This document shows positions 1-64,000 of a DNA stretch of 64,000 nt, in pieces (the stretch's first letter is position 1; each line of letters opens with the position of its first letter). A program made the position numbers and the translations under genes. The DNA comes from Phycisphaerae bacterium (GTDB taxonomy: Bacteria; Planctomycetota; Phycisphaerae; Sedimentisphaerales; Anaerobacaceae), in NCBI GenBank assembly GCA_028714855.1, contig JAQTLP010000007.1:124001-188000 (forward strand), written 5' to 3'. The notes under the pieces are model-generated. The model saw only the letters and a list, made by a program, of their open reading frames with translations. It searched no databases and had not been told where the DNA came from.

Positions 1-1
1 G

Positions 2-145
2 CGGTGGGGAAAGGGAAGACTTATTCGCAGGGTTGATGATGAGCAGTGGGTGCCAGCTGACAGCAACGAAGGACAAGCTATTTTGAAAGAGCTTGCCCTC
101 CCGAATAAAAGCGGAAAGATTGCTCATTATTGTCAAATCGAATGA
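2..145 (+). CDS. 3' end of an unidentified protein (partial)
   Basis: A reading frame open from the first bases of the window runs 47 codons to a TGA at 143-145. The visible tail is mixed and hydrophilic and ends in HYCQIE. It is convergent with the NrnA-like gene that follows, with only 18 bases between the two stops, which fits the real end of a gene. No domain can be recognised from so short a tail. An open frame of this length can also occur by chance, so confidence is limited. Confidence 0.4.
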   Translation, partial: RWGKGRLIRRVDDEQWVPADSNEGQAILKELALPNKSGKIAHYCQIE

Positions 146-163
146 GGATTTTTTGCTATCAGG

Positions 164-1144
164 TTACTTGAATTGTTCCGCAGCAGCATCAAAAATGAGC
201 TTTTTGGCGTTTTCAATCGGTCCCGGCAGATGAGCGCCCGCAGCCATTTTGTGTCCGCCGCCCCCGAATTTCGCGGCGATTTTGCAGACATCGACGGCCC
301 CCCTGCTCCGCAGCGAAACTTTCACCTGCCCGTCAGCTTGTTCCACAAACAAAGCCGCTGCCTCGACGCTGCTTATCCGCCGGCATTCATCAATCAGATT
401 TTCCGTATCGCTTAATTTCGCGCCCGTTCGTTTGAAATCAGCCTGTGATAAATGCTGCATTACGAAACGCTCGTCAAGGTGCAGTTCGAGCGTATTGAAC
501 ATCGCCACCATCAGCCTGAATCGCTGCGGTGAAGAGTGTTGATACAAATTGCGATATATCCGTGAAGGATTTGCACCGGCATCAATCAGCTCAGCACAAA
601 CCTTCATCGCCCTGCTGTCGGTATTATCGAACTGAAACCAGCCCGTATCAGTGGAGACCGACACGAAGAGCGCTTCTGCTATTTTTTTCGTAATTGGCCA
701 GCCGGCGTATTTCAACAAATCAAAGACGATTAGTGCCGCAGCCGCAGCGCTGCTGTCAATCAGTTTGACGGCGCCGAGGCCGTCGTTAGTTACGTGGTGG
801 TCTATCGCCAAAATCAGCTTATCTGATTGTTTTAGATATTTGTCTAATCCGGGCAGCTGGTTATGAGCGGCAGTATCGACGATAATGGTTAAATCGGAAT
901 CCATTTTTGTTTCTTTGCTGAACGTTTCCGGCTTCTGCTCAAATAAAAAATCGTACCACGCCGGCAATTCCGAGAGTAGCAATATTTTTACGTTCTTGCC
1001 GAGAGCGGTTAACGTTTCAGCAATCGTTGCAATACACCCGCACCCGTCGCCGTCCGGCCGAGTATGCGTCGTCAGCAAAACCCGCTTTGATTTATTAATT
1101 AATTCAACCGCCTTTTGAAAATCCGAATTATCAATCATAATCAT
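164..1144 (-). CDS. DHH-family phosphoesterase, NrnA-like (nanoRNase / pAp phosphatase)
   Basis: 326 aa, the usual length for NrnA. NrnA proteins degrade 2-5 nt RNA oligomers and dephosphorylate 3'-phosphoadenosine 5'-phosphate, using Mn2+ in the cytoplasm. Metal-binding motifs are visible: HTRPDGD near residues 27-33, a VDTAAH segment near 90, the DHH signature itself near 117, and a glycine-rich GGGGHKMAAG in the C-terminal DHHA1 domain near 295. The gene is last in a minus-strand run after ribF and a CNNM-type gene (gaps of 44 and 33 bases). In many bacteria nrnA and ribF share the rbfA-truB neighbourhood, so the pairing is familiar although truB and rbfA are absent here. The first ATG is chosen; a second in-frame ATG lies two codons on. 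Confidence 0.88.
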   Translation of the reverse strand: MIMIDNSDFQKAVELINKSKRVLLTTHTRPDGDGCGCIATIAETLTALGKNVKILLLSELPAWYDFLFEQKPETFSKETKMDSDLTIIVDTAAHNQLPGLDKYLKQSDKLILAIDHHVTNDGLGAVKLIDSSAAAAALIVFDLLKYAGWPITKKIAEALFVSVSTDTGWFQFDNTDSRAMKVCAELIDAGANPSRIYRNLYQHSSPQRFRLMVAMFNTLELHLDERFVMQHLSQADFKRTGAKLSDTENLIDECRRISSVEAAALFVEQADGQVKVSLRSRGAVDVCKIAAKFGGGGHKMAAGAHLPGPIENAKKLIFDAAAEQFK

Positions 1145-1177
1145 TTTCCGCCGCTAACCAATTATTAATTAACCAGC

Positions 1178-2491
1178 TCAATGTCCGATGACGGTCACCA
1201 TAGCTTCCGATACCTTCTTTCTGCGGAATTTACGCGGTACCACTTTGAGGCCATCGCTTTCTATAACTTCGCCACCCTTAAGGGGTCCTACCTGCTGCAC
1301 ACACCATTCAGCAACAGTTGGGACCTTGCCGTCGCCGAATTTACCCGACCAGTCAAGCCCTACCATGAAAGTCACTACACCCATCGAGACGCCGCCCCCT
1401 ACAACCCAGCAGGACGAGCCGCAGGGATGAATATGCGTGGGTAAACGGTCAAACTCATCTTCAATCTCGCCAACGAGTTCCTCGATAATATCTTCCAATG
1501 TTACCATTCCAACTATGGTTCCGTCACCGGATATAACAATTACTATATGATTTTTCTCCCGTATCATCTCTTCCAGAAGCCGGGATAAAGGCATATCTTC
1601 ATTGACCTTTTTTATAGGCCTTGATATTCCTCTGATGGTAGGATCGGATGGATTTACCCTCATCGCCGATACAACATCCTTGAAGTTGACGTAACCCTCG
1701 ATACTTTGGGGGTCATCTTTCTTCGTACAAACGGGAAATCTTGTGTGCATATCGAGATGTGCTTTGACAAGTGCCTCCGGCAGGCTGCTGCCGATATAAA
1801 TCGTCGATATATCCTGCGCCGGCATCATAATATCTCGTACCAGATGAGTAGATAGATGTGCGGCGGCTAAAACTATCTTTTCTTCCCGCTCGCCCATAAG
1901 TTGTGAGGTCCTGGCCAGCGAAACTGCGGCCCTTAACTCGTGCAGCCAGTGTCTCTGGCTGCTTGGTTCTATACCGCCCCACCGGGTAAGCAGACCTACC
2001 ACTTTTTTCACTATAATTTCGACTACCAAAACAACAGGGTAAGCGATTTGTGAAAGGACTTTCATAACGGGCGAAAGTCTCAGCACTACCCATTCTTTAT
2101 TGTTTAAAGCCATCATTTTCGGCACAAGCTCTCCGAAGATTATAATAACAAACGTCAGAGGTATCATCAGTACTACTATTGCCAGTATTCTAGAAACGGT
2201 TACGGAGATGTTTAAGCTGTACTGAAGGTAAGGCACAAAAGTTTCCTGCACGCCGGCTCCGCCGGTCGCAGCGGCAGCAACGCCTGCCATTGTGATACCG
2301 AGCTGGATGGTAGCTAAGCTTGCCTCCATTTTGTCCTTCATAAAGGCGGCTTCGGCTGCGCCTTTTTTCTTTTCACTTAATAAAAAGGTAATCCTGGCGC
2401 GGGATATAGAGGCAAGCCCCATCTCGTAGGCTGCGAAAATAGCATTGAAAACCAGCATCAGTACTATAACTACTAACTCATAACCGAACAT
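1178..2491 (-). CDS. CNNM/HlyC-type membrane protein (DUF21 + CBS pair + CorC_HlyC)
   Basis: 437 aa. The N-terminal ~200 residues form a DUF21 membrane domain with about four hydrophobic segments, including a glycine/alanine-rich helix and the segment ending FGELVPKMMALNN typical of the family. A CBS-domain pair follows (near 215-335, with TKKDDPQSIEGYV and VTLEDIIEELVGEIEDE), then a CorC_HlyC domain. Relatives are implicated in Mg2+/Co2+ efflux or homeostasis; the old 'hemolysin' name is misleading. It sits between ribF and the NrnA-like gene. The exact transported ion cannot be read from the sequence. Confidence 0.88.
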   Translation of the reverse strand: MFGYELVVIVLMLVFNAIFAAYEMGLASISRARITFLLSEKKKGAAEAAFMKDKMEASLATIQLGITMAGVAAAATGGAGVQETFVPYLQYSLNISVTVSRILAIVVLMIPLTFVIIIFGELVPKMMALNNKEWVVLRLSPVMKVLSQIAYPVVLVVEIIVKKVVGLLTRWGGIEPSSQRHWLHELRAAVSLARTSQLMGEREEKIVLAAAHLSTHLVRDIMMPAQDISTIYIGSSLPEALVKAHLDMHTRFPVCTKKDDPQSIEGYVNFKDVVSAMRVNPSDPTIRGISRPIKKVNEDMPLSRLLEEMIREKNHIVIVISGDGTIVGMVTLEDIIEELVGEIEDEFDRLPTHIHPCGSSCWVVGGGVSMGVVTFMVGLDWSGKFGDGKVPTVAEWCVQQVGPLKGGEVIESDGLKVVPRKFRRKKVSEAMVTVIGH

Positions 2492-2535
2492 CGTATATCC
2501 CCTATTGCATAGAGGTTCATAATTGTCAAGACAGC

Positions 2536-3516
2536 TTACACCACCACATTACATAAAATTTGCTGTGCTTTTTGGCAGTCCCTGCCAATTTGCTCGGCAA
2601 GCTCTTTTCCCGTCTCAAATTTCTGCTGGCTGCGGATTCGTTCGATAAAGTCCATTGTCATATATCGGCCGGTATACTGCCCAGCATTATCTGTCAGCAG
2701 GTGTGCTTCTATAAGTAAGGATTGACCTGCCCCATAGGTAGTTGCTCTGCCGATACTGAAAGCTGCGGGAATTTTTTCCTTTGTTGAGCAGACCTGAGCT
2801 TCGCTGTCTCCGATTTCTACCAGGCCCGCATATACGCCTTCATCTGGGATAATCTGCTGCGGCTTTTTCAAATTCAGCGTTGGAAAGCCCAGTTCTTTGC
2901 CTTTGCCTCGGCCGGGCACGATATTGCCGATAAGTCGATATGGTCTGCTTAACAAAATTGCTGCGTCCGCTACTTTGCCTTTTGTTACCATATCACGAAT
3001 CACCGTGCTTGAGACCTCAACTGTTTGGCCGCTTGCCAGCTTAGCCTTTTTAGCATCGACTATAATCACCTCGATGCCCTTTGCTTTTGTGAGTTTTTGC
3101 AGCGTATGCACGGAGCCTGCCCGCTTATGGCCGAAGTTGAAATCCTCACCCTCAACGATAGCGCTCGGCCGAATTCCTTTCATAATAAACCGCTCTACGA
3201 AGTCCTCCGCCGCAAGTTCCAGAAGCTCCGGCTCACTTTTTGCCACAAACAGCGTTCCTACGCCTAACTCGGCAAGAAGATGTTCTTTCAACGCCGGCGG
3301 CATAAGGGCGCCGTGTACCTTTTTGGGATTCAAGACACTGAGCGGATGCGGCTGAAATGTCATTACAACTAATTCTGTTTGTTTTTGCGCTGCGATGCGT
3401 TTGGCGGCAGATAGAATCGCCTGATGACCGGTATGCACGCCATCGAAATTACCAATGGTCAGCACTGCCCCAGCTCTGGTTTTCTCAAGCTCAGATTCTG
3501 TTTTTATAATTTGCAT
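2536..3516 (-). CDS. ribF: Bifunctional riboflavin kinase / FAD synthetase
   Basis: 326 aa, standard size. It converts riboflavin to FMN and FMN to FAD. The N-terminal nucleotidyltransferase domain shows IGNFDGVHTGHQ (residues ~21-32) and a VEGEDFNFGHKRAG motif (~140-153). The C-terminal flavokinase domain shows GRGKGKELGFPTLNL and PDEGVYAGLVEIG. It is first in the minus-strand run with the CNNM-type and NrnA-like genes. No FMN riboswitch (RFN element) is visible upstream. FAD supply also serves the flavoprotein-rich Rnf complex encoded further along, but nothing here links them in regulation. Confidence 0.95.
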   Translation of the reverse strand: MQIIKTESELEKTRAGAVLTIGNFDGVHTGHQAILSAAKRIAAQKQTELVVMTFQPHPLSVLNPKKVHGALMPPALKEHLLAELGVGTLFVAKSEPELLELAAEDFVERFIMKGIRPSAIVEGEDFNFGHKRAGSVHTLQKLTKAKGIEVIIVDAKKAKLASGQTVEVSSTVIRDMVTKGKVADAAILLSRPYRLIGNIVPGRGKGKELGFPTLNLKKPQQIIPDEGVYAGLVEIGDSEAQVCSTKEKIPAAFSIGRATTYGAGQSLLIEAHLLTDNAGQYTGRYMTMDFIERIRSQQKFETGKELAEQIGRDCQKAQQILCNVVV

Positions 3517-3630
3517 TTAACTTGTGTCTGTTTTATCCAGTCTGCAAAACAGAGTTTCTGACAAAACAAAATATCAATTTACCTGTTTGTGCCCGATTCT
3601 GCAACGGCTTTTTAATCCGATGGGCAGCTA

Positions 3631-3659
3631 TTTACATTTTTCACTTAAAAAATTAAAAT
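3631..3659 (+). promoter_or_regulatory. Sigma-70-type promoter of the metal protein / fur operon
   Basis: TTTACA (3631-3636) and TAAAAT (3654-3659) are separated by 17 bases, each one mismatch from consensus. Transcription would start near 3666, at the edge of the 7-1-7 palindrome, about 80 bases before the first start codon. Found by inspection only. Confidence 0.55.
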
Positions 3660-3664
3660 TCACT

Positions 3665-3679
3665 TGCAACTTAGTTGCA
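3665..3679. promoter_or_regulatory. 7-1-7 palindrome, candidate Fur-family operator
   Basis: TGCAACTTAGTTGCA is a perfect 7-1-7 inverted repeat, the geometry of Fur-family boxes. It lies right at the predicted transcription start of an operon that itself encodes a Fur-family regulator, so it would block transcription when occupied. The sequence differs from the classical iron box (TGATAAT-based), which leaves the metal open: Zn, Mn or Fe. Confidence 0.6.
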
Positions 3680-3745
3680 TTTGGAAATAATAGCCGGCAG
3701 CGAAAATTTCACAGGAAGATATTGAGAATTTGAGGTGCCGCGAAA

Positions 3746-4462
3746 ATGTCTATATCAGGCAGATTGAAACAAGTTTTTGTTGAGCTAAAAGCCCACTCGC
3801 CATTTACCCTGTTCGGCGCGTTTACGGGTATAGCATTAATGCTCCTGTTCAGGAACATCGGCCATCAGGCAAGTTATCGACTGTTTTATATATTCCACCC
3901 GGCGCACGTTGTATTAAGCGCGATGGTAACGGCATCACTGTTCCGGCTGCACGAAAAGACGAAAAATTTTCTTATCGTGCTGATTGTCGGTTATGTCGGT
4001 TCGATAGGCATTGCTACTTTGAGTGATTCGATACTTCCGTTTTTTGGAGAAGATATACTTGGCGTGGCGGTTCCGACAGAGGCGGCTGTTCATTCGCATG
4101 AACACCATGGTGGAGCAGGGGAGGAACATGGCCATGAGCTGCACCTCGGATTTATCGAGGAGTGGTACCTCGTGAATCCTGCAGCACTGCTGGGAGTAGT
4201 GATTGCATATTTTCTGCCGAGGACAAAACTGCCACACGCCTTTCATATATTGATAAGTACATGGGCATCTGCGGCACATATTATGATGAACACGTACCAG
4301 CCTGTGACTGCAGTGCTGGCTCTTGGTATTTTTATTGTTCTTTTTGTGGCCGTGTGGTTGCCCTGCTGTTTTAGCGATATAGTTTTTCCAATGCTGCTCG
4401 TTAAAACTGACGGCCAGCAATGTGTTCTTTGCGGCGGCGGGCATCATAACCACGGGCATTAG
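3746..4462 (+). CDS. His-rich integral membrane protein, putative metal transporter
   Basis: 238 aa with about five hydrophobic segments. Two histidine clusters stand out: a loop near residues 114-133 (HSHEHHGG...EEHGHELH) and a Cys/His C-terminus (CVLCGGGHHNHGH). Such clusters are usual in transporters of Zn2+, Mn2+, Ni2+ or Co2+. The start ATG is preceded by GAGG about ten bases upstream. Its stop (4460-4462) lies 17 bases before the Fur-family start, so the two are one operon behind a candidate Fur-type operator. I do not recognise the family by name; a role in import or efflux of the metal sensed by the regulator is inferred from context. Confidence 0.75.
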   Translation: MSISGRLKQVFVELKAHSPFTLFGAFTGIALMLLFRNIGHQASYRLFYIFHPAHVVLSAMVTASLFRLHEKTKNFLIVLIVGYVGSIGIATLSDSILPFFGEDILGVAVPTEAAVHSHEHHGGAGEEHGHELHLGFIEEWYLVNPAALLGVVIAYFLPRTKLPHAFHILISTWASAAHIMMNTYQPVTAVLALGIFIVLFVAVWLPCCFSDIVFPMLLVKTDGQQCVLCGGGHHNHGH

Positions 4463-4479
4463 TGTCGAAGGGAAGTAAA

Positions 4480-4902
4480 ATGAGGTCGCAGACAAAAGAG
4501 AGCGTCGACAATTTATTAGGCTCGGCGAAATTAAGGCGAACTGACCAGAGAAGAATAATTCTGAATATTTTATTGAATACTAAACACCCCCAAACAGCTG
4601 ATGAAATTATGGCGGCGATGAGCAGGAAAAGTGCGAACAAAGTAACCGTGTATCGAACATTGGAAAGTATGGTCGGAGCGGGATTGGTGCATAAGGCATT
4701 TATTCGTAAAAGAGCGGAGCATTTCGAACTCGCTGACAGATGTACCGATACACAATGCCATCCGCACTTTACCTGCACAAACTGCGGTGCAACAAACTGT
4801 ATGGTCGGAGTATCTATCCCGCTCGTTAAACACATAGAAGAGGGTTTCGTTATCCATCGTCAGCAGGTGCATCTTGAAGGTCTTTGCCCGCAGTGCGCTT
4901 GA
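4480..4902 (+). CDS. Fur-family metal-responsive repressor
   Basis: About 140 aa. The N-terminal winged helix has the KLRRTDQRRIILNILL and NKVTVYRTLESMVGAGLV segments typical of Fur/Zur/PerR. The dimerisation half has HPHFTCTNCG and a terminal LCPQC, the two CxxC pairs that hold structural zinc. The ATG at 4480 is chosen over the GTG at 4462 because AAGGGAAG sits seven bases before it and the GTG overlaps the upstream stop. It is co-transcribed with the His-rich membrane protein and probably represses its own operon. Which metal it senses cannot be told; Zn (Zur) or Mn is as likely as Fe. Confidence 0.88.
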   Translation: MRSQTKESVDNLLGSAKLRRTDQRRIILNILLNTKHPQTADEIMAAMSRKSANKVTVYRTLESMVGAGLVHKAFIRKRAEHFELADRCTDTQCHPHFTCTNCGATNCMVGVSIPLVKHIEEGFVIHRQQVHLEGLCPQCA

Positions 4903-4989
4903 AACTCCGAAAGTATTTTTAATACCAATGTGCCCTGCCCTGCTGGTGCACGCAGCAGAAAAAAATAACATAGAAATCTATCACCACAC

Positions 4990-5018
4990 TTGACTTGTTT
5001 ACTTTAGATAGATAGAGT
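4990..5018 (+). promoter_or_regulatory. Possible promoter of the CorA-like gene
   Basis: TTGACT (4990-4995) and TAGAGT (5013-5018) are 17 bases apart, ahead of the CorA-like start at 5069. The -10 matches only four of six positions. Confidence 0.35.
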
Positions 5019-5068
5019 CAAACAAAAATACCGAAGCTTTCATAGCAATTGGCTTTCGAGGTCAGAAG

Positions 5069-5989
5069 ATGTTAAAACGAATGTATATATCCGACAATGG
5101 CAAGCTGCAGGACGATGACAAGGCAGAGCCGCTGGTATACGTTTATACAGCCCCGACGGACGAAGAGAAAAAACAGCTTATCGAGCAGTATAAAATTGAC
5201 GAACATACGCTGAATTCCTCCTTGGACCCCGACGAGCTCTCACGCCTTGAGTTCGAACCGGAACACGTTGCTATGATTTTCAAGCGGCCGAGACATTATG
5301 CCGCAGAAGACAATTTCCTATTCAAGGTGGCTTCCACCGGCGTCTTTATGTTCAAGGATAAACTCATAATTGTGACTGTTGATGAGGCACAACTGTTTGA
5401 GGGCAGGTCTTTTTTGAGGGTACAGTCCATCCAGGACGTTGTCCTCAAAATGATTAACCGTTCAATACTTCACTTCCTTGAACACCTGAAGGCGATAAAC
5501 ACGCTTGCCGGCTCCATTGAGCAGTTGATAAGCACTTCAATGGAGAACAAGTATCTGCTAAATCTTTTTACACTTGAAAAAAGTCTGGTCTATTATTTCA
5601 ACGCAACGAATTCAAATGGTGTCCTTATAGAAAGACTTAAGAATAGCACCGGCAAGATAGGTTTTAGTCCGGAAAACGTCGAGATTCTTGATGACCTTGC
5701 TATTGAGAACAACCAATGCCGCGAGCAGGCCAACATATATTCACAGGTGCTGGCAAGTCTGATGGACGCCAGGGCATCTATTGTCGCCAACAACTTGAAC
5801 ATCCGAATCAAAATGCTGACGCTGTTAACCCTTGCAATTATGCTGCCGACATTTGTGGTAAGTTACTTTTCAATGAATGTCAAGATACCGCTTGAGGCCA
5901 GTAATCCTGCGTCTTTCTGGATTATTACTGCCTTGGCGCTCTTATCAACCCTTGCTTTCGTACTTTTTTGGTGGAGGCGGCGATTGTAA
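5069..5989 (+). CDS. CorA-family divalent cation channel with SMN in place of GMN
   Basis: 306 aa. A long soluble N-terminal domain is followed by a helical stalk and two C-terminal membrane helices (about 252-275 and 283-303), then a short basic tail WWRRRRL, the CorA layout. CorA proteins form pentameric Mg2+/Co2+/Ni2+ channels. The signature at the end of the first helix reads YFSMN instead of YGMN. This variant, often followed by V-x-I/L-P as here (VKIPLE), is to my knowledge seen in a CorA subgroup. The start ATG has GAGG upstream. It may belong with the other metal genes here, but has its own candidate promoter. Confidence 0.82.
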   Translation: MLKRMYISDNGKLQDDDKAEPLVYVYTAPTDEEKKQLIEQYKIDEHTLNSSLDPDELSRLEFEPEHVAMIFKRPRHYAAEDNFLFKVASTGVFMFKDKLIIVTVDEAQLFEGRSFLRVQSIQDVVLKMINRSILHFLEHLKAINTLAGSIEQLISTSMENKYLLNLFTLEKSLVYYFNATNSNGVLIERLKNSTGKIGFSPENVEILDDLAIENNQCREQANIYSQVLASLMDARASIVANNLNIRIKMLTLLTLAIMLPTFVVSYFSMNVKIPLEASNPASFWIITALALLSTLAFVLFWWRRRL

Positions 5990-6011
5990 ATAACGAAGGA
6001 AAGATTTTAGT

Positions 6012-6974
6012 GTGGATTTGTATCCGTTAAAATTTCAACCGATTTACAAAAAGCGAATATGGGGCGGACAGAAGCTGCGGGAAGTATTCGACAAGGATAT
6101 TCCGCCTTTTGAGAGAATCGGCGAGAGCTGGGAACTGGCCGATTTACCGGATGATAAATCCGTAATCGCCAACGGCGAACTGGTCGGCCAAACTCTTAAC
6201 TCCGCAATCAAAAAATATCCGAAAGAAATAACGGGTGACATAAATTTTGAAGGCCCTTTTCCGCTGCTGATTAAATTCATCGATGCCGAGGACATCTTGA
6301 GCGTGCAGGTCCACCCCGATTCTAAAACCTGCCGGCGAATGGGCGAAGGAACCCCCAAAACTGAGTGCTGGTATATCATATCCGCTGTGCCGGGCGCCGT
6401 GATTTATAAAGGGCTCAAAGAAGGTGTAACAAAAGAGGAATTTTCCGAAGCGATAAAAAAGGGCAGCGTTGCTGAATTGTTGGTAAAGGTGCCTGTTGAG
6501 ACCGGCCAGTGTCATTTCCTTCCGGCCGGTACAGCCCACAGCATCGGGGCAGGTCTCCTGATAGCCGAGATTCAAACGCCGTCAGATACGACGTATCGCG
6601 TTTTTGACTGGAACAGAGTCGACGAAACGGGCAAAGCCAGACCATTGCACATCGCCGAAGCGTTGGAAAGCATTAACTTTGACGCTGCTGGTGTTAATCT
6701 TCCTGTAACAACGGTGGGTCGATTGGTTGATTGCGAATATTTCAAAATAGATAAAGGACATCAGGCCAAAGGCTGCGAGACGCTTCTTTCGCCCGGCAGA
6801 ATGAAAACGCTGATTATTTTAGCCGGCTTTGGAGCGATTCTGGGAGCCGATGGAAGTTTAGTCGAATTCAAGGCAGGCGATTGTCTGCTTGTGCCTGCTG
6901 CTTATGAAGGAGCGATGCGATTCGCCGACGATACTCAATACTTGATAGTAATCTCACAGGAAAAAAATGAATAG
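6012..6974 (+). CDS. manA: Mannose-6-phosphate isomerase, class I (zinc enzyme)
   Basis: 320 aa. Interconverts fructose-6-phosphate and mannose-6-phosphate, the entry to GDP-mannose. The zinc-site motif VQVHPDSKTCRRMGEG (near 96) supplies Gln and His, KTECWYII (~117) supplies Glu, and the histidine of GTAHSIGAG (~175) completes the cupin site. Length matches the short bacterial/Bacillus-type enzymes. The start is GTG, supported by GAAGGAAAG about nine bases upstream. The next gene, a mannosyltransferase-like GT2, starts inside its last codons, so mannose supply and use are translationally coupled. Confidence 0.93.
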   Translation: MDLYPLKFQPIYKKRIWGGQKLREVFDKDIPPFERIGESWELADLPDDKSVIANGELVGQTLNSAIKKYPKEITGDINFEGPFPLLIKFIDAEDILSVQVHPDSKTCRRMGEGTPKTECWYIISAVPGAVIYKGLKEGVTKEEFSEAIKKGSVAELLVKVPVETGQCHFLPAGTAHSIGAGLLIAEIQTPSDTTYRVFDWNRVDETGKARPLHIAEALESINFDAAGVNLPVTTVGRLVDCEYFKIDKGHQAKGCETLLSPGRMKTLIILAGFGAILGADGSLVEFKAGDCLLVPAAYEGAMRFADDTQYLIVISQEKNE

Positions 6975-7725
6975 TTCCAAAACAGCCGGTGACGGCCTTC
7001 GGTTTTCTAATATACGCCTGGGAATTGTTTGCCCGATGGCCAATGAACGACCTACCGCTGTAGAATTCGTAAACGCGGTATTGGGACAGTGCAAAGGTTT
7101 CAAATCTGTGATGTTTTTCGTCGTCTTTGATAATGCCTGCAAAGATGGCACTGTAGATTTACTCAAAGAGCTGCAGAATAAATTACCCCAACTTAAAGTA
7201 ATCTGGGCCCCTGAAGATAGGTGTGTTGTGGATGCTTATGTCAGAGGATACAGAGAAGCCTTGAATGCTGATTGCGATTGGATATTGGAGATTGATGCGA
7301 GCTTTAGCCACCATCCTTCGCAAATCCCACAATTTTTTGATAAAATGGCCGAGGGCTTCGACTGTGTTTTCGGCAGCCGTTTTTGTAAAGGCGGAAAATT
7401 TACAGAGGCCCCGTTAAGCCGTTATTTTATAAGTTATGCAGGCAGTGCCATGACGAATCTTTTGCTCGGCACCAAACTCAAAGATATGACCAGCGGCTTC
7501 GAGATGTTCACCAACGCTGCCTTGCGAAAAGTCTTGGAAAAGGGAATTAGCTCCCGCGGGCACTTTTTCCAGACTGAAATCAAAACATATTGCCGAAATA
7601 TGCGTATAGTCGAGGTACCGATACATTATCGCGCACCCAGCCAAAACGTAAATTTTGCGGTTATTATTGATGCTTTTAGCAATTTATTTCGATTATTTAG
7701 AAGACGTCTCACAGGTAATTTGTAA
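6967..7725 (+). CDS. GT2 glycosyltransferase, polyprenyl-phosphate mannose synthase-like
   Basis: 252 aa. GT-A fold: an N-terminal nucleotide-binding strand, EIDASFSHHPSQIP around residue 102 in the position of the DxD and 'D-x-SHHP' motif of DPM1-like enzymes, and SRFCKGG and MTSGFEMF segments. Family members transfer mannose or glucose from a nucleotide sugar to a polyprenyl phosphate at the membrane. No long membrane anchor is seen. The start overlaps the manA stop by eight bases. The lipid-linked sugar it would make is the natural donor for the GT-C-like proteins encoded just downstream. The sugar specificity is inferred from the manA coupling. Confidence 0.82.
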   Translation: MNSSKTAGDGLRFSNIRLGIVCPMANERPTAVEFVNAVLGQCKGFKSVMFFVVFDNACKDGTVDLLKELQNKLPQLKVIWAPEDRCVVDAYVRGYREALNADCDWILEIDASFSHHPSQIPQFFDKMAEGFDCVFGSRFCKGGKFTEAPLSRYFISYAGSAMTNLLLGTKLKDMTSGFEMFTNAALRKVLEKGISSRGHFFQTEIKTYCRNMRIVEVPIHYRAPSQNVNFAVIIDAFSNLFRLFRRRLTGNL

Positions 7726-7751
7726 TTATTGACACGAAAACGCTTGGTTTT

Positions 7752-8762
7752 ATGAAAGACAAAATTTACATTGTTGTAACATCTATTGCCGGTTCAGAAA
7801 ACGTGATTCTCCAGCAATTGGCTCAAGGCTGTAGTGAAAGAGAATATCAATTCATCGTTATAGGCGACCAGGCCAGTCCAGCCGAGTTTAATATTGACGG
7901 CTGTGACTTTTACGGTCTGGAAAGGCAAAAACAAACAAAGTTAAAGTTTGCTCAATTGTGTCCGACCAAACATTACGCGCGCAAAAACATCGGCTATCTT
8001 CTCGCTATTCGTGATGGTGCATCGATTATCATTGAAACTGATGATGATAACATACCTTTCCAGCAGTTTTGGCAACAACGGCAGCGGATTCAAAGCGTTC
8101 CGGTTCTCAAGGAAGGTGGTTGGGTGAACGTTTATCGTTATTTTACCGGTCAGAATATTTGGCCGCGAGGCTTTCCTCTGGAACAAATTCAGGAGCAGGT
8201 TCCTTCGTACCAGTCGCTTAACGCAGCGGAAATTGATTGTCCTGTCCAGCAGGGATTGGCTGATGAGAATCCTGATGTCGATGCGGTATATCGTCTCGTT
8301 TTGCCGCTTCCGCAAACCTTTACAAAAGAACGTCGAATTGCACTGGCTAATGGTTCATGGTGTCCTTTTAATAGCCAAAACACTGCGTGGTGGCCGGATG
8401 CGTTTGAACTGCTTTATTTGCCTTCGTATTGCTCTTTTCGAATGACGGATATCTGGCGTAGTTTCATCGCTCAGAGAATTGCCTGGCTTAATGACTGGGC
8501 GATTCTATTCCACGAGCCAACCATGAGGCAGGAACGCAATGTGCATAACTTGCTGCGTGATTTTAACGATGAAGTCCCCGGCTACCTGCACAATAGCGAA
8601 ATCTGTGAAGCCTTGGAATCTTTGTCTTTGGAATCAGGCGTTGAAAAAATCGGCGACAATCTTAAAATTTGTTACGAAAAATTAGTTGGTATGTCCCTAA
8701 TTGGTCGGGAAGAATTGCAGTTGCTTGATGCCTGGCTTGAGGATATTAAGCAGCTCCGCTAA
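7752..8762 (+). CDS. STELLO-type (DUF288) glycosyltransferase-like protein
   Basis: 336 aa. The stretch KHYARKNIGYLLAI (about 75-88) followed by IIETDDDNIPF (~96-106) matches what I recall of the STELLO/DUF288 family, whose plant members act in the Golgi on cellulose synthase assembly and carry a GT-like domain with a D-D-D motif. No membrane segment or signal peptide is visible, so the protein should be cytoplasmic. It lies between a DPM1-like GT2 and a GT-C-like protein in an apparent operon. The function of bacterial members is not established; glycan synthesis is inferred from neighbours. Confidence 0.72.
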   Translation: MKDKIYIVVTSIAGSENVILQQLAQGCSEREYQFIVIGDQASPAEFNIDGCDFYGLERQKQTKLKFAQLCPTKHYARKNIGYLLAIRDGASIIIETDDDNIPFQQFWQQRQRIQSVPVLKEGGWVNVYRYFTGQNIWPRGFPLEQIQEQVPSYQSLNAAEIDCPVQQGLADENPDVDAVYRLVLPLPQTFTKERRIALANGSWCPFNSQNTAWWPDAFELLYLPSYCSFRMTDIWRSFIAQRIAWLNDWAILFHEPTMRQERNVHNLLRDFNDEVPGYLHNSEICEALESLSLESGVEKIGDNLKICYEKLVGMSLIGREELQLLDAWLEDIKQLR

Positions 8763-8791
8763 TCAGTGTATAATCGGGGCCGCAGGAACGT

Positions 8792-10327
8792 ATGCAAACA
8801 ACGAAGAACGAAAATAATTTTTTCATTCCAAGAAGTCTTGCCGTTAATTATTTTGTGGTTCTTTTGGCTGCGGCCGTGCTTTATATAGTGTCCTGTGCCC
8901 CAGGGCCGTTGTGGCAGGATAGCGGTATGTATCAGTATCGAATCTGGCATAACGATATCGAGGGCAAGCTCGGCTTGGCGCTTTCACACCCCCTCTATCA
9001 TATTATTGGCATCGGCTTAAAATACATCCCGCTCGGTGAGTTCGCTTACAGGGTAAATTTGATTTCTGCCATTGCTGCAGCATTTGCCATTGCAAATCTT
9101 TTTTTGCTGTTGCGCCTTTGGCTCGGTAAAAACGCCCCTGCCCTGCTTGCGGCAATTACACTTGCTCTATCCTGGACAATTTGGCAATCAGCATCAATCG
9201 CCGAAGTCTATACCTTGTACTTGGCTTTGCTGCTCACAGAATTGATAATGCTGTTGCAGTATGTTAGAACCAAACGTGTCGGTTTCTTGTATTTGTTGGC
9301 GCTGTTCAATGGCCTGGCAATCGCCGATCATATGTGGGGCATCATCCCCCTTGCTTGCTATGTTGTGTTTGTAGCAGTTTTATTAGTCCAAAAGCAAATC
9401 AAACTAAGGAACATCGCAGTTTGTGTATGCTTGTGGGTTATAGGTGCGGCACCATACGAATATCTAATTATTAAAAATATCCTTCAGACCGGAGATTTTG
9501 CAACTGTGATAGCGTCGACTTTCTTTGGCAAGAAATGGAGTGGAGTTGTTCTTAACACGCATTTGTCAGCCAGACTTGCCGGAGAGAATCTGATATTTAT
9601 GGCATATAATTTTCCCACGCCGAACGTTATATTTTTCTTTGCAGGTCTCTATAGCTTGAAGAAGGCATCACCGGGACGCAGTTTCAGAAATATCCTTTTG
9701 GCATTGTTAATTCTTTTTTTTGTATTTGCTTTTAGATATACAGTGTTGGATAGATACGTATTTTTTATGCCCTTTTATTGTTTAGTTTCCATCTTGATTG
9801 GTGTTGGTTTTAATGCCCTTGTTACCAAGCCGAATCGCAGAACCTTGTGTCGAATAGTTTTTATCTTCGCTCTGCTGCCAATCCCGGCTTACATCATTGC
9901 TCCTGTTATAGCGGAAAAAACGCAGCTTAAACTTACCACAAAAAGAGACATACCCTACCGGAATGAGTACGTATGGTTCCTGCGGCCGTGGCAAACAGGC
10001 TGCTACGGTCCGGAACGATTTGCTGATGAGGTTTTCAATACAATCGAATGTAATTCGATAATCTATGCTGACAGCACAACGGTATCCCCTCTGTTGTACT
10101 TACAGGAGGTTAAGAAAAGACGCAGTGACACCAAGATTATACCCCGTCTCGTCAACAGTGAAGATTCGCCTGAGTTTAATGAGCAAACTATAACGAAATT
10201 ACTGGCCGATAAAACTGTTTATGTGGTCTCACCTGTGAAGGGATATTGCCCGGACTTTTTACTCAAGCGGTATAGCTTCATACCGGCGGGTATTATCTGG
10301 CGCGTAGTTGAAAAACAAGAAAAATAG
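8792..10327 (+). CDS. GT-C-like membrane glycosyltransferase (DUF2723-like)
   Basis: 511 aa with about ten membrane helices over the first ~360 residues and a soluble C-terminal part. The first extracytoplasmic loop carries WQDSGMYQYRIWHND (~40-54), an acidic motif in the place where GT-C enzymes keep the catalytic Asp, and resembles DUF2723/TMEM260-type proteins. Such enzymes take sugars from polyprenyl-phosphate donors outside the membrane. A start at this ATG is supported by GGAA a few bases upstream. It lies 29 bases after the STELLO-like gene and eight before the methyltransferase, so it is part of the same unit. The acceptor is unknown. Confidence 0.7.
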   Translation: MQTTKNENNFFIPRSLAVNYFVVLLAAAVLYIVSCAPGPLWQDSGMYQYRIWHNDIEGKLGLALSHPLYHIIGIGLKYIPLGEFAYRVNLISAIAAAFAIANLFLLLRLWLGKNAPALLAAITLALSWTIWQSASIAEVYTLYLALLLTELIMLLQYVRTKRVGFLYLLALFNGLAIADHMWGIIPLACYVVFVAVLLVQKQIKLRNIAVCVCLWVIGAAPYEYLIIKNILQTGDFATVIASTFFGKKWSGVVLNTHLSARLAGENLIFMAYNFPTPNVIFFFAGLYSLKKASPGRSFRNILLALLILFFVFAFRYTVLDRYVFFMPFYCLVSILIGVGFNALVTKPNRRTLCRIVFIFALLPIPAYIIAPVIAEKTQLKLTTKRDIPYRNEYVWFLRPWQTGCYGPERFADEVFNTIECNSIIYADSTTVSPLLYLQEVKKRRSDTKIIPRLVNSEDSPEFNEQTITKLLADKTVYVVSPVKGYCPDFLLKRYSFIPAGIIWRVVEKQEK

Positions 10328-10335
10328 AAATTGAT

Positions 10336-11124
10336 ATGCATACAAAAATAAGTCCGGATAATCCTTATGGATACGATCGGTGGGGTTTTGCTTGGGAACA
10401 TGTCCCGGCAGGCCCGGCCGCACATCTGGACTTTGGTTGCGGTAAAGGGCATCTCCTAAACGGGCTCAATCGCAAAAAGGCAGGACGGTTGGTTGGTGTA
10501 GACGCGTCTGAAGAACAAGTGGAACAAGGCCGAAAACTTTTTCCTGACCTCGAGATTGTAAAAATACACAAGGATGCTCCCCTGCCGTTCGATGATGCTA
10601 CCTTTGGCTCAGTAACTATCATGGACGTACTCGAGCACATCTATGAGCAAGCTAAGCTTCTTACAGAGCTAAATCGTGTGCTTATCGACGGAGGCAAACT
10701 CATAGTTACGGTCCCGGGGCAGCATTTGTTTTCGGTCTTTGATGTAGGAAATCTTAAATTTCGGTTTCCAAAATTGCATCGGTGGTATTATTGTCTCAGA
10801 CACTCGCCAGTAGAATACGAACGTCGATATGTATCAAATCCAGAGGGTTTGATTGGGGATGTTTCAGCGATGAAACGCTGGCACGAACACTTCAGCCGGG
10901 ATAAGCTCAGGAAGCTGCTGACAGAAGCTGGTTTCAGCGTTATTGATTTCGATGGTGCGGGTTTCTTCAGTCGAGTAATTGGTAATATAAATTATCTTCT
11001 TAAGCGGCTCAAGCTAGTACATAAAGCTCTTTCTAATCTTCGAAATCTTGATTGTAGATTATTTGAATCAACCAATCTGTTTTGTATAGCTGAGAAATGC
11101 CGCACCGGAAAGATAGTTAATTAA
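10336..11124 (+). CDS. Class I SAM-dependent methyltransferase
   Basis: 262 aa. The SAM-binding motif I is clear (HLDFGCGKGHLL, ~31-42), followed by VGVDASEEQ (motif II), APLPFDDATFGSVTIMDVLEH (motif III/IV region) and LIDGGKLIVTVPG (motif V/VI). The C-terminal part holds several basic and aromatic residues. It is the last gene of the manA-GT2-STELLO-GT-C run, so methylation of a sugar or glycolipid is the natural guess. It is convergent with the WecA-type gene eleven bases away. The substrate cannot be read from the sequence. Confidence 0.85.
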   Translation: MHTKISPDNPYGYDRWGFAWEHVPAGPAAHLDFGCGKGHLLNGLNRKKAGRLVGVDASEEQVEQGRKLFPDLEIVKIHKDAPLPFDDATFGSVTIMDVLEHIYEQAKLLTELNRVLIDGGKLIVTVPGQHLFSVFDVGNLKFRFPKLHRWYYCLRHSPVEYERRYVSNPEGLIGDVSAMKRWHEHFSRDKLRKLLTEAGFSVIDFDGAGFFSRVIGNINYLLKRLKLVHKALSNLRNLDCRLFESTNLFCIAEKCRTGKIVN

Positions 11125-11135
11125 TATAGAGTTTA

Positions 11136-12290
11136 TCATGCTTCTTCCTTATGGATGGCTCCACGTAATCCTTCCATTTTCAAGTAACCCTTTTTCCACA
11201 CTATCAGGCCAGAGACCGCAAAAACAAAAACATACACAACCGCAGCATATCTTGTTCTGATTTGGCTCATCGCTAACCCGATTACCGCGTAAATACCACT
11301 AAGCATATAACAAATTGTAACAGTCCTTTTTAAAGGTATTCCTCTGTCTATCATCTGGTCGTAAATATGACCGCGGTCAGAAACAAACAAAGGTTTGTGA
11401 TTAAGCAGTCTCCTTACCAGTGCAACAGCGGTATCGAGAATGGGCAGGCCGAACACAACGATTGAAGCCATCCACCACCGCGGAATCTGCTCCGCAAATA
11501 AAAGCATTAGTGTAGCTGCCATAAAACCTAAAAGCATACTACCGGCATCGCCCATGAATATCTTGGCTGGATACCTGTTGAAAGGCAAAAATCCGCAGAC
11601 GGCACCTACAAGCCCGAGACAAACTATAATCCGTACAGGGTCGCCGACTTCACTGTACCCCCATGTCGCCAGATGTATCGACAGAAGCAGCATGGCGACA
11701 GTAATAATCGCCATTACTCCCCCACAAAGTCCGTCGAGTCCGTCAAGCAAGTTTAATGAATTTGTCGCACCAAGCACGAAACAGATTACAATAAAAACAC
11801 TTAAAATCATTTCGAGGTTGTAGGACATTGATAAATTTAATGGGTCCATAATGCGATATAAATTTGGTGTGATACCCACCAACAGCAGAATAACAGCCGC
11901 AGCAGCCTGGCCGAGGATTTTTTGCTTCGGCTTCATAACAAATATATCGTCGGCAAGCCCAATGATACATGCTATCGCCCCACCACCCAGTATTCCCAGA
12001 AGCCATTTTAGTATTGGTCTGAAAGATTCTTCGTCTCTCAAATAGCTGGTGCCTGCCAACACGCCCATCGTCAAGCCGATGAACATTCCGACTCCGCCGA
12101 GATATGCTATAGGTTCTTTGTGTGTCTTGACTAAATCATCGGGTCTGTCGACAATTCCGAATCTTATGGCTATCTTTTTGCACAGCCATGTGGCTCCCAG
12201 CGAACCGACAAAGGAGGCCGCCAATATAGGCCAAAAATGAAAAACCCATGTAACTGGCCGTTCCGGCCCGATTATTTTATCGAATATCAC
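11136..12290 (-). CDS. WecA/TagO-type undecaprenyl-phosphate HexNAc-1-phosphate transferase
   Basis: 384 aa with about ten to eleven membrane helices. Family motifs: DDLVKTHKEPIAYLGG (residues ~38-53), NSLNLLDGLDGLCGGV (~178, the Asp-rich motif) and FMGDAGSMLLGF (~245). Relatives start lipid-linked glycans by moving GlcNAc-1-P from UDP-GlcNAc to undecaprenyl phosphate; the MraY branch is less likely given the sequence type and the polysaccharide context. The gene start overlaps the end of the ATP-grasp gene by four bases, so the two are coupled. It would initiate the surface glycan whose other enzymes surround it. Confidence 0.88.
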   Translation of the reverse strand: MIFDKIIGPERPVTWVFHFWPILAASFVGSLGATWLCKKIAIRFGIVDRPDDLVKTHKEPIAYLGGVGMFIGLTMGVLAGTSYLRDEESFRPILKWLLGILGGGAIACIIGLADDIFVMKPKQKILGQAAAAVILLLVGITPNLYRIMDPLNLSMSYNLEMILSVFIVICFVLGATNSLNLLDGLDGLCGGVMAIITVAMLLLSIHLATWGYSEVGDPVRIIVCLGLVGAVCGFLPFNRYPAKIFMGDAGSMLLGFMAATLMLLFAEQIPRWWMASIVVFGLPILDTAVALVRRLLNHKPLFVSDRGHIYDQMIDRGIPLKRTVTICYMLSGIYAVIGLAMSQIRTRYAAVVYVFVFAVSGLIVWKKGYLKMEGLRGAIHKEEA

Positions 12291-13303
12291 TTCCTAACCT
12301 TCTTTCTTAAGGGTTTTTCCAGCCAGATCTCGCTGTCATAGCGGAGCATAATCAAATTATCTTTAAAACCGTTGAAACTAATGATTGTTTTTTTCCCAAG
12401 GATTTCCTGCAGAATCCATTTTGGAAAGTTCGCCCCTGCTTTGATAGATAACGGTACACCGCCACCGAATCGCGGGTTTATCTCGACGAACTTTATTTCC
12501 CCGTTATTGGTTAGAAACAACTGCAAAGTTATGACACCGGGCCCTGCCCCAAGTACTTTAACTAATCTTGCTGCCTCGCTCATAATGCGGGAGTCCTTCA
12601 CCGCTTGCCCCTTGCTCACCTCACCGGCTCTTGTCTCGATGCGTTTTCTCGGAACAACACAGCGGACTTCCATATCAAAGTCGACATATACATCGCACGT
12701 ATATTCGGTACCCTCGATAAATTCCTGGCAAATGGTTTTTGGTATTCTTTTCGCAAAGACTGACAGCTCTTCGCGGTTACTCACGACAGCATTTCCCTTG
12801 CTGGCAGAACCGTCCCAGGGTTTAAGAAAACAAGGCCAGCTGAGTTTCTTTTTTGACAGCGCAGCGCGAGGGCTTATAGTAACAGGGGTATCAAAACCGT
12901 TCTTGAGCAGGAAACGAAAAGTTTTTCTCTTGTCTTGGCAGATATCGACTACATTCGGTTTCGAGACAAGCACACGACAACCCGCTGTGGCAAATTTCGA
13001 TTTGTTCTGCGCCAGAAGTTTCAAGTCCAAGTCAACGGTTGGGATGAGTAATTTTACATGGTTAGTCCTGACGATATTCAGCAGTTGTTTGATATAACTG
13101 GCGTGTGTTGTCGGCCTGACTGTGAAGCCTTTATCGCACAATTGCAGGGCGGAGCTTAACTCCGTAGCGTCTGTGCCGAGCAGCGAAAGGTTTATCTTCA
13201 GTTGCCTTCCTGCCCTGCGAAAACTATTGAGCAGGGAAACCCTTCTGCCGATGCAGGTAAATAAAATACTTATCTTATCAGTAACTGCTCGCGATTTAGT
13301 CAT
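12287..13303 (-). CDS. ATP-grasp family ligase, substrate unknown
   Basis: 338 aa. An N-terminal pre-ATP-grasp domain (ILFTCIGRRVSLLN) is followed by ATP-grasp features: CFLKPWDGSASKGNAVV (~163-180), the EFIEGTEYTCDVYVD strand (~205) and the Mg2+ site EINPRFGGGVP near residue 278. It resembles the carbamoyl-phosphate-synthase-like ATP-grasp proteins often found in polysaccharide loci. It is the first gene of a two-gene minus-strand operon with the WecA-type gene. The products of this subgroup are mostly unknown; amino-acid or carboxylate ligation to a sugar precursor is conjecture. Confidence 0.82.
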   Translation of the reverse strand: MTKSRAVTDKISILFTCIGRRVSLLNSFRRAGRQLKINLSLLGTDATELSSALQLCDKGFTVRPTTHASYIKQLLNIVRTNHVKLLIPTVDLDLKLLAQNKSKFATAGCRVLVSKPNVVDICQDKRKTFRFLLKNGFDTPVTISPRAALSKKKLSWPCFLKPWDGSASKGNAVVSNREELSVFAKRIPKTICQEFIEGTEYTCDVYVDFDMEVRCVVPRKRIETRAGEVSKGQAVKDSRIMSEAARLVKVLGAGPGVITLQLFLTNNGEIKFVEINPRFGGGVPLSIKAGANFPKWILQEILGKKTIISFNGFKDNLIMLRYDSEIWLEKPLRKKVRK

Positions 13304-13605
13304 AATCTCTGCCTAATGTGCATTTGTAATAATATAATTTAACTTCAATAATAAGCAACCCGCCTTTAGACGTCAATCTGTAAATAGTCAATGCTAAAGG
13401 GCAATTCTTTTGACTTTTTGCTTATATACATCTAAACTGATTGCCGCAATTTAATTAATCGACTGGAGTTAAGTGCCAGTTTAGTTATTATGGGTAAACG
13501 GAACGATTTTATCTAACCGCAATAAATGACCTGTAACCGTGGGCGGTATCATGATAGTTTAAAAATGGTCGGCGACGAATCGTCGGCACATTCAGGAGCG
13601 TAAAG
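13304..13605. other. Divergent intergenic region between the ATP-grasp and NusG-like genes
   Basis: 302 bases without a gene, AT-rich. It must hold the promoters of both divergent operons. A candidate + strand promoter is listed separately. A 6-1-6 palindrome (CGACGA a TCGTCG) at 13573-13585 sits just before the ribosome-binding site of the antiterminator gene and may be a small hairpin. No ops or JUMPstart motif is evident. Confidence 0.5.
13410..13438 (+). promoter_or_regulatory. Possible promoter of the antiterminator / sugar-nucleotide operon
   Basis: TTGACT (13410-13415) and TAAACT (13433-13438), 17 bases apart, would give a leader of about 160 bases before the TTG start at 13606. The -10 matches four of six. 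Confidence 0.38.
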
Positions 13606-14166
13606 TTGTTGAAGGTAGGCGAAAATCCGCCGATTGCTTGGCCTGAGGAAAAATCACTTCATGATTTTATCGGTTTGTGGTGGGTTGCTCATACTAAAAG
13701 CAGAAGTGAAAAAGCCTTGGCCAAGGACTTGATTCAAAAAGATATCAGCTATTTTCTTCCTATGAGTTGGAAAGTTCGCCGTCAAAGAGGCAGAACAATA
13801 CGCTCGCTTTTGCCTCTATTTAGCGGATATCTGTTTTTTTGCGGTAAGGAGAGCCAGCGTATTGAAGTGTTGCGGACCAATCGTGTTGCAAATCTGCTCG
13901 CGGTTACTAACCAGCAAAAATTGCTTGACGAATTATCACAAATTGAACGAGCTCTTCGAACAGGTGTAGCTCTGACAACGCATAGATACATCAAAGCGGG
14001 CCAACACTGCCGAGTCATAGGTGGGGCATTAGCTGGTTTGCACGGTATCGTCGTCAAAACCAGAGACACTATGCGTTTGCTTTTGCAGGTGGATATGCTC
14101 GGCCAAGCAACAAGCGTCGAGATAGATACTGATATGATAGAGGTTATTGATGAGCAGACGCCGTGA
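13606..14166 (+). CDS. NusG-like specialised antiterminator (RfaH/UpxY/LoaP type)
   Basis: 186 aa. The N-terminal NGN domain is recognisable from WWVAHTKSRSEKALAKDL (~25-42) and PLFSGYLFFC (~77-86). The C-terminal KOW domain has IKAGQHCRVIGGALAGLHG (~128-147). Such paralogues of NusG ride RNA polymerase and help transcribe long polysaccharide operons. The start is TTG, chosen because CAGGAG (13593-13598) is seven bases upstream and no ATG is near. It stands just ahead of the glucuronokinase-galU-epimerase genes and is probably their dedicated elongation factor. Confidence 0.87.
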   Translation: MLKVGENPPIAWPEEKSLHDFIGLWWVAHTKSRSEKALAKDLIQKDISYFLPMSWKVRRQRGRTIRSLLPLFSGYLFFCGKESQRIEVLRTNRVANLLAVTNQQKLLDELSQIERALRTGVALTTHRYIKAGQHCRVIGGALAGLHGIVVKTRDTMRLLLQVDMLGQATSVEIDTDMIEVIDEQTP

Positions 14167-14230
14167 TTTTTTCAATACTTTGCTCTTGTAGCGGCAAAAT
14201 TTGTATTGCTGGATGGTAGGAACTGGTAAA

Positions 14231-14287
14231 ATGAAGATTTGTATGGTCAGACGGAATATTGGCGAATATCGCTGTATCGGCCGTTAG
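14231..14287 (+). CDS. Possible 18-codon leader peptide or gene remnant
   Basis: An ATG with AGGAA nine bases upstream opens an 18-codon frame, MKICMVRRNIGEYRCIGR, between the antiterminator and the kinase. The first residues resemble the start of GT4 glycosyltransferases, so it may be the stub of a deleted gene. It could equally be chance. Confidence 0.2.
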   Translation: MKICMVRRNIGEYRCIGR

Positions 14288-14306
14288 CTGTTGAGGAACT
14301 ATAATT

Positions 14307-15326
14307 ATGATTATTTGTTCCAAAGCGTATCCGCGAGTCGGGCTAATCGGAAACCCATCAGATGGATACTTTGGCAAAACTATATCATTTGCATTCGGCA
14401 ATTTTTGCGCAGAGGTCGTTTTATACGAAACACCTGAGCTGGAGATTCTGCCCAGCGAAAAGGACCATTCACGATTTAATAGCATTACTGATATAGTCAA
14501 AGATGTGAATCTGCACGGATACTATGGGGGTATCAGGTTATTGAAGGCAACGATAAAAAAGTTCCACGATTACTGCAGGGAACACCAGATAGAGCTGCAC
14601 AAAAAGAATTTCACTATCCGCTACGCTTCAAACATACCGCACAGTGTGGGGCTGGCAGGTTCCAGCGCAATCATTACAGGCTGCCTGCGGGCTCTTTCGG
14701 CTTTTTACGGCGTTAGCATCCCGAAATATATACAGGCTAATTTAATCCTTTCAGCAGAGGTCGACGAGCTTCACATTTCCGCGGGGTTGCAGGACCGTGT
14801 GATACAGGTCTACGAAGGTCTGGTTTATATGGACTTTTCGAAAGAAATTATGGATAGGCAGGGATACGGCGTTTATGAACCGCTTGACCCCGAACTGCTT
14901 CCAAAACTTTATGTGGCTTATCGTGAGGACCTAAGCGAGCCGACCGAAATCTTTCACAATAATATTCGGGAGCGTTTCCGCAGGGGCGAACAAGAGGTAG
15001 TCGACGCGATGCAGTATTGGGCCGAATTGGCTGTCAAACTCAGAAGTTGTCTTCTGAATCGACAAACGGAGAAAATAAGCGATTTGCTGAACGCAAATTT
15101 CGACCAGAGGCGCAAAATCTATCGCATAAGCGATGAGAATATTCAGATGGTCGAAACAGCACGTTCGGTAGGAGCCAGCGCAAAGTTCACAGGCTCCGGC
15201 GGAGCAATTGTGGGGACATACGAAAACGACCAGATGTTCGACCAGCTCAGGGAAAAGCTTCGTAAGTTGAAGATTAAGGTAATTAAACCGAAGATTGTCA
15301 ACGGCACAAGAAAGGCAGAAACATGA
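14307..15326 (+). CDS. GHMP kinase, glucuronokinase-like
   Basis: 339 aa. GHMP-fold motifs: RVGLIGNPSDGYFGKTISF (~10-28), IPHSVGLAGSSAIITG (~109-124, the ATP P-loop), AGLQDRVIQVYEGLVYMDFS (~164) and KFTGSGGAIVG near the C-terminus. The pattern NPSD-Y, HGYYGGIRLL and GLQDRV-Q-Y-GLV-MDFS agrees, from memory, with plant glucuronokinase, which makes glucuronate-1-phosphate from glucuronate and ATP. The stop overlaps the galU start (ATGA), and a UDP-glucuronate 4-epimerase follows, a chain that supports the assignment. A related sugar-1-kinase is the alternative. Confidence 0.78.
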   Translation: MIICSKAYPRVGLIGNPSDGYFGKTISFAFGNFCAEVVLYETPELEILPSEKDHSRFNSITDIVKDVNLHGYYGGIRLLKATIKKFHDYCREHQIELHKKNFTIRYASNIPHSVGLAGSSAIITGCLRALSAFYGVSIPKYIQANLILSAEVDELHISAGLQDRVIQVYEGLVYMDFSKEIMDRQGYGVYEPLDPELLPKLYVAYREDLSEPTEIFHNNIRERFRRGEQEVVDAMQYWAELAVKLRSCLLNRQTEKISDLLNANFDQRRKIYRISDENIQMVETARSVGASAKFTGSGGAIVGTYENDQMFDQLREKLRKLKIKVIKPKIVNGTRKAET

Positions 15327-16189
15327 TTAAAAAGGCAGTTATTCCCGCAGCAGGTTTTGGGACTCGTTTTCTGCCTGCAACCAAATCTCAACCCAAAGAG
15401 ATGCTGCCGATTGTCGATACGCCGGTCATCCAATACGTGGTTGAGGAAGCGGTTAAATCCGGCATTACCGATATACTGATGATTATCGGCTCGGGCAAAC
15501 GCTCCATAGAGGAGCACTTTGACCGAAGCTTTCAATTGGAGGTCCAGTTGCTTGAGCAGGGCAAAAAGGCCGAGTTGGAGAAGATCCGGCGGATTTCGGA
15601 ACTGGCTGATATCCATTTTGTCTGGCAAAAAGAATTAAAAGGCCTTGGTGATGCGGTTTACTGTGCCCGCCATCACGTCAAAGATGAGCCCTTCGTAGTT
15701 TTGCTCGGTGACACACTGATAGATTCCGGCCAACCGGCGGCCAGCCAGCTGCAGGAGGTATTTGAAAAATATCAAACGCCCGTGGTATTGCTTGAAAAAG
15801 TGGGCCGCGACAGAGTCAGCCGTTACGGGATAGTGGATGCAGAGCAGGTTAATGCACGCGTTTGTAAGGTAAAAGACATTATTGAAAAGCCGAGTCCGGA
15901 ACAGGCGCCTTCGGACCTGGCGATTGCAGGCCGTTATGTCCTAACGCCCGATATTTTTGACTATCTCAGCCGAACCGGGCCTGGTCATGGCGGCGAGATT
16001 CAGCTTACTGATGCCCTGCGGATGATGCTGAAAGACCGCCCGATGCATGGTCTCTACCTCGATGGAAAACGCTGCGATATCGGCAGCAAGGAGGGGTTCA
16101 TTAAAACAAATATTGAGTTTGCTCTCAAACGGGATGATGTAGCTGAAAACCTGAAGGAGTATATTAAAAAGTTGGCAGCGAACATTTAG
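15323..16189 (+). CDS. galU: UTP-glucose-1-phosphate uridylyltransferase
   Basis: 288 aa, typical GalU length. Nucleotidyltransferase signature AAGFGTRFLPATKSQPKEMLP (~10-30), GLGDAVYCARHHV (~108), LLGDTLID (~130) and GGEIQLTDALRMML (~222). It makes UDP-glucose, and in this setting may also accept glucuronate-1-phosphate from the kinase with which it shares an ATGA overlap. The GalU/UDP-sugar pyrophosphorylase difference cannot be judged by eye. It belongs to the kinase-galU-membrane protein-epimerase run. Confidence 0.92.
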   Translation: MIKKAVIPAAGFGTRFLPATKSQPKEMLPIVDTPVIQYVVEEAVKSGITDILMIIGSGKRSIEEHFDRSFQLEVQLLEQGKKAELEKIRRISELADIHFVWQKELKGLGDAVYCARHHVKDEPFVVLLGDTLIDSGQPAASQLQEVFEKYQTPVVLLEKVGRDRVSRYGIVDAEQVNARVCKVKDIIEKPSPEQAPSDLAIAGRYVLTPDIFDYLSRTGPGHGGEIQLTDALRMMLKDRPMHGLYLDGKRCDIGSKEGFIKTNIEFALKRDDVAENLKEYIKKLAANI

Positions 16190-16199
16190 GGGCAGCACT

Positions 16200-16565
16200 A
16201 TGGATACCATTGTTACAATTATAGGTGTAGTTTTTGTTTTTATGACAATCGTGTATTTTTTAAAGCCAGACGTTACGAAAAGCTTAATGGAATTCTTCAA
16301 ACAAGGCAGGCGAATATATTTTGTAGCGTTGATACGGCTCGCGTTGGCAATTGTCTTTTTAGTCGCTGCGAGACAATGCCGTTACTTCTGGGTAATATTT
16401 GCCTTTGGAGTCCTTTTCATAATATCAGGACTGTTGATATTCATACTCGGGCTTGAAAAGGTCAAATCTTATATTAGCTGGTGGCAAAAACAGCCGGCTA
16501 TGTTTCTTCGGGTTATCGCTCTAATCGGCCTGGCCATCGGGGCGCTCATTATTTATTCAGCGTAA
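16200..16565 (+). CDS. Small integral membrane protein, unknown function
   Basis: 121 aa with four hydrophobic segments (about 3-20, 41-58, 62-84 and 98-119) joined by short basic loops. It lies ten bases after galU and nine before the epimerase, so it is co-transcribed with them. It somewhat resembles small DUF-type four-helix proteins, but I do not recognise the family. A role as a scaffold or in glycan export is only contextual. Confidence 0.7.
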   Translation: MDTIVTIIGVVFVFMTIVYFLKPDVTKSLMEFFKQGRRIYFVALIRLALAIVFLVAARQCRYFWVIFAFGVLFIISGLLIFILGLEKVKSYISWWQKQPAMFLRVIALIGLAIGALIIYSA

Positions 16566-16574
16566 GTAGACTAT

Positions 16575-17519
16575 ATGAAAACACTTGTAACAGGAGCAGC
16601 CGGCTTCATCGGCTCACACCTTAGTGAGCGACTTCTTGACAATGGCTTGATGGTAGTCGGTATTGACAGTTTCGACGACTTTTACGACCCTCGAATCAAA
16701 CGGCAAAATATCAAAGGTTGCCTTAAGAATAAAAATTTCCAGCTTGTTGAGGCCGACATTCGCGATAGCTCTGCTATGGATAAAGTCGTCGGGGACGGCA
16801 TTGAAATAATCGTCCACCTCGCCGCCAGGGCTGGCGTAAGACCTTCCATTGAGAAGCCGTTGCTTTACGCCGATGTCAATATAAATGGAACTATGGTCTT
16901 GCTCGAAGCTGCAAAAAAATATAAGGTCAACAAGTTCGTCTTCGCCTCAAGCTCAAGCGTTTATGGCAACAATAAAAAAGTCCCCTTCTCCGAAGACGAC
17001 AACGTTGATTTCCCAATCTCGCCCTACGCCGCCACAAAAAAGGCCTGTGAGCTTATCTGCCATACGTATCATCACCTTTACGGAATTTCCATAACGTCCC
17101 TGCGGTTTTTCACCGTCTATGGCCCTCGGCAAAGACCCGACTTGGCCATCCATAAATTTGCTAAGCTCATCGAACAAGGTAAACCCATACCGGTTTATGG
17201 CGATGGCTCTATGATGCGGGATTTCACATACATTGATGATATAATCGACGGCGTCGCCGCGGCAATGGATAAATGTGCTGGCTTCCATCTTTATAACCTC
17301 GGCGAATCACGCCCCATATCGGTCAGCAATTTAATCGCAGAAATCGAAAAAGCCCTCGGCAAAAAAGCTGTCAAAAAATATCTGCCCCCCCAGCCCGGCG
17401 ACGTCGAACGCACGTTTGCTGATGTCACCAAAGCTGTTAACGAGCTTGGCTATAAACCGGATACAATGATTCAGACCGGCCTCGCAAAATTCGTCGAATG
17501 GCTAAGACAAAATGAATAA
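16575..17519 (+). CDS. UDP-glucuronate 4-epimerase (NAD-dependent SDR)
   Basis: 314 aa extended SDR. Rossmann motif GAAGFIGSHLSERLL (~7-21), the HLAARAGVRPSIEKP signature (~78-92) found in GAE-type UDP-glucuronate epimerases, a catalytic S..(Y-x-x-x-K) with SPYAATKKA (~147-155) and RFFTVYGPRQRPDLA (~175-189). The enzyme interconverts UDP-glucuronate and UDP-galacturonate. With the glucuronokinase-like and GalU proteins it would turn free glucuronate into UDP-GalA. It precedes a GT-C-like gene by eight bases. UDP-glucose or UDP-N-acetyl specificity is possible but less likely given the RAGVRPS motif. Confidence 0.88.
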   Translation: MKTLVTGAAGFIGSHLSERLLDNGLMVVGIDSFDDFYDPRIKRQNIKGCLKNKNFQLVEADIRDSSAMDKVVGDGIEIIVHLAARAGVRPSIEKPLLYADVNINGTMVLLEAAKKYKVNKFVFASSSSVYGNNKKVPFSEDDNVDFPISPYAATKKACELICHTYHHLYGISITSLRFFTVYGPRQRPDLAIHKFAKLIEQGKPIPVYGDGSMMRDFTYIDDIIDGVAAAMDKCAGFHLYNLGESRPISVSNLIAEIEKALGKKAVKKYLPPQPGDVERTFADVTKAVNELGYKPDTMIQTGLAKFVEWLRQNE

Positions 17520-17527
17520 CCCCCAAT

Positions 17528-19339
17528 ATGGAAATACAAGCAGACCAAAAAGATTCTGGCTTTCGCAGTTTCATCAGCAGGATTCTAACTCACCGCTTCT
17601 TTCCGCTTTACGCCGCCCTCTTGGCTGTCATACTCACACTCCTTTCTTTGAACGCAGGATTGCTTGTCGACGATTACCACCATAAGCTCTTAATGACCGG
17701 CTCCGACAGTCCAATCAGAATTCTCAATTCACCAATCGATATGTTTAACTTCTTTGACGGCGACCCGGAGCATATCTCCGAAGCAATGGACTATGGTTTC
17801 CTGCCGTGGTGGACTTACGAGAGAATCAAAGGAGCATTCTGGAGACCTCTGGCTTCAATCACACACTGGCTCGATTACATCATTTGGCCGAATAGTCCCC
17901 CGCTTATGCATCTGCATAGTATCTTTTGGTATGGTGCCTTTGTAATGGCGGTGGCAGTTCTCTATCGCAGATTTAAAGTTGTCCCTCTGGTTGCAGGTTT
18001 GGCGGCCCTCTTGTATGCCATTGACGACGCCCACGGCACGCCAGTCGGCTTCCTTGCAAATCGCAATGCCCTTATGGCAACTTTATTTGGCGTCCTCACA
18101 ATCATCGCCCACGACAAATGGCGGCGCAACAATTGGCTCGCCGGGATGGTTTTGAGCCCTTTACTTTTGACAGCAAGTCTATTATCAGCAGAAGCGGGAA
18201 TATCAACTTGCGCATATCTGGCTGCGTATATGTTCTTTATCGATAGAAGCTCCTGGCGTCAGCGAATTGTATCCATGGTTCCTTACGCTGCTGTAGTTAT
18301 AGTTTGGAGGCTTTTGTGGACGCATCTGGGGTATGGTATGGAAAACTTTGGCGTTTACGTTGACCCGCTTAGTGAACCTTTGCGCTTTATAACCGCTGTG
18401 AAAGACCGCGCCCCGTTTCTATTGCTGGGTCAGTTGGCCCTGCCGCCGTCAGATATAACTATGATGCTGCCTCCCTGGTACTCGATTCCATTATGGCGAG
18501 GGGCTCTAATCTTTCTTGTGTTATTAGCTTTTGTTTTTACTCCCCTCCTCCGACGGGACAGGACTGCACGTTTTTGGATGTTCGGTATGTTGCTTTCTAT
18601 ACTGCCTATCTGCGCAACTTTTCCTTCCGACCGTCTTCTGACATTTGTTGGTATCGGTGCAATGGGCCTTGTTGCACAATTGCTTTTCGTTGTCTTTGGC
18701 AAAACCCAGTACCGCCCCAAACTGATTCTCTGGCGTATCCCTGCAACAGTCCTTGCTGTAATACTTATATTCGCCCATCTAATCATTGCCCCACTCGCTC
18801 TGCCAGTTAAAGCTGCTTACCCGATGATGCCGAAAAAAATTACTGAAAAGCTTATGCTCAACTGCCCTCTGGATAACTCTATCGAAAATCAGGACCTTGT
18901 AGTAGTCAACCCGCCTCTTGCATTTCTTGCTATGTCCTCTTCCCTCGTTTGGGAAAGTGAAAACTATCCGATGCCACGCCATTTGAGAGTTCTCACATCG
19001 AGTCTGTTCCGCCCCGTAAAAATACACTGCTCAGACTCCAACACCATCGTTGTCCAGCCCGAATATGGATACTATGCCTGGGTCCTGGATGCTCTCTTCC
19101 GGGATAAAAAGCATCCCTTCTCCGTCGGCGACCGCATCAAGCTGACCGGTATGACTGTTGAGATACTGGAACTCACCGGCGACAACCGCCCCGCCAAAGC
19201 GGCTTTCACATTTTCTGTCCCCCTTGAAGACCCTTCACTGCGATGGCTACAGTATAAAGACGGTTCCTTCGTGCCATTTACCCCGCCCGCCATTGGCGAA
19301 AATATGGTTCTAAAGTCCGAGAAACTCCCGTGGAATTGA
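17528..19339 (+). CDS. Polytopic membrane protein, GT-C glycosyltransferase-like
   Basis: 603 aa with roughly ten to eleven membrane helices to about residue 420 and a soluble C-terminal domain. The first periplasmic loop starts with LVDDYHHK (~45-52), an Asp-Asp motif where GT-C enzymes hold their catalytic acid, and HGTPVGFLANRNALMATLFG (~165-184) lies in the helical core. No exact family is recognised. It begins eight bases after the epimerase stop and ends the plus-strand polysaccharide run. A lipid-linked-sugar transferase is the favoured but unproven reading. Confidence 0.65.
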   Translation: MEIQADQKDSGFRSFISRILTHRFFPLYAALLAVILTLLSLNAGLLVDDYHHKLLMTGSDSPIRILNSPIDMFNFFDGDPEHISEAMDYGFLPWWTYERIKGAFWRPLASITHWLDYIIWPNSPPLMHLHSIFWYGAFVMAVAVLYRRFKVVPLVAGLAALLYAIDDAHGTPVGFLANRNALMATLFGVLTIIAHDKWRRNNWLAGMVLSPLLLTASLLSAEAGISTCAYLAAYMFFIDRSSWRQRIVSMVPYAAVVIVWRLLWTHLGYGMENFGVYVDPLSEPLRFITAVKDRAPFLLLGQLALPPSDITMMLPPWYSIPLWRGALIFLVLLAFVFTPLLRRDRTARFWMFGMLLSILPICATFPSDRLLTFVGIGAMGLVAQLLFVVFGKTQYRPKLILWRIPATVLAVILIFAHLIIAPLALPVKAAYPMMPKKITEKLMLNCPLDNSIENQDLVVVNPPLAFLAMSSSLVWESENYPMPRHLRVLTSSLFRPVKIHCSDSNTIVVQPEYGYYAWVLDALFRDKKHPFSVGDRIKLTGMTVEILELTGDNRPAKAAFTFSVPLEDPSLRWLQYKDGSFVPFTPPAIGENMVLKSEKLPWN

Positions 19340-19378
19340 TGGAAAGTAAAGTGCTGTGCCGGTAATGACAGATTTACT

Positions 19379-19407
19379 TTGAAAAACATCTGAAATTTTG
19401 CTATAAT
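19379..19407 (+). promoter_or_regulatory. Sigma-70 promoter of the subtilase gene
   Basis: TTGAAA (19379-19384) and a perfect TATAAT (19402-19407) separated by exactly 17 bases, about 30 bases before the GTG start at 19438. A well-formed promoter. Confidence 0.7.
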
Positions 19408-19437
19408 AGTGTTTTCAATCTGTTTAATGAGGGTGAT

Positions 19438-21120
19438 GTGTCAAAATACAGATGCATTTTGACAATAGGGGCTGTTTGTGTAGTTGTTTTCTGCCACGAA
19501 TTAGCTATACAAAAAGCCTATGCATTGGAAGAATCTACTGCGCAAGATGGTTCAAATGCCCAGGCTGTTCACGCCCTTGGCGAAACCGGCGAAGATGTCA
19601 ATGTCGGCTTGATTTCTGCGGAGAACACCCGCATAACACATGAAGCATTCAAAGACACCAACGGTGTATCGCACGCATTCTATTATGATGCTACCGATGA
19701 AGACCTTTACGAACCGGATTCTCACGACACATGGGTGGCCGGCGTAGTCGCAAGTAGAGGAGGTGTTTCCCATCCGGATGATATAGGCGTAGCGCCGGGT
19801 GTTGACCTACATAGCGCAAAGGTTACCAGAAAGAAAAGCTCCACTGACCCCAACCGGGTCATCTCATTCGGTTGGATGGCCGATGCTCTTGACAGTCTTG
19901 TAAATGACCGTGATTGCCGGGTAATTGTAACCGGTATCGCATTCGGTCCAGACCTGTCCCCCAATGGTCAAAGCCAATGGACGCTGCTCTACGATTACTA
20001 TGCCTATACTCATAATGTAATCTTCGCCAACCCCTCCGGTAAAGATTACACCAGCCCGACCGTATTCGGCGACAGTTACAACGGCATAACAACAGGAGGG
20101 CTTGTGGTCACCGACCCAGATATCTACTTAAAAGTCGGGACAAACAGTAACAGCGGCCCGACTCTGGACGGCAGACAAAAGCCCGACCTCGCTGCTCCCT
20201 CACAAAATCAAACAATGCCGCACGGCACCTCTGATACCGGTTGGCACGAATGGATTTTCCCCGATGGCGCTACTAGCCTCTCCACACCTCACACCGCGGG
20301 AGTAGCTGCGCTTCTGCTGGGACTGGCTGACGATACTGCAAACCCCGATGACAACCAGAACGAGGTCATAAAAGCTGTGATAGTCAACTCAACTTTTCCC
20401 AACATACTCGACAAACTCGGTAACCCAACCATTCCTGCCGGCCCTAATAACCCCTGGAATAAAGATAGAGGCTACGGCAGAATCGATGCGTTAAGGGCGT
20501 ATCAATTACTCGATTCAAACGAAGTCTCTACCGGTGCCGGCATCACGGAGAAAAAAGGATGGGCTTTTAATACCATTGGCCATGGTCAACAGCACGTTTA
20601 TACAATTTATGCCCCAAAGCGGCACCGCCTCGTAACCACACTGACATGGAGCCGCAGAGTGGAATGGATTGACAATCGGCGCACAGGCATTATTGGTAAA
20701 ATCGACGAGGGTGAGCTTCATCCATATTTAGCTGACCTTGATTTGAGAATTTACGAACCGAATAATACAAACGCAATCTTCAGCAAGCAGACTGATGGTT
20801 TCGACCCCAACGATAACCTTATAAAATGCGATATTCTGCTTACCCATTCCGGCTGGTACACTCTCAAAGTTATGAATAATTCAACTGACGAAACCGCTTA
20901 TTATGGTTTTGCTTTTGAACTGCCGCCGCCGCTGCCGGCTGATTTCGACCTCGACTATATTGTTGACTATAACGATATTCTCAAAATTGCTGAAAACTGG
21001 CTGCAGGAAGCCCCCGGCTCCGATGCGGACTTATTTCAGGATGACTTCATTGATTTCATGGATTTCGCCCTCTTGGCCGAAAACTGGCTCACATCCGACC
21101 CGGCTTACCATCAGGATTAA
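19438..21120 (+). CDS. Secreted S8 subtilase-like protein with dockerin-like tail
   Basis: 560 aa. An N-terminal signal peptide (hydrophobic core ~8-20) is followed by a subtilisin domain. His is kept in SHDTWVAGVVA (~97-107), the nucleophile in GATSLSTPHTAGVAALLL (~280-297), and the oxyanion Asn in IFANPSGKD. At the catalytic Asp position the usual IDTG is VNVGLISAEN (~51-60), with no Asp. After a beta-rich region the C-terminus carries two Asp-rich repeats (DFDLDYIVDYNDILKIAENWL and DLFQDDFIDFMDFALLAENWL) resembling dockerin type I. GTG start with GAGGG upstream. It may be a modified peptidase or an inactive, peptide-binding member. Confidence 0.85.
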   Translation: MSKYRCILTIGAVCVVVFCHELAIQKAYALEESTAQDGSNAQAVHALGETGEDVNVGLISAENTRITHEAFKDTNGVSHAFYYDATDEDLYEPDSHDTWVAGVVASRGGVSHPDDIGVAPGVDLHSAKVTRKKSSTDPNRVISFGWMADALDSLVNDRDCRVIVTGIAFGPDLSPNGQSQWTLLYDYYAYTHNVIFANPSGKDYTSPTVFGDSYNGITTGGLVVTDPDIYLKVGTNSNSGPTLDGRQKPDLAAPSQNQTMPHGTSDTGWHEWIFPDGATSLSTPHTAGVAALLLGLADDTANPDDNQNEVIKAVIVNSTFPNILDKLGNPTIPAGPNNPWNKDRGYGRIDALRAYQLLDSNEVSTGAGITEKKGWAFNTIGHGQQHVYTIYAPKRHRLVTTLTWSRRVEWIDNRRTGIIGKIDEGELHPYLADLDLRIYEPNNTNAIFSKQTDGFDPNDNLIKCDILLTHSGWYTLKVMNNSTDETAYYGFAFELPPPLPADFDLDYIVDYNDILKIAENWLQEAPGSDADLFQDDFIDFMDFALLAENWLTSDPAYHQD

Positions 21121-21154
21121 TTTGGATTGGTTGGGGGCTGAATATGAACGTATC

Positions 21155-23218
21155 CTAACCTGCAAAAAGAGAGCCGAGCTGATAGACAATAAAGGTTACG
21201 ATATACGCCAGAGCTGTCAGGCCGAAGAATTGAAACAGCGCCCAGCCCCATGAGTTTGTTTCCTGTTTGGTCATAGCGACCGTCGCCGCACAAGGCGCGT
21301 AAATCATACAAAACAGCATAATGCAGAAACCCGTCAAAGGACTGTAAGCTGCCTGTAATTTCTCCCTAAGGGTATGCGAGCCTTCCTCGTTATTGCCGAC
21401 CGCGTAAACTATCCCCAACTGCGAGACAAATACCTCTTTGGCGGCGGTCGCGCCAATCAGGGCAGTCCCTATTTTCCAGTCGAAGCCGAGCGGCTTTATT
21501 ACCGGCTCAATTGCAAGCCCTATCCGTCCAATCACCGAGTATTCAAGCTTTTTCTGCTGGGTCTGCTCGGGATTCAAACCTGCCAGTGAACCTTCGCTCG
21601 GCTTCGGGTAACTGCCCGCCAGCCAGAGGACAATCGATATGGCAAGGATTATCGTGCCTGCTTTTTGCAGATACATCCATCCCCTGTGCCACATATGAAG
21701 GCAGACGGATTTGAGCGTAGGCATCCGGTAAGGCGGCAACTCCATAACGAAAGGTGTAGTTTCACCGCTAAAGATAGTGACCCGCAGGACCTTAATGCAG
21801 ATGACCGCCAGAACAATTCCTATTAGGTAAATAAGCCACAGCATCGGCCCGCGCCACTTCTCCACGAAGAAAGCGGGTATTATAAGCGCGTAAATCGTCA
21901 ATTTAGCGCCGCAGCTCATCAGGGGGACAACCATTATCGTCGTCAGCCGATTGCGCCTGTTTTCGAGTATTCTCGCCCCCATTATGGCGGGCACCGAGCA
22001 ACCGAAGCCGATGAGCATCGGAATGAAGCTTTTGCCGTGCAGACCGATTTTGTGCATTATGCGGTCCATAACGAACGCCGCACGCGCCATATAGCCGGTG
22101 TCTTCGAGTATAGAAATCGACATAAACAGCAGCAGTATGTTCGGCAGGAACACAATCACGCCCCCGACGCCGCCTATTACGCCGTCAACAAGGAGCGATT
22201 TAAGCCAGCTTTCGGAACCGGCAGGCCAAAAGTTCGCTATCGTATGACCAGCCCAGCCGAAAAAATGCTCCAGCCAACTCATCGGATACTCGCTTATCCT
22301 GAACGTCAGCATAAATACCAAATACATCAGCAGCAGAAATATCGGCAGACCCAGAACACGATGTATCAGGATGGCATCGGCCATATCGCTTTTGTCATGC
22401 CGCAATTCGACGGTGCTTTTGATGGTCTCCTGGCAGGCGCCGGATATAAAGCCGTATCTTCTGTCCGCAAGGATTATTTCCGGCTCATCGCCGAAAATAT
22501 TTTTAAGATGCTCGATACTCTCTGCCGCATATTTAAGAACCTCTTCGCTTCCGATTTTTTCTCTTATGTTGCCGTCCTGCTCTAATAGTTTTATTGCCAG
22601 CCATCGCTGCCCAAATTTCTTCGCCAATTGCTGTTCTTTGTCGGCGATAAGTGTTTCAATTTTTATAAGCTCCGTTCCAATTTCATCCCCGTAGTTAATC
22701 CTGTGAATCCTTTCCACTTTCCCTTGTCGGGCTGTTTCAATAACGGCATCGAGCAGATTCGCTCTGCCTTTTACCCTGTTGCCAACGGTGGATACTATTC
22801 TCGCTTGCAGAAGCTCCGATAAATACCCTGTATCGAATTGCAGGCCTTTCCGCTCGGCGATGTCGCTCATATTAAAAGCCAAAACCAGGGGCACGTTCAT
22901 TTCCATCAATTGTGTCGCCAAATACAAATTGCGCTCGATAACCGACGAATCAATAACGTCAAGCACAACCTCCGGCTGTTCCTCGATTATGAAATTACGT
23001 GCAATAAGCTCTTCCTCCGAGTAAGCCGACAGACTGTACGTCCCTGGCAAATCCACGACTGTTATTTCGTAATCCTTGTATTGGCACAGTCCTTCTTTTT
23101 TTTCTACCGTTACTCCGGGATAATTTCCTACGTGTTGACGGGCGCCGGTCAGCATATTGAATATGCTGGTTTTGCCGCTGTTGGGATTGCCTGCTATCGC
23201 TACTGTTATTTTCTTCAT
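21155..23218 (-). CDS. feoB: Ferrous iron transporter FeoB
   Basis: 687 aa. The N-terminal G domain shows GNPNSGKTSIFN (G1, residues ~10-21), DLPGTYSL (G3) and NMSD (G4). The rest holds the two Gate/Nucleoside-recognition membrane domains with about eight helices, including PMLIGFGCSVPAIMGARI and a mirrored segment SPLTGFCIMLFCMIYAPCAAT. It imports Fe2+ under anoxic conditions. Its ATG overlaps the feoA stop by four bases. Transcribed from the DtxR-controlled promoter upstream of the three-gene operon. No FeoC is present. Confidence 0.97.
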   Translation of the reverse strand: MKKITVAIAGNPNSGKTSIFNMLTGARQHVGNYPGVTVEKKEGLCQYKDYEITVVDLPGTYSLSAYSEEELIARNFIIEEQPEVVLDVIDSSVIERNLYLATQLMEMNVPLVLAFNMSDIAERKGLQFDTGYLSELLQARIVSTVGNRVKGRANLLDAVIETARQGKVERIHRINYGDEIGTELIKIETLIADKEQQLAKKFGQRWLAIKLLEQDGNIREKIGSEEVLKYAAESIEHLKNIFGDEPEIILADRRYGFISGACQETIKSTVELRHDKSDMADAILIHRVLGLPIFLLLMYLVFMLTFRISEYPMSWLEHFFGWAGHTIANFWPAGSESWLKSLLVDGVIGGVGGVIVFLPNILLLFMSISILEDTGYMARAAFVMDRIMHKIGLHGKSFIPMLIGFGCSVPAIMGARILENRRNRLTTIMVVPLMSCGAKLTIYALIIPAFFVEKWRGPMLWLIYLIGIVLAVICIKVLRVTIFSGETTPFVMELPPYRMPTLKSVCLHMWHRGWMYLQKAGTIILAISIVLWLAGSYPKPSEGSLAGLNPEQTQQKKLEYSVIGRIGLAIEPVIKPLGFDWKIGTALIGATAAKEVFVSQLGIVYAVGNNEEGSHTLREKLQAAYSPLTGFCIMLFCMIYAPCAATVAMTKQETNSWGWALFQFFGLTALAYIVTFIVYQLGSLFAG

Positions 23219-23457
23219 AATTCCTGCGACACCATAATCTTCCGCGCCACCCCCCTGCCTAACATCACTTTGCAGCCCTTAACGCTTATCACAAAAGGCC
23301 CGGGATGCCCGCCCCCTATTACCGTTATCTCCACGTTCGGCACAAGTCCCATGGAAGCCAATCGGCTGTTTAATCCTCTTCCGGCGTCTATATAAGCCAG
23401 CTTGACCTTCTCGCCGCTCTTGACACTGGACAGTGGTTTAACCTGCTTATCCGTCAT
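23215..23457 (-). CDS. feoA: FeoA SH3-like iron transport protein
   Basis: 80 aa, the normal size for FeoA. Shows PLSSVKSGEKVKLAYI at the N-terminus, RLASMGLVPN in the middle and GVARKIMV near the end, the pattern of the FeoA fold. It binds or regulates FeoB's G domain. It overlaps dtxR by eleven bases upstream and feoB by four downstream, so all three are coupled. Confidence 0.94.
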   Translation of the reverse strand: MTDKQVKPLSSVKSGEKVKLAYIDAGRGLNSRLASMGLVPNVEITVIGGGHPGPFVISVKGCKVMLGRGVARKIMVSQEL

Positions 23458-23929
23458 ATGCAGTTTTCCTGTTTTTTCTCTTCCTGCTGTTTTTATAAAA
23501 TCTTTCGAATTTATCAGTAAATTCGTGTCCCTTTTTGCCGTTTTTGGAAACGAACTCTATAAAAGACAGCAGTCTCGCGATGACTTCCGGCCCGAGGGTG
23601 TGTTCCGCCCTGCATGCCGCCTTTTGTGCGGCGTTTTTCTCGACGCCCAATATATCGATAAAAAAGGAGCTGAGAATATTATGCTTTCGGACGATTTCCG
23701 CCGCGCTTCTTTTGCCTGATTCCGTAAGTGTAACGTAATTGTACGGCTTATAGTTGGCCAGTCCCTTCCCTTTAAGGATACGCAGTGCGCTGGTAACGGA
23801 CGCTTTTGATACGCCCAGCGCCCTTGCTATCTCTTTGCTGCGGGCCACGTTAGATTCTCCTGCAAGATTAAAAATCGCTTCGAGATAATCCTCTAAAGAA
23901 GCGCTTAAACCGTTGTTTTTTGTTTCCAT
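23447..23929 (-). CDS. DtxR/MntR-family iron- or manganese-dependent repressor
   Basis: 160 aa. N-terminal winged helix: SLEDYLEAIFNLAGE (~10-24), VARSKEIARALGVSKASVTSAL (~28-49); dimerisation and metal-binding helices with RKHNILSSFF (~80) and ACRAEHTLGPEV (~103-114). The acidic residue in LEDYLE matches the Asp of MntR rather than the Met of DtxR/IdeR, so the primary site looks MntR-like, even though the operon is for iron. No C-terminal SH3 domain is fused; the separate FeoA has that fold. It probably represses its own operon through the palindromes at 23949-23987. Confidence 0.9.
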   Translation of the reverse strand: METKNNGLSASLEDYLEAIFNLAGESNVARSKEIARALGVSKASVTSALRILKGKGLANYKPYNYVTLTESGKRSAAEIVRKHNILSSFFIDILGVEKNAAQKAACRAEHTLGPEVIARLLSFIEFVSKNGKKGHEFTDKFERFYKNSRKRKNRKTAYDG

Positions 23930-23948
23930 AATAACCCTTTTATCTTAA

Positions 23949-23966
23949 TTAGTAAGCTAAACCTAA
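23949..23966. promoter_or_regulatory. Second, imperfect DtxR-type operator
   Basis: On the minus strand this reads TTAGGTTTAGCTTACTAA, close to the classical DtxR/IdeR consensus (TTAGGTTAGCCTAACCTAA) but imperfect. It lies at the expected transcription start, directly downstream of the first operator. Confidence 0.4.
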
Positions 23967-23993
23967 TATAGTTAGCTTTAGCTAACTTGTCAA
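23965..23993 (-). promoter_or_regulatory. Promoter of dtxR-feoA-feoB
   Basis: On the minus strand TTGACA (23988-23993) and TATATT (23965-23970) are separated by exactly 17 bases. The first is a perfect -35, the second one mismatch from -10. The spacer is almost wholly made up of the regulator's palindrome. Confidence 0.75.
23970..23987. promoter_or_regulatory. DtxR-type operator within the feo promoter spacer
   Basis: AGTTAGCTTTAGCTAACT is an 8-2-8 perfect inverted repeat filling the gap between -35 and -10 of the feo promoter. Binding there would exclude RNA polymerase. Its TTAGC/GCTAA core matches DtxR/MntR-family half-sites. Confidence 0.7.
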
Positions 23994-24081
23994 TGGGTTT
24001 TTTGAGAATTTTCTGCAAAAAACCTCTGTTCCTACCGGTTGTCCTGTATTACAATATTAGCTTGTGTGCGGGTATGTGTAT

Positions 24082-24109
24082 TTGAAAATCGTATAGTAAG
24101 TTATATATT
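24082..24109 (+). promoter_or_regulatory. Possible promoter of the small ORF and nrdJ
   Basis: TTGAAA (24082-24087) and TATATT (24104-24109), 16 bases apart. The ATG at 24122 lies only 12 bases after the -10, so the transcript would have almost no leader before the small ORF. Confidence 0.45.
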
Positions 24110-24121
24110 AATAATCTTGAA

Positions 24122-24322
24122 ATGTCTGTTCGCCCTAAAACAAACTCGTTTCTTGGTTCACTCATCGGCTTGTTTTTGTCGGTATTCGGTAGGCGGCCGT
24201 CCAGGCCTGCTGCGGATGATTTCAGGCGAATGGAATTTAAAACCAGCACACAGCATCTGGGAGTCCGGTTTACAGAAAAGATTCGTAATGTTTTCAGATT
24301 TAAGTGGCTGCGAAAATTTTAG
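24122..24322 (+). CDS. Small basic protein of unknown function upstream of nrdJ
   Basis: 66 aa, strongly basic (many Arg/Lys), with one short hydrophobic stretch near residues 9-20 and an amphipathic, Arg-rich end (RFTEKIRNVFRFKWLRKF). It follows a good promoter by 12 bases and ends 33 bases before nrdJ, so it would be co-transcribed. No strong ribosome-binding site is visible; near-leaderless translation is possible. I do not recognise it. A regulatory or RNA-binding small protein, or a chance ORF, are both possible. Confidence 0.45.
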   Translation: MSVRPKTNSFLGSLIGLFLSVFGRRPSRPAADDFRRMEFKTSTQHLGVRFTEKIRNVFRFKWLRKF

Positions 24323-24355
24323 CTCTACACTGCTCTCTAAGAGTCGGAGTCTTTT

Positions 24356-26194
24356 ATGACAGAGCTTAATATCATACCTCCGCCGGGCAAGGCACCTATT
24401 CTTAGCGAAAACGCTTTGACCGTATTGCAAAGCCGGTACCTAATCAAAGACGAGCATGGTAAATGCGTAGAGACGCCGGCTCAGCTCTTCAGCCGCGTAG
24501 CAATGCTGGTAGCCAACGCCGAAGCTCAATATGGCGCATCACCCGACGAAGTCAAACAGTGGCACCAAACATATTATGACCTGATGACACAGCTTCAGTT
24601 CCTGCCCAACTCCCCTACCCTTATGAATGCGGGCCGGCAGGGAATGCTCAGCGCCTGTTTCGTGCTGCCCATCGAAGACAGCATAGAAGGAATATTCGAA
24701 ACGATTAAGCAGACCGCCCTGATTCAAAAAGCGGGCGGCGGCACAGGGTTCTCACTCGATAAATTAAGACCCGCGGGCGACCGCATCGAATCCAGCGGCG
24801 GCACAACCTCCGGGCCGATAAGCTTTTGGCGGGTTTTTTCTGAAGCCACCAACGCGATTCAGCAGGGCGCTTTTCGCCGGGGCGCTAATATGGGTATGAT
24901 GAGCATTGGACATCCAGACATTCTGAAATTCCTGCATGCCAAGCAGAACTTAACGGCCTTTACCAACTTCAATATCTCCGTCAAAATCACCGATGACTGG
25001 ATGGGGACGCTTGCCAAATCGCCTAATGCTGCCCACATCGTGGAAAACCCTCGCACAAAACAGCGGTATTTACTGCCTCGTCGAATTGATATCGCAAACT
25101 ACACAATAAACGATTTGTATAAATTGACCGGCAAACCGCCGAAACGCAAAGACAAGTTCTTCACCGTCAGTGACATTTGGAAAATGATAGTCAAATGTGC
25201 CCACAAAACCGGCGAGCCGGGTGTGGCTTTTATCGACCGAATCAACCGTGACAATCCGACTCCGTCGCTTGGCCGGATAGAAGCGACCAATCCCTGTGGC
25301 GAACAGCCGCTGCTGCCTTACGAGGCCTGTACCCTCGGCAGTATCAACCTTGCGAAATTTGTTGTTTCGGACGGGCCTAAACTTGAAATGAATTGGCCGG
25401 GGCTGGCAGAAACCGTTAAATTGTCCGTGCGTTTTCTCGACAACGTCATCGACGCCTGCAATTATCCTGTAAGAAACACGGCGCACATTGCTCAGTCTAA
25501 CCGCAAAATAGGTCTCGGTGTTATGGGGTTTGCCGATTGCATGTTTTTGCTCGGCATACCTTACGATTCGCAGCAGGGTATCGAGTTCGGCGAAACTATC
25601 GCGAAATTTATCAACGAAAATGCCCGCCGGGCCAGCGGCACTCTCGCCGATTTGCGAGGGCCGTTTCCAAACTGGAATCATAGTCTATGGCGCACAGAGA
25701 AGAGCAAAAAAATCCGCAACGCTTCCATTACATGCGTGGCCCCTACCGGCACCATAAGTATCATCGCGGATTGTACCTGTGGGATTGAGCCGGCCTATTC
25801 GCTGGTCTTTCTCCGCCAGATATTGAGCGAAGCAAGATTGCTGCAGGTAAACCCGATTTTTCAGCAAATAGCCGAAAAAAACGGTTTTTACACCAAAAAA
25901 CTCGAAAAACAGATTGCCAAAACCGGCAGCATTCAGAAAACCCCTCAAATCCCGCCCAAAATACGCAAAGTCTTCAAATGCGCCTATGATATTGAGCCGC
26001 AATGGCACATTCGGATGCAGGCTGCTTTTCAGCGGCACTGCGATGCAGCGGTCAGCAAAACCGTAAATTTCAGTGAAAATGCCCCCATTGCGGCAGTCGA
26101 TAAGGCATATAAATTGGCCTATCATCTTGGCTGTAAAGGAATTACGATTTATCGCCGCCGCAGCAGGGCAAGCGAGCCGATGAGTCTTTATTAG
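24356..26194 (+). CDS. nrdJ: Class II (adenosylcobalamin-dependent) ribonucleotide reductase, short C-terminus
   Basis: 612 aa. Catalyses reduction of ribonucleotides using B12, independent of oxygen. LPNSPTLMNAGRQGMLSACF (~83-102) carries the first redox Cys; GGGTGFSLDKLRP, NPCGEQPLLPYEACTLGSINL (~311-331) carries the radical Cys, Glu and the second redox Cys; VAPTGTISIIADCTCGIEP (~462) is the phosphate site. The start has GGAG eight bases upstream. No ATP-cone is present. The protein ends soon after KGITIYRRRSR, without the tail holding the shuttle Cys pair and zinc ribbon seen in many NrdJ proteins. Reduction must then come directly from thioredoxin or a separate protein. Confidence 0.92.
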   Translation: MTELNIIPPPGKAPILSENALTVLQSRYLIKDEHGKCVETPAQLFSRVAMLVANAEAQYGASPDEVKQWHQTYYDLMTQLQFLPNSPTLMNAGRQGMLSACFVLPIEDSIEGIFETIKQTALIQKAGGGTGFSLDKLRPAGDRIESSGGTTSGPISFWRVFSEATNAIQQGAFRRGANMGMMSIGHPDILKFLHAKQNLTAFTNFNISVKITDDWMGTLAKSPNAAHIVENPRTKQRYLLPRRIDIANYTINDLYKLTGKPPKRKDKFFTVSDIWKMIVKCAHKTGEPGVAFIDRINRDNPTPSLGRIEATNPCGEQPLLPYEACTLGSINLAKFVVSDGPKLEMNWPGLAETVKLSVRFLDNVIDACNYPVRNTAHIAQSNRKIGLGVMGFADCMFLLGIPYDSQQGIEFGETIAKFINENARRASGTLADLRGPFPNWNHSLWRTEKSKKIRNASITCVAPTGTISIIADCTCGIEPAYSLVFLRQILSEARLLQVNPIFQQIAEKNGFYTKKLEKQIAKTGSIQKTPQIPPKIRKVFKCAYDIEPQWHIRMQAAFQRHCDAAVSKTVNFSENAPIAAVDKAYKLAYHLGCKGITIYRRRSRASEPMSLY

Positions 26195-26370
26195 CCTTAT
26201 CAGCCATCTGTCCGATAAGCAATTCTACTTCAGGGAAAAAATGCAGAACCTTCATACACTGACGGCGTAAGACTTTATAGAAACAGGTAAAAAACGCAGC
26301 TTTTTTAAGTAAAGTAGCTATTGGATTGTTGACGATAAAAAAACAGAAAAGGAATTTTTCTCCCCTCCGG

Positions 26371-26412
26371 AAAACATCGGGTATAAAGACGTAGCCCGAT
26401 GTTTTCTTTTTT
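26371..26412 (+). terminator. Rho-independent terminator after nrdJ
   Basis: AAAACATCGGG (26371-26381) pairs perfectly with CCCGATGTTTT (26395-26405) around a 13-base loop, followed by CTTTTTT. The 11-bp stem and T-run are on the plus strand, closing nrdJ. It also sits at the end of the convergent secA. Confidence 0.88.
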
Positions 26413-26431
26413 CATATCCCGATGCCCCTCT

Positions 26432-29400
26432 CTATGCGTTTTTGCCGCAGCATTTCTTATATTTTTTGCCGCTTCCGCACGGGCATGGGTCGTTTCTGCC
26501 GACCTTAGGCTGCTCTAATTTTATTTGTTTTACTTTCTGCTCACCCTGCGGCGCTTGGGCGGCGGCACGCTGCTGCTCGGCCATAGCGAACTGCCCTACC
26601 TCATCGTGGGTTGTTTCCCTTACATTCCAGACACTTCTGGCTTTTATGGTTCTTGCTCCAGCTTTTAAATTGGTAATGATGATACCTGAGACAATGATGA
26701 TACCTGAAACACGGTCCTCAATGGTTTCGAGCATCTCGTTAAACATCCGGAAACCTTCGCGTTTGTATTCGACCTTCGGGTCTTTTTCAGCGAAAGAACG
26801 CATCCATACGCTGTCTTTCAGGTGGTCCATCGAATAAAGATGGTCCTTCCATGTGCTGTCGTAGACGTCTAGTAGGAAATTTTTTTCAAAGTCGCTGAAA
26901 TCAGCCGGATACTCTATTTCCCTTTGTTTGTATTTGGCAGTAGCCATTTCGATAAGAAGTTGACTGACTCGTGAAGTACTGATGCCCTTTAGCTGCTCGG
27001 CGTCTAATTTTATATCGAATTTGGCTTGTGCCCGCTCGGCAAATGTGCGAATGGCAAAATCTTCCTTCAAAAATTCAACCAGTTGTGAGCAGTCCTTCTT
27101 GTCAATCTGCTCGGCGGCGGCGCTAATCAGTTGCTCTTCAATTTCCTCCGGCTCCTGTTGTTTCACTTTGGCAGGGCTTAAGTCGACTTTAAACTCGCTC
27201 ATCGCCCACTTGCACAAACCTTCGACGTCCCAGCTTTGCTTGTCTGAGTAATCTTCCAAATACTCTCCAATAGAAAGCGATATGTTGTTTTTGACATCAT
27301 CTTGTGCTTGAACCTTTATTAGCATTTCGACATCTTTTCTTTGTTCCTCTATTACATATTTTCTCACTTCCTCCAATCTTGAAGCAATATACGATCGTTT
27401 GAAATCCGTACCGAAGTTATTTTTAAACCACTCGATAATACATCCAACTTTGTCTCCCTTAAAGTCCTCAGATAAAAATTTCATTAGTTCTGACTCTGCA
27501 CCTTGCTTTTTGAGAATTCGCTTGGTGGTGTTTGATGCATCATCTTTTGTCTGTTGCTCTATTAATCTTTCGATTGCTTTAACCTGTTTCTCTCTTACTT
27601 CGATCCCGATTTCCTCCAGCCTATAGACAATATCTTTGTATTTCAAATCGGCATCAAAATTTTTTCTTGCCCACTCAATGATACACTTGGCTGAATAGTC
27701 TTCCTTCAAAATGGTGTTGCAATTCTTTTCGATAGAATGTTCTATCATTTCCTTGATAATATTTTTCAGTTCCTTGCCCGTTAGAATTTTGCGCCTGCGG
27801 GAATAGAAAATCTTTCGCTGGTAATCCATCACCTCGTCGTATTCGAGCAGGCTCTTGCGCGTCTCGAAGTTCCGCTCCTCCACTTTCTTTTGTGCTCGTT
27901 CAATTCCCTTGCTTATCCGCTTGTTCTGTATCGGCTGTCCTTCTTCCCATCCAATCCACGAAAGTGCCTTCACCGTCCATTCTGGAGAAAAAATTCGCAT
28001 CAGGTCATCATCGAAGCTGAGGAAAAACTGGCTCGAACCCGCATCTCCCTGCCTGCCGCATCGGCCTCGGAGCTGGTTATCAATTCTCCTCGCCTCGTGC
28101 CGTTCTGTCCCGAGAACGTGCAGGCCGCCGATTTCAGCCACGCCGGGGCCGAGTTTTATGTCGGTTCCTCGACCTGCCATATTTGTTGCAATGGTTATAT
28201 TACCCTGCATCCGGCCGTCCCTGCTCGCGTGCTGCTGGCCGGCTTTGGCTACAATTTCAGCCTCCCTTGCGTGATTTTTGGCGTTCAGAATCTCATGCGG
28301 GTATTCTTTACCGAACCGTCCCTTAAGGGCATTGGATAGTGCTTCGTTCTTTTCTATGCTCACCGTCCCAACAAGCACCGGTCGGCTGGCTATGCTGATG
28401 TTGTTTATCTCCTCAACTATCGCGTTAAGTTTCTCCCTCCTCGTTTTATAGATTATGTCTTCCATATCTTTTCTTATGCAGGGTTCATTCGTCGGTATCG
28501 CAACAACTTCGAGCTTGTAAATCTTATTAAATTCTTCAGCTTCGGTGGCAGCAGTGCCGGTCATTCCCGCTATCTGGCCGTAAAGCTTGAAAAAATTCTG
28601 CAGTGTGATAGTAGCAAGTGTTTGAGTCTCTTCTTTCACCTGGACACCTTCTTTTGCTTCTACTGCCTGGTGCAGTCCGTCAGACCATTGCCTGCCGTGC
28701 ATCAGCCGCCCCGTAAATTCATCGACGATTATGACCTTGCCGTCCATTACAACGTAATCTTTCTCTCTCTCGAAAGTCACATGTGCCCGCAGACTCTGTT
28801 CCAATAGATGCGGCCAATCCATATTTGAGCCTGTGAAAAACGACCCTACTCCCGCTGCAGCCTGTGCGGCCCCTACCCCTTCGTGGGTCAGGTGGACCGC
28901 TTTTCTGTCGTATTCAACCTCGTAATACTGCGTAGCACCGCTTAGTCGCCCTTGTGCGTCTTCAAACTCTCTCTCTGCTTTCTCAATTGCACTCTGGGCC
29001 TTTTCGACTCGTTCATTATCCTTGTCTTTTTTTGCTTCGGCCAGCTCGCCTTCGGCATTGGCCTGCGTTCGCTCGGCAGAATCGATTTGTTTCTTTATAC
29101 GGTCGTAACTGCTTTGCAGAGAAATTAGTTTTCTTGCCACCTCGTCTGCTTTTCCATATCTGGTTACATCATCGAAGGCAGGCCCGGATATAATCAGAGG
29201 CGTCCTCGCCTCGTCGATTAGAATCGAATCAACCTCATCGATTATGGCGTATTCAAGCTCCCCCTGCACCATTTGTTCGAGCGACAGCTTCATATTGTCG
29301 CGAAGATAATCGAAACCGAATTCGTTGTTTGTCCCATAAGTTATATCGCAACCATATTGGGTCTTTCGCTCATTACCGGCCGTATTCATATCCGCCTGAA

Positions 29401-30067
29401 TCGCCCCTACAGATAGTCCCAGTGCTTTATAAATCGGCCCCATCCACTCTGAGTCTCGCTTGGCTAAGTAATCATTGACCGTAACGACATGGACGTGTCG
29501 CCCCGTCAAATGAACAAGGTATGCCGCTAAGGTTGCCACAAGTGTTTTACCTTCCCCCGTAACCATTTCTGCAATCTTGCCGTCATAGAGGACATTGCCG
29601 CCGATGAGCTGCACGTCAAAATGACGAAATCGAAAAGGCTGTTTTGATTCAGGATAAAGATTGCGAATCTCAGCGTAAAATTCTATTGGCACGTTCAAGT
29701 CATGCAGGTTTGTACCCTCTTGAACCTGTTTTTTTAAATCTTGAAATATTCTTTTGCTTGCATCACTTAGTTTGGATGTGTCAAATTTATAATCATCTAC
29801 AAGGACATTAAGCAGTCCTAAATGTCTGTCGGATACCTCACGAACCAAAGCGAACGCTTCAGCCAGAATATCTTCCGGCTTTGTGCCGGAGAGCAGAGAT
29901 GCTTTTAACTCAGCCGTCTTGGCCCGCAGCGCCTCATCATCAAGGCGATTGATCTCGTCTTCATAGGTTCCTGCCTCTCGCGCTACCACTAAATATGTCT
30001 TCACTAAGCGATCGCTTCGTGAGCCGAAGATACTTACTAAAATTTTTCCTATTTTTTCAAATGCCAT
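26432..30067 (-). CDS. secA: Preprotein translocase ATPase SecA, long form with internal repeats
   Basis: 1211 aa against ~900 in E. coli. Drives Sec-dependent export. Walker A lies in GEGKTLVATLAAYL (~172-185), VNDYLAKRD follows, the DEAD-like IIDEVDSILIDEARTPL (~275), and the helicase motif MAGRGTDIKLGPG. A charged coiled-coil insertion lies near 325-385. Between about 780 and 1060 the helical region carries four related units of 70-80 residues; CIIEW occurs with its Trp at 799 and 880 and LCKW at 954. An in-frame six-residue duplication (VSGIII twice) follows. The end is the SEC-C zinc motif NDPCPCGSGKKYKKCC, which binds SecB or ribosomes in other bacteria. Confidence 0.96.
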   Translation of the reverse strand: MAFEKIGKILVSIFGSRSDRLVKTYLVVAREAGTYEDEINRLDDEALRAKTAELKASLLSGTKPEDILAEAFALVREVSDRHLGLLNVLVDDYKFDTSKLSDASKRIFQDLKKQVQEGTNLHDLNVPIEFYAEIRNLYPESKQPFRFRHFDVQLIGGNVLYDGKIAEMVTGEGKTLVATLAAYLVHLTGRHVHVVTVNDYLAKRDSEWMGPIYKALGLSVGAIQADMNTAGNERKTQYGCDITYGTNNEFGFDYLRDNMKLSLEQMVQGELEYAIIDEVDSILIDEARTPLIISGPAFDDVTRYGKADEVARKLISLQSSYDRIKKQIDSAERTQANAEGELAEAKKDKDNERVEKAQSAIEKAEREFEDAQGRLSGATQYYEVEYDRKAVHLTHEGVGAAQAAAGVGSFFTGSNMDWPHLLEQSLRAHVTFEREKDYVVMDGKVIIVDEFTGRLMHGRQWSDGLHQAVEAKEGVQVKEETQTLATITLQNFFKLYGQIAGMTGTAATEAEEFNKIYKLEVVAIPTNEPCIRKDMEDIIYKTRREKLNAIVEEINNISIASRPVLVGTVSIEKNEALSNALKGRFGKEYPHEILNAKNHAREAEIVAKAGQQHASRDGRMQGNITIATNMAGRGTDIKLGPGVAEIGGLHVLGTERHEARRIDNQLRGRCGRQGDAGSSQFFLSFDDDLMRIFSPEWTVKALSWIGWEEGQPIQNKRISKGIERAQKKVEERNFETRKSLLEYDEVMDYQRKIFYSRRRKILTGKELKNIIKEMIEHSIEKNCNTILKEDYSAKCIIEWARKNFDADLKYKDIVYRLEEIGIEVREKQVKAIERLIEQQTKDDASNTTKRILKKQGAESELMKFLSEDFKGDKVGCIIEWFKNNFGTDFKRSYIASRLEEVRKYVIEEQRKDVEMLIKVQAQDDVKNNISLSIGEYLEDYSDKQSWDVEGLCKWAMSEFKVDLSPAKVKQQEPEEIEEQLISAAAEQIDKKDCSQLVEFLKEDFAIRTFAERAQAKFDIKLDAEQLKGISTSRVSQLLIEMATAKYKQREIEYPADFSDFEKNFLLDVYDSTWKDHLYSMDHLKDSVWMRSFAEKDPKVEYKREGFRMFNEMLETIEDRVSGIIIVSGIIITNLKAGARTIKARSVWNVRETTHDEVGQFAMAEQQRAAAQAPQGEQKVKQIKLEQPKVGRNDPCPCGSGKKYKKCCGKNA
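26675..26710. repeat. 18-bp in-frame tandem duplication in secA
   Basis: AATGATGATACCTGAGAC at 26675-26692 is repeated at 26693-26710 with one mismatch. It encodes VSGIII twice in a row on the minus strand. The near identity points to a recent duplication in this essential gene. Confidence 0.85.
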
Positions 30068-30088
30068 TTTACTAGCTCTAATTCATCG

Positions 30089-30808
30089 CTATATCTTGCC
30101 TCTTGGAAGTATAGCTATAGCACTGGGTATCAGACCCTGTCGCAATATTGACGGTGTCAAACCTAGTTTAACGCCTGTCATAGCATAAACATAACCAAAA
30201 TCAGCAACTGTTAGGTATCCTATTCTCTCGCTGGGTTTCTTCATCGTATAGTCACACACGCCGTTGAGGACCACTTTCCCTAAACCCAGGATGATGCTAG
30301 CGACATCAGTTGCGATCTCGTCCTCTGAATCCAAGATTGTGCTTGTTCCTTTCCACTTTTGCTTACCCTGTTTAATTAGATAAAGGTGCGTACATTCATG
30401 CGCAATGATAGCTGCAACCCCTTTCAAAGAGATATGGAGATCGTGCAAGATGTAAAAGAATAGAGATGAATCTCCCTGTGGATGTTCCTGCGAAGACTCG
30501 GTAGACAGTTCGACCTTGCCTGGAACAGAAAGGCCTGATTTGCGGGAGTAGATGAAGATGTGGTTATAAGGAATAGTGTCGCTGGGAACACCTATCCAAT
30601 TCATACAGATATATACCCAGTCACGAGTGCCGCCCTTGAGTGCGCTTGGTTCTAAGTGGTAGGCGTTGACAGATCGTGCAACTTTGCAAACCGGCAACAT
30701 GCGGTCAATGACCGAATCCAAGTAGGCGGGGTCGTGCATATCGTACTCTCCTGCCTGTCGGGCTACCGGGACTGGAACGGCTTTATTGAATATAAATTCG
30801 TCGTGCAT
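30089..30808 (-). CDS. HExxH zinc-metallopeptidase-like protein of unknown family
   Basis: 239 aa from the first ATG. The core is AAIIAHECTHLYLIKQG, an HExxH motif in a helix at about 134-150, followed by DSEDEIATDVASIILGLG (~160-177), whose Glu/Asp could be the third zinc ligand. No signal peptide. Two starts are supported: ATG at 30808 with AGGGG upstream, and ATG at 30739 with AGGAGAG six bases upstream. The stretch between them (VPVARQAGEYD) echoes the SecA N-terminus. It lies directly upstream of secA on the same strand. Protein quality control at the translocon is a guess; the peptidase activity is also unproven. Confidence 0.72.
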   Translation of the reverse strand: MHDEFIFNKAVPVPVARQAGEYDMHDPAYLDSVIDRMLPVCKVARSVNAYHLEPSALKGGTRDWVYICMNWIGVPSDTIPYNHIFIYSRKSGLSVPGKVELSTESSQEHPQGDSSLFFYILHDLHISLKGVAAIIAHECTHLYLIKQGKQKWKGTSTILDSEDEIATDVASIILGLGKVVLNGVCDYTMKKPSERIGYLTVADFGYVYAMTGVKLGLTPSILRQGLIPSAIAILPRGKI

Positions 30809-30909
30809 GTCATATACCCCTGTCTGGCTACTACAGAATATTCCTTTACTAATCGCTCGTTGCGGGAGCCGAAAATCTTTATGAGGATTTTACTTGTTTT
30901 ATCCAGCAT
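30763..30909 (-). pseudogene. Broken duplicate of the SecA N-terminus
   Basis: The ATG at 30909 starts MLDKTSKILIKIFGSRNERL and on through VKEYSVVARQG. SecA itself starts MAFEKIGKILVSIFGSRSDR and on through LVKTYLVVAREAG. About 20 of 31 residues agree, followed by frame loss and a stop at 30763. The GTAGCC-GACAGG stretch recurs in the overlapping HExxH gene, where VARQAGEYD continues the SecA pattern. So a partial secA copy lies upstream of the peptidase. A promoter (30918-30945) stands just before the ATG, so it may be expressed as a short peptide. Confidence 0.6.
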
Positions 30910-30917
30910 CGAAATAA

Positions 30918-30945
30918 ATATTACAGAATCTAAGTAGGATGTCAA
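30918..30945 (-). promoter_or_regulatory. Possible promoter of the SecA-fragment / HExxH / secA unit
   Basis: On the minus strand a perfect TTGACA (30940-30945) is followed after 16 bases by TAATAT (30918-30923). Transcription would start within a few bases of the ATG at 30909. Confidence 0.45.
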
Positions 30946-30965
30946 GAAAACCGGCGTTACGTACT

Positions 30966-31166
30966 TTACATTGAATTCTTCGTGGACTTTCTTTTTAGGC
31001 CCTCAAACTTCTTTCTTATCGCTCGGACAATCCTGTTTTCTAACAAAAAACCCAGCCCCACCATCTGAAGCCCTATCAGTGCAAGCCACGAACCGGGAGT
31101 AAGAGGAGTAACCAGGGCCGCAAGACCGATGATAATCAGTATGACTCCGATAGTTTTCTTTAGAAT
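30966..31166 (-). CDS. Small PGPGW-like membrane protein with no canonical start codon
   Basis: About 66 codons, read KNILKKTIGVILIIIGLAAL, then VTPLTPGSWLALIGLQMVGL, then a basic tail ending STKNSM. The first hydrophobic helix, the (T)PG-S-W turn, the second helix and the basic tail match the PGPGW small membrane family (PF09656 as I recall). The frame is open back into the rnr end, but between the previous stop and this region there is no ATG, GTG or TTG. Starts at ATT (31166) or CTG, or a -1 frameshift from rnr near its A6 run, would be needed. Start given is a guess. Confidence 0.6.
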   Translation of the reverse strand: MLKKTIGVILIIIGLAALVTPLTPGSWLALIGLQMVGLGFLLENRIVRAIRKKFEGLKRKSTKNSM

Positions 31167-31171
31167 ATTTT

Positions 31172-33418
31172 TTAGTGTCGGCTTCGTCTGCGTTTCTCCC
31201 TGCGTCTTGCTTTTTTGGGGGTTTTTGTTCCCCTGTCTTTCCCTTTCGCTGCGTCTCGGCCTCTGCGCCGAAACGAGCTTTCTGAGGCAGGTGTTACCAA
31301 TGGCTTGACAGGAACCAATTTTAGCTGCCTGGCTGGAACGTTAACTGAAACTATGCGCACTTTTATCGCCTTGCCCAAACGAATGTTTTCGCCGGAGCGC
31401 ATTCCCGTAACGCATTGGGCCTTTTGGTTATATTTCCAGACATCACCCCCTAAATCTTCCATCATAATAAGGCCGTCTATTCCGAACTTTTGTGACTGCA
31501 CGAATACGCCGAAATTCGTCAGCCCCGTTACTACGCAGTCAAGTTCCTCACCGGTGCGTTTGCTTAGCATCTGTAATATCAGGACGGCTTTCAGTTCGTT
31601 CTCTGCATCGTCTGCCCGCTGTTCTGTAAAGGTGAGGTGCTTTCCAATCTCGGTCAAATCCGGTTCCGCAGTGTCCCCCTTGGCCGCATCGAGACGATTT
31701 TGCAGATAATACTCCAAAAGGCGATGCACAAGTAAATCCGCGTATCGCCGTATCGGGCTGGTAAAATGGCAATAGTGGGTTGAAGCTAATGCATAATGCC
31801 CTATATTCAGCGGTGAGTATTGGGCCTTTTCGAAACTTCGCAATACTGCTATGTTCACCGCAAAGGAGCAATCTGCTTCCTTGACCGCAGCTAATAACTT
31901 CTGTATGGCGGCTCGGTCCGGCACCTGCGGCACACTGACTCCGAACGCCCGGACGAGCTGCGACAGACTTTTCATTCCCAGAGCGTCAGGGTCCGGATGA
32001 ATCCGCCGCATAAATGGAACATTTATTCTGTCCAGCAGTGACGCGACCGCCTCGTTGGCCTCGACCATAAACATCTCGATTATCGTATGCGGATAGCTTG
32101 TATCGGCTGGGCGAGCGTCAACGACACGCCCAGATTTATCCATCACCAATTCTATCTCCGGCAAATCTAAATGTATCATCCCGTTTCTCTCTCGCCGTCT
32201 CTCAATTACCCGGCCGAGCATCTCCATATCTTTCAGCAGCTTAATAACTTCCGGCTTAATCTCTTTGGTATGGCCTTTCAGAGCTTTGTCAGCATCCTCG
32301 TAGGTCAAACGCTGCATCGAATTAATAACGCTGTTCGCAAAACGTCTTCCCAGAATATTACCTTCACGGTCATAAGTTATATATGCACTTTTACAAAAGC
32401 GTCTTTGCCCAGGCTGCAGACTGCAAATGCCGTTGCTTAAAATCTCCGGCAGCATCGGAATGGTCCTGCCCGGCAGATATGCGCTGTTGCCGCGATTTTT
32501 TGCCTCCACGTCCAGCGGCGAATCCGCCGTCACAAAGAAACTCACATCCGCAATGTGAATACCGAGTTCCAAGTTGCCTTCTGTGTTTTTCTCTATGCTT
32601 ATCGCATCGTCAAAATCCTTCGCGTCCGGCGGGTCAATCGTAATAACCACTTTCCCCGTTATGTCTTCCCGACTGCCGGTTGCCTCTGGCTTGAATTCAG
32701 CGGCGGCCTTGCGGGCTTGCTCAATACAGTCGGCTTCAAACTCGCCTGGCAAATGATATTGGTGGATTACTGACCTTATCTCGCTTTCATATTGCCCTGC
32801 CCTGCCTAAAACTTCGATAATCACCCCGCGGGCCAGATATTTCTCGCTCGGCCATGTTAGTATTTCGACGACAACTTTGTCCTTCTCCCTCGCATTTTTC
32901 GCAGTAACGTCGTCAACCCCGATTGGTTCGGTAAATCCTTTTCCGTCCGGCTCAAGCATCCATCCCTCAGGCCGTTTCACTAAGGTTCCAACGATCTTGT
33001 TTTGCGCTCGTTCGAGAATCTCGACAACATTGCCGCTGTATCGCATCTGTCCGGCTCGCTCGCCTTTTTGGACGACCTTGGCGGCAACGATATCGCCGGT
33101 CATTGCTTCTGCCGTTGCGTTCGGCGGTATAAACAAATCGCCCTGCAAATTATGTTCCAGTGGTATTACGAAACCAAATCCTCTCGGGTTTGCCCTGAAT
33201 GTTCCTATGATTCGGCCGGATAACGGCGGCAGACTGACCAAATTGCCGGTCCCTATCATTACGTGCCCTGCTCGGCGCAATTCTTCAAAAGCTAATTTAA
33301 AATGCGGATAATCTTCCGGGCTTACCCCCAGTGCCTTTGCCAGCGGAGCTAACTTCAGCGGCGTATAGTCCCGGTGCTTCAAAAATTTAATTATTTGTCT
33401 CTTGAAAATCTCAGACAT
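31172..33418 (-). CDS. rnr: Ribonuclease R (RNB-family 3'-5' exoribonuclease)
   Basis: 748 aa. Layout: N-terminal winged helix (1-65), cold-shock domains (MIGTGNLVSLPPLSGRIIG and on, ~55-170), RNB catalytic domain with DPPDAKDFDDAISIE (~258-272, the four metal-binding Asp), ADVSFFV, RTIPMLPEILSNG, and HYCHFTSPIRRYADLLVHRLL (~553), then an S1 domain and a Lys/Arg-rich tail ending KKARRREKRRRSRH. Degrades structured RNA, rRNA and defective mRNA. It follows rpsT on the strand, separated by a terminator. The small membrane ORF overlaps its stop in the -1 frame. Confidence 0.95.
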   Translation of the reverse strand: MSEIFKRQIIKFLKHRDYTPLKLAPLAKALGVSPEDYPHFKLAFEELRRAGHVMIGTGNLVSLPPLSGRIIGTFRANPRGFGFVIPLEHNLQGDLFIPPNATAEAMTGDIVAAKVVQKGERAGQMRYSGNVVEILERAQNKIVGTLVKRPEGWMLEPDGKGFTEPIGVDDVTAKNAREKDKVVVEILTWPSEKYLARGVIIEVLGRAGQYESEIRSVIHQYHLPGEFEADCIEQARKAAAEFKPEATGSREDITGKVVITIDPPDAKDFDDAISIEKNTEGNLELGIHIADVSFFVTADSPLDVEAKNRGNSAYLPGRTIPMLPEILSNGICSLQPGQRRFCKSAYITYDREGNILGRRFANSVINSMQRLTYEDADKALKGHTKEIKPEVIKLLKDMEMLGRVIERRRERNGMIHLDLPEIELVMDKSGRVVDARPADTSYPHTIIEMFMVEANEAVASLLDRINVPFMRRIHPDPDALGMKSLSQLVRAFGVSVPQVPDRAAIQKLLAAVKEADCSFAVNIAVLRSFEKAQYSPLNIGHYALASTHYCHFTSPIRRYADLLVHRLLEYYLQNRLDAAKGDTAEPDLTEIGKHLTFTEQRADDAENELKAVLILQMLSKRTGEELDCVVTGLTNFGVFVQSQKFGIDGLIMMEDLGGDVWKYNQKAQCVTGMRSGENIRLGKAIKVRIVSVNVPARQLKLVPVKPLVTPASESSFRRRGRDAAKGKDRGTKTPKKARRREKRRRSRH

Positions 33419-33438
33419 TTGGCCTGCTTGTAAAAAGT

Positions 33439-33477
33439 AAAAAATCGCCCGGTCAATTTCAATATCGACAGGGCGAT
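33439..33477 (-). terminator. Rho-independent terminator downstream of rpsT
   Basis: On the minus strand ATCGCCC (33471-33477) pairs with GGGCGAT (33444-33450), followed by TTTTTT. The loop is about 20 bases. It lies between rpsT and rnr and may attenuate read-through into rnr. Confidence 0.65.
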
Positions 33478-33534
33478 ATATTCATCTGAAGTCAAACTAA
33501 AAACTCTGCAGCGTATTGTGCTGGCAATCGGCTG

Positions 33535-33810
33535 TTATCCAACTTTCGCCTTAAGAGCATTAAGCCGTTTGGCAAGACGCGACTTCTTTCTCGCAGCGGT
33601 CCTCTTATGTATTGTGCTGGTAGCAGCAGTCTTGTCCAGTTTCTTGGCAATAAGCTTGTATTGTTCACTCGCGGCCTTTGCGTCACCGCCGGCTAATGCC
33701 GCCTCGAAACGTTTAATTTGCGTCTTTACTTGGGCCTTACGCGAGCGATTAATCGTCTTTCTTTTTGCGTTTTGCCTAATTCTTTTTTTTGCTGATAACG
33801 AATGTGCCAC
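33535..33810 (-). CDS. rpsT: 30S ribosomal protein S20
   Basis: 91 aa, highly basic. The start MAHSLSAKKRIRQNAKRK and the following NRSRKAQVKTQIKRFEAAL are characteristic of S20, a helical bundle protein that binds 16S rRNA. ATG is preceded on the minus strand by AGGAG. It lies alone between the TPR gene and rnr, with its own terminator. Confidence 0.96.
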   Translation of the reverse strand: MAHSLSAKKRIRQNAKRKTINRSRKAQVKTQIKRFEAALAGGDAKAASEQYKLIAKKLDKTAATSTIHKRTAARKKSRLAKRLNALKAKVG

Positions 33811-33855
33811 TGTAATCTCCTGAAAATCACTGTCTCTTTATTTACAAATACTTAT

Positions 33856-35898
33856 TCACTGAGACGTCGGCTCTGTTTTCTCGCCTCTCAATTTATCTAT
33901 TTGCTGACGAATATCTTTGTATCCAAAATCAAGCTGGGCAATCTTGCGATAAATCTCCAAAGCCTTCTCAGTATTACCTTGTTCCTGGTAAGCGCGGGCA
34001 AGATTATACCGTAAATCCTTTGCAATGCTATCATCTTTTATTTCGTAGGCCTCCATCGCCCGCGTAAAAACGTCGATTGCGTCTGTATACCAGCCTTTCA
34101 TAAGAAAACAAAACCCTATTTTATCCATCGCTGTAATCTTATGTCTCGGGTCTCGTTGGGCCTCCTGGAACAAAGGTATCGCCTCGTCATATTTCTTACA
34201 ACGAATCAGGCGAACACCATATTCGTACTTTGCCCGAAGGTCGGTTGGATAATTTTCCACACTGAGACGGTAATGTTCCAATTCAGTCTCATTTAGCTGC
34301 TCCGACAATTCTGCTGCCCTTGACTCAGCTTGCGCGTCCCTGGGTTTGGCCGCAAGAGCGGGTTCCGCCTCTTTTATCCTGCGTTTGAGATGTGTTATCT
34401 TTAACTGGCCTGCTCGCTGCTTAAAGCTGAAATTCCTCGTCTTTTCATACGCATCTTCCAGTAGTTTTACTGCATCGTCTTCAGCTTTGTCGTTTCGCAA
34501 ATCCGATAAAGCCTCCGCCATATTAAATATGTTCTTGGGCAGATTTGAGTCCTGTGCCATTGCTTTCCTGGCGTCTTCGACCGCTGATTGGCGGTACGCA
34601 TCCGTCTTGATAACGCTCTCCTGGGCTTGAAGTTTTTCCTGGCCTTTGCGGTCTTTTATGGATTGCCTGAAATCTCCCTCCTGGTCATATTTACCGCTGG
34701 CAACAGTCAGTTCCGCCGAGAGACGCTGATACTCATCCGTCAGCCCTTTGTCTTCAGGTTTAAGTCTGCACGCTCGCTGGCTCGCAACTACCGCCTTATC
34801 AAGCTCTCCGAGGGCTTCGTATGATTTCATTAAAAGAACGTATGTGTGCACAGATGGTTTTGCAGCCGCGTTGTTTCCTTGGAACACAAAATTCGCAATC
34901 CAGCCGGCCGTCTTTCTGTAACCCCCTGCCACCGCCGCTTTCAGCATCGCCTCGGCATACGGCAAATGGTCGGGTGCTCTCGCGAAAAGATATTCGGCGT
35001 TAAGCATCTGCTCAAGAGCGTTTTTACCTCCCATACGTTTTACTCTTTCCATCATCGATGGTTTCTTGCCGCCTCTTCCCTGCCGACGAAGGCCCAGCTC
35101 GCAAAGCGGTATATGGCCTTCCTGGAGAGCATCGGGAGCACAATGCAAACCCTCAAGGTACATATCGATGGCGTAATCGAAATTATCCGTCTCCGAAGAG
35201 TTTTTCGCCACTTCGAAAAAAGCACGGGCCTTAGCCAATAACTGACTATCATCTTCTTTTGCCTCGCGCTCTAATGTTGCTTCAACTGCTGCCAGACGGC
35301 GGTCCTCAACCTTCATAACGTCCCCTTCGTCGGCCTTTGCTTGTTTGGCTAAGAGCTTTTTAAACTCGCTCACCAAAACCGAGTCCCCCGGTTTGAGTCT
35401 GATAGCGATTCGGCACGCAGCTACCGCTCTGTCTATTTGACCGATTGCTGCGTATGAATCTTTTAATAAAAGATATATTTGTAAGGATGGCTTTTTGGCG
35501 TTATTATTCGCCAGAAACATCAAATCTGCAATCCATTTAGCCGTTTCTCTATAACCGCCTGCTATCGAAGCTTTTAGTAGCGCCTCGGCGTATGGCAAAT
35601 GGCCCGGGTTCTTGGCAAGAAGGTATTCAGCTCCGAGCATTTGCTCAAGAGCTGTTTTAGCTCCAAGCCGTTCCGCTGCTTCTGCCGCCGATGGCTTGGG
35701 CCAGCCTTTTTTCTCGCGATAAAGTGCCAATTCACGAAGCCTTATATGGCCGTCCTGAACCGCATCCGGTACCCATCGGAGGCCTTCGAGATACATGTCG
35801 ATAGCGTAATCGAAATCGTTTCTCTCCGATGCCGACCATGCCCTCTCAAAAAAGTCCTTGGCCTTGGCCAATACCTGACTAATATCTTTTTCCGGCAT
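33856..35898 (-). CDS. TPR-repeat protein with a duplicated N-terminal module
   Basis: 680 aa. Two copies of a ~215-residue module stand in tandem: FDYAIDMYLEGLRWVPDA (~24-41) recurs as FDYAIDMYLEGLHCAPDA (~240-257), HLPYAEALLKASIAGGYRET as HLPYAEAMLKAAVAGGYRKT, and further TPR helices end each copy. A coiled, charged middle (~395-540) and C-terminal TPRs (YEYGVRLIRCKKYDEAIPLF) follow. No signal peptide or membrane helix is present. Such planctomycete proteins are conserved but of unknown role; a scaffold for protein complexes is the usual inference for TPRs. Confidence 0.82.
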   Translation of the reverse strand: MPEKDISQVLAKAKDFFERAWSASERNDFDYAIDMYLEGLRWVPDAVQDGHIRLRELALYREKKGWPKPSAAEAAERLGAKTALEQMLGAEYLLAKNPGHLPYAEALLKASIAGGYRETAKWIADLMFLANNNAKKPSLQIYLLLKDSYAAIGQIDRAVAACRIAIRLKPGDSVLVSEFKKLLAKQAKADEGDVMKVEDRRLAAVEATLEREAKEDDSQLLAKARAFFEVAKNSSETDNFDYAIDMYLEGLHCAPDALQEGHIPLCELGLRRQGRGGKKPSMMERVKRMGGKNALEQMLNAEYLFARAPDHLPYAEAMLKAAVAGGYRKTAGWIANFVFQGNNAAAKPSVHTYVLLMKSYEALGELDKAVVASQRACRLKPEDKGLTDEYQRLSAELTVASGKYDQEGDFRQSIKDRKGQEKLQAQESVIKTDAYRQSAVEDARKAMAQDSNLPKNIFNMAEALSDLRNDKAEDDAVKLLEDAYEKTRNFSFKQRAGQLKITHLKRRIKEAEPALAAKPRDAQAESRAAELSEQLNETELEHYRLSVENYPTDLRAKYEYGVRLIRCKKYDEAIPLFQEAQRDPRHKITAMDKIGFCFLMKGWYTDAIDVFTRAMEAYEIKDDSIAKDLRYNLARAYQEQGNTEKALEIYRKIAQLDFGYKDIRQQIDKLRGEKTEPTSQ

Positions 35899-35962
35899 AT
35901 TTTATATCTTTTCCCTTTTTCGATGCGGTTCTAAAACATTTATCCTAACTTTCGGCTGAAAT

Positions 35963-35989
35963 TTGTCAACAAATAAATACTTGTATAAA
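35963..35989 (+). promoter_or_regulatory. Possible glyA promoter
   Basis: TTGTCA (35963-35968) and TATAAA (35984-35989), 15 bases apart, about 90 bases before glyA. The spacing is shorter than usual. Confidence 0.3.
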
Positions 35990-36077
35990 AACCGTTCTTG
36001 TGCTATAAAAACTCCGTTCCATTTTGCAATATGGCGCAAAATGATAGCCTTAAAAAATACTCTAAGGAGAAACTAAC

Positions 36078-37382
36078 ATGGCAACTGCTCTTGAACGCTA
36101 TGACCCTCAGATTTATGAGCTTATTAGACAGGAAAAGGCTCGCCAAAGCGCTTGTATCCGCCTTATCCCTTCCGAAAACTACGTGTCGCGGGCCGTAATG
36201 GAAGCCAACGGAAGCTGCCTCACAAACAAATACTCCGAAGGTTATCCCGGCAAGCGATACTACGAAGGCCAGCAGGTTACTGACATCATCGAAACAATAG
36301 CTCGTGAACGCGCAAAAAAAGTGTTCAAAGCAGACCACGCTAACGTCCAGCCTTACTCCGGCTCAGTGGCTAACGTCGCCGCTTATATGGCCTTAATCAA
36401 CCCCGGAGATACCATTATGGGCTTGACACTCCCACATGGCGGACACCTAACCCACGGCTGGAAAGTCTCCGTCACCAGCAAAATCTTTAACTCCGTCAGG
36501 TACAATGTTGACCCCAACACCGGCCGGCTCGACTATAACCAGATTGAAGAACTTGCGAAAAAATACAAACCCAAAATCATAATCTCCGGAGCGACCGCTT
36601 ACCCGAGGGAAATCGATTTTGCGGCGTTCGGCCAAATCGCAAAAAAAGTCGGCGCCTATCACGTCAGTGATATTGCTCATATTGCAGGCCTTGTCGTCGC
36701 AGGAATGCACAAAAGCCCTGTCCCCTACTCCGATATCGTATCGACCACGACACACAAAACCTTGCGCGGACCTCGCGGCGGTATGTTGCTCTGCAAAGCT
36801 GAGCACGCAGACAAAGTCGATAAATCCGTCTTCCCGGGTATGCAGGGTGGCCCCCATATGAATACTATTGCCGCTGTCGCCGTAGCTTTGGCCGAAGCCG
36901 ACACCCCAGAGTTCATAGCCTATGCAAAGCAGATTGTCAAAAATGCTAAGGCTCTCGCCGAAAAACTCCTCGAATACGGCTTTAACCTCTCATCCGGCGG
37001 AACTGATAATCATTTAATCCTAATCGATTTGAGAAACAAGAAAGTCCAGGGTAAACCGCTCGCTAAAGCGCTCGATAGAGCAAAAATCGAAACCAATTAT
37101 AACACTACACCTATGGCCCCGGACCACCCCGCCAACCCCAGCGGCTTGCGCATCGGTACTCCCTCGGTTACCACTCGCGGTATGAAGGAAGAGCAGATGC
37201 GACTCATCGCCGGCTTTATAAACAAAATCGTTGAAAACATCGACAACGAATCCGTTATTGAGGATGTCGGCAAAGAAGTTTTGTTTCTGTCTTCCCAATT
37301 CCCTGTCCCGGAGCACTTTATTATTCCAAATAATCCGGAATTCCCGCGGCCCCTGGACTTCCTGACACCCTGGCTGTTCTAA
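36078..37382 (+). CDS. glyA: Serine hydroxymethyltransferase
   Basis: 434 aa. A PLP enzyme of one-carbon metabolism that converts serine and tetrahydrofolate to glycine and methylene-THF. IRLIPSENYVSRAVMEA, LTNKYSEGYPGKRYYEGQ (~53-70), the PLP lysine in STTTHKTLRGPRGG (~221-234) and the substrate site NPSGLRIGTPSVTTRGM (~350-366) are all present. Length and order are normal. AAGGAG lies nine bases upstream of the ATG. It is followed after 16 bases by a Nudix-type gene on the same strand. Confidence 0.97.
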   Translation: MATALERYDPQIYELIRQEKARQSACIRLIPSENYVSRAVMEANGSCLTNKYSEGYPGKRYYEGQQVTDIIETIARERAKKVFKADHANVQPYSGSVANVAAYMALINPGDTIMGLTLPHGGHLTHGWKVSVTSKIFNSVRYNVDPNTGRLDYNQIEELAKKYKPKIIISGATAYPREIDFAAFGQIAKKVGAYHVSDIAHIAGLVVAGMHKSPVPYSDIVSTTTHKTLRGPRGGMLLCKAEHADKVDKSVFPGMQGGPHMNTIAAVAVALAEADTPEFIAYAKQIVKNAKALAEKLLEYGFNLSSGGTDNHLILIDLRNKKVQGKPLAKALDRAKIETNYNTTPMAPDHPANPSGLRIGTPSVTTRGMKEEQMRLIAGFINKIVENIDNESVIEDVGKEVLFLSSQFPVPEHFIIPNNPEFPRPLDFLTPWLF

Positions 37383-37398
37383 TTTAAGGAGTTGCAGC

Positions 37399-38034
37399 GT
37401 GGCTTCCGAAGAGCAGATTCTGGTAATCGAGCGAAAAATCTTTGAGCAGCTCGGCCCATTCAATGGCCTTGCTTTCGACGTTGACCGCTATCGCGACAAA
37501 ATCTTCGCCACAGGCGTCCCGCGCTTCATACCTCGCTCAAAAGCCGAGAAAGACCCTTCATACAAACAGCTTATTCCCTATGTTATTATGACCTGCGCCG
37601 GCAAATACCTAACTTACGTCCGCGGAAAGCGTGCAGGCGAAACCCGCCTTGTCGCCAAACGTTCTATCGGCATAGGAGGCCATATAAACCCCGGCGACGA
37701 TATGCCGTTATTCAATAACAACTTTTATGAAGCTTATCTTACCGCTGTTGAACGTGAAGTTGCCGAAGAGGTATCGGTAGAAGCGAAATACGAGAATAAA
37801 GTTGTTGCTCTTCTTAATGACGACTCGAATGAGGTTGGCCAGGTGCATTTGGGAATCGTTCACTTGTGGACTCTCGATGAGCCGAACGTCAATAGACGTG
37901 AGCAGATGATTACCCAGATGTCCTTTATGACCCCCGCCGAACTGCACGATGTCCGCGATTCTATGGAAACCTGGTCACAATTATGCCTCGATGGCCTTGA
38001 CCAGATGGCAAAATTTACCCCGCCTGCCCCGTGA
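37399..38034 (+). CDS. Nudix-fold phosphohydrolase-like protein
   Basis: 211 aa. The Nudix box is present as GGHINPGDD (~95-103) followed by AVEREVAEEVSVE (~117-129), giving the REVxEE-type metal site. The first part (FDVDRYRDKIF and RSKAEKDPSYKQLIPYVIM) is typical of a group of ~200-aa proteins often called 'phosphoesterase' in genome annotation. The start is GTG supported by AAGGAG. It follows glyA and may share its transcript. The substrate (nucleotide derivative or other) is unknown. Confidence 0.82.
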   Translation: MASEEQILVIERKIFEQLGPFNGLAFDVDRYRDKIFATGVPRFIPRSKAEKDPSYKQLIPYVIMTCAGKYLTYVRGKRAGETRLVAKRSIGIGGHINPGDDMPLFNNNFYEAYLTAVEREVAEEVSVEAKYENKVVALLNDDSNEVGQVHLGIVHLWTLDEPNVNRREQMITQMSFMTPAELHDVRDSMETWSQLCLDGLDQMAKFTPPAP

Positions 38035-38060
38035 GATGTGCTGTTTACTATCTCATCGGG

Positions 38061-38092
38061 GTCATTGCGAGGCCGTAGGCCGTGGCAATCTC
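38061..38092. repeat. REP-like imperfect palindrome
   Basis: GTCATTGCGAGG...TGGCAATCTC, with ATTGC pairing with GCAAT around a GC-rich centre. A related element in the opposite orientation lies at 54757-54784. Such elements are common in the intergenic spaces of many genomes. Confidence 0.6.
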
Positions 38093-38105
38093 AAATATGT
38101 TTAGC

Positions 38106-38154
38106 CCCCACAAGCCTGCTTGGGGGTTGGTTAGCCCTGCCGCTCGCGGCAGGG
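38106..38154. repeat. Pair of GC-rich hairpins between convergent genes
   Basis: A stem CCCCCA / TGGGGG spans about 38106-38127. A perfect 8-bp stem CCCTGCCG / CGGCAGGG with a CTCG loop spans 38135-38154. They lie between the Nudix-type gene and the convergent 1317-aa gene and may stop transcription from either side, though no T-run follows. Confidence 0.5.
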
Positions 38155-38239
38155 GTTACTCTGGCCGTGGTTGCCCGCGTGAGTATTGCCAATTCTCTAA
38201 TCCACTCCGGTTTATCGACTATTCCTCTCACGGCCACAA

Positions 38240-41200
38240 TTATCCCTTCTCAAGCCAGTTATCTACCAGAATAGCAAGGTCATTGAAGTCGACCTTATTA
38301 TCTTCATACAGGTCAGCCTCACAGCATCCCGTCTCGAGCCACTCATTCGCCAGGATAGCAAAGTCTCTGAAATTGACCACACAATCGCAATCCAAATCAC
38401 CTTCAAACAGTTCAGGAACACATCTGCGATTATACAGCCGGATATCATCAAAATACACGGTACCTGAACCTGTTGCGGGGGCGGGATTGGTAGCGTCGCC
38501 GAACCCGATATAGATTTTCGCAACATTAGATAGATTCACATCCTGGTCTGCAAAATACTGCAGGTCGATATCCCACTCTTGCCACTCTTCTGCCCTTATG
38601 TCGTTCATATCGCCTTTGTATAGTACTTTCGCGGTATTCGTGCCATCGGTCAGTGTCACATACATCTTCTCAGTGACGGCATTGGTGGATATGCCATAGA
38701 ACCACATCGTCAGTGATTTGGCGTTCATCCCAAGCCAGTTCTTGTCAATAGGCAATTGAGCGTCTCCGGTGCCAATATCCGCTCTGACCTCAGAGAAGTA
38801 TGGCGTGAGGTTGTTTCTATACCAATACCCCATCGAGTACTGCGGACCATCACCAACCAAAGTTATATCATCCGCGCCTGTTCTAAAGTGCCATACACCG
38901 CCCCGCCAGATATTGGAGTCATTGACCTCATCGATCCGCCAGTAGTAACATTGGTTCTTCTCGAGAAGTCCGCAAGGGTCATAAGTGTTAGAATCTTGGC
39001 CTTGACTGACCAGCACACCCAGCGGATTGCTTCTGTTGGCACTGGCCACCTTGCTTCTATCGATGCCGAGATATACATCATGCGTAACAGCTTTCGGCCC
39101 CGGCCTCCAGCCAAGAACCACATCCTTTGATACATCTGTCCCGCAACGCGGACTCGGGTCACTTGCATAGCATTTGGGCGTGCTTTCGCAAGCGATGCCT
39201 AATGTCTGGCCAACGCTTTTTATCGCGCAGCAATTTTTGATTATGCTGCCTGTCCAATCGCATCCGGCACATTTCACCTGGACTTTCAGCGTAACAAAAC
39301 CCGACTCACCCGGCTCCAGCGTGCCGAGATTCCACCTGATGGTATGTGAACATCGGTCATAAGTCCCATTGGAATCTGCCGAGATAAACCTTACCTCCTC
39401 CGGCAGTTCGTCAACAATATTCACGTCATAAATATCCCCAATGTTTGACTCCATGGGATAGTTGTAATCAATCCTGTAATTTATCTCATCCCCCGGCCCA
39501 ACACAATCACCATCATTGACATCGTCAGACTGGGTCAGTTGTATAAGATTTCTTGTATCAAGAAAGCATTGGATCCCCATTCCGATTTCTCCGGAAATTG
39601 ATATCAACTCTGTCCCGTTATACAGATAGATTCTGCCAACCGTGCCGGTACAACCTTCGCCAGCACCCATTTCTTGGCCGACTCCAATCAGAAGATTTCC
39701 CCATCCATCCTTACACGTTAGCATGGCAATAATCGTATTTCCATTAGGAATTACTATGGTTGATTCGGAAAATGTATCGCCATCATATGTTAAAAGCTCT
39801 CCGCAATGAGAAACATATAAGAGGCCCTGAAATGTTTCAAGCTCCCAGGTATCATAATTATCAGCTTCCCGCACTTTCCCCCAAGTAAAACTTGTTAATG
39901 GATTAGGCAGTAGTTCCTGCAAGCGATATACATCTCCAAGATAGGAACCAGCATATAGCCGGTTATTATATTCCTGAAAATCCCAGATGCAGCTTATACC
40001 ATACATACCATCATAAGTATATACACCTTCATAATAGTGTCCAAATCTATCTTCTGCAATATCTCCTAAAAACAAGATATCCTGATATACATAAAGACAA
40101 CGGATGCCGGCAAACCCATTCGCTGTTGTTACAAATTCCCATTGGTCATTACCATGTAAACGGAATAATTTCGCCGAACCGTATCCGGTACCAGCGTATA
40201 ACTCCCCTTTATATTCGATGAGAGCATTCACCTGACCCGGTTCTTGGCCAGATGGGAACATTACCTCTGTCCAAATGTAACCAGTCCCTGGAGAAAATAC
40301 GGTTTTCCATACCTTGCCATCACGTGTTCCGGCGTAAATGGCGTTTTGATATTCAACTAAGCATAATACTGACCCGCCCAAATCCGGCGAGACGATGAGC
40401 CAGTCTGTTCCTCCATAATATTGATAGACGATACCCTCAGCACTTCCTGCAAAAATACCAGATAACGTATCTAACGAATATGAATCCTGCTGGTAATCGG
40501 CGGCTGAATAGTTGCCAGTTCCGTCAATTCGATTTTTCTCTTCCTCTGACAGCTTATTATAAGGCCTGCACGCTGCCTCAGCCGTCCCGCGAATGCTGCT
40601 GGTGAGCATAAATAAACTTGCGTCATCGTAGGATTCATCGCTCATTGACTGATACGTTGTTCCATCGTGGTTCGGGTCTGACATATTATAAACTTGCGAC
40701 TTAGTCCTGGGTGCACCCTGGGTCCAGTAATCCTTCCAGGTATCATTAATCCTGTCAGGGTAGAAGACGTCATACACATGATTAAAGTTGTCCACAACAG
40801 AATACGCTAATGTCCTAAAGCTCCAGACCTCACCTTTATAGACATTAGGCGGACTATTCTCATCAACTCGCCAGTAGTAAGTGTGGTCCAACTTGAGAAA
40901 GCCGGTAATACCATAAGGGTCAAAGGTGTTAGGCTCCTGGTCTTGACTAACCAGTACGCCCAGCGGATTTATTCTGCTGGCGTCGTTGACATCATCCCAA
41001 TCGGTGCCCAAATATACATCGTGTTTGTTGGCATCCACCCCAGGCCTCCAGCTAAGCACCCCATTTACAAGCACGTTTTCTGTCCCATCAAACGGCACCG
41101 GACGGTGGGCATATCTTGTCGGGACGAAATCTCCTATAGGCTCCACCTGTAAGGCGTTAACAAAGGCGAAAGGCTGGCCTGTCGGACTGGATGGAGCCCT

Positions 41201-42193
41201 TTCGCTCGTCAGGATAATTCTGCCAAAATCATCTGCCGTGACTCTTCCGCTAAAGGCCCACTTCCAGAAATCATTAGAGGCGGAGAGAGAATAGTTATCC
41301 TGCAAAGGCCGACTATTCGGACCGCCTATGAAGTTTGTGTCAAAAATATATGTGCCGTTGGCATACCATTCAGCGACTCGATTGGCATCTGTGACTTGGC
41401 TGTCGTATGCCCATATGGTTATGTTGCAGTCCCGGTTGATGCCAAGTCCCCATAGCGTGATTGTAACTCCGCTCGGATTAACACCGAAGACAAAATCGCG
41501 ATAAATTCTCTCGCCCGCTCGCTGAGCATAATAGCATGGGTCGCCCGGCATTAAGGGTGAGCCGGCGTATCTCGACCATCCACCGCAAGGGTCATCACGT
41601 CTGGTTGATGTAATGGTACCTCCCAAATCAATTGTAACACCATTTATTTCGCTTCCACTGTTTGCGATGCTAAACTTGGTAAAACTGACCTGTGTGTTTG
41701 GTTCGTTATTATCTGGCGTGTAGTTAAGGTCCAGCCGCAGTACGGGTGGTGTAGTTACAGCATCTGTGGTTGCGGAGCGAACGAGTGACCAGCTGGTCAT
41801 ATTCAAAGCGCTATCACGTGCCCTAAGCTTGAATGTGTACACAGTGCTCGGAGTAAGGCCTGTAGCAACGTAATTGGTGTCTGTTTGCCATGTGCTGCTG
41901 GCTGAGGGGACACTGGAGCACTCAAACAAGTACTCTATGGGAACACTATTGGCTTGATCCAAAGCAGTTACGGAAGCCATCTGAATTGAATTTGGCCCAA
42001 GTGTTATCGGGACAATCCGCCACTTCGCCGGGACCGGCCTTGGAGCAGTGGTATCTGCGCCGTAGCTGCTGCATACCAGGCTTAGCACCAAAATTAGTAA
42101 TAAAATAGCAAACCATTGGCCTCGCTGACCCTCGGCCTCGCCGAGAGGCGGGGAGGCGGGTGACTTTTTCGCTCGTTTCTTTCCGGTTTCCAT
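38240..42193 (-). CDS. Large secreted multidomain protein with dockerin-like tail
   Basis: 1317 aa. A basic N-terminus and a hydrophobic core (~27-43, ending CSSYGA) form the signal peptide. A fibronectin-III-like domain follows (~50-140). A ~95-residue module occurs twice: LSWRPGVDANKHDVYLGTD (~365) and LGWRPGPKAVTHDVYLGID (~1080), each going on to a (Y)YWR-(V/I)DE and W-(S/H)FRT strand. Between them lies a beta-propeller-like region with repeated 'LYAG' or 'IYAG' motifs and a DUF11-like domain (~930-1020). The C-terminus ends with two dockerin-like repeats (DLDCDCVVNFRDFAILANEWL and a second ending LVDNWLEKG). Probably a surface or carbohydrate-related protein. ATG with GGGAG upstream. Confidence 0.82.
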   Translation of the reverse strand: METGKKRAKKSPASPPLGEAEGQRGQWFAILLLILVLSLVCSSYGADTTAPRPVPAKWRIVPITLGPNSIQMASVTALDQANSVPIEYLFECSSVPSASSTWQTDTNYVATGLTPSTVYTFKLRARDSALNMTSWSLVRSATTDAVTTPPVLRLDLNYTPDNNEPNTQVSFTKFSIANSGSEINGVTIDLGGTITSTRRDDPCGGWSRYAGSPLMPGDPCYYAQRAGERIYRDFVFGVNPSGVTITLWGLGINRDCNITIWAYDSQVTDANRVAEWYANGTYIFDTNFIGGPNSRPLQDNYSLSASNDFWKWAFSGRVTADDFGRIILTSERAPSSPTGQPFAFVNALQVEPIGDFVPTRYAHRPVPFDGTENVLVNGVLSWRPGVDANKHDVYLGTDWDDVNDASRINPLGVLVSQDQEPNTFDPYGITGFLKLDHTYYWRVDENSPPNVYKGEVWSFRTLAYSVVDNFNHVYDVFYPDRINDTWKDYWTQGAPRTKSQVYNMSDPNHDGTTYQSMSDESYDDASLFMLTSSIRGTAEAACRPYNKLSEEEKNRIDGTGNYSAADYQQDSYSLDTLSGIFAGSAEGIVYQYYGGTDWLIVSPDLGGSVLCLVEYQNAIYAGTRDGKVWKTVFSPGTGYIWTEVMFPSGQEPGQVNALIEYKGELYAGTGYGSAKLFRLHGNDQWEFVTTANGFAGIRCLYVYQDILFLGDIAEDRFGHYYEGVYTYDGMYGISCIWDFQEYNNRLYAGSYLGDVYRLQELLPNPLTSFTWGKVREADNYDTWELETFQGLLYVSHCGELLTYDGDTFSESTIVIPNGNTIIAMLTCKDGWGNLLIGVGQEMGAGEGCTGTVGRIYLYNGTELISISGEIGMGIQCFLDTRNLIQLTQSDDVNDGDCVGPGDEINYRIDYNYPMESNIGDIYDVNIVDELPEEVRFISADSNGTYDRCSHTIRWNLGTLEPGESGFVTLKVQVKCAGCDWTGSIIKNCCAIKSVGQTLGIACESTPKCYASDPSPRCGTDVSKDVVLGWRPGPKAVTHDVYLGIDRSKVASANRSNPLGVLVSQGQDSNTYDPCGLLEKNQCYYWRIDEVNDSNIWRGGVWHFRTGADDITLVGDGPQYSMGYWYRNNLTPYFSEVRADIGTGDAQLPIDKNWLGMNAKSLTMWFYGISTNAVTEKMYVTLTDGTNTAKVLYKGDMNDIRAEEWQEWDIDLQYFADQDVNLSNVAKIYIGFGDATNPAPATGSGTVYFDDIRLYNRRCVPELFEGDLDCDCVVNFRDFAILANEWLETGCCEADLYEDNKVDFNDLAILVDNWLEKG

Positions 42194-42874
42194 TTTTTCT
42201 CCCTTTCTGATTAGCTTTGTTTTTTATTCAGCTTTCTATATTAAAATCAGTGTAATCCGCGAAATCTGCGTCTAAAAAGCTTATGTCAATTCGTGTTCAT
42301 TCGTGGTTAATTTTTTTCAAAGCGCAGGCTTTCCGCACCATTAGCGTTCAATAAACTCGCAAAGACCCGAAATGATATTCCGCATTTTTCCAACACCGCC
42401 TCCTGTTTTCAGAAAAGCTTGGGAAAAACTATCGCTGTTGTATCGTGTATTATATGCCCCTGTCCCCCGTTGTCAAGAATATTCTTGAGAAATCCGTGTA
42501 ATTTGTGATTAATCTTTATATCAGCTGCGAATAGTTATAGTTTGCATTGCCTACCATAAGTTTTAACATTTTTTCACACATTTTTTGACCATTTCAATAC
42601 CTTTTGTCTCACTTTTGCGCACACTTTTACCAATATTTAGCAATTTCTACCACTTTACACCCGCTTAAAAACGCAAACTTGCGCGTTTGGTGCTACCCCA
42701 CTTTACCCATCTTCCTTATTTTAACACCTCGGAGCAAAACGCAGACCCCATTTTCCACCCACAAATCTCTCACTTTTCTAAAAATATTTTGAGCTATCGG
42801 CGAATTTCATTTATCATATCACCTATCGAACTTTATTTCTGTATTCATCGTAACTATTTTATAGGCAAGGTATA
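42194..42874. other. 681-base AT-rich intergenic region with degenerate repeats
   Basis: Between divergent genes, hence expected to hold two promoters. It contains three degenerate copies of a phrase of the type 'aATCCGTGTAATcCGTGgTTAAT': around 42250 (GTAATCCGCGAAATCTGCG), 42284-42310 (ATTCGTGTTCATTCGTGGTTAAT) and 42489-42515 (AATCCGTGTAATTTGTGATTAAT). The stretch 42540-42800 is low-complexity, with many CACTTTT/CATTTT runs. Short open frames there look accidental. Confidence 0.5.
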
Positions 42875-43933
42875 ATGAGCGAAGGCAAATTAAAAACCGC
42901 GGTGCTCGGCTTGGATGATAAAGGCAAGTTTCTGCTCGAAGTCATCTCCCAAATCGACTATTTTCAAATCGCTGCCGTCGCCGACACAGACGCAACTCTT
43001 GCTGAATCAACAGGTTACAAATACAAGTGTGACCATTACGACGATTACCGCCAGCTCATAATGCAAAACCAGTTCGATTGTTTATTAGTCGCCGCCGGCG
43101 TTCACAGTTGCGACGAATACATCAAAATGGCGATGAAAAAGAAAACCAACATACTTAAACTCGCCCCTTTGGCGAGGAATTTTCAGGAAGCTGCGGAATT
43201 TGTCCACCTTGCCGAAGATGAAAACATAAAATTTGCCATCGCAAATCCCCATCGGTTCGCCCGAAGTTACCTTGCTTTGCAAGAGTTCTTACAGCAAGGC
43301 CGGATTGAGCAAATCTTTTTGATAACTGCCTTCTGTGCCGTTGGTAATGAGCAAGCGGGCACTTGGCAAACCGACCCGAAATTGGCCGGCGGAGGAGTGC
43401 TGCTGCGTAACTGCTACCAGATAATCGACCAGATAGTTTGGAGCATAGCCTCGCCGCAGCAGGTCTATTCCCTGAATACCAATACAGCCGGCGACAGACA
43501 GCAGAGGTCTTATCTGACAGAGGATACGGCGGTGGTAACGATGAAATTTACCGACACTTTCTTTGGCAATCTGATAGCAAGCAGGGTCTTTGGCTCGGAA
43601 CAGGAAGTTCTTAAGGTCTACGGCAAGGATAAGATTCTAACGGTCAGCAACACGCGATTTGCCATCAGCGACGGCCTTGGACAGACAAACGAGGAATCAG
43701 CATACGACGACGATGAACTCATCTGGTATACAGCCCTGCTGAAAAACTTTGCACTAAGTATATTATTGCCTGATAAAAACAAGCTTTGCAGCAGCGGCAG
43801 GGAGAACCTAAAGGATATGGCCGTTATTGAAGCATCATATCTTTCGGCCCGTACGAGTATGCCGGAAGAGCCTGGCAGAATCCTTAAAATGGCACAGACC
43901 GAACCGATAAATATTCTGCCGGTCCGTAAATAA
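42875..43933 (+). CDS. Gfo/Idh/MocA-like protein lacking the EKP motif
   Basis: 352 aa. An N-terminal Rossmann domain (TAVLGLDDKGKFLLEVI, VAAVADTDATLAE) and a C-terminal alpha/beta domain (VVTMKFTDTFFGNLIASR) follow the Gfo/Idh/MocA plan. At the site where active dehydrogenases have E-K-P, the sequence reads LKLAPLARN (~91-99), so the catalytic Lys is absent. The nucleotide-binding loop is also G-L-D-D-K-G instead of G-x-G-x-x-G. It may be a non-catalytic or divergent member. Start ATG at 42875. No neighbour suggests a substrate. Confidence 0.8.
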   Translation: MSEGKLKTAVLGLDDKGKFLLEVISQIDYFQIAAVADTDATLAESTGYKYKCDHYDDYRQLIMQNQFDCLLVAAGVHSCDEYIKMAMKKKTNILKLAPLARNFQEAAEFVHLAEDENIKFAIANPHRFARSYLALQEFLQQGRIEQIFLITAFCAVGNEQAGTWQTDPKLAGGGVLLRNCYQIIDQIVWSIASPQQVYSLNTNTAGDRQQRSYLTEDTAVVTMKFTDTFFGNLIASRVFGSEQEVLKVYGKDKILTVSNTRFAISDGLGQTNEESAYDDDELIWYTALLKNFALSILLPDKNKLCSSGRENLKDMAVIEASYLSARTSMPEEPGRILKMAQTEPINILPVRK

Positions 43934-44025
43934 TAAAAAAATAAGCATTTGACAAATAACACAATAAGTAATAGTTTATTATCGTAAATCGCTAACTATA
44001 TTGCTGTTTATTAGGAGATTTAGGT

Positions 44026-44457
44026 ATGGAAGAAGGCAAGAAAAAAATAATTATGATTGGAATCATTGTGGCGTGTATAGTTGCAGCTATTGTAATAACT
44101 GTTGCATCTCAATCCGGAGCCGATGGGGGCATTGCTTCCATCAAACGAGGCACTATGATTTGGATCAAGTGCCGCAGTCCAAAGTGTGAAAACACCTGGC
44201 AAATGGATAAGAAAGATTATTTCGAATATATAGAAAAGAATCGAAGTGGTATGACCGTACCGGGAATTGTTTGCCCCAAGTGTAATGAGGCAAGCGGTTA
44301 TCGAGCTGAAAAATGTCAAAAATGCGATATCATATTCGAAAGAGGGACTGGCAACGATCTCCCAGATAGGTGTCCTAAATGCGGTTATAGCGCATTAGAA
44401 GATATGAGAAAGAAAGCTCGCGGCGACACATCACCAGCAACAGAAAAGAAGAAATAG
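44026..44457 (+). CDS. Membrane-anchored zinc-ribbon protein, unknown function
   Basis: 143 aa. One N-terminal membrane helix (~7-28), then a soluble part with three Cys pairs: CRSPKC, CPKCNEASGYRAEKCQKC (~83-100) and RCPKCGYS (~118-125), arranged as zinc ribbons. The charged C-terminus ends in ATEKKK. ATG preceded by AGGAG about ten bases upstream. A strong terminator follows at 44557. It is monocistronic. I do not recognise a specific family. Confidence 0.75.
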   Translation: MEEGKKKIIMIGIIVACIVAAIVITVASQSGADGGIASIKRGTMIWIKCRSPKCENTWQMDKKDYFEYIEKNRSGMTVPGIVCPKCNEASGYRAEKCQKCDIIFERGTGNDLPDRCPKCGYSALEDMRKKARGDTSPATEKKK

Positions 44458-44556
44458 CAAAACTGATAAACTTTTCACCGCTCTTTAGTCGAGCGCAAGG
44501 CAGATGTGGTGTTTTGTCGTTGTTCCGGGTGAAAGTACAAAGATAGTAATTCTATC

Positions 44557-44593
44557 AAGTCCGACTTCCGATTATGAAGTCGGACTTTTTTTT
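44557..44593 (+). terminator. Rho-independent terminator
   Basis: AAGTCCGACTTC (44557-44568) pairs perfectly with GAAGTCGGACTT (44576-44587) around a 7-base loop; a run of T continues to 44593. It closes the zinc-ribbon gene and insulates the rnf operon downstream. Confidence 0.92.
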
Positions 44594-44636
44594 CACAGAG
44601 AGTAAAGTACGTATTCCAAATTTATAGAATTTTTAT

Positions 44637-44665
44637 TTGAAAACCCGGCGGATATTTACTATAAG
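44637..44665 (+). promoter_or_regulatory. Promoter of the rnf operon
   Basis: TTGAAA (44637-44642) and TATAAG (44660-44665) are 17 bases apart and lie between the terminator and the first gene of the rnf run, giving a leader of about 26 bases. Confidence 0.6.
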
Positions 44666-44697
44666 AAACGGCTTATTTTATACGAATAGTAAACGCT

Positions 44698-44991
44698 ATG
44701 GCAGAGCTAAAACCTTGTCAGGAATGTGACCAGAAGCACAAGTGCCAGGATATTTATCAGCAATTGGGCAAAGCCAAGGGGCCCTCGGTTGTTTTCAAAG
44801 CTGTGGTCGCTTTCCTGCTGCCCCTGCTCATTTTTATTGTCTCATTAGCAGCCTTTGAAAGGATTTTAGCCGGAACAACGGACTTGAAGAGCCTGAGAAC
44901 AGCCCTCGACTTTCTGCTGGCGTTGTCAGTAACTCTCGTGGCGATATTGATTATAAAGGCAATAAGCAAACGCCTTAACAAAAACGAGTAA
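44698..44991 (+). CDS. Small Cys-rich membrane protein at the head of the rnf operon (RseC-like)
   Basis: 97 aa. The soluble start has CQECDQKHKCQDIY (C-x2-C-x5-C, ~7-20) and two membrane helices follow (~34-54 and ~70-87). SoxR-reducing/RseC-type proteins near rnf operons have the same plan, Cys motif plus two helices, though this is shorter. It ends 13 bases before rnfC. It probably binds a metal centre or helps assemble or attach the complex. The RseC link is from layout, not from close sequence likeness. Confidence 0.68.
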   Translation: MAELKPCQECDQKHKCQDIYQQLGKAKGPSVVFKAVVAFLLPLLIFIVSLAAFERILAGTTDLKSLRTALDFLLALSVTLVAILIIKAISKRLNKNE

Positions 44992-45004
44992 CACCAGGAT
45001 ATAT

Positions 45005-46381
45005 ATGAAAATTGATACTAAAGGCAGGTTTTCTTTCCCCGGTGGAACACACCCTCCTCAGAGCAAAAACCTCACCTGTGAAAGCAGTATACAGCCGGGC
45101 CCTGCCGTAAAACAAGTCGCGATAATGCTAAGCCAGCATACAGGAGCCGCCTGCCAGCCGACGGTAAAAAAGGGAGACCTTGTTCAGGCAGGACAGAAAA
45201 TCGGCGACAGCGACGCATTCGTATCATCTCCGGTTCATTCACCAATCAGTGGCAAAGTAAAAGAAATCTCGCTGCAGTCGCACCCGGTGCTCGGACGAAG
45301 CCCGGCGGTAGTCATCGAAGCAAACACCGAAAATAATCTTCCTAAAGAGCCGGTTTTTAGTGAATTTACAAGCAGTTTCAGTGAAGAAAAATACTCGGTC
45401 GAACAAATATGCACAGCCATACGCGAAGGCGGTCTTGTCGGTATGGGTGGTGCGGGATTTCCGACGAGAGTGAAAATAGACCCGAATCCAAAGCAGCCGA
45501 AGGAAACTTTGATTATCAACGGTTGTGAGTGCGAGCCGTATATCACCTGTGACTATCGGATTATGTTAGAGTGGACAAACCAAATCATTGCAGGAGTCAA
45601 ACTTGCGAGAAAAGCGACCGGCTGCTCGAAGGTTTTCATCGGCATCGAAGATAACAAGCCGCAGGCAATCGATAGTTTTAGCGAAGCACTGAAAACTTCC
45701 GGAGACGACGATATTAAGGTCGTCGCGGTCAAAACGAAATATCCCCAAGGCGGTGAAAGACAGCTCATAAAAGCAGTTCTCAACAGATACGTTCCAACAG
45801 GCGGAATCCCTCCTATGATTGGCGTTGTAGTGTTAAACGTTGCTACCGCAGCCGCAATCGCCGAGGCAGTCGTATGCAAACGTCCGCTGACTCACAGGGT
45901 CGTAACCGTTACCGGAGAGGCAATCGCCAAGCCGGGCAATTATTACATGCCCATAGGTCTGCCGGTTTCCGAAATTATAGATTTCTGCGGCGGTGTAACT
46001 CAAAAATCCGCAAAGGTTGTCGTCGGCGGGCCGATGATGGGTATCGCAATCGCCGACCTCTCAACACCAACTTCAAAAACCACCGGCGCTGTAACTGTCT
46101 TAACGGAAGAGCAAATAGGCAAGGCTAAATTTGAAAGACGTCAAACGCCCTGTATTCGCTGCGGCAGATGTCTGGAAGTTTGCCCTGAAAATTTGATGCC
46201 TACTAAAATCGCCCACGCGGTGAAAAACAGCCTTTGGGACATAGCAGAAAGTTATTATATCCGCGCTTGTATTGAGTGCGGCTGCTGCAGTTATGTTTGC
46301 CCGGCCAAAATTGAAATAGCAGGATATATCAAAACAGGCAAAATTACTCTTGCAAGACAGAAGAAAAAGATACCAGGCTGA
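45005..46381 (+). CDS. rnfC: Rnf complex subunit RnfC
   Basis: 458 aa. The NADH-facing subunit of the ion-translocating ferredoxin:NAD+ oxidoreductase. A barrel-sandwich N-terminus (~30-110), the FMN/NADH loop GLVGMGGAGFPTRVK (~141-155), an SLBB region, and two 4Fe-4S motifs CIRCGRCLEVCP (~382-393) and CIECGCCSYVCP (~421-432). Compared with gamma-proteobacterial RnfC it lacks the long repeat-rich C-terminal tail. It starts the CDGEAB order. Confidence 0.95.
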   Translation: MKIDTKGRFSFPGGTHPPQSKNLTCESSIQPGPAVKQVAIMLSQHTGAACQPTVKKGDLVQAGQKIGDSDAFVSSPVHSPISGKVKEISLQSHPVLGRSPAVVIEANTENNLPKEPVFSEFTSSFSEEKYSVEQICTAIREGGLVGMGGAGFPTRVKIDPNPKQPKETLIINGCECEPYITCDYRIMLEWTNQIIAGVKLARKATGCSKVFIGIEDNKPQAIDSFSEALKTSGDDDIKVVAVKTKYPQGGERQLIKAVLNRYVPTGGIPPMIGVVVLNVATAAAIAEAVVCKRPLTHRVVTVTGEAIAKPGNYYMPIGLPVSEIIDFCGGVTQKSAKVVVGGPMMGIAIADLSTPTSKTTGAVTVLTEEQIGKAKFERRQTPCIRCGRCLEVCPENLMPTKIAHAVKNSLWDIAESYYIRACIECGCCSYVCPAKIEIAGYIKTGKITLARQKKKIPG

Positions 46382-46425
46382 TAATTCTTATGACATACAG
46401 ACGGTTCTTAAAGGAAAACGAGTAA

Positions 46426-47436
46426 ATGCTGAGAGACTTAAGAGTTTCATGTGCGCCTCATATAAGTGAGCCGCTTTCTACACGCAGGGCGATGATAGAC
46501 GTCATAATAGGTTTGGCCCCTGCAATGGCCGCGGCTGGATATTATTTCCGCATTTATGCGCTCATTCTTATCTCTACCTGCTGTTTATCCGCGGTTGCAA
46601 CCGAATGGCTTTGTAATCTAATCCGCAAAAACCCTAACTCAACCGGTGATTTCAGCGCTGTGGTAACCGGTATAATCCTCGCGTTATCGGTTCCGCCGGC
46701 GCTCCCTGTCTGGGCAGCAATAATAGGAAGCGTCTTCGCGATAGCAATCGGTAAAATGGTCTTCGGAGGGCTGGGGGCCAATATATTCAATCCTGCTATG
46801 GTCGGCAGGGCATTTCTCACTGCCTCTCTCGGTATGCTGATGACAACGTGGACTGTGCCGGCCACGATTGACCGCTCGATGCCGGTCATATCTGCCGAGA
46901 ATAAAATTGATGCGAGGACACAGGCAACGCCACTGGCATGGAGCAAAGAGGCTATAAAAACCAAAAAAGGGGCTGACCATGTAAATGAGCAGCTCGAAGC
47001 GATGTTCAAAGGCGAAGTCGGCGGATGTCTCGGTGAAACAAGCGCTCTGGCGCTTTTAATCGGCGGAGCTTATTTATTGATAAGGCGAACAATTCGTCCC
47101 CACATTCCGCTGGCGGTCATAATATCTGCTTCGGCTTTTGCCGGGATTATGTATCTTATCAATCGAGATGCCTATATTTCACCGCTAAGTCATTTGTACA
47201 GCGGCGGCCTGCTAATAGGTGCGTTTTTCATCGCAACCGACCCAGTTACTGCGCCGCTTACAATAAAGGGCAGGTGGATTTTCGGAATCGGCGTGGGAAT
47301 GATAACAATGCTTATAAGAATCTTCGGCGAATATCCCGAAGGCGTGATGTATTCGGTCCTGTTGATGAATTCCGTAACGCCTCTGATTGACAGGTTCTGC
47401 AAACTGGTCCCTGCGGGAGGTAAACCGAATGCTTAA
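46426..47436 (+). CDS. rnfD: Rnf complex subunit RnfD
   Basis: 336 aa with nine to ten membrane helices. It carries covalent FMN on a Thr in other species, in a D-x-x-(S/T)-G-A-T-P-L motif. Here the motif reads DARTQATPLAW (~164-174): the Thr and flanking ATPL are kept but the Gly is Gln. The GCLGETSALALLIGG (~200) loop and the IATDPVTAPLT segment (~265) are typical. It lies between rnfC and rnfG, whose start overlaps its last codons. Confidence 0.94.
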   Translation: MLRDLRVSCAPHISEPLSTRRAMIDVIIGLAPAMAAAGYYFRIYALILISTCCLSAVATEWLCNLIRKNPNSTGDFSAVVTGIILALSVPPALPVWAAIIGSVFAIAIGKMVFGGLGANIFNPAMVGRAFLTASLGMLMTTWTVPATIDRSMPVISAENKIDARTQATPLAWSKEAIKTKKGADHVNEQLEAMFKGEVGGCLGETSALALLIGGAYLLIRRTIRPHIPLAVIISASAFAGIMYLINRDAYISPLSHLYSGGLLIGAFFIATDPVTAPLTIKGRWIFGIGVGMITMLIRIFGEYPEGVMYSVLLMNSVTPLIDRFCKLVPAGGKPNA

Positions 47437-48055
47437 GAAAATAATCGCAAATTACATAGAACAGAGCTGGCTTCTGATTGTCTGTTCCTTTGCGTTCGGG
47501 CTTTTACTCGCTCTGACCAACTCGGCATGGTCGGGAAGAATCGAGCAGAACAAAATTGACAAGCTCAACGGCCTTATGAACTCTCTTATGACCGACGCAA
47601 ACAAATTCGAGATTGTTCTCGAAGGCGCGCAGGTCGAGCTCGGCAAAGGCAAAATCGTAAAGACTAATGTTTACAAAGCTGTCACCTCCGATGGCAAAAC
47701 CACGGGGTTCTGTTTCAACGCCGAAGGTGCCGGCTTTGCCGACAAGATAGAGCTTGTCATTGCCGTTGACGCAGCTTTCGAAAAAATCGCTGGTTACAGC
47801 GTTCTTTCGAGCAATGAAACACCAGGGTTCGGCGACAGGATTAAAGGGAATTATTACCGCGGCCAGTTCAAAGGCGCTCCCGTTGGGACGCTGATTCTTA
47901 CCAAGCAGGGTTCAGCAGAAAAAATCGACAGCGATATTGTCGCCATCAGCGGGGCAACGGTGTCAAGCACAGCGGTCGTCAATATCTTCAATAATTATCT
48001 CGAGCAAATAAAAAAACAACTCGTACAAAAAGGAATTGTAAACAGTGGCAGATAA
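47429..48055 (+). CDS. rnfG: Rnf complex subunit RnfG (FMN-binding)
   Basis: 208 aa. One N-terminal membrane helix (~10-32), then the periplasmic FMN-binding domain with GYSVLSSNETPGFGDRI (~127-143) and the flavinylation motif DIVAISGATVSS (~169-180), where ApbE would link FMN to the Thr. The ATG at 47429 is chosen because GGGAGG (47415-47420) is eight bases upstream; an upstream ATG at 47387 lies inside rnfD and has no such site. It overlaps the rnfD stop by eight bases and rnfE by eleven. Confidence 0.93.
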   Translation: MLKKIIANYIEQSWLLIVCSFAFGLLLALTNSAWSGRIEQNKIDKLNGLMNSLMTDANKFEIVLEGAQVELGKGKIVKTNVYKAVTSDGKTTGFCFNAEGAGFADKIELVIAVDAAFEKIAGYSVLSSNETPGFGDRIKGNYYRGQFKGAPVGTLILTKQGSAEKIDSDIVAISGATVSSTAVVNIFNNYLEQIKKQLVQKGIVNSGR

Positions 48056-48662
48056 AACAATGACAGCCGCGGATGCGCTGAAAGGCGGGCTTTGGACCGA
48101 GGTCCCGGTTCTTCGGCTTATTCTCGGGATGTGTCCCACGCTTGCGGTTACGACGGCTGTAAAGCCGGCGCTTACTATGGGTCTGAGTGTGCTGTTTGTT
48201 CTGCTTTGCAGCAACATTATGGTCAGCCTTATGAGAAACCTTCTCAAGCCGCACCTGCGGATACTGATGTTTACGCTGACTATTGCGGCGTTTGTTACGA
48301 TAGCGGATTTGTTTCTGCGTGCCTTTACGCCGCAGATGAGCGAAGTATTGGGGCCGTATGTGCCGCTGATTATCGTCAACTGCATAATCATCGCCCGCGC
48401 CGAGGCGTGCGCGAGCAAATGCGGGATTTTTGTAAGCACGGTCGACGCCATCAGTATGGGTATTGGCTTTACCATTGTGCTGTGTATTCTCGCTTCCATC
48501 CGGGAATTGCTGTCGGTTGGAACCATCTGGGATATTCCTGTTTTGTGGAAAGGTTTCGTGCCGTGGGCTGCGATGAGAATGCCGGTCGGCGCGTTCGTTA
48601 CGCTGGGGCTCATGATGGCGTTGGTCAATACATTTACCCAAAAATCCGTACGAGGGTCTTAA
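48045..48662 (+). CDS. rnfE: Rnf complex subunit RnfE
   Basis: 205 aa with six membrane helices, a member of the RnfA/RnfE/NqrD/NqrE family. The half-helix motif IIVNCIIIARAEACA (~108-122) holds the Cys that coordinates a shared Fe-S centre in the membrane. The start is GTG with AAGGA about ten bases upstream; an ATG five codons later has no such site. It overlaps rnfG by eleven bases. Confidence 0.92.
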   Translation: MADKTMTAADALKGGLWTEVPVLRLILGMCPTLAVTTAVKPALTMGLSVLFVLLCSNIMVSLMRNLLKPHLRILMFTLTIAAFVTIADLFLRAFTPQMSEVLGPYVPLIIVNCIIIARAEACASKCGIFVSTVDAISMGIGFTIVLCILASIRELLSVGTIWDIPVLWKGFVPWAAMRMPVGAFVTLGLMMALVNTFTQKSVRGS

Positions 48663-48664
48663 CT

Positions 48665-49255
48665 ATGGATAAATTTTATTTACTTCTGACGGCTTTCATA
48701 TCAATTGTACTTATCAACAACCTTGTGTTTACGAAATTTCTCGGCATTTGTCCCTATTTAGGAGTTTCGGGCAGGCTCGATATGGCTTTCGGAATGGGAC
48801 TGGCCGTAACGTTCGTTATAACGCTCGCTGGCGTGCTGACATGGCTTATCGACCACATGGTGCTGATGCCTTATGGGCTGGAAGTTACGCGCTACGTTTG
48901 CTACATACTGGTAATAGCCGGTGCCGTGCAGCTTGTCGAGATGTACCTGCGAAAATTTTTCCCGCCTTTATACGACAGCTTCGGGATATTTCTCCCTCTG
49001 ATTACCACGAACTGTGCCATTTTGGGATTATGCCTGTTCATAAACCTCTGGGGCATTGGTAATCTGCCGGAAGTGGCAGTGCTGAGCTTCGGGGCGGGCA
49101 TCGGCTTTACGATGGCGATATGCATTATGGCGGGGATACGTGAGAACCTGAATTTGGCTGACGTGCCGCAATGCCTCCAGGGTGCGCCGATTACGCTGAT
49201 TACCGCTGGCCTGCTGACGCTGGCGTTTATGGGGTTTGCGGGAATGGTAAAATAA
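48665..49255 (+). CDS. rnfA: Rnf complex subunit RnfA
   Basis: 196 aa with six membrane helices. NNLVFTKFLGICPYLGVS (~20-37) and LITTNCAILGLCLFI (~112-126) contain the paired Cys of the RnfA/E core that hold a membrane Fe-S centre. ATG at 48665 is the start, with GAGGG about eight bases upstream. A much longer open frame extends upstream but is only the shadow of rnfE. It forms the pseudo-symmetrical pair with RnfE. Confidence 0.94.
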   Translation: MDKFYLLLTAFISIVLINNLVFTKFLGICPYLGVSGRLDMAFGMGLAVTFVITLAGVLTWLIDHMVLMPYGLEVTRYVCYILVIAGAVQLVEMYLRKFFPPLYDSFGIFLPLITTNCAILGLCLFINLWGIGNLPEVAVLSFGAGIGFTMAICIMAGIRENLNLADVPQCLQGAPITLITAGLLTLAFMGFAGMVK

Positions 49256-49270
49256 GTGGATGAATAAGTA

Positions 49271-50152
49271 ATGATATTAGCTGACATTTATCAATTGTGG
49301 AATAGTGTGTGGCCTGCCGGCTTGATAACGCTCGGATTGGGAAGCGGCTTTGCTGTAGTGCTTCTGATAGCGAGTATAAAGCTTAAGGTCGAGGTCGACC
49401 CTAAGGTCGAACAAATCCGTGATGTCCTGCCGCACTTCGACTGCGGGGCATGCGGCTTTGCGGGCTGCAGTTCTTACGCGAAAGCGGTCGCTGAAACGCC
49501 GTCGCTGATAGGCTTATGTACGCCGGGCGGTACAAAAACATCGGCTAAAATCGCCGAGATACTGAACCTCCAAATCAGCGCTTCGGGACCGGCCAAAAAA
49601 CCGATTGTCCACTGCCGGGCACATACAGACGACAAGACCTTTTACGCAAAATATCAGGGGATACCAACGTGCACATCCGCAAACGCATTGGTCAATGTGC
49701 AGGCGTGCAAATTCGGCTGTCTCGGCTTCGGCGACTGCGTGGCGGCGTGCAGGTTTGACGCTCTGCACATAATCGATGACTTGGCCGCCGTCGATTACGA
49801 AAAATGCACCGGCTGCGGCGCATGCGCAAAAGCCTGCCCTCGCAACCTGATTGAAATGGTTCCATTTGCCTGTGAGAATATGATGACCGTCGCCTGCAAA
49901 AGCAAGGAGAGCGGCAAGGTGAGCCGCTCGATGTGCAAGGTCGGCTGCATAGGCTGCGGCCTGTGTGCCAAACAGACAGACATCTTCATTATCGAGGAAA
50001 ACTTGGCACGATTGGATTACAGCAAATTCCAGCCCAGTGAGAAGACCGAAGCCGCCATGGAAAAATGCCCGACCTGCGTAATTGTATTTCGCGGCCCAAC
50101 CGCCCCGCCGCCTCGCCAGCCTGGCCAAAAACCTGCTGCTGTAACCGCTTAA
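49271..50152 (+). CDS. rnfB: Rnf complex subunit RnfB (ferredoxin-interacting)
   Basis: 293 aa. A membrane helix (~15-37), the 4Fe-4S motif HFDCGACGFAGC...LCTPGG (~55-86), then ferredoxin-type clusters: CKFGCLGFGDCVAAC (~140-154), CTGCGACAKAC (~178-188), and a third partial motif CKVGCIGCGLCAKQT (~221-235) where the usual last Cys appears replaced. It takes electrons from ferredoxin. The end is Pro-rich. It is the last gene of the rnf operon; the convergent apbE stop is one base away. Confidence 0.93.
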   Translation: MILADIYQLWNSVWPAGLITLGLGSGFAVVLLIASIKLKVEVDPKVEQIRDVLPHFDCGACGFAGCSSYAKAVAETPSLIGLCTPGGTKTSAKIAEILNLQISASGPAKKPIVHCRAHTDDKTFYAKYQGIPTCTSANALVNVQACKFGCLGFGDCVAACRFDALHIIDDLAAVDYEKCTGCGACAKACPRNLIEMVPFACENMMTVACKSKESGKVSRSMCKVGCIGCGLCAKQTDIFIIEENLARLDYSKFQPSEKTEAAMEKCPTCVIVFRGPTAPPPRQPGQKPAAVTA

Positions 50153-50153
50153 A

Positions 50154-51200
50154 TCAATCTATAAATTTCTCTGCGCCGCTGGTTTTTATGACTTTATACT
50201 CCGGCGGCGAAGTTATTAAAATCGCCTCCGCATCCGGTATTGTCTCGATTAAGGCGAGCCCTTTTTCCCTGCCCATTACGCTTACCGCCGTCGATAAGGC
50301 ATCTGCGTCAGCTGCACTCGGGCAAATAATAGTAACGCTCGCCAAGCTCTCGCTGCTGTGCCCGCTTTCAGGGTTAATTATGTGGCTGTACTTTTTCCCT
50401 CCTATCGTAACAAATCGATGATAATGGCCGCTGGTAGCAACGGCCGAGTCAGTCAGCCGGAGGATAAATAAAGGTTTGCCTGCATTCATAACATCATTCG
50501 CGACAGGGTCTTGCAGGCCGATTCGCCAGATATTTTGGCCTGCCGGCGGTGAACCAAAGCATCGGATTTCGCCGCCGATATCGACCATTCCCCCTGCCGC
50601 CCCGCCCTTTTGCATCGCCTCAACCGCCTTATCAATTGCGTATCCTTTTGCTATCCCGCCCAAATCCACTCTCATTCCCTTTGCCGCAAAGCGAACGCTC
50701 CTTTCGTTCGCGTCTCGTATAAGTTTATCGCAGCCGACCTTCGAGTGAACTCGCTGCAGCTCTGCGTCGGAAGGTAGAGAATTCGCCTCTTCCGCCGAAT
50801 GCCAGAGGTCCACCAAAGGCCCGACGGTAACATCGAACGCCCCGCTGCTGAGTTTGCTGAACCTGACGCTTTTTTCGATTACTTCGTATGTCGATTTACT
50901 GACCCTAACCGCCCGCGCAAATCCGTCCCTGTTCAGCTCGCTTATTTCCGAATCGCTTTTGTGGTAGTTCATCAGCTTCTCGACTTCTTTGATTTCCGCA
51001 AAGGCATCTTCGATACACCCCTTAGCTGTGTTTGAATCAGCCGCGACGGCAACGACCCTCGCAAATGTCCCCATCACCTCGCGCATACCGCTGTCAGCAT
51101 CGACTCGGCCGGCATTCTTGTCAGGGGCAAAGAAATACAGCGCCGCCGCCAAAAAGGCAAAAACAACAATCTCAATCGCAATCCTGCTGTTCCTGTTCAT
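50154..51200 (-). CDS. apbE: FAD:protein FMN transferase ApbE
   Basis: 348 aa. An N-terminal membrane helix (~7-25) anchors it outside the cytoplasm. MRVDLGGIAKGYAIDKAVE (~175-193), GGMVDIGGEIRCFG (~200-213) and HIINPESGHSSES (~270-282) are the family's FAD and Mg2+ sites. It transfers FMN to a Thr in target proteins. Standing end to end with rnfB and with RnfG/RnfD as obvious targets, it should mature the Rnf complex. No lipobox Cys is seen at the helix end, so it is membrane-anchored rather than a lipoprotein. Confidence 0.94.
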   Translation of the reverse strand: MNRNSRIAIEIVVFAFLAAALYFFAPDKNAGRVDADSGMREVMGTFARVVAVAADSNTAKGCIEDAFAEIKEVEKLMNYHKSDSEISELNRDGFARAVRVSKSTYEVIEKSVRFSKLSSGAFDVTVGPLVDLWHSAEEANSLPSDAELQRVHSKVGCDKLIRDANERSVRFAAKGMRVDLGGIAKGYAIDKAVEAMQKGGAAGGMVDIGGEIRCFGSPPAGQNIWRIGLQDPVANDVMNAGKPLFILRLTDSAVATSGHYHRFVTIGGKKYSHIINPESGHSSESLASVTIICPSAADADALSTAVSVMGREKGLALIETIPDAEAILITSPPEYKVIKTSGAEKFID

Positions 51201-51253
51201 AAAAATCCTTTCAACATAAGCTTTTTGATAATTGATAATTGAGCAATAATCAA

Positions 51254-51282
51254 TAGAAAATAATCGATAATCACTCTATAAT
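51254..51282 (+). promoter_or_regulatory. Promoter giving a leaderless mRNA for the radical SAM gene
   Basis: TAGAAA (51254-51259), 17 bases, then a perfect TATAAT (51277-51282). The GTG start codon at 51289 is seven bases after the -10, so transcription and translation should start at almost the same base. No ribosome-binding site precedes the GTG. Confidence 0.55.
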
Positions 51283-51288
51283 GCCCCT

Positions 51289-53028
51289 GTGAATAAAAAA
51301 GAAATCATAATACTGGATGAGCAGGTTGGCCGGGAATTCCTCCCGTTTGTTCGCGGGCCGAGCAGATATATCGGCGGCGAAGTAAACCAAATCAAAAAAG
51401 ACCTCACACAGTGCGGCCTTACCGTTGCGCTCTGCTTTCCCGATATATATGAAATCGGAATGAGCCATACCGGCCTGGCGATAATCTATGATATCCTTAA
51501 CACCCTCGACGGCGTGGCCGCCGAGCGCGTCTTTGCGCCGTGGGTTGATGCGGAAAAAATCCTTCGTGACAAAAAAATCCCGCTGTTTAGTCTCGAATCA
51601 AAAGCTGCGTTAAAGAGTTTCGATATTGTCGGCTTCAGTCTGACCAATGAGCTTTGCTACACCAATGTGCTTAATATGCTTGACCTCGGCGGAATCAATA
51701 TCCGTAGCTCTGCCCGCGATGAAAACGCTCCCGTAGTAATCGCCGGCGGAGGAATGGCTAATTGCTGCGAGCCGATGGCTGACTTTATCGACCTGTTCCT
51801 GCTTGGCGAAGGCGAAAACGCCGTCGTGGAACTGGCCGAGCTTGTAAAATCCGGCAAGCAGGCTGGAACGCCCAAAAAAGAAATCCTCGCCAAAGCCGCT
51901 GAAAAATTCGACTGGGCATACGTGCCCTCTCTTTACAACTCAAACCCTAAAAAACTAAACAACGCCGTTGTCGAGGATTTTGAAAACGCCCCTGTGCCTC
52001 TTAAGCCAATCGTCCCATTCACCCAGGCTATTCACGAGCGAATCAGTGTCGAGATTATGCGAGGCTGCCCCGGCAGATGCCGATTCTGCCAGGCCAGCTT
52101 CTGCAGAAGGCCTATCCGATACCGCAGCGTCGAAAGAATCGTAAATATCGCCAAGGCCTGTTACCACGCGACCGGCTTCGACTCTGTAGGCCTGCTTAGT
52201 TTATCAACAGCCGATTATCCGGACATCGAAGAATTAATCGCTAAACTCAATGAGTATTTCCGGGATAAACACGTCGGCCTTTCCGTGCCGAGCCTGCGCG
52301 TTGATAAGCAGTTAAAGCTGCTGCCGGCATTGATGACCTCGGTGAGAAAAGGCGGATTGACAATCGCCGTCGAGGCAGCAAGTGAAAAATTAAGGCTGAT
52401 TTTAAATAAGCCCCTGAAAGACGAGGATTTGTTCGCAGCCGCGGAATCGGCATACAGAGCAGGCTGGCATCGGCTGAAACTGTATTTTATGGTTGGTCTG
52501 CCCGGCGAAACTGAAGAAGATATTAAGCGGATTGTCGAATTATCGTACCAATTGGCAAAACTGCGGAGCAAGGTCGATGGCAGGATGGGGGAAATCAATG
52601 TTACCGTAAGCTGGCTTGTTCCTAAGCCGCACACGCCTTTCTGCTGGCTGGCGCAAAAGCCCAAGGCGTATTTCGAGCAGGCAAAACAGTTAATTCTCGA
52701 TGAGAAAAGAAGACTGCGGGCGAAAATGGTGCAGTTTAAATTCCACAACATTGATTGCAGCGTTCTCGAATCGGCAATCGGACGTGGCGATAGGCGGCTG
52801 GCCGATGTCATCGAAGAAGCTTGGAAAAACGGCGCCAAATTCGATTTGTGGGATGAATATTTTAATCCCGCTGTATGGCAGGCGGCTTTTGAAAAATTCG
52901 GTCTTGATATCGACACGGCAGCGCAAAAACAATTTGACACAGAAGAAATCCTCCCCTGGGAGCACCTCGGCGGGCCGGATAAGAAATCCCTGCTGACCCA
53001 TTTCAATGACGCGATGAGCAAGGTGTAA
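51289..53028 (+). CDS. B12-binding-domain radical SAM protein (TIGR03960-type)
   Basis: 579 aa. An N-terminal cobalamin-binding-like domain (~45-180, with SFDIVGFSLTNELCYTNVL and GGGMANCCEPMADFIDLFLLGEGE) precedes the radical SAM domain, whose cluster motif is EIMRGCPGRCRFCQASFCRR (~254-273, C-x3-C-x2-C). TVSWLVPKPHTPFCWLAQ (~441) is typical of the TIGR03960 family. In many bacteria this unit is paired or fused with a DUF2344 protein; none follows here. The reaction is not established. The start GTG is supported by the -10 box spacing, not by a ribosome-binding site. Confidence 0.85.
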   Translation: MNKKEIIILDEQVGREFLPFVRGPSRYIGGEVNQIKKDLTQCGLTVALCFPDIYEIGMSHTGLAIIYDILNTLDGVAAERVFAPWVDAEKILRDKKIPLFSLESKAALKSFDIVGFSLTNELCYTNVLNMLDLGGINIRSSARDENAPVVIAGGGMANCCEPMADFIDLFLLGEGENAVVELAELVKSGKQAGTPKKEILAKAAEKFDWAYVPSLYNSNPKKLNNAVVEDFENAPVPLKPIVPFTQAIHERISVEIMRGCPGRCRFCQASFCRRPIRYRSVERIVNIAKACYHATGFDSVGLLSLSTADYPDIEELIAKLNEYFRDKHVGLSVPSLRVDKQLKLLPALMTSVRKGGLTIAVEAASEKLRLILNKPLKDEDLFAAAESAYRAGWHRLKLYFMVGLPGETEEDIKRIVELSYQLAKLRSKVDGRMGEINVTVSWLVPKPHTPFCWLAQKPKAYFEQAKQLILDEKRRLRAKMVQFKFHNIDCSVLESAIGRGDRRLADVIEEAWKNGAKFDLWDEYFNPAVWQAAFEKFGLDIDTAAQKQFDTEEILPWEHLGGPDKKSLLTHFNDAMSKV

Positions 53029-53122
53029 CGGATAGTCGCTGGTCGCCAGTCTATAGTCGCTAGTTGATTGAATCCGGCAAAGCCGGGGGTTGTTTTAATA
53101 GGCCCTTCGACTTCGCTCAGGG

Positions 53123-53155
53123 CAAATTTACCAGCCATACAGGCTGGTAAATTTG
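53123..53155. repeat. Perfect 14-bp hairpin
   Basis: CAAATTTACCAGCC pairs with GGCTGGTAAATTTG around the loop ATACA. It lies about 95 bases downstream of the radical SAM stop and could stop transcription, but no long T-run follows. Confidence 0.7.
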
Positions 53156-53180
53156 GCTTTGTTTGGGTTTGTTTTGAGTA

Positions 53181-53310
53181 GTTCATAGTTCGTTGTTTGT
53201 AGTTGTTAGTACTTGTTAATACTACGGTTACGGCAATTTTTGGCATTTCTAAAATTGGCTTTGTTTTGCATAATTTTATTTGTTCATAGTTCATTGTTCG
53301 TAGTTGATAG
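53181..53310. repeat. Diverged 29-base direct repeats
   Basis: Positions 53181-53209 and 53282-53310 both read GTTCATAGTTC-TTGTT-GTAGTTG-TAG with three differences. They are separated by 72 bases of AT-rich sequence. Confidence 0.65.
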
Positions 53311-53577
53311 AAAATCTCCGTGGCCGCCAAAGGCAGACAACAGACGCAAGACTCCAGACACCAGACTATAAAAAGTTAAAATTTAAGTCATAAACGAATC
53401 CTAAACTGACAAATCACAGATGGGACAGAATGCGTCCCTTATATAATTGGAGGGACTTGCGCGATTGATGCGAAAACTCGACTCCGCCTGAGGCGGATAA
53501 ATCTCGTAACTCGATGTGGGGAAAGGAGTAAAAAAATTCTTGAAAAATGGATTTTAGGGGTTTAGGTACCAACGTTT

Positions 53578-53772
53578 TTGATTGAAAAAAGACAGCGGTT
53601 AGCATTCGGCATACAGCGTACTGTAAAAGAAGATTTAATCGTGGATGACGAGGGAAATTTTGGCGTTGTAAAAGAATGCAGTTTGGGTAGAATTACAAAA
53701 CAAGAAAAAAGAGGGACTATGGCAACAGGAATAGTAGAATCCGTTGAAGATGACTTTTATTCGTCATATTGA
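53578..53772 (+). CDS. Possible small protein upstream of the NucS-like gene
   Basis: 64 codons from a TTG, with a charged composition (IVDDEGNFGVVKE in the middle, ESVEDDFYSSY at the end) and AT-rich codons like the next gene. It stops 34 bases before the NucS-like gene. No good ribosome-binding site precedes the TTG. Could be an immunity-like or regulatory partner, or chance. Not recognised. Confidence 0.33.
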   Translation: MIEKRQRLAFGIQRTVKEDLIVDDEGNFGVVKECSLGRITKQEKRGTMATGIVESVEDDFYSSY

Positions 53773-53806
53773 AAGTTAGTATCAACTGTAAAGGAGATGC
53801 GGCACA

Positions 53807-54511
53807 ATGGAATATAACAGGAATTTTTCTTTTTACGATGCGTATGATTTTCTTTCACAAAACGGGCTCTCGCAAGAAAGTGATGAAATAAAAAACTCAT
53901 CAGATAAATTCAAATCTTATACAAGCACGCTAAAACGAGCAAAGATCATTGTTCTTGTCAGGGGCAAGAAACTACTTGACGAATTTTGCAAATCAGTTTG
54001 GCAATCCGGACTTACTGATAAGGGGAAGAGCAGAATTAGATTTTTTGAAAATCTTGTAGAAAGGTTTAATGCTGAGAGTGTAGAAGACGAGAATGAAGAA
54101 GAAATAGCAGCAGAAGAAAATGAGTTTGCTTATGAAAATGACCTTCGCAATTATCTTGTGAGAAATCTTTCGGTAATTGAGAAGGGACTCAAAATCTATG
54201 AAGCGCAAGACAAAACGACGGGAGAAGAATTTTTTGTTCCAGGCACATCACGAAGGATTGATATCTTGGCAAATGACAAGGATGGTAACTTTGTTGTAAT
54301 TGAACTAAAAGTAAGCCGTGGTTATGAAAAAGTTGTCGGGCAGACTCTTTACTACCAATCAATGACAAAAACACATTTCAATCAACAAAAGGTTAGAGCA
54401 ATAATTATTGGGAGAGAAATTACACCCGAGTTGAAAGCAGCAACGCAATTTTTGCCTGACTTTGAGTTATTTGAGTATCAACTTTCATTGACACTGAACA
54501 GAATAAAATGA
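53807..54511 (+). CDS. NucS/EndoMS-like PD-(D/E)xK nuclease-domain protein
   Basis: 234 aa. The C-terminal half resembles NucS: EFAYENDLRNYLVRNL (~110-125), RRIDILANDKDGNFVVIELKVS (~148-169) with the D...ExK catalytic triad, and GQTLYYQSM (~178-186) with the conserved Gln. The N-terminal ~105 residues (acidic, helical, with DENEEEIAAEENEF) replace the usual N-terminal DNA-binding domain. AAGGAG precedes the ATG. Codons are AT-rich compared with neighbours and the gene sits among repeats and remnants, so it was probably acquired. Could be a defence or repair enzyme, or a restriction-like orphan. Confidence 0.72.
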   Translation: MEYNRNFSFYDAYDFLSQNGLSQESDEIKNSSDKFKSYTSTLKRAKIIVLVRGKKLLDEFCKSVWQSGLTDKGKSRIRFFENLVERFNAESVEDENEEEIAAEENEFAYENDLRNYLVRNLSVIEKGLKIYEAQDKTTGEEFFVPGTSRRIDILANDKDGNFVVIELKVSRGYEKVVGQTLYYQSMTKTHFNQQKVRAIIIGREITPELKAATQFLPDFELFEYQLSLTLNRIK

Positions 54512-54541
54512 AAATGTATATTAAGAAATAATCTCTAACAA

Positions 54542-54643
54542 TTATTTTTTCGGCATGGTTATAGTAAATGTTGTGCCCTGATTGGTCTGAGAATCGAGTG
54601 TGATTGAACTGTTGTGGGCGGCCATGCCGTGGTAAGGCCACTT
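54542..54643 (-). pseudogene. C-terminal remnant of a sensor histidine kinase
   Basis: Read on the minus strand: KWPYHGMAAHNSSITLDSQ then TNQGTTFTITMPKK and a stop. The H-G-x...I-x-(L/V)-x-S-x-x-x-x-G-T-T-F-T-I-T-x-P pattern is the G2 box and end of a HATPase_c domain. The rest of the kinase is missing upstream, where REP-like sequence begins. It is a stub left by deletion. Confidence 0.55.
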
Positions 54644-54756
54644 TCTGATTGTGCGACTTAAGAGTCGCCGTGCCGGCGACTGCTAAACGAGTGCGAAGTA
54701 ACCCACCGGCCCCCGTCTGCGCGGGGGTAAACTCTAAGCCGGGGGCTTTCGGATCT

Positions 54757-54784
54757 GAGATTGCCGCGCTGCGCTCGCAATGAC
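54757..54784. repeat. REP-like element, inverted relative to 38061-38092
   Basis: GAGATTGCCGCGCTGCGCTCGCAATGAC, with ATTGC/GCAAT arms around a GC-rich centre. Reverse-complemented it starts GTCATTGCGAG and ends GGCAATCTC like the element at 38061. A further stem CCCCCG/CGGGGG lies at about 54711-54728. Confidence 0.6.
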
Positions 54785-54788
54785 AAGG

Positions 54789-55478
54789 TCACTCTTTTTT
54801 CTTTTCGGAGTGCAAATCGATTCCGACCTGGCCTTTTGCTTCCCTAAAGTCCACGATAATCTTGACTGCCTCTTCCGGCTCATCGACGACCGTGAATACC
54901 TTGAGGTCTTTGGGGGAAATGTAATGATGCTCTTTAAGCATCTGTTTCTTCATCCAGTCAATAAGGCCTTGCCAATAGTCGCTGCCCATCAGAATCACGG
55001 GGAAGGACGCCTGTCTCAAAGTCTGAATCAGGACAAGGGCCTCGGTAAATTCGTCCATAGTTCCGAAACCGCCGGGGAACGCTATAAAGCCGTGTGCGTA
55101 TTTAAGGAACATCACTTTACGGCAGAAGAAATACCTGAAATGCAGCGAGAAATTCTGGAACTTATTCGGTATCTGCTCTTTGGGTATTTCGATATTGAGG
55201 CCGATGCTTCTACCGCCTGCTTTTGCGGCCCCTTTGTTGGCCGCCTCCATAATCCCGCCCCCGCCGCCGGTTATTACGGAAAAACCGGCCTTGACTATTT
55301 CCGAAGCTGTTTTTTCAGCGAGCTTATAATACCGGCTGCCCGGCTTTGTGCGGGCCGAGCCGAAGAACGACACCGCCGGCCCAAGAGTGGCAAGCTCATC
55401 GAATCCTTCCACAAACTCGGCCATTATCCGGAATATCCGCCAGAGGTCTTTTACCGGGCTTTCAGTAATTTTCATCAT
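54789..55478 (-). CDS. LOG-family protein (TIGR00730-type Rossmann fold)
   Basis: 229 aa. The signature PGGFGTMDEFTEALVLIQT (~134-152) contains the PGG-x-GT-x-x-E motif of LOG proteins, and GGGGGIMEAANKGA (~68-81) is the nucleotide-binding loop. Family members are phosphoribohydrolases that release bases from nucleoside 5'-monophosphates (cytokinin-type activation); many are mislabelled lysine decarboxylases. It is the last gene of the bamD-like to LOG minus-strand run. Confidence 0.88.
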   Translation of the reverse strand: MMKITESPVKDLWRIFRIMAEFVEGFDELATLGPAVSFFGSARTKPGSRYYKLAEKTASEIVKAGFSVITGGGGGIMEAANKGAAKAGGRSIGLNIEIPKEQIPNKFQNFSLHFRYFFCRKVMFLKYAHGFIAFPGGFGTMDEFTEALVLIQTLRQASFPVILMGSDYWQGLIDWMKKQMLKEHHYISPKDLKVFTVVDEPEEAVKIIVDFREAKGQVGIDLHSEKKKE

Positions 55479-55501
55479 AGGAAACTATCCTTAAAAATCT
55501 T

Positions 55502-56191
55502 TTACCACAAAGCAGGGTTATTCGCAGCGGGGCAGAATTTCGCAATCCGGCAGTTTTCACAATCTGGCCTGCGCGCCTTGCAAATATTTCGCCCGTGGAA
55601 AATCAACAGGTGGCTGAATAATGTCCAGCTCTTCTTAGGTATTATTTCGGCCAAATCGAATTCGAGCTTTACCGGGTCGCTGTTCGCGGAAAGCTGTAAT
55701 CGGCGGCTAAGGCGGATAACGTGCGTATCGCAGGCGATAGCGGGGATTCCGAAGGCATTGCCCAATACGACGTTGGCGGTCTTTCTGCCCACGCCCGGCA
55801 GCGTTATAAGCTGCTCCATTGTGCCGGGGACTTTATTATTAAATCGCTCGATTATCGCTTTGCAGCTATTCTTAATGCTAATTGCCTTATTATGGTAGAA
55901 GCCTGTGCTTTTGATGTCGGACTCGATTTGCTTTATGTCGGCTTTGGCCCAATCGGCGGCGGACTTATATTTTTTGAACAGGTCGCCCGTTACGATATTG
56001 ACACGCACGTCAGTGCATTGTGCCGAAAGAATAGTCGCTATCAGAAGCTCGAAAGGATTTTTAAAGTTAAGGGCGGTCTTCGCATCAGGGTACATTTTCT
56101 TCAGTATGGGCAGAATTTTTCGCACTCTTTCCGCAGCTTCGGATTTATCAACTTTTACCTTAGCTTTTTTTGCTGCAGTTTTGCCGGCCAT
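55502..56191 (-). CDS. nth: Endonuclease III (DNA glycosylase/AP lyase)
   Basis: 229 aa. Base-excision repair enzyme for oxidised pyrimidines. The helix-hairpin-helix LPGVGRKTANVVLGNAFG (~137-154) carries the catalytic Lys, and ACDTHVIRLSRRL (~159-171) the catalytic Asp. The 4Fe-4S loop CKARRPDCENCRIAKFC (~205-221) has the right C-x6-C-x2-C-x5-C spacing. A Lys-rich N-terminal extension of about 20 residues precedes the core. It lies eight bases after dsbD. Confidence 0.95.
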   Translation of the reverse strand: MAGKTAAKKAKVKVDKSEAAERVRKILPILKKMYPDAKTALNFKNPFELLIATILSAQCTDVRVNIVTGDLFKKYKSAADWAKADIKQIESDIKSTGFYHNKAISIKNSCKAIIERFNNKVPGTMEQLITLPGVGRKTANVVLGNAFGIPAIACDTHVIRLSRRLQLSANSDPVKLEFDLAEIIPKKSWTLFSHLLIFHGRNICKARRPDCENCRIAKFCPAANNPALW

Positions 56192-56199
56192 AGGATTTC

Positions 56200-57975
56200 T
56201 CAGGGCAGTTTTTCCAAAAGCGTCTTTAGTTCATCGCCAAAGGTCTTGTCGCGCCATCGAACGGGCTCTTTTTGGCCGGGCAGGAACAACATACTTACCG
56301 GCACGCCGGGTTCGTTATAGATATCTTTAAGGGCTTTTGTCGCAGGATAATCTTTTGCAGTCGTATCGGCCTTTACGGCGACGACGGCTTTTTGCTTTAT
56401 CAAGTCGGCAATATCTTTTCGTTCATAGACCAGTCGCTCCACGGCCTTGCAACTAAGGCACCAGTCAGCAGTGAACTTAATAAGCACGGGTTTATTGTCG
56501 GCAATGGATTTTTCAATAAAGCCAGCGTCATATACTTTCCAATCTACCAGAGGTTTTGCCGGGGCGGACAACAGCCAGAAGCCGGAACTGACAGCAAGCA
56601 ATATCGCGACTATCCGAACGATGATTTTGTTCGCAGTTTTGGAATCGAAATTTACCCAGCCGCCCCACATCCAGACACAGAATGCAAGAATGACGGAATA
56701 AAAGAGCAAGCCAGTCCGGCGCTGCTGCGGCGATATCGTTATCATCCAGAGAGCAAAACCGAGCAGGATAAAGCCGACCGTTTTTTTGAAAATATCCATC
56801 CATTTGCCGGGTTTAGGCAGACTATCGAGCAGGCCCGGAATCGAAACCAAAACCAGATACGGGACAGCCATTCCTATGCCTATAGCCATTATCGCGGCGG
56901 CGGCAGGCAGCAGGGGCTGGGCCTGCGCCCAGGCAAAGGCGGCGGCCAATATGCCGAAGCTGCACGGAGTGCTTAATACGGCCGCCAGGAAACCCATTCC
57001 TATAGTGCCAGCGGAACCGCTGCCGGTTTTGCCTGATACTGAGGCGGGTAAAACGAAGCTAAAAGCATCGAACATAAATAAAGCCAGTACAACAAGGATC
57101 AATGCCAATACCGAAACAAACGTCGGGTCGCGCAACTGGTCGCCCCATTGCAGGGTCCGGCCGTAAGCGACGTGAAGAACAATATTGGCAACCACAAGAC
57201 AGGCGAAAAATAATAATATCCCGAGGCAGAAAGAAAGGCCTGCCGTCAGCTTTGCGCCTTTTCGCGATTTGGCCTGTTCCACGATGCGCAATACCGCCAG
57301 GGGCAGCACAGGCCAGACGCAAGGCATAATATTCAGAGACAATCCAGCCAAAAACGCCAGGCCAAGCGCAAACCATAACGAATAACTTGCCACTCCGCCC
57401 GGCAAAACAGATTCACCCTGCCCTGCCGCTTCCGGCAGGATAAATTCGGCATCGCCCATCGGCGAATCAGCGATTTTGACATCGGTGCTCAATTGGCCGA
57501 AATCCGGCATGCGGCATTGAACATCGGAACAAACCGCCCCTTTAATACTAATCTGGACGACAACATCAACTGATTTGCCATCTTTTAAGGCGAGATCAGA
57601 AACGCTAAAAGGCAAAAATACCGTGAACTCGTTACTGAAAACATCGAGATTTTTATCCGAGCTTTTGTCAAAATACGAATGCGGTTTGGGAAACATCGGC
57701 TCAGAAAAACTTAAGTACTGTTTCGAAGACGGCGTAAGCTCGAGATTCACGCCCCCCGGCGCAGACTCGGCTGACGCATAGAAATGCCAATCTTTTTTCA
57801 GCTTGAAATGAACTGCCATCGCAGATTTACCGTTCGGGGCAACAACTTCGTGCTGCTTCTGGATAGAAATGGCAACAACATCGGTTTTAATAACGCCGCT
57901 ATCCGGCGGTGCAGCAAGAGCATTGGCAACGAAGAATAAAATCAAGCACAGAAAGACAACTGCTTTTTCCCGCAT
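56200..57975 (-). CDS. dsbD: Thiol:disulfide interchange protein DsbD
   Basis: 591 aa. A signal peptide (1-21) is followed by a periplasmic alpha domain (~25-180), eight membrane helices with the paired Cys MPCVWPVLPL (~216-225) and STPCSFGILAAAF (~336), and a C-terminal thioredoxin-like domain with FTADWCLSCKAVERL (~500-514). It passes electrons from cytoplasmic thioredoxin to periplasmic partners. In this operon it stands between ftsH and nth. In an anaerobe the partners may be cytochrome or metal-centre maturation factors. Confidence 0.92.
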   Translation of the reverse strand: MREKAVVFLCLILFFVANALAAPPDSGVIKTDVVAISIQKQHEVVAPNGKSAMAVHFKLKKDWHFYASAESAPGGVNLELTPSSKQYLSFSEPMFPKPHSYFDKSSDKNLDVFSNEFTVFLPFSVSDLALKDGKSVDVVVQISIKGAVCSDVQCRMPDFGQLSTDVKIADSPMGDAEFILPEAAGQGESVLPGGVASYSLWFALGLAFLAGLSLNIMPCVWPVLPLAVLRIVEQAKSRKGAKLTAGLSFCLGILLFFACLVVANIVLHVAYGRTLQWGDQLRDPTFVSVLALILVVLALFMFDAFSFVLPASVSGKTGSGSAGTIGMGFLAAVLSTPCSFGILAAAFAWAQAQPLLPAAAAIMAIGIGMAVPYLVLVSIPGLLDSLPKPGKWMDIFKKTVGFILLGFALWMITISPQQRRTGLLFYSVILAFCVWMWGGWVNFDSKTANKIIVRIVAILLAVSSGFWLLSAPAKPLVDWKVYDAGFIEKSIADNKPVLIKFTADWCLSCKAVERLVYERKDIADLIKQKAVVAVKADTTAKDYPATKALKDIYNEPGVPVSMLFLPGQKEPVRWRDKTFGDELKTLLEKLP

Positions 57976-58010
57976 ATAAACCTTAGAAGAAAACAGTAAA
58001 CGAATCGCTC

Positions 58011-59999
58011 TTATTGGCCTTTTTGCTCAGAGTCCGGCGGCTTGTTCTTGGCCCCTTCGGCAGCCAACAGGTCAGAAACCGTAGGCTTGTCCAGTTCGCC
58101 GCCTGCCAGTATCAATTTAACGTCATCGGCATCGAGAGTCTCATATTTCAACAGGGCCTTGGCTATTTTCTCGAGTTTATCTTTATTTACTTCTATCAAT
58201 TCCTTTGATTTTTTGTAAGCATGGTCGATAAGCCTTTTCACCTCGCCGTCAATTTCCTCCGCTGTTTTCTCTGAATACTCTCTCTCACTCGGAATCAGGT
58301 ACGCCATATCCTTAAGCCCCGAATCTGATTCGTAGCTGATTGGGCCGAGTTTTTCGCTCATCCCCCAAGTCAAAATCATCTGCCTTGCAATAATGGTAGC
58401 CTGCTGGATATCAGCCTGTGCACCGCTGGATATATCATCGCAGAACATCTCTTCGGCAATACGGCCGCCGAAGCAAACCTGCAAAAGTGCCATACAATAT
58501 TTTTTCGTATAATGCAGACGGTCCTTTTCCGGAAGCGCGAAAGTTGCTCCGCCGTAAGGACCTCGAGGTATAATACTGACTTTATGCAGAGGGTCTGCGT
58601 CTTGCAGTATCGATTGAACAAATGCATGCCCTGCCTCGTGGTAAGCGGTAATTTTCTTGTCAGACTCATCGACAACTCTGCTTTTTCTGGCCCTTCCCCA
58701 TCGGACCTTGTCCCTAGCCTCTTCTAAATCGGCCGTCTCAACATAATCTTTATCAGCCATAGTCGCCGCCAGGGCCGCTTCGTTAATAATAGCAGCCAAG
58801 TCAGCCCCGCTGAACATCGGTGTTCCGCGAGCCAATCGTTCCATGTTGGCGTCAGGAGACAATTTTACTTTCTTGGCGTGAACGCCGAGGATTTCAAGCC
58901 GGCCTTTCAAATCCGGCAGGGGCACCGAAATCTGTCTGTCGAACCTTCCGGGCCGAGTCAACGCATGGTCTAAAATATCGCCGCGATTTGTCGCTGCAAT
59001 CACTATTACCTGGTCGTTCGTATCAAAGCCGTCCATCTCAACCAAAATCGCATTTAATGTTTGTTCACGTTCGTCGTGTCCTCCGCCAACATAGCCTGGG
59101 CCGCGTTTCCGGCCGATAGCATCGACCTCATCAAGAAAAATAATACAAGGTGAATTTTCTTTTGCCTGCTTGAACAGGTCGCGCACACGAGACGCCCCCA
59201 CGCCTACGAACATCTCCACGAAATCGCTGCCGGATATACTGAAGAACGGCACCTCGGCCTCGCCGGCTATTGCCTTGGCAAGCAGCGTTTTCCCGCACCC
59301 GGGCGGCCCTACAAGTAAAACACCTCGAGGAATTCGGCCGCCGAGCCGTTGAAACTTCTTCGGGTTCTTCAAAAATTCGATTATCTCCGCCACTTCTTCC
59401 TTCGCTTCTTCAATGCCGGCGACATCCTTAAATGTTATCTGGACGCGGTCTTTGCTTTGTAATCGGTGCCTGCTTCGGCCAAACGACATCAGCATCCCTC
59501 CCGCACCGCTGCGTAGATTACGGGCGAACAAAAAGTAAAGAACCCCGAGCATCAAAACTATTGGGAATATCATACTCGCCAGATAACTGAGCCAGATACG
59601 CGGCGGCTCGGTATTAATCTTTATAGTACTGTTTTTTTCTAACAACTCCCCCAGCTGTTTACCCTGCACTTCCGGCTTATAATAAACCAAAAAAGCATCT
59701 TTGCCTTTGTCTCCCCTGCTGGCAACACCCTGCTTGTTGAATTTACCTACTATCTCTGTGTCTTTTATGGTAAAACTTGCGATGTAATCGCTCTTAACAT
59801 AATTGGCAAATTCATCCCAGCTAATCTCTTCGACACTCTGCCACTGCTGCAGCATCATCATCGCTGTGAATATCACAACTCCGATTATCAGGTAGGTAAA
59901 TGGCCCGTATTTATAACCCGATAGCGGAGGCTTTTTGCCCGGTCTCTCTTGCAGGCCTTGATTTGGCCGGGACGATTTCTTGTTTTGTTTTTTACCCAT
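58011..59999 (-). CDS. ftsH: ATP-dependent zinc metalloprotease FtsH
   Basis: 662 aa. Two N-terminal membrane helices (~32-48 and ~140-158) flank a small periplasmic domain. The AAA domain has Walker [17 protein letters not shown] (~231-246), Walker [17 protein letters not shown] (~286-301) and the arginine-finger [18 protein letters not shown]. The zinc site is [10 protein letters not shown] (~449-458). It degrades membrane and short-lived cytoplasmic proteins. An N-terminal Lys/Pro-rich cytoplasmic leader precedes the first helix. It is 51 bases after lptE. Confidence 0.96.
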
Positions 60000-60050
60000 A
60001 ATTTATATCTTTTTTCTATCGGTTCGACCCATAAGCTGCAATCGGCGATT

Positions 60051-60587
60051 TTACCATTCTTTTTCCATCAATTCTACGATTCTTTGCGCCAGCTTGTTTG
60101 CTGCAAGGGTCGCCCCATACCGAAAGCCTTGTTCCTGCCACTCGGAATAGCTTGCCGAGGCACTAATAGCCTCGTTGTCTATCAGCAATTCTCCTGTTTT
60201 TAGATTTTTCCAGTTAACTACAGCCCGCAGTTCCACTTCTTTCTCCATAGGGCGGCCGGTCTGCCGTTCCGTGCTGAGCCACAATTCGTCGATTGATACA
60301 ATCTGGCCGCTTATTATGGTGTCAGCCCGGTCCCTGCTGGAGATTATCTTGTATGGTGTCTCGGTCTCGATGCGCTTTGCCAAGGCGTCGGTCAGCTCGT
60401 ATTCCACTCCACGCCAAAAGCTCTTGTTGTCAAACATCTCCACGTAAACGCTGCCCACATCTTCCGGAAACAGCGATTTGTTGGAATAGCCGGTACAGCC
60501 GCAAAAACTCGCCAACGATGCGATAGTTATGCCGAAGTAAATTATAAAAACACTTTTTCGAGTTTCTCTGTGATATTCTTTTTCCAT
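60051..60587 (-). CDS. LPS-assembly lipoprotein LptE-like
   Basis: 178 aa. A hydrophobic signal ending LASFCGC (~26-32) has a lipobox-type Cys; then the LptE-like domain with SVYVEMFDNKSFWRGVEYELTD (~46-67) and ADTIISGQIVSIDE. LptE helps LptD place lipopolysaccharide in the outer membrane. The ATG at 60587 lies inside the bamD-like gene (46-base overlap) but has AAGGGG just upstream, so the overlap is real. Presence of this family and a BamD-like protein supports a diderm envelope. Confidence 0.82.
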   Translation of the reverse strand: MEKEYHRETRKSVFIIYFGITIASLASFCGCTGYSNKSLFPEDVGSVYVEMFDNKSFWRGVEYELTDALAKRIETETPYKIISSRDRADTIISGQIVSIDELWLSTERQTGRPMEKEVELRAVVNWKNLKTGELLIDNEAISASASYSEWQEQGFRYGATLAANKLAQRIVELMEKEW

Positions 60588-61549
60588 TTTTTCCCCTTTT
60601 TGGCGTCTGGTTTTTCCTCATTCATCGCCGCTTTTGCCCTATCGGCTGCAATACTTCCCGGCCAATTATCCACAACCATTTGATAATAAAGATTAGCCGA
60701 CTGCTTATCGCCGATTTGTTGATAATACTTGCCCGTATTAAATTCCTTGTAAGCTAATTGCTCATCTATCTGTTTCAGTATTTTATCGGCATCGATCTCT
60801 TCGGCATCTTCGGGATACCGCAATTTGAAATTCTCGTAATAGCTCTTTGCACTAATCAGGTCAGCGCCGTTATACTTTGGCCCTTTATACGCAGCGTGCT
60901 TGCATCGAGCCATATTCAGTATCGCATCTTTACCAATTTGCCCTGTCGGCCATCGCGATGATATTTCCGACCACTTATGGTAGGCCTCGGTAAACATTCC
61001 TCTTTTTTCATAGCTTTGGGCCACCGCCACAGCAGCATTCAGCCCAATGGGTGCCCCCCCTGCCCGGTCACTAATCCTCTCCATAATTTTAATGCCCTCG
61101 TCGTATGTGCTCATGACGAACACCCCAAGCACCCTTTTCTTCTGCCCGCCTAAAAAAGCCGTAGCTATGGCAAACTGTCTGTCCAGAGCTGCTGTGTAAA
61201 ATCCGCTTGTGGGAAATTCCACCAAAAACTTATCATAGGTCCTCGCCGCTTTGGTGAGTTTCCCTTCAGAATACAGCATCTCAGCCTTCATAAAGGCATC
61301 CAAATCAGGCCCCGCAATTTCCGGAAAGTCTTTTTTAAGTTTATCTATTGCCTGCCCGGCTGCCCTGGTTTGGCCCGTATTGACTAACTTTTTTATTTCA
61401 GCCACAGCCAGCAGATATTTATCTCCAGCTGATACGGCTTTCCACTGTCCCTCTTCGCCCAAACGCCACGTTTCCGCCGAGAACACCGGCAAAGCAAATA
61501 GTCCGGTAACCGCTGCTAACGTTACGAACAACCTCTTATATTTTCGCAT
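60542..61549 (-). CDS. BamD/YbgF-like TPR outer-membrane biogenesis protein
   Basis: 335 aa. A signal peptide (~1-24, ending FSAETW) lacks a lipobox Cys, so unlike BamD it is probably not a lipoprotein. Several TPR-like units follow, e.g. EMLYSEGKLTKAARTYDKFLVEFP (~89-112), YHKWSEISSRWPTG (~190) and GDKQSANLYYQMVVDNWPGS (~279-298). The C-terminus is Lys-rich. It heads the minus-strand operon with lptE and ftsH, which fits a role in outer membrane assembly. Confidence 0.8.
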   Translation of the reverse strand: MRKYKRLFVTLAAVTGLFALPVFSAETWRLGEEGQWKAVSAGDKYLLAVAEIKKLVNTGQTRAAGQAIDKLKKDFPEIAGPDLDAFMKAEMLYSEGKLTKAARTYDKFLVEFPTSGFYTAALDRQFAIATAFLGGQKKRVLGVFVMSTYDEGIKIMERISDRAGGAPIGLNAAVAVAQSYEKRGMFTEAYHKWSEISSRWPTGQIGKDAILNMARCKHAAYKGPKYNGADLISAKSYYENFKLRYPEDAEEIDADKILKQIDEQLAYKEFNTGKYYQQIGDKQSANLYYQMVVDNWPGSIAADRAKAAMNEEKPDAKKGKKWKKNITEKLEKVFL

Positions 61550-61763
61550 AATCCTGCCCCGCCAATCACCAATTACTTGTTACCAAATTACCAGTCACCG
61601 CAACATTATACACGTTCTTCCAATCATTGCAAACCTCCAACTTAAAATATACTATCTTCCGTTTCACCCCCAATTATCCATAAACTCACTTTTCCTTCTT
61701 TGCTCTTGGTTTACAACTTAGCTTATTCCTTCGACTTTGCTCGTCGCAGATATCGAACAGGAA

Positions 61764-61886
61764 ATGTCGGAACGGCAAAAGGAGGATTTCGCCACCATGA
61801 AGGCAACGGTTAAACAGGAGTGTTTTTGCCAAATCGAGGCGAAAAAATGGTCAAAAATTCGGCAATTTTTCTCCAAAACCCCGTAG
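61764..61886 (+). CDS. Possible 40-aa ORF or gene fragment
   Basis: MSERQKEDFATMKATVKQEC and on to SKTP, with the frame open some codons further upstream (VADIEQE). It reads like protein (charged helix with Cys-rich middle) but lacks good start support and any relative I know. AAAGGAGG at 61778-61785 would favour an inner ATG at 61798. Confidence 0.22.
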   Translation: MSERQKEDFATMKATVKQECFCQIEAKKWSKIRQFFSKTP

Positions 61887-61958
61887 TTACCACGATTGAC
61901 CTAACTATGCCAAAAATCTTATAATTTATGCATTGGTGGCATGTTAACATATTTTGTA

Positions 61959-61987
61959 GGGGCAGCCTGGTGCGGTGGGGCTGCCCC
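61959..61987. repeat. GC-rich 8-bp hairpin
   Basis: GGGGCAGC (61959-61966) pairs with GCTGCCCC (61980-61987) around a 13-base loop. It lies about 45 bases before the small gene at 62034, in the likely 5' leader, with no T-run. Confidence 0.5.
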
Positions 61988-62033
61988 ACACTGTACGGGG
62001 GATAAATAAGACAAAATTAATGGGGGTCAACCT

Positions 62034-62273
62034 ATGGAATTAGCACAAGAGCAAAAGCAAGAAACGGGGAAAATCATTAACGATTTAAAAGATTTCATAT
62101 CATACAAGTCAGGGTCTGAGAATCTTTGTAAAGCACGCTACTTTGGATTAGAGGAATACATTGACTGCTTGGAAGAAAATGCGAAAAAGTGTGAATTTTC
62201 ATTACCTTTCGGCGAAGGGTATCTCTGTAAATGCACCCTTCGAATTTATATTGCAAAAAATTTAAAGATGTAA
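62034..62273 (+). CDS. Small Cys-containing conserved-looking protein
   Basis: 79 aa. Acidic and helical at the start, then NLCKARYFGLEEYIDCLEEN (~31-50) and KCEFSLPFGEGYLCKCTLRI (~52-71), five spaced Cys that could bind a metal. The end IYIAKNLKM is basic. GGGGGT precedes the ATG by about nine bases. I recall similar endings in other planctomycete hypothetical proteins but no name. Confidence 0.6.
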   Translation: MELAQEQKQETGKIINDLKDFISYKSGSENLCKARYFGLEEYIDCLEENAKKCEFSLPFGEGYLCKCTLRIYIAKNLKM

Positions 62274-62399
62274 TCAACCTTTGCGCAGACTGCTTTGCAA
62301 ATGGTTCAGCTTTAAGCTGGCTGTGCGCGATTCATATGAAGAACTGACCCGCCGCTGGCGCGGTGAACTAAACAAACAATCCACAGTACCTGTACTATT

Positions 62400-62423
62400 C
62401 TATCTATCTATCTATCTATCTAT
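62400..62423. repeat. (CTAT)6 microsatellite
   Basis: Six perfect copies of CTAT, 21 bases past the stop of the RRM gene, i.e. in its 3' untranslated region. Tetranucleotide runs of this length are uncommon in bacteria and can vary by slippage. Confidence 0.9.
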
Positions 62424-62444
62424 GTTTGCTGCGTGAGGAAGCGT

Positions 62445-62771
62445 TTAGTAGCGTCTTCCGCCGCCGCCACCGCCGAAGCCGCCTCTGCCCCTGCCGCCTC
62501 TATCTCTTCCGCCGCCGCTTGAGCGCTCGACCCTTGGACGAGCTTCGTTGACGGTAATGGTCCGCCCCATCAAATCAGTACCGTTCATTTTCTCGATAGC
62601 GCTTTGTGCTTCTTGTTTAGAGGGCATCTGCACAAAGCCAAACCCTCTCGATTCGCCGCTGAATTTGTCTTTTATGATATTAGCGGATTCTACCTGTCCA
62701 AAGGCTTCAAAAGCCTTGCGTAAATCATCTTCAGTTACCTGATTTGCCAAATTACCTACATAGATGTTCAT
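62445..62771 (-). CDS. RRM RNA-binding protein with Gly-rich tail
   Basis: 108 aa. One RRM: RNP2 NIYVGNL (2-8) and RNP1 RGFGFVQM (42-49), then a C-terminal tail rich in Gly and Arg (RDRGGRGRGGFGGGG). This is the plan of bacterial Rbp proteins, often cold-induced. AAAGGGA lies ten bases before the ATG. It binds single-stranded RNA; targets are unknown. It is monocistronic, with a microsatellite just downstream. Confidence 0.95.
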   Translation of the reverse strand: MNIYVGNLANQVTEDDLRKAFEAFGQVESANIIKDKFSGESRGFGFVQMPSKQEAQSAIEKMNGTDLMGRTITVNEARPRVERSSGGGRDRGGRGRGGFGGGGGGRRY

Positions 62772-63144
62772 ATTGTCCGTTCCCTTTCATTCAAACCTGT
62801 ACCGGAACCACTGCCTGCCATCGAATAACTGCGTTGCCGCGTCTATCTCATCGTTTGTTCTGATACTTTTCCCATTAAAAGTGCCCAGCTACTCAGCCAA
62901 GCTTGATTTTCCTAATACCATACCAAACAGATAAATGCAACATTGAAAAATTATTTTTTCAAACAAAAAATTATCCCGCAGGCAGGACAAACAACAGGTA
63001 ATTTCCCTCCAAAACGTAGCGAGAAGCTATTTGAAAAGCACTGCGAGGCGGTTTAGATGCTTGATTAACAAAGCTGTTTGCAGTACAATAAGCATGTCAG
63101 CCCGGATGTCGGCTGTTCTAAAGCGTTGAAGTAAAACCGCCAAA
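62772..63144. other. Intergenic region between the RRM and GH8 genes
   Basis: 373 bases, divergent, so both promoters should lie here. On the minus strand 62787-62887 a 33-codon frame ends ATQLFDGRQWFRYRFE and may be a gene tail left upstream of the RRM gene, but it has no start and cannot be assigned. Nothing else stands out. Confidence 0.4.
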
Positions 63145-63195
63145 ATGAGAAGTTTAGACATCTTTATTCTGCTAAGTTTGATTATATTAACATAA
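63145..63195 (+). pseudogene. Signal-peptide-like ORF out of frame with GH8
   Basis: MRSLDIFILLSLIILT then a stop (63193-63195). It has the basic start and hydrophobic core of a signal peptide and ends three bases before the first ATG of the GH8 frame, in a different frame. A one-base change would join the two. Confidence 0.45.
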
Positions 63196-63197
63196 CT

Positions 63198-64000
63198 ATG
63201 TTAACACCCGCCAACAAAGCGTCCGCATCAGACTCTAATGGCTCAAAACCAACGGGGGCATATTATTCAAATATATATCATAATCTATTCGTTGAACTTT
63301 TGGGCGAGTCCCCATCGCAGATACAAACCAAGTTAGACAACACCTGGAATCAATTATTCTATGGAGACAATAATACCCAGCGTGTCTATTATCCTGTTGA
63401 CGCCGATATGGCTTATATGAAAGATACTTTACACGATAATGTATGCAGCGAAGGTATGTCTTATGGGATGATGATAACCGTCCAGCTAAATAAGAAAACA
63501 GAATTTGACCGTTTATGGAAATGGGCCAAAACGTATATGCAGCACGGCAGCGGGCCGCGAAAAAATTACTTTGCCTGGCTGCTAAATACAAATGGCACTA
63601 TCATCGACCCTAATTCTGCTTCTGATGGTGAGGAATGGATTGCAATGACTCTGTTTTTTGCCTCTGCAAGATGGGGAAACGGGACAGGTATATACAACTA
63701 TCAAGTCGAGGCACAAGCCATTTTAGACGCAATGCTTACCCCAAAAACTCCTTCTGGAAAAGACGATGAATTGACAAATATATTCAACAAGACAGAAAAA
63801 CAGGTCGTTTTTGCCCCCATAGGTACTGCTGCCGCTTTTACTGACCCTTCTTATCATCTGCCTCATTACTACGAGCTTTGGGGACGTTGGGCAGATAAAG
63901 ATAATCAGTTTTGGTTTACTGCAGCTTCTGTCAGCCGACAATTGTTCAAAAATGCAGCTCACCCAACAACAGGTTTAATCCCCGATTACGCCCATTTCGA
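63198..64000 (+). CDS. Glycoside hydrolase family 8 enzyme, xylan-active type (partial)
   Basis: At least 267 codons, open to the window end. YYSNIYHNLFVELLG (~21-35), VYYPVDADMAYMKDTLHDNVCSEGMSYGMM (~60-90, with the acid Glu in SEGMSYGMM), EFDRLWKWAKTYM and DGEEWIAMTLFFASARWG (~140-157) are GH8 features, closest by eye to reducing-end xylose-releasing exo-oligoxylanases. The first in-frame ATG gives no signal peptide; one is encoded just upstream in another frame. Extracellular xylan use fits the dockerin-like secreted proteins elsewhere in the window. Confidence 0.85.
   Translation, partial: MLTPANKASASDSNGSKPTGAYYSNIYHNLFVELLGESPSQIQTKLDNTWNQLFYGDNNTQRVYYPVDADMAYMKDTLHDNVCSEGMSYGMMITVQLNKKTEFDRLWKWAKTYMQHGSGPRKNYFAWLLNTNGTIIDPNSASDGEEWIAMTLFFASARWGNGTGIYNYQVEAQAILDAMLTPKTPSGKDDELTNIFNKTEKQVVFAPIGTAAAFTDPSYHLPHYYELWGRWADKDNQFWFTAASVSRQLFKNAAHPTTGLIPDYAHF

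Follow-up and report, generated by a model that had tools for sequence, protein, structure and literature searches.

A likely operon for UDP-glucuronate and UDP-galacturonate in a Phycisphaerae bacterium, with a glucuronokinase-like kinase and a GalU-type enzyme in the place of Ugd

Bacterial UDP-glucuronate (UDP-GlcA) is conventionally ascribed to Ugd, the UDP-glucose 6-dehydrogenase also called TuaD. We asked how UDP-GlcA may be supplied at a locus of a Phycisphaerae bacterium at which a glucuronokinase-like gene, galU and an epimerase gene form one run. The window, that is, the whole stretch of DNA analysed, comprises 64,000 nucleotides. Three open reading frames on the + strand were verified at the locus (kinase, 14307-15326; galU, 15323-16189; epimerase, 16575-17519). 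An earlier reading from sequence alone had described this run and a four-base overlap of kinase and galU; both held by the coordinates, as did the motifs, since the translations contain NPSDGYF (noted there as NPSD-Y), HGYYGGIRLL, GLQDRV, and RAGVRPS. A DUF2065 gene between galU and the epimerase had gone unmentioned. The genes at the locus are as follows.

13606..14166, + strand: UpxY/RfaH-like transcription antiterminator that opens the operon (TTG start as listed; Pfam NusG, 42 bits)
14179..14284, + strand: probable remnant of the 3' end of a lost ugd, two colinear pieces matching the C-terminal ~38 residues of Ugd of relatives
14307..15326, + strand: glucuronokinase-like GHMP sugar-1-kinase (GlcAK), 339 aa
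15323..16189, + strand: GalU-type nucleotidyltransferase, inferred GlcA-1-P uridylyltransferase, 288 aa (from TIGR01099, phyletic coupling to GlcAK, and the tree)
16200..16565, + strand: small DUF2065 protein, 121 aa (Pfam PF09838, 24.4 bits against a cut-off of 24.3)
16575..17519, + strand: UDP-glucuronate 4-epimerase-like SDR, 314 aa (best PDB matches 5u4q and 6zl6)
17528..19339, + strand: 603-aa protein without a Pfam match, the next gene, conserved in the sister operon

The order and content of these genes are shown. The antiterminator scored 90 bits against NCBIfam UpxY, slightly below the cut-off of 100, and its position is kept in relatives and in G146, the sister genome within the genus. 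The DUF2065 gene is also retained in the sister operon, which bears ugd. Promoter and terminator scans gave signal no higher than shuffled sequence.

We consider it likely that the operon serves the supply of UDP-GlcA and UDP-galacturonate (UDP-GalA), with a glucuronokinase-GalU cassette replacing Ugd and GalU acting on GlcA-1-P, although no enzyme has been assayed. In this model, the GHMP kinase would phosphorylate free D-glucuronate at C1 in an ATP-dependent reaction, the GalU-type enzyme would join the resulting GlcA-1-P to UMP from UTP, and the epimerase would convert the UDP-GlcA to UDP-GalA. Both nucleotide sugars would supply a cell-surface glycan, and in the window's lineage the cassette would have taken over the job of Ugd at a locus where sister genomes keep Ugd. 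The substrates of all three enzymes, the direction of flow, the surface-glycan use, and the dedication of GalU to GlcA-1-P are inferred.

The kinase matched GHMP_kinases_N (PF00288, 44 bits) and GHMP_kinases_C (PF08544, 22 bits), both above cut-off. It reached no NCBIfam equivalog cut-off, the best being mevalonate kinase (49 against 163). Its score with the HddA model NF049969 was 43.4 bits against a cut-off of 600; that cut-off needs caution, as HddA-like proteins of the class themselves score just 162-307 bits. Its best PDB sequence matches were mevalonate and heptose kinases (E 1e-10 to 1e-8). The AlphaFold model (mean pLDDT 87) was nearest in fold to galactokinases (Z 31.4, rmsd 2.4, 302 aligned), a comparison that does not exclude fold families outside the result list. 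A provisional Arabidopsis glucuronokinase sequence, not drawn from a database, aligned with almost the full length of the kinase at 44.4% over 340 residues (E 5e-92) and showed ~24% identity to HddA-like and mevalonate kinases. Because this query was provisional, the plant comparison is only a lead; the proposed likeness to plant glucuronokinase rests on this alignment, and the enzyme activity is inferred. The blocks NPSDGYFG-TIS, GYYGG, AGLQDRV, and GSGGA were invariant in 19 orthologues, and this invariance, together with the recurrence of galU downstream, indicated that the observation is not due to chance. A 652-aa kinase reading frame at one locus (L037) was considered as a fusion and rejected: its extra part matches no window protein and looks like the frame simply continuing upstream of the gene.

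We surveyed 298 genomes of the class, with thresholds of >=286 bits for GlcAK and >=230 bits for GalU. GlcAK was found in 32 genomes, and a strong GalU accompanied it in 31 of them, against 1 of the 266 others. This sole exception (G133) has part of a GlcAK gene where a contig ends. Within the window's own family, GalU was present in 7/7 genomes with GlcAK and 0/17 without. The same was observed in 296 Bacteroidota genomes, where the ten bearing GlcAK were the ten bearing GalU (0/286 among the rest). GalU was present even where it lay on a separate contig from GlcAK (G168, G026, G086, and G527). As for linkage, galU followed the kinase on the same strand at 27 of 31 fetched class loci and 65 of 80 named GTDB loci, leaving 4 and 15 loci, respectively, without a nearby GalU. 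The distance matrices of kinase and GalU correlated at r 0.81 over 101 pairs, the largest value among 999 permutations being 0.255. These association tests were not corrected for shared ancestry. At least 559 kinase relatives were confirmed in one scan; carriers include Mariniphaga, Rufibacter, and Verrucomicrobium. Two relatives lie on viral contigs, and no GalU was found in their fetched flanks; a search of viral contigs for GalU gave no match either. Comparison of neighbours at ten kinase loci found no uronate gene in common. The recurrence of the same two-gene kit in several bacterial phyla is thus shown as gene content; its function is inferred.

The GalU of the window scored as an ordinary GalU (362.2 bits against the TIGR01099 cut-off of 326.8) and was the only one above cut-off in its genome. 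It belongs to the same family as canonical GalU and YngB (315 bits to YngB) but differs in that its type occurs essentially only alongside the kinase in the two surveyed groups. Since it is essentially confined to kinase-bearing genomes, this GalU did not behave as a kinase-independent housekeeping supplier of UDP-glucose in the class or in Bacteroidota. Relatives with Ugd, including sister G146, lack such a GalU, and UDP-glucose is therefore made there without it. In the tree, one branch separated 11 canonical GalUs from the kinase-associated ones, with a support of only 61. Twelve alignment columns distinguish the two sets, including GLGD where canonical enzymes have GLGH and, following the invariant Asp130, T where they have D/V/M/E. 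The functional meaning of these changes is not established, and no link was found between any of the 12 columns and contact with the C6 carboxylate. Arg167 was dropped as a signature, because RmlA carries it too. The proposed use of GlcA-1-P by GalU is inferred without an assay. Plant UDP-sugar pyrophosphorylase (USP) accepts GlcA-1-P. By analogy, the PF01704 pyrophosphorylase, present in 43 of 45 genomes searched, might possibly use GlcA-1-P itself, which counts against a dedicated GalU.

We then consider Ugd, which yields the same product by unrelated chemistry. No canonical Ugd/TuaD was found in the window's genome: the best match had E 3.3e-19, whereas family members with Ugd give E 9e-180 or lower. 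The assembly is 98.3% complete, so the absence could reflect a gap. The PF03721 matches of the genome are two other nucleotide-sugar dehydrogenases (399 and 547 aa), which resemble UDP-ManNAc and NDP-GalNAcA dehydrogenases in sequence only. Their presence tells against the replacement model, and the 547-aa protein carries GGYCLPKD, residues that are identical in E. coli Ugd. The swap at the locus is shown: in sister G146 the order is UpxY-Ugd-DUF2065-epimerase-603aa, with Ugd occupying the place of GlcAK-GalU, and the operon proteins share 76-86% identity with those of the window (DUF2065, 56%). In four other relatives (L047, L048, L049, and L067), Ugd adjoins GlcAK-GalU. The putative relic upstream of the kinase consists of two segments, 14179-14223 and 14246-14284, whose frames differ. 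Among 3634 other 140-base windows, its two-frame score was equalled in 1 with the Ugd of L047, in 3 with three other relatives, and in 30 with that of G146; plain tblastn gave only E about 11. We regard a ugd relic as the likely identity of this segment, with much of the weight carried by its location, since relatives have ugd exactly there.

Replacement of Ugd by the kinase was not general across the class. With E above 1e-80 taken as absence, 8 of 32 GlcAK genomes and 48 of 266 without GlcAK lacked Ugd, and no negative association was found (Fisher p 0.34). This cut-off is strict, as E. coli Ugd matches the query at only E 2e-41; the status of G214, G182, and G139 is ambiguous because an Ugd of the E. 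coli type would score in between. Firm absence is limited to genomes with very weak best matches (G110, G121, G207, G217, and the window's genome, G000). The sequence-only reading, which counted a ugd in the genome together with rejection of GlcA-1-P by GalU as evidence against it, had proposed a route without Ugd. This held for the window's genome and failed for the kinase family, most of whose genomes also have Ugd.

The epimerase matched BcUGAepi (PDB 6zl6) at E 7e-70 and retained the counterparts of its Ser127, Ser128, Tyr149, Thr178, and Arg185. Ser127, Ser128, and Thr178 contact the substrate carboxylate and Tyr149 is catalytic; the latter role fits the Y-to-F substitution that distinguishes 6zlj from 6zl6. 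What Arg185 does in the product complex has been described (PMC12338863). The residues expected of a UDP-glucuronate 4-epimerase (carboxylate-contact Ser/Thr with Arg185, and catalytic Tyr149) are therefore present by alignment. However, the nearest structure is 5u4q, deposited as a dTDP-glucose 4,6-dehydratase. RAGVRPS and the conserved residues support the proposed UDP-GlcA 4-epimerase, with the substrate inferred.

No source of glucuronate was found by a MIOX search of the genome or by a scan of window proteins, which contained no uronate genes. This lack of a source counts against the model. A wider MIOX search covered 42 genomes with the kinase and found the gene in 4. In favour of the model, no UxaC turned up in the genome of the window, and the usual isomerase pathway for breaking down glucuronate therefore seems to be missing. 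That the glucuronate comes from plants or algae is a suggestion only.

Other explanations were weighed. The kinase could act on another uronic acid, most likely galacturonate, with the GalU-type enzyme making UDP-GalA and a reversible epimerase giving UDP-GlcA. The adjoining epimerase does connect both products, and the substrate of a GHMP kinase cannot be read from its fold. We consider this unlikely, because the kinase is ~44% identical to the provisional Arabidopsis glucuronokinase sequence, because the galacturonokinase of Arabidopsis differs greatly in sequence from its glucuronokinase (PMC3938481), and because many kinase-GalU pairs have no UDP-glucuronate 4-epimerase-like gene nearby. 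Slightly less probable still is that GalU is an ordinary UDP-glucose pyrophosphorylase beside a kinase with another role. In its favour, the enzyme passes the TIGR01099 cut-off as the sole such GalU of its genome, and canonical GalUs accept Glc-1-P. Against it, a strong GalU is missing from 265/266 class and 286/286 Bacteroidota genomes without the kinase, among them the sister, whose Ugd requires UDP-glucose; co-occurrence also holds without linkage, and the canonical GalUs split off in the tree, albeit weakly supported.

That the motifs misled and the enzyme is really a GHMP kinase of the heptose, fucose, or mevalonate type, an outcome that would have refuted the sequence-only reading, is largely ruled out. 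The best PDB sequence matches do point to mevalonate and heptose kinases, but the kinase falls far under all NCBIfam equivalog cut-offs, the HddA-like proteins of the class are distant from the provisional plant sequence and lie apart from the kinase in a quick, long-branched tree, and heptose genes were not seen around the kinase. The salvage reading, in which glucuronate would be converted via GlcA-1-P and UDP-GlcA to UDP-GalA, is thus largely supported by genomics, with the enzyme activities inferred. Its strongest support is new and comes from the phyletic coupling between kinase and GalU, seen in two phyla, together with the ugd/kinase-galU swap at one locus between sister genomes.

The same proposed steps from GlcA via GlcA-1-P to UDP-GlcA are known from plant GlcAK (EC 2.7.1.43) and USP; here, in contrast, the second enzyme is of the bacterial GalU type, the genes lie in a bacterial operon, and MIOX, the plant source of glucuronate, was not found in the window's genome. 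In zebrafish, the bifunctional DrGKUP combines a glucuronokinase with a short nucleotidyltransferase homologous to bacterial enzymes (PMC3938481), as one fused protein rather than two overlapping genes. Under the conditions tested, it showed extremely low pyrophosphorylase activity, and in bacteria and archaea the relatives of its transferase domain are reported as the pyrophosphorylase alone (PMC3938481). We recognised no paper on a bacterial glucuronokinase in the literature searched, which left out most subscription journals.

A bolder reading is that bacteria carry GlcAK-GalU as a mobile, self-sufficient cassette able to replace Ugd at a locus, that its GalU is a dedicated GlcA-1-P uridylyltransferase, an activity barely demonstrable in the fused animal protein, that the many database entries called GalU next to a 'GHMP kinase' in Planctomycetota, Verrucomicrobiota, and Bacteroidota bear the wrong name, and that the ugd-less lineage of the window depends on outside glucuronate for UDP-GlcA; taken jointly, these claims seem to us as apt to fail as to hold. 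Were glucuronate salvage to operate across hundreds of PVC and Bacteroidota genomes, the annotation of their polysaccharide supply would change, and the name of a widespread 'GalU' would be corrected. Bacterial enzymes would be on offer for making UDP-uronic acids, including candidates for the GlcA-1-P pyrophosphorylase step, at which the zebrafish enzyme showed almost no activity. With Ugd in some genomes and the cassette in others, the locus amounts to a natural experiment.

The sequence-only reading had placed a kinase, galU and an epimerase in one run. The coordinates of all three held, as did the four-base overlap between kinase and galU; a 121-aa DUF2065 protein between galU and the epimerase had been omitted. 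The locus consists of the following genes.

13606-14166, + strand: UpxY/RfaH-like antiterminator (Pfam, NCBIfam)
14307-15326, + strand: GHMP kinase, 339 aa (Pfam)
15323-16189, + strand: galU, its start overlapping the kinase end by 4 bases
16200-16565, + strand: DUF2065 protein, 121 aa (Pfam)
16575-17519, + strand: SDR epimerase
17528-19339, + strand: 603-aa protein, no Pfam match

An ATP-grasp protein and a WecA-like transferase are encoded on the opposite strand, upstream of the antiterminator. Judged from sequence alone, the layout resembles that of a surface-glycan operon. Elsewhere in the window, the C-terminal third of a 336-aa protein (7752-8762) matched the STELLO glycosyltransferase family, in the same run as a GT2 and a TMEM260-like protein O-mannosyltransferase, and 45005-51200 encodes an ApbE protein with Rnf/Nqr electron-transport subunits.

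In the proposed route, the kinase would form glucuronate-1-phosphate (GlcA-1-P), GalU UDP-glucuronate (UDP-GlcA) and the epimerase UDP-GalA. Pfam gave only general GHMP domains for the kinase, no NCBIfam model passed, and its PDB matches were mevalonate and heptose kinases (best E 1e-10 to 1e-8). Against Arabidopsis glucuronokinase, for which a sequence other than a database record served as a lead only, it aligned at 44% across 340 residues (E 5e-92). Identity to that sequence stayed below 30% for the set's galactose, homoserine, mevalonate and HddA-like kinases, several of which aligned only in short pieces. The nearest folds to its AlphaFold model (mean pLDDT 87.3) were galactokinases (Z 31). 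Galactokinases are sugar-1-kinases. Other GHMP kinases were close behind, so the substrate cannot be read from the fold. The nearest structures to the epimerase were 5u4q and 6zl6, the latter of which we take to be Bacillus cereus UDP-glucuronate 4-epimerase. The carboxylate is held by threonine and serine residues when the ligand is UDP-GlcA and by Arg185 when it is UDP-GalA (PMC12338863); in the window protein, counterparts of Ser127, Ser128, Tyr149, Thr178 and Arg185 are retained, with Thr126 replaced by Ser.

Strong kinase orthologues (≥286 bits; next matches ≤98 bits, a clear cut) were identified in 32 of the 298 class genomes, and a scan of named GTDB genomes gave at least 559 relatives. 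The best 80 came from metagenome-assembled genomes titled Planctomycetota, Verrucomicrobia, Kiritimatiellae, Lentisphaerae, Bacteroidetes, Chitinivibrionales and others, plus a few isolates, including Mariniphaga sediminis and Verrucomicrobium sp. A plasmid of Rufibacter tibetensis carries the kinase and GalU pair, annotated 'GHMP kinase' and 'galU'. Kinase relatives were also encoded on IMG/VR viral contigs (L276 4001-5017, 46%; L277 3755-4738, 38%), the former being the nearest row to the Arabidopsis lead sequence at 46%; no GalU was found in their fetched flanks. A distant GHMP kinase of genome G177 (L286 396-1358; NPSD-IYGG; 98 bits in the class search), 31% to the Arabidopsis lead sequence, might represent a further uncharacterised sugar-1-kinase family.

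Kinase and GalU were closely associated. GalU lay downstream on the same strand in 27/31 class loci and 65/80 named loci, within 100 bases in 18 and 61 of these, respectively. Strong GalU (≥230 bits) was present in 31 of the 32 class genomes with the kinase versus 1 of the 266 without (window's genome, the survey centre, counted in; Fisher p 8e-40); the sole kinase genome lacking it (G092) is 79% complete, and in the sole strong-GalU genome outside the kinase set (G133), a kinase fragment lies at the edge of a contig. The window's own family gave 7/7 versus 0/17. Among 296 Bacteroidota genomes, 10 (survey centre G298 included) had the kinase, the same 10 had GalU, and none of the remaining 286 did (p 8e-19); neither p value was corrected for ancestry. 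The genes were adjacent in nine of these carriers, with GalU downstream in five and upstream in four, so that either arrangement of the pair is retained. In G527 (Bacteroidota) and three class genomes (G168, G026, G086), both were present even on separate contigs. In 40 additional kinase genomes, including many Verrucomicrobiota, GalU reached ≥218 bits in 38, gave a weak match in one and was missing from the last. Across 101 kinases and their respective GalUs, the distances were correlated (r 0.81). In the GalU tree, 11 canonical GalUs fell on one side of a branch with a support of only 61.

Six other class genomes had only weak GalU matches (108-128 bits). The GalU-like group at these scores occurs in G254, G011, G118, G163, G272 and G151 and as a second copy in G006; several members lie in open frames of >500 aa, and the four treed formed their own branch.

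Class relatives without the kinase had no strong GalU (G133 excepted), yet most had UDP-glucose dehydrogenase (Ugd), and hence they make UDP-glucose otherwise. A PF01704 pyrophosphorylase was found in 43 of 45 genomes searched (window's genome: contig C2, 70406-71521, L224) and in none of 14 control genomes; such enzymes apparently stand in for GalU in UDP-sugar supply across the 45-genome set. Since kinase-less relatives make UDP-glucose without such a GalU, GalU in the surveyed group is probably the partner of the kinase, as inferred from phyletic coupling without an assay.

The plant route combines glucuronokinase with USP, which takes GlcA-1-P (PMC6329318), whereas the second gene of the window's pair is of the bacterial GalU type. 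In a zebrafish protein, the kinase is fused to a short bacterial-like transferase, and the activity of this transferase was extremely low in tested conditions (PMC3938481). The UDP-glucose pyrophosphorylases tested in PMC12203929 were Glc-1-P-specific, two plant enzymes showing <10% activity on other sugar phosphates including GlcA-1-P; the proposed GalU specificity is therefore a substantive claim that needs an assay. No paper on a bacterial glucuronokinase was found in the open-licence literature searched. The chemistry is already known; within that literature, the bacterial operon and its GalU partner are new.

As for the source of glucuronate, a Pfam scan of 28 window proteins revealed no enzyme that releases uronates. 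UxaC was present in all 10 Bacteroidota carriers and was not found in 22 of the 32 class kinase genomes, including the window's, so that many of the latter probably do not burn glucuronate by the isomerase route. Myo-inositol oxygenase was found in 4 of 42 kinase genomes searched (G104, G516, G527, G586) and not in the window's genome; by analogy with plants, these four may possess a complete route from myo-inositol to UDP-glucuronate.

The route had been read as operating without Ugd, which held here: no canonical Ugd was matched in the window's genome (19 contigs, 98.3% complete), the best match being E 3.3e-19 versus ≤9e-180 in Ugd-bearing family members. A family search returned two proteins, one of 399 aa whose nearest matches are UDP-ManNAc dehydrogenases and one of 547 aa that is closest to an NDP-GalNAcA dehydrogenase. 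The latter (L046 9671-11314, contig C1), adjoined by TPR proteins, has the GGYCLPKD site as in E. coli Ugd; its substrate is undetermined, and it may bear on whether this genome can oxidise UDP-glucose.

Four close relatives (L047, L048, L049, L067) have ugd immediately 5' of kinase-galU, with the antiterminator upstream in the last three. G146, the only sampled genome from the window's genus, has neither kinase nor GalU by our search, and its locus reads antiterminator (82% identity), Ugd (77%, to that of L047), DUF2065 (56%), epimerase (86%) and 603-aa protein (76%). The window is the reverse, with kinase and GalU present and ugd absent at the locus. The 140-base stretch separating antiterminator and kinase holds two colinear pieces, in different frames, that match the C-terminal end of Ugd; the match covers DGRN, and EY..IGR ahead of a stop. 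Their joint score was equalled in 1/3634 other windows with one relative's Ugd as the query, 3/3634 with three other relatives' and 30/3634 with that of G146. The pieces are likely a ugd relic.

Class-wide mutual exclusion of kinase and Ugd was rejected, as Ugd was absent from 8/32 kinase genomes versus 48/266 others (p 0.34). Since the two are not mutually exclusive over the class, the kinase appears to be an addition to Ugd in general and a replacement for it in the window's lineage.
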